A stretch of DNA of 33,318 nucleotides, from positions 1 to 33,318 of the forward strand of contig JAAYKX010000108.1 of the NCBI GenBank assembly GCA_012522155.1, read 5' to 3'. The first letter of the stretch is position 1; each line of letters opens with the position of its first letter. Source of the DNA: Bacteroidales bacterium. GTDB taxonomy: Bacteria; Bacteroidota; Bacteroidia; Bacteroidales; VadinHA17. The notes below the pieces were generated by a model. The model made no database searches. It was not told where the DNA came from and worked only from the letters and a program-made list of their open reading frames with translations. This document shows, in pieces, positions 1 through 33,318 of this stretch. Made by a program: the position numbers and the translations under genes.

Positions 1-37
1 CCGCCAGTTCTTTATCAACAACATTCATTAGATTCAT
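1..37 (-). CDS. 5' end of a leftward CDS running off the window (MNLMNVVDKELA...)
   Basis: ATG on the minus strand at 37-35 opens 12 codons to the edge. A promoter-like TTG (116-114)-N19-TAGATTTG (94-87) lies upstream on the same strand. Too short for identification. Confidence 0.3.
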   Translation of the reverse strand, partial: MNLMNVVDKELA

Positions 38-86
38 CTCGAAATATATTTCGTGTTCTGTACAATGGTGGTCTGAAAATTGCCCG

Positions 87-116
87 CAAATCTATTAAAA
101 CAAATTTAAAATTCAA
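87..116 (-). promoter_or_regulatory. Bacteroidetes-type promoter candidate for the leftward gene
   Basis: Minus-strand TTG at 116-114, 19-nt spacer, TAGATTTG at 94-87, matching TTG-N19-21-TAnnTTTG. Confidence 0.4.
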
Positions 117-128
117 AATTCAAAATTC
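108..128. repeat. Perfect 3 x 7-bp tandem repeat AAAATTC
   Basis: aaaattcaaaattcaaaattc read directly. Confidence 0.9.
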
Positions 129-248
129 ATTGTCTTCATTCTTCCGGAACACGCAGTTTGTCACCGGTATCCCTGATGACTGATTTTTTCCGCGGATCGG
201 GATAAGCGGGTTGCCCAGGCATTCGGGAAATAATGTCCCATACCGGTT

Positions 249-995
249 TTACAGGGAATCAAGTATATTGATGATATTTCTTATTCTTTCAGGGTCAGCT
301 ACTTTTCTTGAAAATTCGGGTATATCAGGAAATCCTCCCATGGGTATCCCTTCCCGGCGGAATTTCATCCTGCTTTCCAAATTTTTCCTGCCTGTCAGAT
401 GAAACTCCCTGGCTCCTGTAATCCTGGCCATTTCAGCAATGTTTGACTCATCAAGACCACTGCCCGGCATAATACTGATTCTCTCACCGGCCTGCTTCAC
501 GAGAGTGCTGATAAGATCAGCCCCCAGGGGAACTGTATCCTTCTGGCCGGATGTCAGTATCCGCGTTGCGCCCGTAAGAATAATATCTTCAAGTCCTTTA
601 AGGGGATCTGAACACATATCAAAAGCTCTGTGAAATGTAACAGCCATTGTGTCAGCAGCTTTAACAAGTTGCTGAGTCCGTTCCACATCAATTGTACCAT
701 CAGCATTCAGAAGGCCGATTACAATTCCGTCGGCACCGATTTCGCCGCACATTTCAATATCCCTGAGCATTGTTTCGTATTCCAGGCTGCTGTACAGGAA
801 GTCTCCGCCTCTGGGCCTGATTATTACATGAAGCAGAATATCCAGATTCTGCCTGGCGTTTAGTATTGTTCCGTATGAAGGAGTCGTGCCTCCTTCCGGA
901 AGGTTGTCGCAAAGCTCAACGCGGACTGCTCCGCCTTTCTGTGCATTGATTGCTGATTCAACGCTGTCAACGCAAATTTCAAGTTTATAATTCAT
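249..995 (-). CDS. cutC: CutC family protein (copper homeostasis CutC-like)
   Basis: MNYKLEICVDSVESAINAQKGGAVRVELCDNLPEGGTTPSYGTI... and ...PGSGLDESNIAEMARITGAREFHLTG are CutC-like. The start at 995 is preferred over the track start at 1055. Confidence 0.9.
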   Translation of the reverse strand: MNYKLEICVDSVESAINAQKGGAVRVELCDNLPEGGTTPSYGTILNARQNLDILLHVIIRPRGGDFLYSSLEYETMLRDIEMCGEIGADGIVIGLLNADGTIDVERTQQLVKAADTMAVTFHRAFDMCSDPLKGLEDIILTGATRILTSGQKDTVPLGADLISTLVKQAGERISIMPGSGLDESNIAEMARITGAREFHLTGRKNLESRMKFRREGIPMGGFPDIPEFSRKVADPERIRNIINILDSL

Positions 996-1068
996 CTTAC
1001 TTTTTTTCAAAGTGTTAAAAATAACAATTATTTTACTTATTATTGTACAGATCAAAATCCATTAAAAT

Positions 1069-1971
1069 ATGAAGCCTACACTTTTAGTTCTTGCAGCAGG
1101 AATGGGAAGCCGATACGGAGGAAACAAACAGCTTGATGAAGTCGGACCCTCAGGTGAAACAATTATCGATTATTCAATCTATGATGCCATCAGGGCCGGT
1201 TTTGGCAAGATCGTCTTTATTATACGGCGTGATCTGGAAGCCCAGGTTAAGGAGAGGTTTTTTGAAAAACTAAAAAATAAAATTGAACTGGATTATGTTT
1301 TCCAGGAACTGACAAATGTTCCGGAGGGTTCAATAATAGCTCCTGACCGTGTAAAACCCTGGGGTACCAGCCATGCTGTCCTGGTTGCAGAAAACAATAT
1401 CCGGGAACCCTTTGGAATAATAAACGCAGATGATTTTTATGGATATGATTCCCTGAAAATTCTTCATGATTTTCTGGTGAATGACAAGGATCCGGATACC
1501 TACTGCATTGTCGGATACAAGCTGGGGAACACCCTGTCAGACCATGGCTATGTGAACAGGGGTGTGTGCAATGTTGACTCAGACGGCCTGCTGCAGAATA
1601 TAGTCGAAGTGCTGAAGATCGAAAAGACGGATAGCGGGGCAAAAGCACCTGCACCTGACGGAGGGGAGCAGCTTTTTACCGGAAGTGAAGTAGTGTCGAT
1701 GAACCTGTTTGGTTTCAAGCCCGGGTGCTTTAATATCCTGAAGGAAGATTTCAGGAATTTTATTGATGAACATGGTAAGGATACCAGGTCAGAACTTCTT
1801 ATACCGAATACGCTTGACAGGTATATCCGGAAGGGTGATATCCGTATAAAGGTTCTGATGAGCAATGACAGATGGTTTGGTGTCACTTATCGTGAAGACA
1901 AGCCTTATGTTGTTGAAAACATAAGGAAGATGGTACAGGAAGGAGTATATCCGGAGAAAATTTATCAGTAA
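1069..1971 (+). CDS. Sugar nucleotidyltransferase (NTP_transferase-like)
   Basis: N-terminal LVLAAGMGSRYGGNKQLDEVGPSGETIIDYSIYDA nucleotide-binding signature; NADDFYG motif. Confidence 0.85.
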   Translation: MKPTLLVLAAGMGSRYGGNKQLDEVGPSGETIIDYSIYDAIRAGFGKIVFIIRRDLEAQVKERFFEKLKNKIELDYVFQELTNVPEGSIIAPDRVKPWGTSHAVLVAENNIREPFGIINADDFYGYDSLKILHDFLVNDKDPDTYCIVGYKLGNTLSDHGYVNRGVCNVDSDGLLQNIVEVLKIEKTDSGAKAPAPDGGEQLFTGSEVVSMNLFGFKPGCFNILKEDFRNFIDEHGKDTRSELLIPNTLDRYIRKGDIRIKVLMSNDRWFGVTYREDKPYVVENIRKMVQEGVYPEKIYQ

Positions 1972-2114
1972 ATAAGCGGACCTGATTCCCGATGCGGGAT
2001 GACTGTCCCCGGATATGCTTACTGATTACCGGTTCAGGGGCCGGATCTGTTAACTGACACAGGATTCCTGCTTACGATATCTGATCCTGCTCCCGGGGGG
2101 AAGGATATTATATC

Positions 2115-3833
2115 CTACCAGCGGAAGTCAGTGGTAAAAGTTGTTACATTGTCCCTGTTGTCGGTCACTTTCAGTAAAAGAGTGTGATTTGACCCTTTCT
2201 TTATTCTTCCGGGATCAAATTTGTATATCAGAACCCTGTTTTTCTGATCATATTCGAACAAGGCCCAGTTACCATCAATAAAGGGTTCATATGTTTTTAT
2301 TCCTGACAAATTATCGGTGATCCTTATTCTCATTTCCCTCCGGCCGGAAAGATCGGCTCCATTGCCGAAACCGACTGCTGAAACATTCGGGGGAACAGTA
2401 TCTATGCCTATGTAAAACATACCGAATACCGAAGCCTGTCCGTGTACAAAGCCGTCGGAAAGCCTCCCGGACAGGGGTATTCTTGTATTTTTGTCCCTGA
2501 GATTTATTATCAGCAGCTTGGATTCCTTTCCCGCGGGTATTGACAGGGGTTTTATTGAAAGGGAATATGGCTTGTGCAGCGGTGTGGTCCTGTCATGAAC
2601 ATAATGAAGTTCAGATAACATTCCTGTTCCCGGTGGTTCTTTCCTGTAGCGGAACATAAGAGTATCATATAAAGCATTTTCCGGAATGGAAACAGCGATA
2701 TTGCCTGCACGGAACCTGTTCGAGCGGCTGTAGGGCATCATAACAAGTCCCTCCCCGGTTTCAGTATTGTCCCGGGCATCAGGAGGACTGCCTTTTACAT
2801 TGAATTTCAGAACAGATAAATTGCCATGCACATCCCTTATTTCAAGGGAAACATGATAAATCCTGTCTTCGGTGAAATTGTAAATTCCCCTGTTAACCAC
2901 ATCCCTGTATGTGCTCAGCCGGTTGTTGGGCAGAAGGAAGGTCCGTTCAAAACGGACATTTTCCTTTATATAGCTTTCATAATCAATATGACTGTTGATA
3001 TATCTCGATTCACTGAATGAAAATTCATTCATTATATTTCTGAAAATTGTCTTGTTGTCAATTTTCAGTTCTGTTGAGTAGATTCCGCATTTATTATAAC
3101 TGTTATTCAGCAGGTCGTACGATTTGAAGCCGAATCCTGCCGGTCCGGAAATTGTTATTGCATTTTCAGAAGGTATATAATAATTACCATGTCCGCCTGC
3201 AAGATTTATTTTCTTTACGGTATTTACCCCGTTTATACGTGTGTTCCTTCCAAGAGGATAGATGGCAAGCCTTTCCAGTATCGGCTCTATATTATCTCCT
3301 GCTCCAAATTCAAAAAGAAGAGGGTTTACCGGCATCTCCGAATCAGATTTTCTTATTTCATAATGAAGATGAGGTCCGGTTGAGCTTCCTGTGTTTCCTG
3401 ACCAGGCAATTATCTCACCCTGCCTGAAAGAGAATTTATCTTTAGGCGGAAAGATTGATACAGTAAAACTTTTTTTCCCGTACTGATAATCAGTCACATA
3501 TTCTTCAACTTCAGCCACAAAGCGGTCGAGGTGACCATAAACGGTGGAATATCCTGTCGGATGACGCAGGTAAAGGGCTTTGCCAAAACCGCCTGGCGCC
3601 ACGCTTATCCTGTAAATATATCCGTCAGCTGCAGCAACGACCTCCTTGCCGATAACTCCCTGAGTCCTGATATCTATTCCGGAATGGAAATGATCTGCCC
3701 TGAGTTCTGCAAAATTGGCTGATAATGAAAGCGGAATCCGGACCGGTGAGATAAAGGATTTTTTGTCTTTCGGCGGATTATCCGATAAGCCCGAAAGAAG
3801 CAGCAGGAAGACTAAAATTTTAAAAACAGGCAT
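2115..3833 (-). CDS. M23 family metallopeptidase with C-terminal beta-rich domain
   Basis: HSGIDIRT...GHLDRF...GSSTGPHLHYEIR holds the LytM/M23 zinc and catalytic motifs; N-terminal signal-like segment. Confidence 0.88.
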   Translation of the reverse strand: MPVFKILVFLLLLSGLSDNPPKDKKSFISPVRIPLSLSANFAELRADHFHSGIDIRTQGVIGKEVVAAADGYIYRISVAPGGFGKALYLRHPTGYSTVYGHLDRFVAEVEEYVTDYQYGKKSFTVSIFPPKDKFSFRQGEIIAWSGNTGSSTGPHLHYEIRKSDSEMPVNPLLFEFGAGDNIEPILERLAIYPLGRNTRINGVNTVKKINLAGGHGNYYIPSENAITISGPAGFGFKSYDLLNNSYNKCGIYSTELKIDNKTIFRNIMNEFSFSESRYINSHIDYESYIKENVRFERTFLLPNNRLSTYRDVVNRGIYNFTEDRIYHVSLEIRDVHGNLSVLKFNVKGSPPDARDNTETGEGLVMMPYSRSNRFRAGNIAVSIPENALYDTLMFRYRKEPPGTGMLSELHYVHDRTTPLHKPYSLSIKPLSIPAGKESKLLIINLRDKNTRIPLSGRLSDGFVHGQASVFGMFYIGIDTVPPNVSAVGFGNGADLSGRREMRIRITDNLSGIKTYEPFIDGNWALFEYDQKNRVLIYKFDPGRIKKGSNHTLLLKVTDNRDNVTTFTTDFRW

Positions 3834-3907
3834 AGTATTGCATTTTCCGTTTATGTTTTACAAAACTATAGATACTGAGCAGTTGTGCAAACTATTTAAA
3901 CCAAATT

Positions 3908-3939
3908 TTTGAAAAATTGATCAACAATGATTATTTTTG
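3908..3939 (+). promoter_or_regulatory. Bacteroidetes-type promoter candidate for the coiled-coil/zapA genes
   Basis: TTTG at 3908-3911, 20-nt spacer, TATTTTTG at 3932-3939, 16 nt before the ATG at 3956. Confidence 0.5.
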
Positions 3940-3955
3940 CAATAAAGATTCTGAT

Positions 3956-4249
3956 ATGTCCGGTAGTGCTTTTTCAGATTTAAAACGCTTGAACAAAAAG
4001 CTGGATGAACTGTTAAGCACTTATGAAAATCTTAAATCAGAATTTCAGGATCTTGAAAAGAACAATGAAGAATTGAGGATGATTCTTCATGAACGGGAAG
4101 AAAGAATTAAGGAACTGGAAATTAAATACGAGAGGGTTAAATTATCAGGAGCACTGTTGGGGGATAGTGGAAACACGGGGGAAGCGAAGAGAAAGATAAC
4201 TGAATTAGTGCGGGAAATAGACAGATGTGTTGCTCTTTTAAACAGATAA
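3956..4249 (+). CDS. Small coiled-coil protein encoded upstream of zapA
   Basis: MSGSAFSDLKRLNKKLDELLSTYENLKSEFQDLEKNNEELRMILHEREERIKELE heptad-like pattern. The start at 3956 is preferred because the track start at 3917 lies inside the predicted promoter. Confidence 0.7.
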   Translation: MSGSAFSDLKRLNKKLDELLSTYENLKSEFQDLEKNNEELRMILHEREERIKELEIKYERVKLSGALLGDSGNTGEAKRKITELVREIDRCVALLNR

Positions 4250-4258
4250 AATATAACA

Positions 4259-4549
4259 ATGGATGATAAACTATCGATCAGGGTTAATGTTGCCGACAGA
4301 TATTATCCATTGAAAGTGGAACGGGAAAATGAAGAAAAGATCAGAAAGGCTGCCAGGATGATCAACGAGAAAGTGTTGCAGTACAAGCAACGCTACACAG
4401 GTAAGGATGTACAGGATTTTCTGGCAATGGCAGCCCTGCAGTATGTGATTAAACTGACCGAACAGGAAGACAGGCTTGAAAGAGATTATGTCCCGGAAGC
4501 CATACAGGAGCTGATTCACAAGATTGATTCCGCTCTTGAAAAAGAGTAA
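4259..4549 (+). CDS. zapA: Cell division protein ZapA
   Basis: 96 aa, MDDKLSIRVNVADRYYPLKVERENEEKIRKAARMINEKV...DFLAMAALQYVIKL, ZapA-like N-terminus and coiled coil. Confidence 0.85.
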   Translation: MDDKLSIRVNVADRYYPLKVERENEEKIRKAARMINEKVLQYKQRYTGKDVQDFLAMAALQYVIKLTEQEDRLERDYVPEAIQELIHKIDSALEKE

Positions 4550-4577
4550 CAGCGTTCTTTAAAATAGCAAATAATTG

Positions 4578-4779
4578 CCCGCATTGTTTCTTCAATCATT
4601 TTTGAAACTCAACAGTTTAAAACTTTGAAGTCCACCTTGAGCTGGCAAGGACAGGCCTTATCCCGATTTATCGGGATCACACTACGGTGTGACATTGGAA
4701 GTCCGACCCGGAACAGGAACTTCAGCCATGTAGACATGGGGTTTTATAAAATCTGAGGGAACTCTGCGGGTTTTTTTTT
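4578..4779 (+). ncRNA. Structured RNA candidate, possibly 6S-like (by zapA linkage and size), ending in a T9 tract
   Basis: CCCGCA 4578-4583 pairs with TGCGGG 4765-4770; GUUUCUUCA 4586-4594 pairs with UGAGGGAAC 4754-4762; UAAAAC 4618-4623 pairs with GUUUUA 4741-4746; hairpins at 4660-4677, 4677-4692 and 4726-4739; T9 at 4771-4779. Located between zapA and rny with no long ORF on the plus strand. Confidence 0.6.
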
Positions 4780-4808
4780 ATAGACTATAAACACAATTAT
4801 ATTAAAAC

Positions 4809-6371
4809 ATGACATTATTAATCGCACCGGTCAGCAGTTTGCTAACCATCATACTGTGTGCTGCTGCACTGGTAACAGGAATAGGGATAGGACTCCTTGC
4901 CTGGCATACTGCTCTGAAGAACAGAAGCCGGAAAATAATAAATGAAGCAGAAACAGAAGCTGAAGTTATCAGGAAAGAAAAAATCCTTCAGGCAAAAGAA
5001 AGATTCCTTCAGCTTAAGACGGAGCATGAAAAGGTAATAAATGATAAAAATAACAGAATAGCTCAGTCGGAAAACAGAATAAGACAAAAAGAACTTACTC
5101 TTTCCCAGAAAATTGAAGAAGCACAGCGCAGGAAAAATGATGCTGACACAATTCGCAAAAACCTCAATTCGCAGCTCGATATTATTGATAAAAAGAATGA
5201 AGAGCTTGAGAAACTTCACCGTCAGCAGGTGGAAAAGCTGGAAGTTATTTGCGGATTATCTGCTGAAGAAGCAAGGGAGAATCTCATGGAATCCCTGAAG
5301 GAAGAAGCGAAAACCGGTGCTATGTCCTACATCAATGAAATACTTGATGAAGCAAAAATGACGGCTAACAAGGAAGCAAAAAGAATAATTATCCAGACAA
5401 TCCAAAGAGTTGCTGCTGAAAATGCCATAGAAAATGCGGTTACTGTCTTTCATATCGATTCGGATGAAATAAAGGGTCGCATAATAGGACGCGAAGGGCG
5501 GAATATCAGGGCTCTTGAAGCAGCAACCGGAGTAGAGATAATTGTTGATGACACACCTGAGGCAATTGTACTTTCAGCATTTGATCCGGTAAGGCGGGAA
5601 ATCGCCCGGCTTGCTTTGCATCAGCTTGTTACGGATGGCAGGATTCATCCTGCACGGATTGAGGAAATTGTTGAAAAAACAAAAAAACAAATTGAGGAAG
5701 AAATCCTTGAAACCGGGAAACGTACGGCAATAGACCTTGGGATCCATGGCCTTCATCCGGAACTGATACGGCTGATTGGAAAAATGAAATACAGGTCTTC
5801 CTACGGTCAGAATCTGCTTATGCATTCCCGTGAAGTGGCAAACCTTGCCTCAATCATGGCTGCGGAACTCGGACTGAATCCCAAGCTGGCAAAAAGGGCA
5901 GGATTGTTGCACGACATTGGCAAGGTGCCTGATGATGAACCAGAGCTTCCACATGCAATACTGGGGATGAAAATAGCTGAAAAGTATAAGGAAAAACCTG
6001 AAATATGCAATGCAATAGGCGCACATCACGATGAAACGGAAATGACAACGCTTATAGCACCCGTGGTACAGGTTTGTGATGCTATATCCGGTGCCCGTCC
6101 GGGTGCCCGCCGCGAAGTTGTGGAATCATATATCAAGAGGCTCAAGGAACTTGAATCCCTTGCCCTGCAGTATCCTGGTGTAACAAAAACCTATGCCATA
6201 CAGGCGGGAAGGGAACTCCGTGTAATAGTCGGAGCCGAAAAAGTATCTGACAAGGATGCTGAAGGACTTTCATTCGATATTGCAAGAAAAATACAGAATG
6301 AAATGACCTATCCGGGGCAGATAAAGATTACGGTAATCCGGGAAACCAGGGCGGTTAACTACGCTAAATAG
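4809..6371 (+). CDS. rny: Ribonuclease Y
   Basis: N-terminal TM helix, coiled coil, KH domain ([29 protein letters not shown]) and HD domain ([11 protein letters not shown]...GLLHDIGK). Confidence 0.96.
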
Positions 6372-6389
6372 CAGCCGGTCAAAAAACTA

Positions 6390-6420
6390 TTGCCGGATAA
6401 GATTTATTATGCTAAATTTG
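6390..6420 (+). promoter_or_regulatory. Bacteroidetes-type promoter candidate for the polysaccharide locus
   Basis: TTG at 6390-6392, 20-nt spacer, TAAATTTG at 6413-6420, 22 nt before the ORF start at 6443. Confidence 0.55.
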
Positions 6421-6442
6421 TTTTCCATATTCACGGAAGGCA

Positions 6443-7606
6443 ATGTCACATATGAAACTTATGAATATTGTCGGGGCACGTCCCCAGTTCATTAAAGCTT
6501 CAGCAATAAGCAGGGCAATAAAACACAATTTCCCGGAAAAAATAGATGAAATACTGGTTCATACAGGACAACATTATGACAAGGAGATGTCAGATGTTTT
6601 TTTTGATGAACTTGACATCAGTAAACCGCATTATAATCTTGCCGTTGGATCTTCACGCCATGGGAAGCAGACTTCCATGATGATCAGTGGTATAGAAGAG
6701 GTTCTCATCGGAGAAAAGCCCGATTGCGTGGTTTTGTACGGTGATACCAATTCAACGCTGGCCGGGGCTGTTGCAGCAGCAAAGCTTCATTTTCCGGTAA
6801 TTCATATTGAAGCCGGACTCAGATCCTTTAATAAAACCATGCCGGAAGAACTCAACCGGATAATCAGTGACCATGCATCAACCCTTCTCTTTGCACCTAC
6901 AAATTCCGCATTTAAAAATCTGATGCGAGAGGGATTCAAACCGGAAAACTGTCCTCCCTACACTATTGACAATCCCAAAATATATCTGACTGGCGATATT
7001 ATGTACGACAATGCTCTCTTTTATGCCGGACTGGCAGAAAAGAAGAAATCCGGATTTCACAGGAGTATATCAGTGAAGAGAGAAGAATTTGTACTCGCCA
7101 CTATTCATCGTGACATAAATACAGATGATATTTCCCGCCTTGAAACCCTGATGCTGACACTGATCACACTTGCCCGGGAATATTCCGTTCCCTTTGTGAT
7201 GCCGCTTCATCCCAGGACAACTCTTTCCCTCAGAACCAGGCTCGAAACACTTTACAATGATCTCAGGAACAGTAAGTATATACGTCTGATCCCACCTGTA
7301 TCCTATCTTGAAATGATACTTCTGGAAAAAACTTCCCGGATGATAATTACAGATTCGGGTGGTGTTCAGAAAGAATCACATTTCTTCAGAAAACCCTGTC
7401 TTGTCCTCCGGGCAGAAACGGAATGGGTTGAACTGGTAAAAAACGGAACAGCCGAACTTGTTGATGCAGATCCGGAAAAAATAAGAAAAGGATTCATGAA
7501 ATTTATCAACGATGGTACAGGACTTGAGTATCCTGCATTTTACGGGAACGGAAAAACAGCCGAGTTCATACTGAATGAAATAATCATGATGTTCGAGAAG
7601 CCCTGA
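6443..7606 (+). CDS. wecB: Non-hydrolyzing UDP-N-acetylglucosamine 2-epimerase
   Basis: VGARPQFIKASAISRAI, HTGQHYDKEMSDVFFDEL, YGDTNSTLAGA, HIEAGLRS, EELNRIISDH, ITDSGGVQKE. Confidence 0.93.
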   Translation: MSHMKLMNIVGARPQFIKASAISRAIKHNFPEKIDEILVHTGQHYDKEMSDVFFDELDISKPHYNLAVGSSRHGKQTSMMISGIEEVLIGEKPDCVVLYGDTNSTLAGAVAAAKLHFPVIHIEAGLRSFNKTMPEELNRIISDHASTLLFAPTNSAFKNLMREGFKPENCPPYTIDNPKIYLTGDIMYDNALFYAGLAEKKKSGFHRSISVKREEFVLATIHRDINTDDISRLETLMLTLITLAREYSVPFVMPLHPRTTLSLRTRLETLYNDLRNSKYIRLIPPVSYLEMILLEKTSRMIITDSGGVQKESHFFRKPCLVLRAETEWVELVKNGTAELVDADPEKIRKGFMKFINDGTGLEYPAFYGNGKTAEFILNEIIMMFEKP

Positions 7607-7633
7607 GACTTCACGGAAAAGCTCTTTTGCCAG

Positions 7634-8626
7634 ATGCTGCATATGGAACGAGTGATAAGGAACAGCAGAATACTTGTGACCGGCGGAGCCGGTTTTATCG
7701 GTTCAAACCTTGTTGAGTCATTTTTATCTTATGGCAACCAGGTAACCTGTCTAGATAATTTCTCAACCGGAAAGCGTGAAAACCTGAAAGACTGTATGGG
7801 CCATTCCGGTTTCAGACTCCTGGAAGGTGATATCAGGAATTATGATGACTGCCTGAAAGCCGTTTCAGATGCAGATATTGTTTTTCATCAGGCTGCCCTG
7901 GGATCGGTTCCCAGGTCAATAAAAGATCCTGTTACATCAACCGATGTCAATATCGGGGGATTTGTAAAAATGCTTTTTGCATCCAGTGAAGCAGGTATAA
8001 AAAGATTTATCTATGCTGCAAGTTCCTCCACCTACGGGGACCATCCCGGCCTGCCCAAGGTGGAGGACAGAACGGGGAAGCCTTTATCTCCCTATGGCAT
8101 TACAAAATATGTGGACGAGCTGTTTGCAGCTAATTTTGCTACTACATATAATATTGAGGTCATCGGACTGCGCTATTTCAATGTTTTTGGCAGGCGCCAG
8201 GATCCGCACGGAGCGTATGCAGCAGTTATACCGCTTTTTGTAAAGAAGCTCATGAAGCATGATCCCCCGGTAATAAACGGCGATGGCAGCTATTCGCGGG
8301 ATTTTACCTATATAGACAATGTTATTCAGGCAAATCATCTGGCTGCACTTGCTGATAAGCCGGAAGCAATAAACCAGGTTTACAATGTCGCCCACGGAGA
8401 AAGAACTGATCTGAACACACTCTTTGAGCTGATACGTGATATTGCAGGAAAATATGACGGCAGGGTACTGGAAATTAATCCTGTTTATGGTCCGGAGAGG
8501 GCAGGAGACATACCCCATTCCCTTGCATCGGTTGAAAAGGCCGGCAGACTCCTGGGATATTCTCCCACACACAATGTCAGAAAAGGTCTGGAAGAAGCTC
8601 TTGAGTGGTACTGGAATAATTTGTAA
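7634..8626 (+). CDS. UDP-GlcNAc/GalNAc 4-epimerase-like SDR (WbpP/TviC type)
   Basis: LVTGGAGFIGSNL, AASSSTYGDHPGLPKVED, SPYGITKYVDEL, GLRYFNVFGRRQDPHGAYAAVIP. Confidence 0.88.
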   Translation: MLHMERVIRNSRILVTGGAGFIGSNLVESFLSYGNQVTCLDNFSTGKRENLKDCMGHSGFRLLEGDIRNYDDCLKAVSDADIVFHQAALGSVPRSIKDPVTSTDVNIGGFVKMLFASSEAGIKRFIYAASSSTYGDHPGLPKVEDRTGKPLSPYGITKYVDELFAANFATTYNIEVIGLRYFNVFGRRQDPHGAYAAVIPLFVKKLMKHDPPVINGDGSYSRDFTYIDNVIQANHLAALADKPEAINQVYNVAHGERTDLNTLFELIRDIAGKYDGRVLEINPVYGPERAGDIPHSLASVEKAGRLLGYSPTHNVRKGLEEALEWYWNNL

Positions 8627-8672
8627 ATCAAATGCGGGATTGAAAACCTGAACAAAATCCCGGTATGACGCT

Positions 8673-9923
8673 GTGATTATACGAAAAAACCCCTTCCCTG
8701 AAAATTACAGGATTATTCTTGCGAATTTTTCGTTCCTGAGTATTATGCAGGTATCGAATCTGGTGATATTTATTATCACAATCCCATATCTGCTGAAGGT
8801 TCTGGGCCCGGAAGCATACGGACTGGTTGTATTTGCCCAGACGACAGCAATATATTTTTCCATTGTCATAAATTTCGGATTTAATGTTACCGGTACCCGG
8901 GATATCGCTGTTCACAGGCACAATCCGGAGAAAGTGTCCGGGATTATTTCATCAATTCTTTTTCTGAAACTGGCAATTTTTATATTGATGGTGGTTGTTT
9001 TGTCGGTGCTTGTATGTTTTATTTCCCTGTTAAAAGAACATCCTGTCATTTTCTTTCTGTCAATGCTTGCCTGCCTTAGTGATGCATTGTTTCCGGTATG
9101 GTATTTCCAGGGTATCGAGAAGATGAAATATATAACTTTTATAAATATGCTGACAAGATCAATTTCAGCATTACTTATATTCATAATTATCAGGCAGACT
9201 TCTGACTATGTTCTTGTTCCCCTGATCCTGGGAACGGGTACCCTGTCGGGTGCAGTAACAGGATTATTTATCATGCTTAAGGTTCACGGGAACAAACTTG
9301 TTTTGATACCGCCGGAAAGATTAAGGAAATGTGTAAGGGACAATGTACCGCTTTTCATATCCAATGTGTCAACCCATATATATGTTAACGCTAATAAACT
9401 TATAATCGGTTCATTTCTTGGAATGAGGGAAGTGGCTATGTATGACATAGCAGACAGACTTGTCAATGTCTTGAAGGTTCCTGTTTTCATGGTGGGACAA
9501 AGCCTGTTTCCTCACATTTCCAGGACTAAAGACATGAACTTTTTAAAAAAGGCAACAGTGCTTGTTTTTGTCTTTTTTCTGATAATATATGCAGGTCTTG
9601 CTCTTTTTGCCAATCCCCTGATCACCTTGTTCACCGGTGACACTAATCCTGAAACAGTGAAGCTGCTCAGGATCCTGGCTTTTTCCATTCTGCCGGTATC
9701 CCTGAGCCTTTTTCTGGCAGAGCTGATTTTGATTCCCTTTGGCTTTTTCAAGGAATATACCAGGATGCGTACCTGTTCGCTGCTCGTATACCTGGGCATT
9801 ATTTTCAGTTTAATAATATTTCAGCAGGTTGATTTGTTCCGGCTGGCATTTACTATTATTATTGTTGAAACATTTGTTGTTGCATATTCATACTATTTAT
9901 GCAGGAAAAACAGTATTATCTGA
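8673..9923 (+). CDS. Polysaccharide flippase (Wzx-like); GTG start as given in the track
   Basis: Multiple TM segments with a Wzx/RfbX-like N-terminus (LSIMQVSNLVIFIITIPYLLKVLGPEAYGLVVFAQT). Confidence 0.85.
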   Translation: MIIRKNPFPENYRIILANFSFLSIMQVSNLVIFIITIPYLLKVLGPEAYGLVVFAQTTAIYFSIVINFGFNVTGTRDIAVHRHNPEKVSGIISSILFLKLAIFILMVVVLSVLVCFISLLKEHPVIFFLSMLACLSDALFPVWYFQGIEKMKYITFINMLTRSISALLIFIIIRQTSDYVLVPLILGTGTLSGAVTGLFIMLKVHGNKLVLIPPERLRKCVRDNVPLFISNVSTHIYVNANKLIIGSFLGMREVAMYDIADRLVNVLKVPVFMVGQSLFPHISRTKDMNFLKKATVLVFVFFLIIYAGLALFANPLITLFTGDTNPETVKLLRILAFSILPVSLSLFLAELILIPFGFFKEYTRMRTCSLLVYLGIIFSLIIFQQVDLFRLAFTIIIVETFVVAYSYYLCRKNSII

Positions 9924-9962
9924 TTTTGTGTTTTAGGCTAAGCGCTATTTAAAAAAAATGCG

Positions 9963-11147
9963 GTGAGAAATATAGCTTTGAAGTTTTTAAAAAACCCCTT
10001 CTGCCTGTATGTCTTTTCATTCTCATTTGTGCTGTGTGTCTTTCACCTGGGCTGGTCAGAAATTTATCCTCCTCTGGGTGCCGGATTAATCGTTTTCTTT
10101 GTTATAACATTTCTTTTGGCCCTTTACATTGGCGCATTTACTGACAGGTATCTGCCGGTAAAATATTCGGAAATCACAGTCAGCGGCCGGCCATACCGTA
10201 CAGTATTTATCCTGTATCTTTTATATGTTCTTGAATTTATCTATACCGGAGGTATACCGATTCTGCTTGCCTTAAAAACAGCCACATATGATTACCAGGA
10301 ATTTGGAATACCTACATTGCATCCCATAATCGCAACTTTCGGATCCTTTTATACAGTATATATTTTTCATTTATTCCTGTCCACAAGGGAAAAAAAATAT
10401 CTGACAATTCTGTTGCTTCTTCTGGCCATCCCGGTATTGATCTTTAACAGGGGAATGTTACTGATAAACCTTACCAGCATGCTGTTCATTTATTTGTTAT
10501 CAGTGAAAAGGATTAAGTTAAAAGTGTTGATGTTCTTATTGATATCTTCCCTGGTAATATTGTATCTCTTTGGAGTTCTTGGTAATTACAGGCTTGCCAA
10601 AAGTCCTGACAACGAATATTTTCTGGAAATTTCCGGTGCAAATGATAAATTTCTCAATTCCGGGATTCCGAAGGAATATATGTGGAGCTATATTTATGTC
10701 TCATCGCCAATAGCCAACCTTCAGAATAATATCAACAATAATCCTCCGGTAAATTTCAAAGTCCTGGATTTTCTGATTATGGAATTACTTCCTGACTTTA
10801 TTTCAAAAAGAATTTCTCCCCTGGCAGGAGCAGAACGACCTGAACCCAGGAATATTTCGCATAATTTTATTGTAGGTACAGTTTTTTGCAGTTCATATAA
10901 TTTGTTGGGATGGCCGGGAATTTACCTTATGTTTTTTGCAATTACTTTTTTTGTTCTTTTTTACCTGGGCCTGTTAAGAAAAAGCAACCCCTATTATGTG
11001 ACAGGAGTCAGTATATTGATGACTTTTATGGTATATAATACCTTTGATAACATGATATATTTTTCAGGTATAAGTTTTCAGCTTGTTTATCCCCTGGTAT
11101 GGCCGGTTTTTCAAAAATTTACCATAAAACCAAAAGCAATAAGATAA
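9963..11147 (+). CDS. Polysaccharide repeat-unit polymerase (Wzy-like); GTG start
   Basis: Polytopic hydrophobic protein between the flippase and glycosyltransferases, with a soluble segment before the C-terminal TMs. Confidence 0.7.
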   Translation: MRNIALKFLKNPFCLYVFSFSFVLCVFHLGWSEIYPPLGAGLIVFFVITFLLALYIGAFTDRYLPVKYSEITVSGRPYRTVFILYLLYVLEFIYTGGIPILLALKTATYDYQEFGIPTLHPIIATFGSFYTVYIFHLFLSTREKKYLTILLLLLAIPVLIFNRGMLLINLTSMLFIYLLSVKRIKLKVLMFLLISSLVILYLFGVLGNYRLAKSPDNEYFLEISGANDKFLNSGIPKEYMWSYIYVSSPIANLQNNINNNPPVNFKVLDFLIMELLPDFISKRISPLAGAERPEPRNISHNFIVGTVFCSSYNLLGWPGIYLMFFAITFFVLFYLGLLRKSNPYYVTGVSILMTFMVYNTFDNMIYFSGISFQLVYPLVWPVFQKFTIKPKAIR

Positions 11148-11219
11148 TATGACTGATATAATTTATTCCAACAGTGAAATTCCGGATCTCAAATGATTGA
11201 TAAATGAATAGAATAAATC

Positions 11220-12041
11220 ATGAGAATTTTGCCTGTAATAGTATTATATAATCAGAATTTGTTTGAAAGCAAATCCTATATAAGCCTATTGAAAGACAGT
11301 GACCTGAATTTTGTTGTATATGACAATTCTCCCGTCCAGATGCATGATCCCCTGGTATTTGGCGATAAAATCAAATATATAAGCGATAAAGGAAACGGAG
11401 GTGTTTCCGGTGCCTATAACTATGCTGCGGCATTTGCAAAAAAAAATGATTTTAACTGGCTTCTGCTTCTGGACCAGGATACAATATTTCCTGAAGAATC
11501 CCTTGAACGGTATATCCTTGCCTGCCGACAGAATCCGGATATTATGCTGTTTGCACCGGTTTTAAAACTTTCAGACGGCCGGCTGTTATCACCGGTAAAA
11601 TCCTTCCTCAGGCACTCATATGCAGTAAAACTTACTGGCGGGAAAAGATACCCGCTTTCAAAGATTGTTCCGGTAAACAGTGGGATATTAATAAATACCG
11701 GTGCTTTTCTCAGTGCAGGGGGATATGATGAGAAGGTGTTTTTGGATTTTGCAGATTTTGAATTTGCAGAAAGGTTTTCAAAGCTATCAGATTCTTTTTT
11801 TCTTATTGATATTGAATGCGTACAGGATTTTTCAGATATTGATTCAGACATGGAAAGACTTTTGAAACGTTTTGAAATATTTTGCAGCTGTGCAGGGAAT
11901 TATAAAAAGAATGGTTTGTTTGATTCATTTTGTTTTGGCTCTGTGCTTGTCAGACGGGCTCTCGGACTGACAATAAGGACAGGAAGTCCTGTTTTTTTTA
12001 AGAAAGTATTTTCACATTATTTTTCATCAAATTCATTTTAA
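11220..12041 (+). CDS. Glycosyltransferase family 2
   Basis: PVIVLYNQN...FVVYDNSP...GNGGVSGAYNYA...WLLLLDQDTIFPEESL is GT2 fold-like. Confidence 0.85.
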   Translation: MRILPVIVLYNQNLFESKSYISLLKDSDLNFVVYDNSPVQMHDPLVFGDKIKYISDKGNGGVSGAYNYAAAFAKKNDFNWLLLLDQDTIFPEESLERYILACRQNPDIMLFAPVLKLSDGRLLSPVKSFLRHSYAVKLTGGKRYPLSKIVPVNSGILINTGAFLSAGGYDEKVFLDFADFEFAERFSKLSDSFFLIDIECVQDFSDIDSDMERLLKRFEIFCSCAGNYKKNGLFDSFCFGSVLVRRALGLTIRTGSPVFFKKVFSHYFSSNSF

Positions 12042-12051
12042 ACCGGGCATA

Positions 12052-12771
12052 ATGATATCTGTGTGCATGGCCACATATAATGGCCGTAAATATTTAAAAC
12101 CCCAGATTGACTCAATCCTGGCACAACTTAAACCCGGTGATGAACTCATTATCTCTGATGATGCTTCTACTGATGGTAGCATTGACCTTATTAAAACCTG
12201 TAAGACCGGCAAAATCAAATTACTGGAAAACTGTAATTTCCGCAACCCTGTTTTAAATTTTGAAAATGCAATAAAAAATGCCGGGGGAGATTATATTTTT
12301 TTGTCTGATCAGGATGATGTCTGGCTGCCTGAAAAGGTATCCACCATGTGTAATTATTTAAAAAAATATGATGTTGTTGTAAGTGATTGTGTGATTATTG
12401 ATTCGGATGGATCAATACTGCATGAATCATTTCAGGATTTCAGGAAGGCGAAAAAGGGCTTTGTAAGAAATTTTATCAGGAACGGTTATCTGGGATGCTG
12501 TATAGCTTTCAGAAGGGAAATGCTGAAATACTACCTGCCATTTCCCAAAGGTATCGCAATGCATGATATATGGATAGGCCTGATGTCAGAACTTAAGGGT
12601 GAAACAATCTTTATTCCCGACAAACTGATCCTTTACCGCAGACATGAAGATACTCTTACTTCACGTGAACTGAAAAGCAGTTATTCATTTGTTTACAGAA
12701 TCCGTTACCGCCTTGTCTTTGCGTTTTTTGTATTCCTGAGATACCTGAAGATAAAATTTCAGGACAGTTGA
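12052..12771 (+). CDS. Glycosyltransferase family 2
   Basis: ISVCMATYNGRKYLKPQIDSILAQ...IISDDASTDGS...FLSDQDDVWLPEKV. Confidence 0.92.
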   Translation: MISVCMATYNGRKYLKPQIDSILAQLKPGDELIISDDASTDGSIDLIKTCKTGKIKLLENCNFRNPVLNFENAIKNAGGDYIFLSDQDDVWLPEKVSTMCNYLKKYDVVVSDCVIIDSDGSILHESFQDFRKAKKGFVRNFIRNGYLGCCIAFRREMLKYYLPFPKGIAMHDIWIGLMSELKGETIFIPDKLILYRRHEDTLTSRELKSSYSFVYRIRYRLVFAFFVFLRYLKIKFQDS

Positions 12772-12784
12772 AACAGGACTTTAC

Positions 12785-12892
12785 ATGGTTAATCCGGATT
12801 CTCTTAATTCCGGGGCAGATATACTGCCGGGTGAAGCCGGATATCTTAAATTGAATTATGTTTACATAATTATCAAATCTTCAAACTGGTGA
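12785..12892 (+). CDS. Possible 35-aa small ORF overlapping the next gene's start
   Basis: ATG at 12785, TGA at 12890-12892 shares its A with ATG 12892-12894 of the SDR. Translation MVNPDSLNSGADILPGEAGYLKLNYVYIIIKSSNW. Below the ORF track cutoff. Confidence 0.3.
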   Translation: MVNPDSLNSGADILPGEAGYLKLNYVYIIIKSSNW

Positions 12893-13875
12893 TGTCAGAA
12901 AGGAAAATTTTAATTATCGGGGGATCGGGATTTGTCGGAACGAGACTGATTGATATTCTCGGAGAGGAAAATTGTACAAACATCGACAGGAAACAATCTT
13001 TTAATCATGATGCAATAACGGGTTTATATGACATCCGGGAGATGAATTTTTCCTCTGAAATTGATCCTTCAACCGGGACTGTTGTTCTGCTTGCTGCAGA
13101 ACACCGTGATGACGTGAATCCCGTATCTCTTTATTTTGATGTGAATGTTGAAGGAACACGCAATGTTTTGCGGGCAATGGATTCCGGGGGGATAAAACGT
13201 ATCATATTTACCAGCTCAGTTGCGGTTTATGGCCTGAACAAGGATAATCCGGATGAAGAACATGAGCCGGATCCTTTTAATGATTACGGCATCAGTAAAC
13301 TGAAAGCAGAAAAACTTTTAACTGAATGGTATTCTGAAAGCCCGGCCGACAGGCTGGTGGTAATTATTCGCCCGACAGTAATTTTTGGAGAAAATAACAG
13401 GGGTAATGTTTTTAATCTCCTGAGACAGGTTGCTTCGGGAAGTTTTATAATGGCAGGAAAAGGTAACAACAGGAAATCAATGGCATATGTTGGTAATGTT
13501 GCAGCATTTATAAAATACTGTATGGAAAAATATAAAACAGGCCTGCTTATTTTTAATTATGCTGACAAACCTGATTATACCATGAATGAACTGATTGCAG
13601 AGGCCGGAAAAAAATTCAATAAAAAACTTTCTTCGTGGAGGCTGCCTTTTTGGCTGGCTTACTGTGCAGGCCTTTTTTTTGATATGATTTCAAAAGTGAC
13701 AGGCAGAAAATTCTCCATCAGCTCAATACGGGTAAAAAAATTCTGTGCAACCACACAGTTTGATACATCAAAAGCATATAATTCAGGCTTCAGGCCTGAG
13801 TTCACATTGTCAGAAGCACTTGACCGGACTATACAATATGAGTTTTTTGAGGGAAGCAGTCATGAGACTTTTTAA
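12892..13875 (+). CDS. NAD-dependent epimerase/dehydratase family protein (extended SDR)
   Basis: ILIIGGSGFVGTRL, FTSSVAVYG, YGISK (YxxxK). Confidence 0.85.
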   Translation: MSERKILIIGGSGFVGTRLIDILGEENCTNIDRKQSFNHDAITGLYDIREMNFSSEIDPSTGTVVLLAAEHRDDVNPVSLYFDVNVEGTRNVLRAMDSGGIKRIIFTSSVAVYGLNKDNPDEEHEPDPFNDYGISKLKAEKLLTEWYSESPADRLVVIIRPTVIFGENNRGNVFNLLRQVASGSFIMAGKGNNRKSMAYVGNVAAFIKYCMEKYKTGLLIFNYADKPDYTMNELIAEAGKKFNKKLSSWRLPFWLAYCAGLFFDMISKVTGRKFSISSIRVKKFCATTQFDTSKAYNSGFRPEFTLSEALDRTIQYEFFEGSSHETF

Positions 13876-15196
13876 AGTTCAGAACAGAATAAAATATGAA
13901 AATTACCGGCCGGCCGATAGAAAAAAGGAGATCACTGCCTGCCTGACAAGATCTGGTTTGCTGTTTCTTTCTGTATCCCTTCTGGTTATTTCCGCACCCC
14001 GCTCATGGTCACTTTATCCTTTGGGTCTGTTTCTGTTCTGCGGTCTTTTATTGTGGATTATGGAGTTCAGATACAATTTTGTCAGGTTTATTGAACACTG
14101 GCCTTTTGTTATTGCTCCCCTGATCTATTTTATTGTTCATCTTTTAAGTGTGATCTTTCAGGGCGGGAAACTGTTACTTCTGGAAAACAGGCTTATGTTT
14201 TTATTGATTCCCCTGTTCGGCCTGCCTGTATTTTATTCCGGCATATCCGATAAATATGTAATCAGTTTAATAAAAGCTTTTTTAACGGGAATTACCCTGA
14301 TCTGTGCACTGATACTGTTTCGGGCATTTTATATTGCTTTCACAGCTTACAATGCTGAGCTTTCTTCTGTTCAAAGTTTAAAAGAAGTAACAGAAATATT
14401 TTTTTTTACAAATCTTTCAGTCTTTGAACATCCATCCTATCTTGCCATGAAGATAAACTGGGCTATTATCCTGTTTGCATACTTCAGATCCGCCATTATA
14501 AAAAGTCATACGCTCAGAACAATGATTTTATTTTTCCTGTCCGGCATGATTTTTCTGCTTGCATCGAAATCCGGTATTGTTCTGTGGGTAATTATAATGA
14601 CTTGTATATTAATCAGAAATATCCGGAAAAAAGCAGTCGCGTCAGCATATTACTTCCTCACTGTTCCGTTATTCCTGCTGTTGTCCTTTATTGCCATAAC
14701 TAATATTAACAGGTTTGAAGATTTCTTCAATACAATTAAAACAGGGCTGAATGAGGAAAACACAGACTGGAAGGATCTGGATCACCGTACCCGTGAATGG
14801 TATTCTGCCCTTCAGATAATCAGGGAGAAGCCCCTGGCCGGTGCCGGACTGGCCGGGGTGGAGCAAAGAATGGTTGATGAGTTTTTAAAGCATGGCTGGG
14901 AGGAGGAGGCGTTTCACAGATTCAACGCTCATAATCAATTACTGGAAGCCCAGATGACTTTCGGAATAGCAGGAAGCATTTCTCTGATGGCAATGCTGGG
15001 TATACCGTTTTTTATGAGACGGCGTACGTATTTTCCCGCTTTAAGCAAATTATTTATTCTTTTGTTTTCTTTTCAGCTGGTCGTTGAATCAATGCTTAAC
15101 CGGCAGTGGGGGATAATGTTTTTCCTCTTGTTTTACTTTATTCTGTCCAAACCCGTTCTTTCATCTGACCCGGAGGAACAACAGGCAGTCAGCTGA
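13862..15196 (+). CDS. O-antigen ligase/polymerase family protein (WaaL-like)
   Basis: Polytopic; HRTREWYSALQIIREKPLAGAGLAG...HNQLLEAQMTFGIAG matches the periplasmic region of Wzy_C/WaaL-type proteins. The start at 13862 overlaps the preceding gene by 14 nt. Confidence 0.78.
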   Translation: MRLFKVQNRIKYENYRPADRKKEITACLTRSGLLFLSVSLLVISAPRSWSLYPLGLFLFCGLLLWIMEFRYNFVRFIEHWPFVIAPLIYFIVHLLSVIFQGGKLLLLENRLMFLLIPLFGLPVFYSGISDKYVISLIKAFLTGITLICALILFRAFYIAFTAYNAELSSVQSLKEVTEIFFFTNLSVFEHPSYLAMKINWAIILFAYFRSAIIKSHTLRTMILFFLSGMIFLLASKSGIVLWVIIMTCILIRNIRKKAVASAYYFLTVPLFLLLSFIAITNINRFEDFFNTIKTGLNEENTDWKDLDHRTREWYSALQIIREKPLAGAGLAGVEQRMVDEFLKHGWEEEAFHRFNAHNQLLEAQMTFGIAGSISLMAMLGIPFFMRRRTYFPALSKLFILLFSFQLVVESMLNRQWGIMFFLLFYFILSKPVLSSDPEEQQAVS

Positions 15197-15221
15197 TCTG
15201 ACAGAATATTCAATTTAATTT

Positions 15222-15249
15222 AGTATGAAATTAAACTTTCATACTTTTG
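15222..15249 (+). promoter_or_regulatory. 9-bp inverted repeat overlapping a -7-like element
   Basis: AGTATGAAA (15222-15230)-TTAAAC-TTTCATACT (15237-15245), with TACTTTTG at 15242-15249; gene start at 15272. Confidence 0.45.
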
Positions 15250-15271
15250 CATTACATTCTATTCTTAATAA

Positions 15272-16360
15272 ATGATATTCTTCCTGCCATCTTATGTCTT
15301 AATAATTATTGCATTCAGCATATCCTTTATTATTACCTTTTATGGAATCCCTTCCGTAATAAAAATTGCGAGAATCAAAAATCTTTATGATGTACCCGGA
15401 TACAGGGCCTCTCATCACGAGCTGACACCCAGGCTGGGTGGTACTATGATATTTGCAGGTGTTATTCTGGCATCCGTACTGTTCACCGGAACAGAAAATC
15501 CATTTGAAATAAAATATATCATCAGCGGACTGCTCATACTTTTTTTCATTGGACTTAAAGATGATATAGTATCGCTTCAGCCTTACAAGAAAGCCATTGG
15601 TCAGCTGACGGCTTCCGTAATAATAGTGGTTTTGGGAGGAATAAGGATTACCCTGAACTGCGGGGAACTTGCTGCTCCGGATTCAGGGTGTTTTTTCAGT
15701 TTGTTTCTTTCAATAGCTGTTTTTATGACTCTTATCAACAGCATGAATTTTATTGATGGTATTGACGGACTTGCTGCAGGAGTAGGAATTATAGCTTCTG
15801 TTTTTTTTGGCATTTACTTTATTTTGAATGAACAGCTTTCCATTGCAACAATCTGCTTTGCGCTGACAGGATCCCTGATGGCATTTTTCTGGTATAATGC
15901 CTTCAGTAAAAATTATAAAATATTTCTTGGAGATACAGGTTCCATGGTCATAGGCTTTCTTCTGGCAGTGTTCATGATACAATTTATTGAGTTTAATGGT
16001 TCCGCCAATGCAAGGTATCCTGTCGTTGTTGCTCCTTCACTGGCTCTCGCAATTTTAATTGTACCGGTCTTTGATCTTTTTCGTATCGTGCTCGTAAGGA
16101 TCTTTCACGGAAAATCACCTTTTTACGGGGACAGGAATCATATTCATCATGTAGTGTTAAAGCTGGCGGGCTCACATCTTAAAGCCACATCAGCAATCCT
16201 TGCCATGAATCTTTTATTTGTGCTGCTGGTCTTGTTGTTTGATTTTCTGGGGAACGGAATACTGATCTCATTCCTTTTGCTGATAAGTATTGTTCTTTCG
16301 GGACTGATAACCTTCCTTCACGGACGTGATAAGGAAAATTTGCAGCAGGACCGGAAATAG
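15272..16360 (+). CDS. MraY/WecA-family undecaprenyl-phosphate sugar-1-phosphate transferase
   Basis: YDVPGYRASHHELTPRLGG, FFIGLKDD, NSMNFIDGIDGLAAG, FLGDTGSMVIGF, YGDRNHIHH. Confidence 0.92.
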   Translation: MIFFLPSYVLIIIAFSISFIITFYGIPSVIKIARIKNLYDVPGYRASHHELTPRLGGTMIFAGVILASVLFTGTENPFEIKYIISGLLILFFIGLKDDIVSLQPYKKAIGQLTASVIIVVLGGIRITLNCGELAAPDSGCFFSLFLSIAVFMTLINSMNFIDGIDGLAAGVGIIASVFFGIYFILNEQLSIATICFALTGSLMAFFWYNAFSKNYKIFLGDTGSMVIGFLLAVFMIQFIEFNGSANARYPVVVAPSLALAILIVPVFDLFRIVLVRIFHGKSPFYGDRNHIHHVVLKLAGSHLKATSAILAMNLLFVLLVLLFDFLGNGILISFLLLISIVLSGLITFLHGRDKENLQQDRK

Positions 16361-16365
16361 TATTA

Positions 16366-17406
16366 TTAAGGATTCAAATAGTTCTTTTGCTGGTATTTCC
16401 TGTAGGTCTCAGTCACATAGACACGGTTTTTGAGGAGCAGAATCAAAATTACTGCCAGAAAGAAGACAACAGGGATAATAACTTTTCCGTAATAAAGGGT
16501 TCTGTTGACAGGCTTCAGTGGTTGGGTAAAGTCACTTATCAGTGTGGTGAGATCTGCATAAATTGTATTTACTTTCTCAAGAGCCTGTTTTTCTGTTATG
16601 AGACTTGCGATATCCCCGTAAAGCAATTGGGTCTTGTAATCCTGGAGGAAGATCATCTGGCCGCCCTCTTTTGGTATCAGCCTTCTTGACTCTTCAAAAT
16701 ATTTTACCTTCTGCAGACTGTCCAGCAGTTCTATCTCATAATCAATTCTTGCCAGCATGTCATCCGCCTGGCTGAGTCTGAGCTTGTTCTGGTCCTGGAA
16801 AAAACTGTTGCTGTTGATATAGGCGATTATCCCATTTCTTATTTTTGGGAGTTTCTGAATATCTTTTGTTTTAATCCTGATGGCAAACCTGTCCTGCATG
16901 CGCCTGTTTACCGTATCTGAAGCCTTGTGCCGGTTGCGAAAATCAATGTAGTCAGGAATGTTGTCTCCTCCCATGTCAATGATCCAGAATGCCTCAATAT
17001 CCTTTATAATCCCGGCCTCCCCGGGACTCAATTCCATTTCTGATGCAAGGGCATCGTAATTTTTTTCCCTGCAGAATGTATGTAATTTGTTTACATAGCT
17101 GATCATCTCTGAATTGGGAATGGTATTGCTGCTTAAAGTAATTACGGAACTGTAGAAATCCTGGGTGGATAATTTAATAATGAAGGAAATACCGGCTCCA
17201 AGCAGGATACTTGCAGCAAGCCACAGGGAATTTCTGAACAGGAAAAATATTATATGCAGTGTAGCCCTTCCGGCAGTGTTTGAAAAATTCCTGATCCTCC
17301 TGCTTATGCCGGAAAAAATATCAACAAGATCAATTTCATCTTCTTTTTTTTGAATATGCCCCTGATCTGACGTCATATTATCATTGTATATTTTACGCTT
17401 ATACAA
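16366..17406 (-). CDS. Wzz/chain-length determinant-like protein
   Basis: DEIDLVDIFSGISRRI, TM1 WLAASILLGAGISFII, coiled periplasmic region, QPLKPVNRTLYYGKVIIPVVFFLAVILILLL TM2. The start could be 17376. Confidence 0.78.
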   Translation of the reverse strand: MYKRKIYNDNMTSDQGHIQKKEDEIDLVDIFSGISRRIRNFSNTAGRATLHIIFFLFRNSLWLAASILLGAGISFIIKLSTQDFYSSVITLSSNTIPNSEMISYVNKLHTFCREKNYDALASEMELSPGEAGIIKDIEAFWIIDMGGDNIPDYIDFRNRHKASDTVNRRMQDRFAIRIKTKDIQKLPKIRNGIIAYINSNSFFQDQNKLRLSQADDMLARIDYEIELLDSLQKVKYFEESRRLIPKEGGQMIFLQDYKTQLLYGDIASLITEKQALEKVNTIYADLTTLISDFTQPLKPVNRTLYYGKVIIPVVFFLAVILILLLKNRVYVTETYRKYQQKNYLNP

Positions 17407-17441
17407 AATTAAGTATATTCAGAATTATTCCAAACAGGCAG

Positions 17442-18305
17442 TCAGATGATCTGAAACACATTCATTGCCAGCTCCCTGATCAGTGGTTTGTAGTCTGCAA
17501 TGAATTCCCCGTCTGCCCTGTTGGCAATAACCGCACAAATAGTGAGTGCTTTGTGTCCAAGCAGGGCTGATAATCCATACAGGGCAGAGCTTTCCATTTC
17601 ATAATTACAGATCTTCCTGTCGCGGAATGTAAATTCTGATAGTCTTTTGTTTATTTCACTGTCAAATGGTTCAAGACGCAGTTTTCTCCCCTGGGGACCG
17701 TAAAAACCCGGTACTGACACTGTTATACCTCTTATGAATTTTTCGGAACCGAATAATCCGGCAAGCTGTTCACTGGATCTGACGGCATAGGGGTAGGGGA
17801 GTGTGTCCGGCCATTCCAGATATTCAGCCAGGAGATCGGCCAGGACCGTATCGAGTATCCAGTCAAATTCCGAATAGAAATGCAGCAGACCGTCAAATCC
17901 CACAGCTGTTTCCGTAAGGACGAAGGAGCCGGCAGGAACATCCTTACGCAGACCCCCGGATGTGCCTATTCTGATCAGCTTAAGTGATACGGATTCTTTT
18001 TTTGCTTCACCCGTTTGCAGATCAATGTTTACCAGTGCATCCAGTTCGTTGATCAGAATATCGATGTTGTCGGTTCCGATACCGGAGGAAATCACCGTGA
18101 TCTCGCTGCCGGCAAACATTCCGCTTACTGTTTTGAATTCGCGGTTTTCCTTTCTTACTCTTATCTCATCAAATAATTCAGCCAGCATATCTACCCTGCC
18201 GGGGTCGCCCACAATGATTATTTTGTCCGAAATATCCCCGGGCAGGAGTTTAAGATGGAAAATACTGCCATCAGGGTTTGTGATCAGTTCAGTTTTGCTT
18301 TGCAT
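17442..18305 (-). CDS. Nucleoside phosphorylase (uridine phosphorylase-like)
   Basis: IIVGDPGRVDMLAELFD, VISSGIGTDNIDILINEL, IRIGTSGGL, CNYEMESSALYGLSALLGHKAL. Confidence 0.88.
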   Translation of the reverse strand: MQSKTELITNPDGSIFHLKLLPGDISDKIIIVGDPGRVDMLAELFDEIRVRKENREFKTVSGMFAGSEITVISSGIGTDNIDILINELDALVNIDLQTGEAKKESVSLKLIRIGTSGGLRKDVPAGSFVLTETAVGFDGLLHFYSEFDWILDTVLADLLAEYLEWPDTLPYPYAVRSSEQLAGLFGSEKFIRGITVSVPGFYGPQGRKLRLEPFDSEINKRLSEFTFRDRKICNYEMESSALYGLSALLGHKALTICAVIANRADGEFIADYKPLIRELAMNVFQII

Positions 18306-18347
18306 AAAGTAAAATGATGCACAAATATATGGTATTATGCTGAATGG

Positions 18348-19670
18348 TTACTGATAGTAATCCATAATTCTTCCCGAAATCAGTAAAAGTGAAATCTCAG
18401 CTATTTTGGTCTGATACTGTACTGCAAGAAGACTTTCCCTTGCATCAAGCAGGCTTTTCTGCACTTCTCTGAGATCAAGTCCCGAAAGGCTCCCCAGTTT
18501 ATATCTTTCCATGGCTATTGCAAGATTTTCGGAAGCCGTCTGAAGATTCTGTTCTTCGAGGGTGACCAGCCTGAGATAATTGTTGTAGGCACTGTATATC
18601 GTCAGGAGATCGGCTTTGATCCCCTGCTCGATATCCTGGTATCTGAGATCCTTGTTCTCGATTTCAATAAGGGAGTTCCGGATACTTCTGCGCTGGTTGA
18701 AACCGTCGAATAAATTCATACCCAGTGTCAGCCCGTAATTTATGCCGCTGGTCACCTGTCCTGATGAGCTTCCGGATGAATAACTGTTGAAATTATATGA
18801 ATAGCCCGAAGTCATATTCAGATAGGGGTATGAACGGGCGCTTGCAAGTTTGTAATCATATTCAGAAAGGACCCTGTCCTTTGATGCAATCTGCAGACTG
18901 GTGTTTTTTTGCATGGTGTCATCCAGCAAACTCTCATAGATCAGATCCGGATTGATGGAAACTGAAGTGTCCCTTGTTGAAAAATGCTCTCCGGGATCCG
19001 GCACAGACATCATTTCATTAAGCTTGATCTGGGCTGCCCTGACAACCTCCGTCTGGCGGGAAAGCCTTGAACTGTCAGCGTTTAAATAAACCCTTGACTG
19101 TAATACCTGAAGTTTTGAACTCGAACCAAGGAGATAGCGGTCCTCATCAATTCTGAGACGTTCCCTGGAGAGTGTTACAGCATACTGAAGGGTGTTCAGA
19201 AGTTGTAATTGCTGAATATATGTATAATATCCTGAAATGATGCCGGCAACAAGATTTTCAATTGCCAGCTGGGTATTAAGTTCCCCGATCTGCTGAAGTT
19301 CATTAAGCTTTTTGTAAGTGGTCTGAACACTGAATCCCCTGAAGATTGTCATTCCCAGGTTAAGTCCTGCCGATGAGCTTGTATTGAAAATATCGCGTGA
19401 AGTGCTTTGTGTACCGTCCCTTAAATTCTGTGTTATATCGTTATAGCTTCCGCTGTGCCTTCCGCTCAGGTCAACAGCGGGCAGAAAGCCGGCATTGCCG
19501 GGACTGAAATTGTTTTTTGCAATGGATTCGGTATTCCTGGTGATCAGAAGCGAATAGTTTCTTTCCAGACCGGTAAAGATACAGTCGTTAAGTGAATAGA
19601 TTTTCTGGGAGTAAAGCGCTACTGTCTTACATAGAATAAGCAGACTAATCAGTAAGATCTTTCTGTTCAT
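18348..19670 (-). CDS. TolC family outer membrane efflux protein
   Basis: Signal-like N-terminus and TolC repeats (RDRVLSEYDYKLASARSYPYLNMTSGYSYNF; AMERYKLGSLSGLDLREVQKSLLDARESLL). Confidence 0.88.
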   Translation of the reverse strand: MNRKILLISLLILCKTVALYSQKIYSLNDCIFTGLERNYSLLITRNTESIAKNNFSPGNAGFLPAVDLSGRHSGSYNDITQNLRDGTQSTSRDIFNTSSSAGLNLGMTIFRGFSVQTTYKKLNELQQIGELNTQLAIENLVAGIISGYYTYIQQLQLLNTLQYAVTLSRERLRIDEDRYLLGSSSKLQVLQSRVYLNADSSRLSRQTEVVRAAQIKLNEMMSVPDPGEHFSTRDTSVSINPDLIYESLLDDTMQKNTSLQIASKDRVLSEYDYKLASARSYPYLNMTSGYSYNFNSYSSGSSSGQVTSGINYGLTLGMNLFDGFNQRRSIRNSLIEIENKDLRYQDIEQGIKADLLTIYSAYNNYLRLVTLEEQNLQTASENLAIAMERYKLGSLSGLDLREVQKSLLDARESLLAVQYQTKIAEISLLLISGRIMDYYQ

Positions 19671-22600
19671 TGGTGTCTGTTTTTATTTCAGTTTTGTCCG
19701 TAACGGCTGCAACAGTGATTTCACTGGATATATAGGTATATATGGCCGGAACCACAAAAAGTGTCAGGAATGTTGCGAAGATCATTCCGCCGACAACCGC
19801 GATTCCCATTGCAACACGGCTTTGAGCTCCTTCACCGAGCCCGAGAGCCAGCGGGGCAATGCCAAAAATTGTAGCCAGACTGGTCATAAGAATTGGCCTG
19901 AACCTTGCAGCCGAGGCATATCTGATTGCTTCATGTTTTTTCATTCCCGCTCTTTTTCTCTGGTTTGCAAATTCCACAATAAGAATTCCATTTTTTGATA
20001 CCAGACCTATCAGCATGATGAGTCCGATCTGGCTGAATATATTCATGGTTATGTTAAAATACCACATGAACAGCAAAGCTCCGAAAAGAGCCAGGGGTAC
20101 AGTACCCATCACGATAAGGGGATCCTTGAAACTTTCAAACTGTGCGGCAAGGACCAGGAAAATAAGTATCAGTGCAAGTGAAAATGCAAACATCAGGCTT
20201 GATGAGCTCTCCCTGAAATCCTTGGAGTCTCCCGCCAGTGCGGTTCTGAATGAATCATCAAGCACTTCGGCAGCTATCCTGTCCATTTCAGCCAGACCTT
20301 CACTGATTGTTCTGCCTTTTGCAAGTCCTGAAGAGACAGTGGCGGCAACAAACCTGTTGTAACGGTACAGCTGCGGTGGTGCCGTTTCTTCAGACAGGCT
20401 TACAAGGTTATCAAACTGTATCATTTCCTGGTTGTCGGTTCTCACGTATAATGACTTCAGGTCAAGAGGTTTGTTCCTGTCCTCCCGGGCAAGTTCTCCA
20501 AGTATCTGGTATTGTTTCCCGTTCATGAAGAAATATCCGAAACGCTGACCACTCAGGGCAAGCTGAAGTGTCTGGCCTATGTTCTGGGTTGAAACCCCGA
20601 GATTGGTGGCTTTCTCGCGGTCGATATGGATTCTGAGTTCAGGTTTTGTGAATTTGAGATTGACATCAGCAATTTCAAGAATATCACTGTACATTACCCT
20701 TGCCATAAAATCCGGGAGGATTTCCCTCAGTTGATCAATTGAAGTAGCCTGAAGAACATATTGAACCGGCTGCCCCGAGCGCCTTGACCCGAATGTGGAC
20801 TGCTGGATAACAAAAGATCTTGCCCTGGTCTTTTTTCTCAGCTCTGCAGCCAGATCTTCGGCAATTTGCTGCTGGGTTCGTTCCCTGTTATCCGGTTTCT
20901 CCAGCATTATCCTGAGATTGCCAAAACTGCCACCCCTGACCATTGAGGTATAGCTTAGCCTTTCCGGTACTTCTTCTTCAACAAGCTGTGCAATGTCATC
21001 CGTATAGGCAAGCAGAAATTCATATGTGGCACCCTCGGTTGCCGACATGTTTACGGTAATCTGGGACCTGTCCTCAAGGGGAGCCATCTCTGCCGGCAGT
21101 GTCAGCCATAGCAGCAGTATTATTCCCAGGGCTGCTATAAGTATTACAAAAGCAAAGTGCCTGCGTTTAAGGAAAGAGTCAAGGCCCCTCTGATAGGTAA
21201 GGTTGAGGTTCTCGAACATACGTTCGGTTTTCCGGTAGAACCAGCTGGGCTTCTTTTCACGCCTTAACAGCTTGGTCGAGACCATAGGAGTAAGTGTAAG
21301 AGCCAGGAATGCAGATATTGCAACAGTTCCTGCCATCACAACACTGAATTCCCTGAAAAGGCGGCCTGTGATCCCCTCCAGAAAAACTATAGGGAAAAAA
21401 ACTGAAATCAGAGTAATTGTTGTTGCAATGATGGCGAAAAAGATCTCCTGGGATCCCTTCAGTCCGGCTTCAACAGGTTCCATTCCCGATTCGACCTTTA
21501 CAAAAATGTTTTCCATTACAACGATTGCATCGTCAACGACAATGCCAATGGCAAGCACAAGTGCAAGCAGGGTCAGTACATTTATGGTAAAGCCTGCCAG
21601 ATACATTATAAAAAATGCACCTACAAGTGAAATGGGGATAACAAGTATGGGTATCAGGGTTGCCTTCCAGTTACGCAGAAAGAAATAAATGATAATCACA
21701 ACAAGTACGAAGGCTATGTATATGGTGTGCTGGACTTCCTTTATTGAGGACCGTATGTATTCGGTGTTGTCATAATTAACATTGACCATTACATCATCAG
21801 GCAGGTCTTTTTTTATGTATTCAAGCCTCATGTAAACCTCGTCCACTATGTCAATGTGATTGGAGCCGGGCTGTGGTATCATGGCAATCTGAACCATCGG
21901 GACTCCGTCTCTTTTTAAAATCCCCCTGATATCTTCCGGACCCAGTTCCGCCCTTCCAATATCCCTGAATCTTACTACATTGTCGCCAGACTGCTTGAGT
22001 ATTAAGTCATTAAACTCCTGGGGGGTGGTCATCAGGCCCATAGTCCGGATAGAAAGCTGGGTATTGGTTCCTTCAATGCTTCCGGAAGGCAGTTCCACAT
22101 TTTCCCTGTTGATGGTGTTTCTTACATCCATGGGCGTCAATCCGTATCCTGCCAGTTTGGTCGGATCGATCCACAATCTCATTGCATATCTTTTCTGACC
22201 GAAAATATTTACGGCACTTACACCTGAGATTGTCTGAAGCTGTTCCTTCAGTGTCAGTTCGGCAATTTCAGAAAGCTGAAGCAATGAGCGTTTGCTGCTT
22301 TCAACTGTCAGGAAAAGGATGGGACTGGCATCAGCATCAGCTTTTGATACAGTGGGCGGATCACAGTCACGCGGCAGAAGCCTCATTGCCTGTGATACCT
22401 TATCCCTCACATCATTTGCCGCGGTCTCCAGATCGACGGAAAGTTCGAATTCGACAGTGATCCTGCTCATTCCCTGGCTGCTGACGCTTGTCAGGGATCT
22501 GACTCCCGGAATACCGTTGATATTCTGCTCAAGGGGTTCCGTTATCTGTGTCTCAATAACATCAGAATTGGCACCCGGATAGGATGTCATAACCGTGATA

Positions 22601-22731
22601 ATGGCAGGATCCACGCTCGGAAATTCTCTTACACCCAGAAAGGTAAAACCTACAATTCCGAAAAGCAGAATGACAATTGCGAATACTGATGTGAGAACCG
22701 GTCTTTGTATGCTGACTGATGATAAGCTCAT
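19645..22731 (-). CDS. RND efflux transporter permease (AcrB/MexB family)
   Basis: 1028 aa; SIQRPVLTSVFAIVILLFGIVGF, PSVDPAIITVMTSYPGANSDVIETQITEPLEQNINGI, TM4 ALVLAIGIVVDDAIVV. Overlaps the tolC-like start by 26 nt. Confidence 0.97.
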   Translation of the reverse strand: MSLSSVSIQRPVLTSVFAIVILLFGIVGFTFLGVREFPSVDPAIITVMTSYPGANSDVIETQITEPLEQNINGIPGVRSLTSVSSQGMSRITVEFELSVDLETAANDVRDKVSQAMRLLPRDCDPPTVSKADADASPILFLTVESSKRSLLQLSEIAELTLKEQLQTISGVSAVNIFGQKRYAMRLWIDPTKLAGYGLTPMDVRNTINRENVELPSGSIEGTNTQLSIRTMGLMTTPQEFNDLILKQSGDNVVRFRDIGRAELGPEDIRGILKRDGVPMVQIAMIPQPGSNHIDIVDEVYMRLEYIKKDLPDDVMVNVNYDNTEYIRSSIKEVQHTIYIAFVLVVIIIYFFLRNWKATLIPILVIPISLVGAFFIMYLAGFTINVLTLLALVLAIGIVVDDAIVVMENIFVKVESGMEPVEAGLKGSQEIFFAIIATTITLISVFFPIVFLEGITGRLFREFSVVMAGTVAISAFLALTLTPMVSTKLLRREKKPSWFYRKTERMFENLNLTYQRGLDSFLKRRHFAFVILIAALGIILLLWLTLPAEMAPLEDRSQITVNMSATEGATYEFLLAYTDDIAQLVEEEVPERLSYTSMVRGGSFGNLRIMLEKPDNRERTQQQIAEDLAAELRKKTRARSFVIQQSTFGSRRSGQPVQYVLQATSIDQLREILPDFMARVMYSDILEIADVNLKFTKPELRIHIDREKATNLGVSTQNIGQTLQLALSGQRFGYFFMNGKQYQILGELAREDRNKPLDLKSLYVRTDNQEMIQFDNLVSLSEETAPPQLYRYNRFVAATVSSGLAKGRTISEGLAEMDRIAAEVLDDSFRTALAGDSKDFRESSSSLMFAFSLALILIFLVLAAQFESFKDPLIVMGTVPLALFGALLFMWYFNITMNIFSQIGLIMLIGLVSKNGILIVEFANQRKRAGMKKHEAIRYASAARFRPILMTSLATIFGIAPLALGLGEGAQSRVAMGIAVVGGMIFATFLTLFVVPAIYTYISSEITVAAVTDKTEIKTDTNEQKDLTD

Positions 22732-22750
22732 GGTTTCACGTTTTAAAAAT

Positions 22751-23836
22751 TTAATTGGAAATCAGTGTGTCCAATACTACCGGAAGGCTTTGCCGAAGCT
22801 GCAGAATACCCGTAACTATCAAAGTATCCCCGAAATTCAGTCCTTCCGCAATCTGTACGTGGGATTCAGTTCTTAATCCCGTTGTGACTTTAATGGCTTC
22901 CGCCCTGTTTTTTCTGAAAACATATACCATTTCACCTTCCATTTCGGGGATCAGGGCTTCACTTGGAATGGATACCGCATTCTTTATCTGGTTCAGTCTC
23001 AGTGTAACCTGGGCATACCTTCCTGATTTAAGCTCTTCCCTGGAGTTTGGATACAGGGCTCTGAGAACAATCGTTCTTGTATCAAGGTCTATCTTTGGGT
23101 CAACTGCGTAAACACTTGCATCATAGTTTTTATTGTCAACCGAAAAGACGACCGGTAAACCTATTCTGACTTCATCGGCAAATTTATCGGGAATTGAGAG
23201 TTCCAGTTTGACAGGACTCATTTTAATCAGCCTGGCAATTTTTGTGGAAGGAGTTGCATAGCTCCCTTCACTGAGATATCTCAGGCCTATAATTCCGTCG
23301 AAGGGTGCACGTAATTCTGTTTCATCAATCCTTGCTAGAATAAGATTGATATCTGCCTGAACGCTCTGAAGTTCCGTTACTATCTGATCATAGCTTTCCT
23401 GACTGATCGCGTCCTTGTCAAGCAGACTGCGCTGGCGGAATTCTTTTTCTTCAACCAGTTTGATCTGTGCCTGCAGTTTCTGAAGCTGTGCCTGAAGAGG
23501 CCTGTCATTTATTTTGGCCAGAAGATCTCCCTTTTTAACCCTGCTGCCTTCATTGAAATGCAGCCCTATAATTTTTCCTGATGTTTCAAATGACAAGTCA
23601 ACCTCTTCATCCGGTCTTAATGTTCCGATACTGTTAATCAACTCGTCCATTGTTGTGGGTGTGATGATAAAGCCGCTTACGTTAAGAAGATTGCGGGCCA
23701 TGCCCATTCCGGGACCGCCGGATTCCGTGCTACTTTGCTTTGCTGCGAAGACAGGCTTCAGTTTGGGATAAAAAATCACGAATATACCCAGCAGGATCAG
23801 TAAGATCGTTATTATTAGTTTAAACCGTTTGTTCAT
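22751..23836 (-). CDS. RND efflux periplasmic adaptor (membrane fusion protein)
   Basis: N-terminal TM; GLHFNEGSRVKKGDLLAKINDRPLQAQL...ELRAPFDGIIGLRYLSEGSYATP lipoyl and hairpin motifs. Confidence 0.93.
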   Translation of the reverse strand: MNKRFKLIITILLILLGIFVIFYPKLKPVFAAKQSSTESGGPGMGMARNLLNVSGFIITPTTMDELINSIGTLRPDEEVDLSFETSGKIIGLHFNEGSRVKKGDLLAKINDRPLQAQLQKLQAQIKLVEEKEFRQRSLLDKDAISQESYDQIVTELQSVQADINLILARIDETELRAPFDGIIGLRYLSEGSYATPSTKIARLIKMSPVKLELSIPDKFADEVRIGLPVVFSVDNKNYDASVYAVDPKIDLDTRTIVLRALYPNSREELKSGRYAQVTLRLNQIKNAVSIPSEALIPEMEGEMVYVFRKNRAEAIKVTTGLRTESHVQIAEGLNFGDTLIVTGILQLRQSLPVVLDTLISN

Positions 23837-23931
23837 ATAAGATAGTTATGCCAGTTTATTGTAAATCCTTGTTGTAACCTTCATTGTCAGGTTGGTATGT
23901 TTATCGTAAGCAGTGATAAAGCCCTGCTGTT

Positions 23932-23946
23932 CCTTGTATTACAAGG
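23932..23946. promoter_or_regulatory. Palindrome CCTTGTA-T-TACAAGG upstream of the RND operon (operator candidate)
   Basis: Perfect 7-bp arms with a single central base, 96 bp from the adaptor start. Confidence 0.4.
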
Positions 23947-24061
23947 TGATATGTTTGTTAAATCCTTAGCTTTAAACATATTTAATCACAAATAGTTCAA
24001 AGGTATGCACATAGTCCTTTTTGTCCGGGGAACATTAAGTAAATGAATACCGTAATTCCAA

Positions 24062-24078
24062 ATCCTTAAAATAAGGAT
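24062..24078. promoter_or_regulatory. Palindrome ATCCTTA-AAA-TAAGGAT in the same intergenic region
   Basis: Perfect 7-bp arms with a 3-nt centre. Confidence 0.3.
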
Positions 24079-24247
24079 AAGAACTTGCAAAGTTAGATAT
24101 TTTGTCCTTTCATTATTAATTCCTAACATGTTATTATTGTTAAATATTCATAAAAACCCGATAATGATTATGTGTTTAATTACTGTTCGGGAACAAGCTG
24201 TTTTTTAAAAAAACCAATTATTTTTACCCTTCAAAATATTATGTAAT

Positions 24248-24715
24248 ATGATCCAGCGTATTCAATCTGTTTTTCTGATCCTGGCAATTGTTTTTGCAGG
24301 ATTTTTCATCACGGGCAATTTGTTTAAATTCACCGGCGATACGGAAAAGGAATACCTGATGAATACCAGGGGAATATTTCAGGTTGCTCCGGAGACAGCT
24401 TTGTCTTTGGAAAAAAATACTCCCTTCCTGTTTGTGTTGTCCGTATCCCTTCCTCTTGTTTTGCTGCTTTCCGTTTTTTTGTTTAAAAACAGAAAGCTCC
24501 AGATGAAAGTCTTACTTATACTTTTGTTTATTATTCTTTTACTTGCCGGTCTTGCAGTATTTTACGGAATCATGTTTGCCAGGCATAATCTCCTGAAACA
24601 AAGTCTGCAGTTTGAAATATTTATTCCCCTTGTTAATTTCGTTCTCGTTATTCTGGCTTACAGGGGAGTTAAAAAGGATGAGGATCTTGTCAGATCATAT
24701 GACAGACTTCGTTAG
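24248..24715 (+). CDS. DUF4293-like integral membrane protein
   Basis: MIQRIQSVFLILAIVFAGFFI and four predicted TM segments; size fits the Bacteroidetes DUF4293 family (recall, not searched). Confidence 0.65.
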   Translation: MIQRIQSVFLILAIVFAGFFITGNLFKFTGDTEKEYLMNTRGIFQVAPETALSLEKNTPFLFVLSVSLPLVLLLSVFLFKNRKLQMKVLLILLFIILLLAGLAVFYGIMFARHNLLKQSLQFEIFIPLVNFVLVILAYRGVKKDEDLVRSYDRLR

Positions 24716-24744
24716 AAAAAGTCAGAGGCAGGTCAGAGACGTTT

Positions 24745-25212
24745 TCAGATGATCTTCAGATTTTCTTCGCTGGTTATCTTCTCACAGTAACGGCATTTCA
24801 GCGCAATATTTTTCTTTGAAATCACCAGGAAGCGGGTTGTTACATTTTCAAGGTTTGTAATACATTTTGGGTTCATACATTTGGCAATGGCAGTTATATG
24901 GTCAGGAACCCTTACTACCCTTTTTTCAACAACTGCATAGTCTTTTATGATATTGAGTTTTGCTTCAGGTGCAACAAGTGCTATACGGTTGATATCATTA
25001 TCCTCGAAAAATCTTCCGGAGATTTTTATTATTGCTTTTTGGCCGAGTTTTTTGCTTTCAAGATTTGTTCCGAATGTAATCTGGTTATCAATATGATCGA
25101 GGCCAAGTATCTGTATTACCTTGAAAAGACTTTTTGCAGGAACATGGTCAATGACTGTACCGTTCTCAATTGCGCTTACTACAAGCTGCTGTTTTCCTCC
25201 TTTCATCATCAT
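24745..25212 (-). CDS. pyrI: Aspartate carbamoyltransferase regulatory subunit
   Basis: VSAIENGTVIDHVPAKSLFKVIQILGL and Cys4 zinc site (CMNPKC...CRYC). Confidence 0.95.
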   Translation of the reverse strand: MMMKGGKQQLVVSAIENGTVIDHVPAKSLFKVIQILGLDHIDNQITFGTNLESKKLGQKAIIKISGRFFEDNDINRIALVAPEAKLNIIKDYAVVEKRVVRVPDHITAIAKCMNPKCITNLENVTTRFLVISKKNIALKCRYCEKITSEENLKII

Positions 25213-25222
25213 CTTTGTGCCT

Positions 25223-26134
25223 TTAAAAATTCAAATCAAGTAAAGTACATAATATAGCCTGGCGGGTAAATACTCCGTTGAGGGCCTGTTGAAAATAGTA
25301 AGCTTTCGGATTGTTGTCAACGTCAGGATGAATTTCATTGACCCGCGGCAGGGGATGGAGAATTCTCAGATTCGGTTTTGTGTTATGCAGCATGGAATTC
25401 CTGAGAACATATACATTCTTTACTTTCTCATATTCTATGGGGTCGGAAAACCTTTCCTTCTGAACCCTTGTCATATAAATGATATCAGCCCTGGAAATGA
25501 TATCGGAAAAATCGAGATGCTCATAGTATTTCAGACCCGCACTGTCGAGATGTAGTTTAAACTCATCGGGCAGTCTTAATTCTTCAGGTGAAATGAAATT
25601 GAATGTGGTATTCCAGTGAGCCATTGCCATAAGAAGAGAATGAACAGTCCGGCCGTATTTGAGATCGCCAACCATGAAAATATTGAGATTATCAAGGCTT
25701 CCCTGCGTTTTCCTTACAGAATAGAGATCAAGAAGGGTCTGGGTCGGGTGCTGGTTGGCCCCGTCCCCGGCATTGACCACCGGTACTGTGGCAATCTCGC
25801 TCGCATACCTGGCACTGCCTTCAAACGGATGCCTGATAACGATCAGATCAGCATAACTGTCGACCATCTTTATTGTGTCAAACAAAGTCTCTCCTTTTGT
25901 GACACTCGAGATTGACGAGTCGGCAAAACCGACAATCTTTCCTCCAAGACGGTTTATTGCACTTTCAAAACTTAAGCGGGTTCTGGTGGATGGCTCAAAA
26001 AACAGAGTTGCTATGACCTTGCCTTCAAGCAACTTTCCCACAGGCTGAATTTCAAATTTGCCTGCAAGGTCTAGAATCCGGAGAATTTCTTCTTTACTGA
26101 AATCATCTATTGATACCAAGCTTCTGTTTTTCAT
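25223..26134 (-). CDS. pyrB: Aspartate carbamoyltransferase catalytic subunit
   Basis: [45 protein letters not shown]. Confidence 0.97.
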
Positions 26135-26246
26135 TAACTTATAACATTTTAAAGCGTATCTTATTAAAGATCAAATTTAAAGAAGTTTAATGACTGACTG
26201 TTAGGTGTTAATAATTTATTTAAAACTTTTCCCTGTCCTGTCCGGA

Positions 26247-26861
26247 TTAATCCGTATCAATATATCTGTATTTCAAATCTTCAACTCTTGTAAAGCGTGA
26301 GAGTACTCTTTCTGCGGCTGATATATTTACAGAAACTGTCATTCTGCATTCCATGCCGAAAAGATGTTCCGACTGCTTCAGATCTTCTTCCTTTATTATT
26401 CTCATCACGTCATTCATTGACTGATAGGGAAAAACCAGCTCATACCTGTCCCGGAGAACATGCACGGTTATTTCGGCATTTTCCAGGGCTGACCGGGCTG
26501 CAGACCGGTAAGCATTGATGAGTCCGCCTGTTCCAAGAAGGGTCCCGCCGAAATATCTTGAAACGATGATAAGAACATTTGTAAGTCCGAAGGATCTTAT
26601 CTGGCCGAGAATCGGCCGGCCAGCCGTACCGGAAGGTTCTCCGTCATCATATGCCCTCCAGTTTTCTCCTGAGATTCCTGTTACCCAGGCGTAACAATTA
26701 TGCCTGGCTTCATGGTGCTCCTTTTTGACCGAGTCAATAAGCGGTTTTATTTCATCAGAATTATTTAAGGGAGAGGCAACAGAAATGAATCTGCTGCCTT
26801 TTTCCCTGTAGAATCCTGAAGAAACTGATCGTATGGTCCTGTATTTGTCAGTTTTTTTCAT
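26247..26861 (-). CDS. YigZ/IMPACT family protein
   Basis: KKEHHEARHNCYAWVTG, DDGEPSGTAGRPILGQI, VSRYFGGTLLGTGGLINAYRSAA. The start at MKKTDKYR (26861) is preferred over 26936. Confidence 0.9.
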   Translation of the reverse strand: MKKTDKYRTIRSVSSGFYREKGSRFISVASPLNNSDEIKPLIDSVKKEHHEARHNCYAWVTGISGENWRAYDDGEPSGTAGRPILGQIRSFGLTNVLIIVSRYFGGTLLGTGGLINAYRSAARSALENAEITVHVLRDRYELVFPYQSMNDVMRIIKEEDLKQSEHLFGMECRMTVSVNISAAERVLSRFTRVEDLKYRYIDTD

Positions 26862-26966
26862 TGATTGAACAGCGCACATAAAATACACTTTAACTGCAAT
26901 ATTACCTAATTCTGTATTTCTGTTCAGGGTTTTCATAATTTTTGTTAAATTCGCATCTGATTTAAA

Positions 26967-27353
26967 ATGATGAGTGTATTGTTAGAGGAAAAAGATCTGC
27001 AAAAGCTTATTGTTGTCGGGGACAGGATACTTATCAAGCCAAAGACTCCCCAGTCCAGGACAAAGAGCGGCCTGTTTCTGCCACCCGGGGTCAATGAAAA
27101 CGAGAAGGTTCAGATCGGATATGTTCTGAAGGTAGGACCGGGATATCCTATTCCCCTTGTTCATGATACGGATGAGCAGTGGAAAAACAAATCTGAAGAA
27201 CCCAGATATGTTCCCCTTCAGCCCAGGGAAGGTGATCAGGCAGTATACCTGCAGAACAGTGCCATTGAAATAGAATTTAACAAGGAAAAATATATAGTGG
27301 TGTCACAGTCCGCAATTTTATTATTGTTGCGTGATGAAGGTCTGTTTGAATAA
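26967..27353 (+). CDS. GroES-like co-chaperonin family protein with an internal insertion
   Basis: LIVVGDRILIKPKTPQSRTKSGLFLPPGVNENEKVQIGYVLKVGPG...YIVVSQSAILLLL aligns by eye with GroES. Confidence 0.78.
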   Translation: MMSVLLEEKDLQKLIVVGDRILIKPKTPQSRTKSGLFLPPGVNENEKVQIGYVLKVGPGYPIPLVHDTDEQWKNKSEEPRYVPLQPREGDQAVYLQNSAIEIEFNKEKYIVVSQSAILLLLRDEGLFE

Positions 27354-27365
27354 TCTGGTTTTAAA

Positions 27366-27761
27366 ATGCATGAGTCAATCCTGAAAGGGAAAAAAATTCT
27401 GATTGTGGAAGATGATCTGTCAAGCAGGTTATATCTTAACAAAATTCTGGAAAAAACTGAAGCAATATTGCTGAATGCCGGTGATGGCAGGGAAGCAGTG
27501 GAATTTGTTGAAAATGACCCCGGGATCGACATGGTCCTGATGGATATCCAGCTCCCGGTTATGGATGGCTACACTTCAGCAAGGAAAATAAGGGAACTTC
27601 GAAGGGAAGTGAAGCTTATTGCACAGACTGCCTATAGTTTTACGGGTGATATGGAAAATATGTATGAATCCGGCTTCGATGATTTTCTTATAAAACCTAT
27701 TTATTCGAAACAGCTGATTGAAAAACTGTCTTCCTGGTTTAACCGGGATCCGGACATTTAA
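27366..27761 (+). CDS. Stand-alone response regulator receiver domain (CheY-like)
   Basis: ILIVEDDLSSRLYLNKIL, DMVLMDIQLPVMDGYTSARKIR, LIAQTAYSFTGD, GFDDFLIKPI. Confidence 0.93.
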   Translation: MHESILKGKKILIVEDDLSSRLYLNKILEKTEAILLNAGDGREAVEFVENDPGIDMVLMDIQLPVMDGYTSARKIRELRREVKLIAQTAYSFTGDMENMYESGFDDFLIKPIYSKQLIEKLSSWFNRDPDI

Positions 27762-27811
27762 CAGGGATCCGGACAATAATACAGGATCTGCAGAAAATAT
27801 TCCGAAACAGT

Positions 27812-28987
27812 CTATTCGGGGTACACGGAAATATTCCTGAACTCTTTTCTGAATTCTTCAATTTCATCTTCCCATCTTTCCTTTTCTCTTCTAAGAGATC
27901 CCCGGTTTATCAAAACCTCCCTCATAACTGAATCTCCCGACAATATATCAAATGGCATCAGCTCTTCCTCATATTCATAAGGAGGGGGATTGAACGCCAG
28001 GCTTCCCTCAGGGGAAGTTTCAATTATTGCATCAATCAGTTCAAGTGCAGTGCCAACCGGACGAAAACTATCATGATCGGTAACATGAATCTGTATGCCC
28101 CTGCAATATTCATCCGTATATTTGTTAAACGTGGGAATGAAATTGTGTATCCTGAACCGGCATCCGGGAATATGTCTGCCGTCCAGTTCCTTTTTCAGCT
28201 TTTCCTCATCAATGAAGGGAGCTCCGATCAGTTCAAAGGGTATAGTCGTTCCTCTTCCTTCGGAAATATTCAGGGCTTCGGCAAGTACAGTTCCCGGGTA
28301 TACCACTGCAGTCTGAAGGCTGGGCATGTTCGGTGACGGCAGTACCCAGGGAAGTCCTGTCATACTGAAAAGACTGCGGCGGTGCCAGCCTTTCATCCAC
28401 AAAATATTGAGTTCTGCCGAGGGATAATATTTTACCCTTAGCCATTCAGCCATTTCCCCGATTGTCATTCTGTGGCATAATGGAATACAGGCTCCTCCCA
28501 CGAAAGTAAAAAATTCTTCTTTCATAACCGGACCGTCAAAGGGGAGCAGTCCTACCGGATTGGGACGGTCAAGTATCCAGACAGGAATCCCTTTTTCACT
28601 ACATGCTTCAATACATAATTTCACTGTCCACACATAAGTATACAGCCTGGCTCCAACATCCTGCAGATCAATGACCAAGGCTTCTATACCCTCAAGCATG
28701 GCTCCGGTCGGTTTCCTGTGTTTTCCGTAGAGACTGTAAACAGGAATATTAAGAGCAGGATCCTGATCTCCTTCCCATTCAATCATGTTATCCTGGGTCT
28801 GTCCGAAAAGACCATGCTGAGGTCCGAAGACAGCAGCAAGATGACAGTCTTTATTATCCCGGAAAATCTCTGTGATATGAACAAAATCCCTGGTAATGCT
28901 GGGAGCATGGCATAAGACGGCTATTTTCCTTCCTTTCAGGGGGGAAGGTAGTTTTTCCTTAAGCTGTTCCAGTCCGGTAAGTACCAT
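27812..28987 (-). CDS. DUF1343 family protein (NamZ-type exo-beta-N-acetylmuramidase-like)
   Basis: AAVFGPQHGLFGQTQDNMIEWE, LVIDLQDVGARLYTYVWT, ILDRPNPVGL, EGRGTTIPFELIGAPFID. Confidence 0.88.
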   Translation of the reverse strand: MVLTGLEQLKEKLPSPLKGRKIAVLCHAPSITRDFVHITEIFRDNKDCHLAAVFGPQHGLFGQTQDNMIEWEGDQDPALNIPVYSLYGKHRKPTGAMLEGIEALVIDLQDVGARLYTYVWTVKLCIEACSEKGIPVWILDRPNPVGLLPFDGPVMKEEFFTFVGGACIPLCHRMTIGEMAEWLRVKYYPSAELNILWMKGWHRRSLFSMTGLPWVLPSPNMPSLQTAVVYPGTVLAEALNISEGRGTTIPFELIGAPFIDEEKLKKELDGRHIPGCRFRIHNFIPTFNKYTDEYCRGIQIHVTDHDSFRPVGTALELIDAIIETSPEGSLAFNPPPYEYEEELMPFDILSGDSVMREVLINRGSLRREKERWEDEIEEFRKEFRNISVYPE

Positions 28988-29102
28988 AAAAAGGCAGATT
29001 TTTATAAATTAATTGCTTAAATGTACATGAAAAATCTCTGTTAAAGATATTCTTTCCTAGTTTTATGAACTTTATTATTCATTCTTCTGTAATAAGCGGC
29101 TT

Positions 29103-30863
29103 ATGAAATATTTCAAAATCAAATTATCCTCTTTGTTCTTTCTGGCAGCATTGCTTTTATTATCCTGCGGGGAAGAAGAGACGGTCAGGGTTTCGATAAT
29201 AGAAACAACTGATATCCATGGAGTTATTCTGCCCTATGATTTTATTGACATGAAGCCCCTGAATGCATCCCTGGCGCATGCGTCCTCGTTTTTTAAACTG
29301 GCTGCACGGGACAGGGATGCGGTATTTCTTTTTGACAATGGTGATAACATTCAGGGCCAGCCTGCTGTTTATTATTATAATTACGTCGTTACACTTTCAT
29401 CTCATCTTATGTCTGATGTATTTAACCATCTCGCATATGATGCAGGCACTGTCGGAAACCACGACATTGAAGCAGGACATTCAGTCTATGACCGCCTGCG
29501 GTCTGAATACCACTTTCCGCTGCTTGCTGCAAATGCAGTCGATGTCAGAACGGGTGAACCCTATTTCAGCCCTTATGCACTGATTGAAAAAAAGGGAATA
29601 AAAGTGGCAGTTCTCGGACTTACCACACCTTTTATTCCCAACTGGCTTCCGGAAGAACTCTACTCCGGAATGGTGTTCAGGGATATGGTCAGTACCGCAG
29701 AATTATGGATGCCCATAATAAAGAAGGAAGAACCTGATCTGGTAGTAGGACTTTTCCATTCAGGATGGAACAGGCAGAATACCTCTGTTCATCCCATGGA
29801 AGAAAACGGATCTGCAGCAGTAGCTTACAATGTTCCGGGTTTCGATATCATTTTTACCGGACATGATCACCGGGTGGCCAATGAAACTTTTATAAACAGG
29901 GCCGGAGATACTTTGCTGATATTAAACGGGGGAAGCAGGGCACAAAATATTGCAGTCGCGGAAGTAGTATTTTCATTTAAGAACAACAGGAAAGAAAGAA
30001 AAAGAAAAATATGGGGTAATATTGTTGAAACTTCATCACTGCCACCTGATGATGAATTCACAGAAAAATTCAGTTTACAGCGGGAGGCTGTCAGTAATTA
30101 TGTGAGCAGGGTCATAGGCAGTTCCGGTTCAGATATTTCATCACGTGATTCATATTTCGGATCATCACCCTTTGTTGACATGATACATTCCATCCAGCTG
30201 AAACTTACCGGTGCCGATATTTCCTTTGCAGCTCCTCTTTCGTTTGATGAAAGAATCGGGAAGGGACCGCTTACAGTTGGTGACATGTTCAAACTCTACA
30301 GGTTCGAAAATTCACTGTATACAATAAGGCTGACAGGTGAAGAGATCCAGAAATACCTTGACTACAGCTATTCCCTGTGGCTCAATCCTATGAAAGGTCC
30401 GGAAGATTATCTTTTAAAGTACAGAGCCGGTAATAACGGCAGGCCCGCAATTATAAACGGCCGTGCATGGCTTAGAAATCAATCCTATAATTTTGACTCT
30501 GCTGCAGGTCTGGATTATATTGTTGACGTAAGAAGGCCCGATGGTAAAATGGTAATTATCAAATCCCTGAGTGATGGCAGACCTTTCGAAAAACATAAAT
30601 ACTATAATGTTGCACTTAATTCGTACCGTGGAAACGGCGGCGGAGGCCATTTGACAAGAGCTGCCGGAATCAAAACGGAGGATCTGAGACAAAGGCTTGT
30701 AAGTTCTACGGACCGGGACCTTCGTTATTTCATTATAGGTGAAATTGAAGCTGAAAAAGTCTTTATTCCCAAAGCATTGAATAACTGGAAAATAGTGCCT
30801 GAGAGCTGGGTGCAGGATGCCATTCCAAAGGAAAAGGAACTCTTATTCGGCAAAACAAATTGA
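29103..30863 (+). CDS. 5'-nucleotidase/2',3'-cyclic phosphodiesterase-like metallophosphoesterase lipoprotein
   Basis: Lipobox LLLLSC then GEEET; ETTDIHG, FDNGDNIQG, TVGNHDIEAG, FTGHDHR; C-terminal 5'-nucleotidase domain. Confidence 0.9.
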   Translation: MKYFKIKLSSLFFLAALLLLSCGEEETVRVSIIETTDIHGVILPYDFIDMKPLNASLAHASSFFKLAARDRDAVFLFDNGDNIQGQPAVYYYNYVVTLSSHLMSDVFNHLAYDAGTVGNHDIEAGHSVYDRLRSEYHFPLLAANAVDVRTGEPYFSPYALIEKKGIKVAVLGLTTPFIPNWLPEELYSGMVFRDMVSTAELWMPIIKKEEPDLVVGLFHSGWNRQNTSVHPMEENGSAAVAYNVPGFDIIFTGHDHRVANETFINRAGDTLLILNGGSRAQNIAVAEVVFSFKNNRKERKRKIWGNIVETSSLPPDDEFTEKFSLQREAVSNYVSRVIGSSGSDISSRDSYFGSSPFVDMIHSIQLKLTGADISFAAPLSFDERIGKGPLTVGDMFKLYRFENSLYTIRLTGEEIQKYLDYSYSLWLNPMKGPEDYLLKYRAGNNGRPAIINGRAWLRNQSYNFDSAAGLDYIVDVRRPDGKMVIIKSLSDGRPFEKHKYYNVALNSYRGNGGGGHLTRAAGIKTEDLRQRLVSSTDRDLRYFIIGEIEAEKVFIPKALNNWKIVPESWVQDAIPKEKELLFGKTN

Positions 30864-30931
30864 TCAGGCAGATGTTATAACAGAAACTTGAAATAAATAA
30901 TCATCATCATTAATAATAAAAAATCGTAAAC

Positions 30932-32029
30932 ATGAAAGCGAAAAGGAAACATTTGATATTATTGTTACTGGGTATAATTCTTACAGGTTCCCTGCTTCTG
31001 CCCGGATGTAGAAATGAACTTATTTCCGGGAAAACCAAAAATATCATTCTCTTTATCGGTGACGGGATGGGTGTGACTCATGTTACTGCCGGAATGACAG
31101 TGAATAAAGCAGCCCTTAACCTTCAGAAATTCCCTTATTCAGGCTTCAGTATAACACATTCGGCTGACAATTATATTACTGATTCGGCAGCTGGCGGTAC
31201 TGCAATTGCATGCGGGGTTAAGACAAACAACGGAATGCTGGGACTCAATCCGGATGAATCAGTTGCAGTATCCGTCCTTGAGGTTCTGCATGAGAATGGA
31301 CTGGCCACCGGGTTGGTGAGCACCAGTTCCATAACACATGCCACACCGGCCTCATTCATTGCTCATAATTCCAGCCGGGATAATTATGAGGATATTGCAC
31401 TGCACTTTCTCAACGGATCGGTTGACGTGTTCCTGGGAGGCGGAGAAAATCATTTCCGCAAACGTGCAGATGGACGGGATCTTGCAGCAGAACTCGAAGA
31501 ACAGGGTTTCGACCTTGTTTATACTCCCGCTGAAATGAAAGCCTCATCTTCGGATAAACTGGCCGGTTTGCTGGCAGAAGTGCATATGCCCCGAGAAAGC
31601 GAAGGCCGGACAGGAATCCTTGAAGAAATGACAAGAAAAGCAATAGAGGTGCTCAGCCGTGAGAAAAAAGGTTTTTTCCTGATGATTGAAGGTTCTATGA
31701 TTGACTGGGGAGCCCATGCCAACGAGATAGATTATGTAACATCGGAACTGATTGATATGGACAGGGCTGTCGGTGTTGCGCTGGATTTTGCACAGAAAGA
31801 CGGACAGACCCTTGTTGTCATAACTTCCGATCATGAAACCGGAGGCCTGTCATTAACCGGCGGAAATACAGATGAGGGAACAGTAAATGCAGCATTTGCA
31901 ACAACTGACCATTCAGCCTCCATGGTTCCTATTTTTTCATATGGCCCGGGAGCTCAGGATTTCTCAGGAATACATGATAATACATTCTTTTTCGATGCTT
32001 TTCTGAAAGTTCTGGGAATCAGAAAATAA
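30932..32029 (+). CDS. Alkaline phosphatase (PhoA-superfamily) lipoprotein
   Basis: Lipobox LLLPGC; FIGDGMG, TDSAAGGTAIACGVKTNNGMLG, MIEGSMIDWGAHAN, ITSDHETGG, TDHSASMVP. Confidence 0.93.
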   Translation: MKAKRKHLILLLLGIILTGSLLLPGCRNELISGKTKNIILFIGDGMGVTHVTAGMTVNKAALNLQKFPYSGFSITHSADNYITDSAAGGTAIACGVKTNNGMLGLNPDESVAVSVLEVLHENGLATGLVSTSSITHATPASFIAHNSSRDNYEDIALHFLNGSVDVFLGGGENHFRKRADGRDLAAELEEQGFDLVYTPAEMKASSSDKLAGLLAEVHMPRESEGRTGILEEMTRKAIEVLSREKKGFFLMIEGSMIDWGAHANEIDYVTSELIDMDRAVGVALDFAQKDGQTLVVITSDHETGGLSLTGGNTDEGTVNAAFATTDHSASMVPIFSYGPGAQDFSGIHDNTFFFDAFLKVLGIRK

Positions 32030-32094
32030 TACGCTGAAAACAAATTTTGCCTATATTTGTGCAGGTTCTGCAATTAGAGATTCTGCAAAATATC

Positions 32095-32724
32095 ATGGTT
32101 GAAATATCTTCAAACCGGCCCGATGGCTTTGATCTTCCTGTTGTTGAAGAGTTCCATTCTGTTCAGGGTGAGGGATTCCATTCAGGAAAGGCTGCCTGGT
32201 TTATAAGGCTGGGAGGATGCGATGTGGGATGTAACTGGTGTGATACCAAATATGCATGGGACCCTGATATTCATCCACTGGTAAAAACTGAAGATATAAT
32301 AAACAAGGCCTTAAAATCCGGGGCAGACTCCGTTGTTGTTACAGGTGGTGAACCCCTTGTGTGGAATCTTGATTATCTCTGCAAAGGCCTGAGGGAAAAA
32401 AATATCAGGACTTTTATTGAAACTTCGGGATGCTGTCCCCTTAGCGGCGAATGGGACTGGATATGCCTTTCGCCAAAGAGGAATGCACCGCCCCTGGATA
32501 AGATCTGCAATATGGCTCATGAACTTAAAATCATTATAGAAACAGGAGATGATTTTGCATGGGCTGAAAAATACCGCTCGCTCGCAGGAAGTGACTGCAG
32601 GCTGTATCTTCAGCCGGAGTGGGGCAGATTTGAATCTGTCATTCCGGAAATTGTAAGTTATGTGCTTAAAAATCCGGCATGGAGAATATCACTTCAGATA
32701 CATAAATATATGCATATACCCTGA
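32095..32724 (+). CDS. queE: 7-carboxy-7-deazaguanine synthase (radical SAM)
   Basis: VEEFHSVQGEGFHSGKAAWFIRLGGCDVGCNWCDTKYAWD (CX3CX2C), VVVTGGEPL, FIETSG. The start at 32095 (MVEISSNRPDG) is preferred over 32047. Confidence 0.92.
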   Translation: MVEISSNRPDGFDLPVVEEFHSVQGEGFHSGKAAWFIRLGGCDVGCNWCDTKYAWDPDIHPLVKTEDIINKALKSGADSVVVTGGEPLVWNLDYLCKGLREKNIRTFIETSGCCPLSGEWDWICLSPKRNAPPLDKICNMAHELKIIIETGDDFAWAEKYRSLAGSDCRLYLQPEWGRFESVIPEIVSYVLKNPAWRISLQIHKYMHIP

Positions 32725-32728
32725 GTGT

Positions 32729-33318
32729 ATGGTGAGAAAAATTCCGGTCATATTGCTGACAATTGCTGCATTTTCCCTTATGCCGCAAAAAATTCTTTCC
32801 CAGGCCCTGCATACCAATTCGAACAGGGCAATAAAAGTTTACAATGACGGTGTTACATATTATGATTATTTCGATTTTAAAAAAGCTGAAACACTGTTCA
32901 AAATAGCTGTCTCGCACGATCCCGGATTCTATGAAGCATATATGATGCTTGGAGAACTGTACACGAAACAGAATAAACCGGATCTGGCTGCTGAAAATTA
33001 CCGGAAAGCCGTAAGCATTGATTCAATGGCATATATCCCGGCATTCTTCAGTCTTGCCAATGCAGAGATGCTGATTGAGAATTATCATTCGGCACTGGAA
33101 AATTACAGGGCATATCTGAGGTACGGCGGAGGTATTGCCGGCAACAATAAAATTGCTGAAAAGAATATTGAAAACTGCAAATTTGCCATTGAAGCAGTAA
33201 AAAACCCCGTACCGTTTAACCCGGTCAGTATAGGTTCTTCAATAAATACCGGGGATGATGAATACAGGCCCTCAATAACTGCTGACGGCCGGACTCTTAT
33301 GTTCACACGGCAATCCTA
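32729..33318 (+). CDS. TPR plus PD40-like envelope protein, OmpA-family-like; truncated at the window edge
   Basis: Open from ATG 32729 to the end: signal peptide-like MVRKIPVILLTIAAFSLMPQKILSQ, TPR units (EAYMMLGELYTKQNKPDLAAENYRKAVSID...), then DDEYRPSITADGRTLMFTRQS. Absent from the ORF track because it has no stop. Confidence 0.8.
   Translation, partial: MVRKIPVILLTIAAFSLMPQKILSQALHTNSNRAIKVYNDGVTYYDYFDFKKAETLFKIAVSHDPGFYEAYMMLGELYTKQNKPDLAAENYRKAVSIDSMAYIPAFFSLANAEMLIENYHSALENYRAYLRYGGGIAGNNKIAEKNIENCKFAIEAVKNPVPFNPVSIGSSINTGDDEYRPSITADGRTLMFTRQS

Follow-up and report, generated by a model that had tools for sequence, protein, structure and literature searches.

A structured RNA homologous to 6S RNA between zapA and rny in a Bacteroidales genome

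The zapA-rny locus and the fold of its RNA

The window, i.e., the whole 33,318-nt stretch of Bacteroidales DNA that we have analyzed, holds a structured RNA gene at 4578-4779, which is about 193 nt long plus a T-run and has a very stable predicted fold. The RNA with its parts, the boxA-like element and the two neighboring genes are on the plus strand. Its conserved upstream neighbor is zapA, encoding the cell division protein ZapA (4259-4549; PF05164, E 5.1e-17), and its conserved downstream neighbor is rny, encoding RNase Y (4809-6371; PF12072, PF01966 and PF00013, with HD and KH domains). These Pfam matches bear out the gene names given in an earlier note on this DNA, which was made from the sequence alone. 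A boxA-like element, GTTCTTTAAAATA (4554-4566), follows the zapA stop and precedes the RNA, and is recognized by its conservation within the genus and by its likeness to a 16S leader motif. A short coiled-coil gene (3917-4249) precedes zapA, is found at the same place in Flavobacteria-type loci, and possibly encodes a ZapB-like partner. At its other end the RNA closes with a T9 run directly after the closing stem (4771-4779), a putative intrinsic terminator.

The minimum free energy of 4578-4779 is -71.3 kcal/mol, against -48.9 +/- 4.4 kcal/mol for 200 dinucleotide shuffles (z = -5.12), and none of the 200 shuffles is equally stable. By DNA search, homologues of the element are present in almost every same-genus genome and extend to several other families of the order. 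For the covariation analysis, 33 copies were aligned with MAFFT by sequence alone, and the structure was taken from RNAalifold. The consensus fold is one long rod with a three-segment closing stem (4577-4610 with 4739-4771), a central bubble of about 15/14 nt, an apical arm (4626-4657 with 4697-4724) and two variable hairpins on top. The earlier note had described a branched interior unlike the 6S rod. This description fits the apical end only; the main part of the RNA is rod-like and contains a central bubble.

The stems, hairpins and T9 run that had been read from the sequence are all present, including the pairing of CCCGCA (4578-4583) with TGCGGG (4765-4770) and of GTTTCTTCA (4586-4594) with TGAGGGAAC (4754-4762). 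In the consensus, the closing stem consists of P1 (4577-4583 with 4765-4771; helix 1), P2 (4587-4594 with 4754-4761; helix 2, three pairs changed on both sides) and P3 (UUU/UGAAACUC, 4599-4610, with GGGUUUUAUAAA, 4739-4750; helix 3, based on pair conservation). The central bubble has an unpaired 5' strand (4611-4625) and a 3' strand (4725-4738) with a small CCAU...AUGG hairpin, part of the predicted CCATG-TAGA-CATGG (4726-4739). Of the 33 sequences, 32-33 retain the first three pairs of this hairpin. The apical arm continues with P4 (4626-4631 with 4719-4724; helix 4, 4/6 pairs changed on both sides), P5 (4637-4645 with 4708-4716; helix 5, 8/9) and the P6/P7 5' strand (4649-4657), which includes the highly conserved CAGGCC. 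Both hairpins on top are present as the earlier note had them. Apical hairpin 1 (AUCCCGAUUUAUCGGGAU, 4660-4677; helix 8) is variable in length, and apical hairpin 2 (UCACAC UACG GUGUGA, 4677-4692; helix 9) is fast-varying, with 4/4 pairs changed on both sides. The expansion of hairpin 1 in five copies (L003, L009, L016, L026 and L029) is a nested palindrome of about 15 nt that resembles a small inserted hairpin, and short matches to its CCCGAT..ATCGGG core are scattered through many of the genomes.

A further helix of the earlier note, UAAAAC/GUUUUA (4618-4623/4741-4746), exists as sequence. However, it competes with UGAAACUC/GGGGUUUUA, which is better conserved (pairs kept in 30-33 of 33 sequences, against 29-32 of 33). 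UAAAAC falls within the 5' bubble strand, and by analogy with other 6S RNAs the helix could form as an alternative once the closing stem opens during release.

Covariation among the 33 relatives, which the note had proposed as a check of its structure, is strong. Across the homologues 96.5% of cells are paired, and 27 of the 56 pairs are changed on both sides, compared to a shuffle mean of 11.1 and with 0/500 shuffles reaching 27. Additionally, the real alignment register widely outscores every slid version. The pairs of P1 are invariant, and support for this segment therefore rests on the folding energy and the other helices.

Homology to the 6S RNA families

Rfam searched at threshold finds zero families in the window, and at E <= 10 there is no meaningful match at 4578-4779; the SBWMV2 and VR-RNA rows at that level are chance matches on the minus strand. 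Taken with the two extra apical hairpins, this lack of a meaningful Rfam match would suit an unrelated structured RNA of a new class that happens to lie between zapA and rny. We find this scarcely credible, as the matches to three 6S families are full-length and in register, for two of them in both search directions.

In one direction, the 6S-Flavo model (RF01685) has no match for the window RNA itself. It gives sub-threshold matches (33-43 bits) in several relatives, and in G001, G021 and G049 these coincide exactly with the DNA homologues of the window RNA. The best scores among the homologues are 40.8 and 42.9 bits, under the gathering score of 85 bits. The Bacteroidales-1 model (RF01693) likewise gives weak matches at other zapA-rny copies, e.g., L033, L043 and G131, which do not reach its gathering score of 60 bits, and no match in the genome of the window (G000). 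In the other direction, we built a covariance model, R1, from the homologues of the window RNA without any authentic 6S-Flavo or Bacteroidales-1 member. R1 matches 13/13 authentic 6S-Flavo loci tested (34-74 bits) and 9/9 authentic Bacteroidales-1 loci tested (18-49 bits), in both families at full length, on the correct strand and in register, and it finds the authentic Bacteroidales-1 loci of G063 and G064 genome-wide with E-values of 7e-6 and 2e-10.

The link to canonical 6S RNA (RF00013) runs through relatives. The RF00013 gathering score of 46.4 bits is not reached in the window or its genome, and a search of 60 relatives with this model gave one weak match only, which is the true zapA-rny locus of G038. 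R1 has matches in 30/119 genomes of the phylum, and an rny homologue lies directly downstream at 11 of the 14 R1 loci inspected outside the order. Among the matches in the phylum is L165 (G171:C35), from another class, found genome-wide with E 4e-14 upstream of rny. RF00013 scores 47.1 at the same coordinates, above its cut-off of 46.4, and the bubble lies at the same place in the R1 and RF00013 alignments, where it corresponds to the central bubble of the window RNA. L165 is thus an RNA at the zapA-rny site that bridges RF00013 and the family of the window RNA. The general anatomy of 6S RNA, i.e., closing stem, large central bubble and apical stem, is also what the consensus and covariation display.

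There is one locus per genome in the order. The second R1 matches in G072 and G073 come from the palindromic rod of the first, read on the opposite strand, and minus-strand R1 matches were set aside as such reflections. A second match in G114 is 37 nt long and at chance level. The R1 match in G065 (83 nt, E 0.0026) was also set aside as chance, because the Bacteroidales-1 RNA of this genome sits elsewhere.

Since R1 recovers the RF01685 and RF01693 loci as well as L165, which is above the RF00013 cut-off, the window RNA, conserved and structured, is a homologue of 6S-Flavo, Bacteroidales-1 and canonical 6S RNA. The earlier note had suggested a divergent 6S RNA of 6S-Flavo or Bacteroidales-1 type, and in the sense of homology both names are right. 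As RF00013 itself gives no match at threshold here and relatives are needed as a bridge, membership is in the wider 6S superfamily and not in the Rfam model as built. The window RNA is a strongly diverged member of a known 6S kind that falls below current Rfam thresholds.

Gene order, relocation and the boxA-like element

In an order-wide set of 98 genomes, R1 matches 75, and the R1 and Bacteroidales-1 models combined cover 90. The R1 RNA is directly upstream of rny in 70 of the 75 genomes, on the same strand, and directly downstream of zapA in 69/73. This arrangement, together with the rny start codon 30 nt away in the window and the terminator-like end of the RNA, is what would be expected of a cis-acting rny leader, i.e., a structured 5' UTR or attenuator regulating RNase Y, which the earlier note had named as an explanation that would refute its own. 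Such a leader is highly improbable, as the structure of the RNA is that of 6S RNA and a whole clade keeps the homologous RNA at a site distant from rny, where it has a promoter of its own. In 16 genomes of the order an above-cut-off Bacteroidales-1 RNA lies at another site, and in these the zapA-rny gap (profile edges) is reduced to 117-242 bp, compared to 246-646 bp where the RNA is present. None of the 98 genomes has a zapA-rny copy plus a separate copy. The RNA is hence not always in cis to rny, and its relocation in one clade argues against the leader.

The arrangement of coiled-coil gene, zapA, RNA and rny was also seen in 8 of the 9 authentic 6S-Flavo loci examined (translated ORFs, by eye), and several of these loci share the divergently oriented M23 peptidase gene of the window. 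In beta- and gamma-proteobacteria 6S RNA is likewise downstream of zapA (PMC7641849). The ancestral site of the 6S gene is likely zapA-6S-rny.

In the window, only about 30 nt separate the T-run of the 6S RNA from the rny start codon (4771-4809). With so short a gap, transcription of rny must either pass through the 6S gene or begin within it or immediately downstream, and RNase Y may in this way be coupled to 6S transcription.

The two genomic settings differ in what precedes the RNA. Same-genus copies have CGTTCTTTAAAATA or a near variant between the end of zapA and the RNA, and the boxA-like GTTCTTTRAAATA lies ahead of the 6S gene at the zapA site in L082-L110, L116, L119, L120, L122 and L125. 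Among 40 zapA-rny copies, GTTCTTT occurs within 90 nt upstream in 31 (0.19 expected) and TAnnTTTG, the main promoter element of the phylum (PMC7366714), in 1 (2.0 expected). For nine relocated copies the pattern is reversed, with GTTCTTT in 0/9 and TAnnTTTG in 8/9, and the full -33/-7 promoter pattern (one variant letter allowed) in 9/9. The boxA-like element has the same sequence as the rRNA leader motif of this lineage, as GTTCTTTGAAAT or GTTCTTTGACAG is found 133-142 nt before 16S rRNA in the same-genus genomes G030, G034, G018 and G033, where the boxA of rrn operons is located. The exact motif has only 3 sites in the 2.7-Mb genome, and the other two appeared inside or antisense to coding sequence. 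In E. coli, boxA binds NusB-S10 (PMC10931766).

These patterns suggest that in one clade the relocated gene gave up boxA and acquired a standard TAnnTTTG promoter. For the ancestral 6S gene of the phylum, we propose, with confidence evenly divided, that it had no promoter of its own and was, like rRNA, transcribed with boxA/NusB-S10 antitermination, in this case from the zapA unit, and then processed. A competing account of expression, which leaves the rest of the explanation untouched, is that the 6S gene has its own unrecognized promoter and that GTTCTTTRAAATA is this promoter or a regulator site and not boxA. In most copies the element is some 20 nt away from the RNA, as a promoter might be, and a sigma-70-like hit (TTGAAA-18-TAAAAT, 4536-4565) overlaps it in the window. 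We gave this hit little weight because the phylum uses TAnnTTTG (PMC7366714). The TAnnTTTG scan matched no recognizable promoter at the RNA of the window, where no match does not equal no promoter, while the relocated copies do carry this element. Additionally, the spacing between motif and RNA covers a range of about 12 to 72 nt, which is a better fit to a transcribed signal, and the same motif precedes 16S rRNA in same-genus genomes. We therefore regard a promoter at this element as doubtful. In the collection of papers searched, none brings boxA, 6S RNA and antitermination together, which is weak evidence of novelty.

Proposed role and comparison with known systems

6S RNA is a near-universal regulator, and most bacteria use it to restrain RNA polymerase. 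We are very confident in identifying the window element as the bacterium's 6S RNA (ssrS), and by analogy it most likely binds and inhibits the housekeeping RNA polymerase. As in other members of the 6S family, the RNA would mimic an open promoter, bind the holoenzyme with the primary sigma factor and block the promoters of the polymerase as growth slows. On recovery, the polymerase would use the 5' bubble strand as template for short pRNAs and then be released; synthesis would presumably begin in 4611-4625. A 6S RNA and pRNAs have been reported for Bacteroides thetaiotaomicron (PMC7366714).

How the RNA is made is less certain. From comparative sequence evidence that leaves us about equally inclined to accept or doubt it, transcription would be part of the zapA unit and pass through boxA, which would load NusB-S10 and so shield the untranslated RNA from premature termination. 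The 5' end would then arise by processing and the 3' end at the terminator before rny. If this is true, the amount of a polymerase inhibitor would be tied to the expression of a cell-division gene and to free S10.

The boxA leader before 6S is the unexpected and most interesting part of these results. The exchange of boxA and promoter provides a directly testable idea of how 6S levels are set in this phylum, whose primary sigma factor is unusual. Additionally, the curated models miss 6S across most genera of the order, and these genomes are therefore annotated as lacking 6S. One model built from the window RNA unites three Rfam entries (6S, 6S-Flavo and Bacteroidales-1) as one homologous family.

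Among known systems, 6S-Flavo (RF01685) is like the window RNA in its site (coiled-coil gene-zapA-RNA-rny), in the core ACUCAAC...CAGGCC...GGA...CCA..UGU...GGGGUUU, in the order of bubble and arm, and in the reciprocal model matches. However, the homologues of the window RNA are under the 85-bit cut-off and have a longer apical arm with two hairpins, and the RF01685 model, with 108 positions, spans the inner part only. Bacteroidales-1 (RF01693, "6S-Bacteroidales RNA suggested") is found in the same order, is about 180-200 nt long and matches in both model directions. A Bacteroidales-1 copy and a zapA-rny copy are mutually exclusive, and the members above cut-off occupy other genomic sites, where they have a TAnnTTTG-type promoter and lack boxA.

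Canonical 6S/SsrS (RF00013) shares the single-stranded central bubble, the closing stem, the apical stem and the site after zapA (PMC7641849; PMC4064990), but the sequence in this order is too diverged for the RF00013 model. While the proteobacterial locus is zapA-ssrS-ygfA, the window RNA is followed by rny and not ygfA. Finally, GTTCTTTRAAATA matches the 16S leader motif as a boxA of rrn operons would, but here it precedes a 6S RNA gene.
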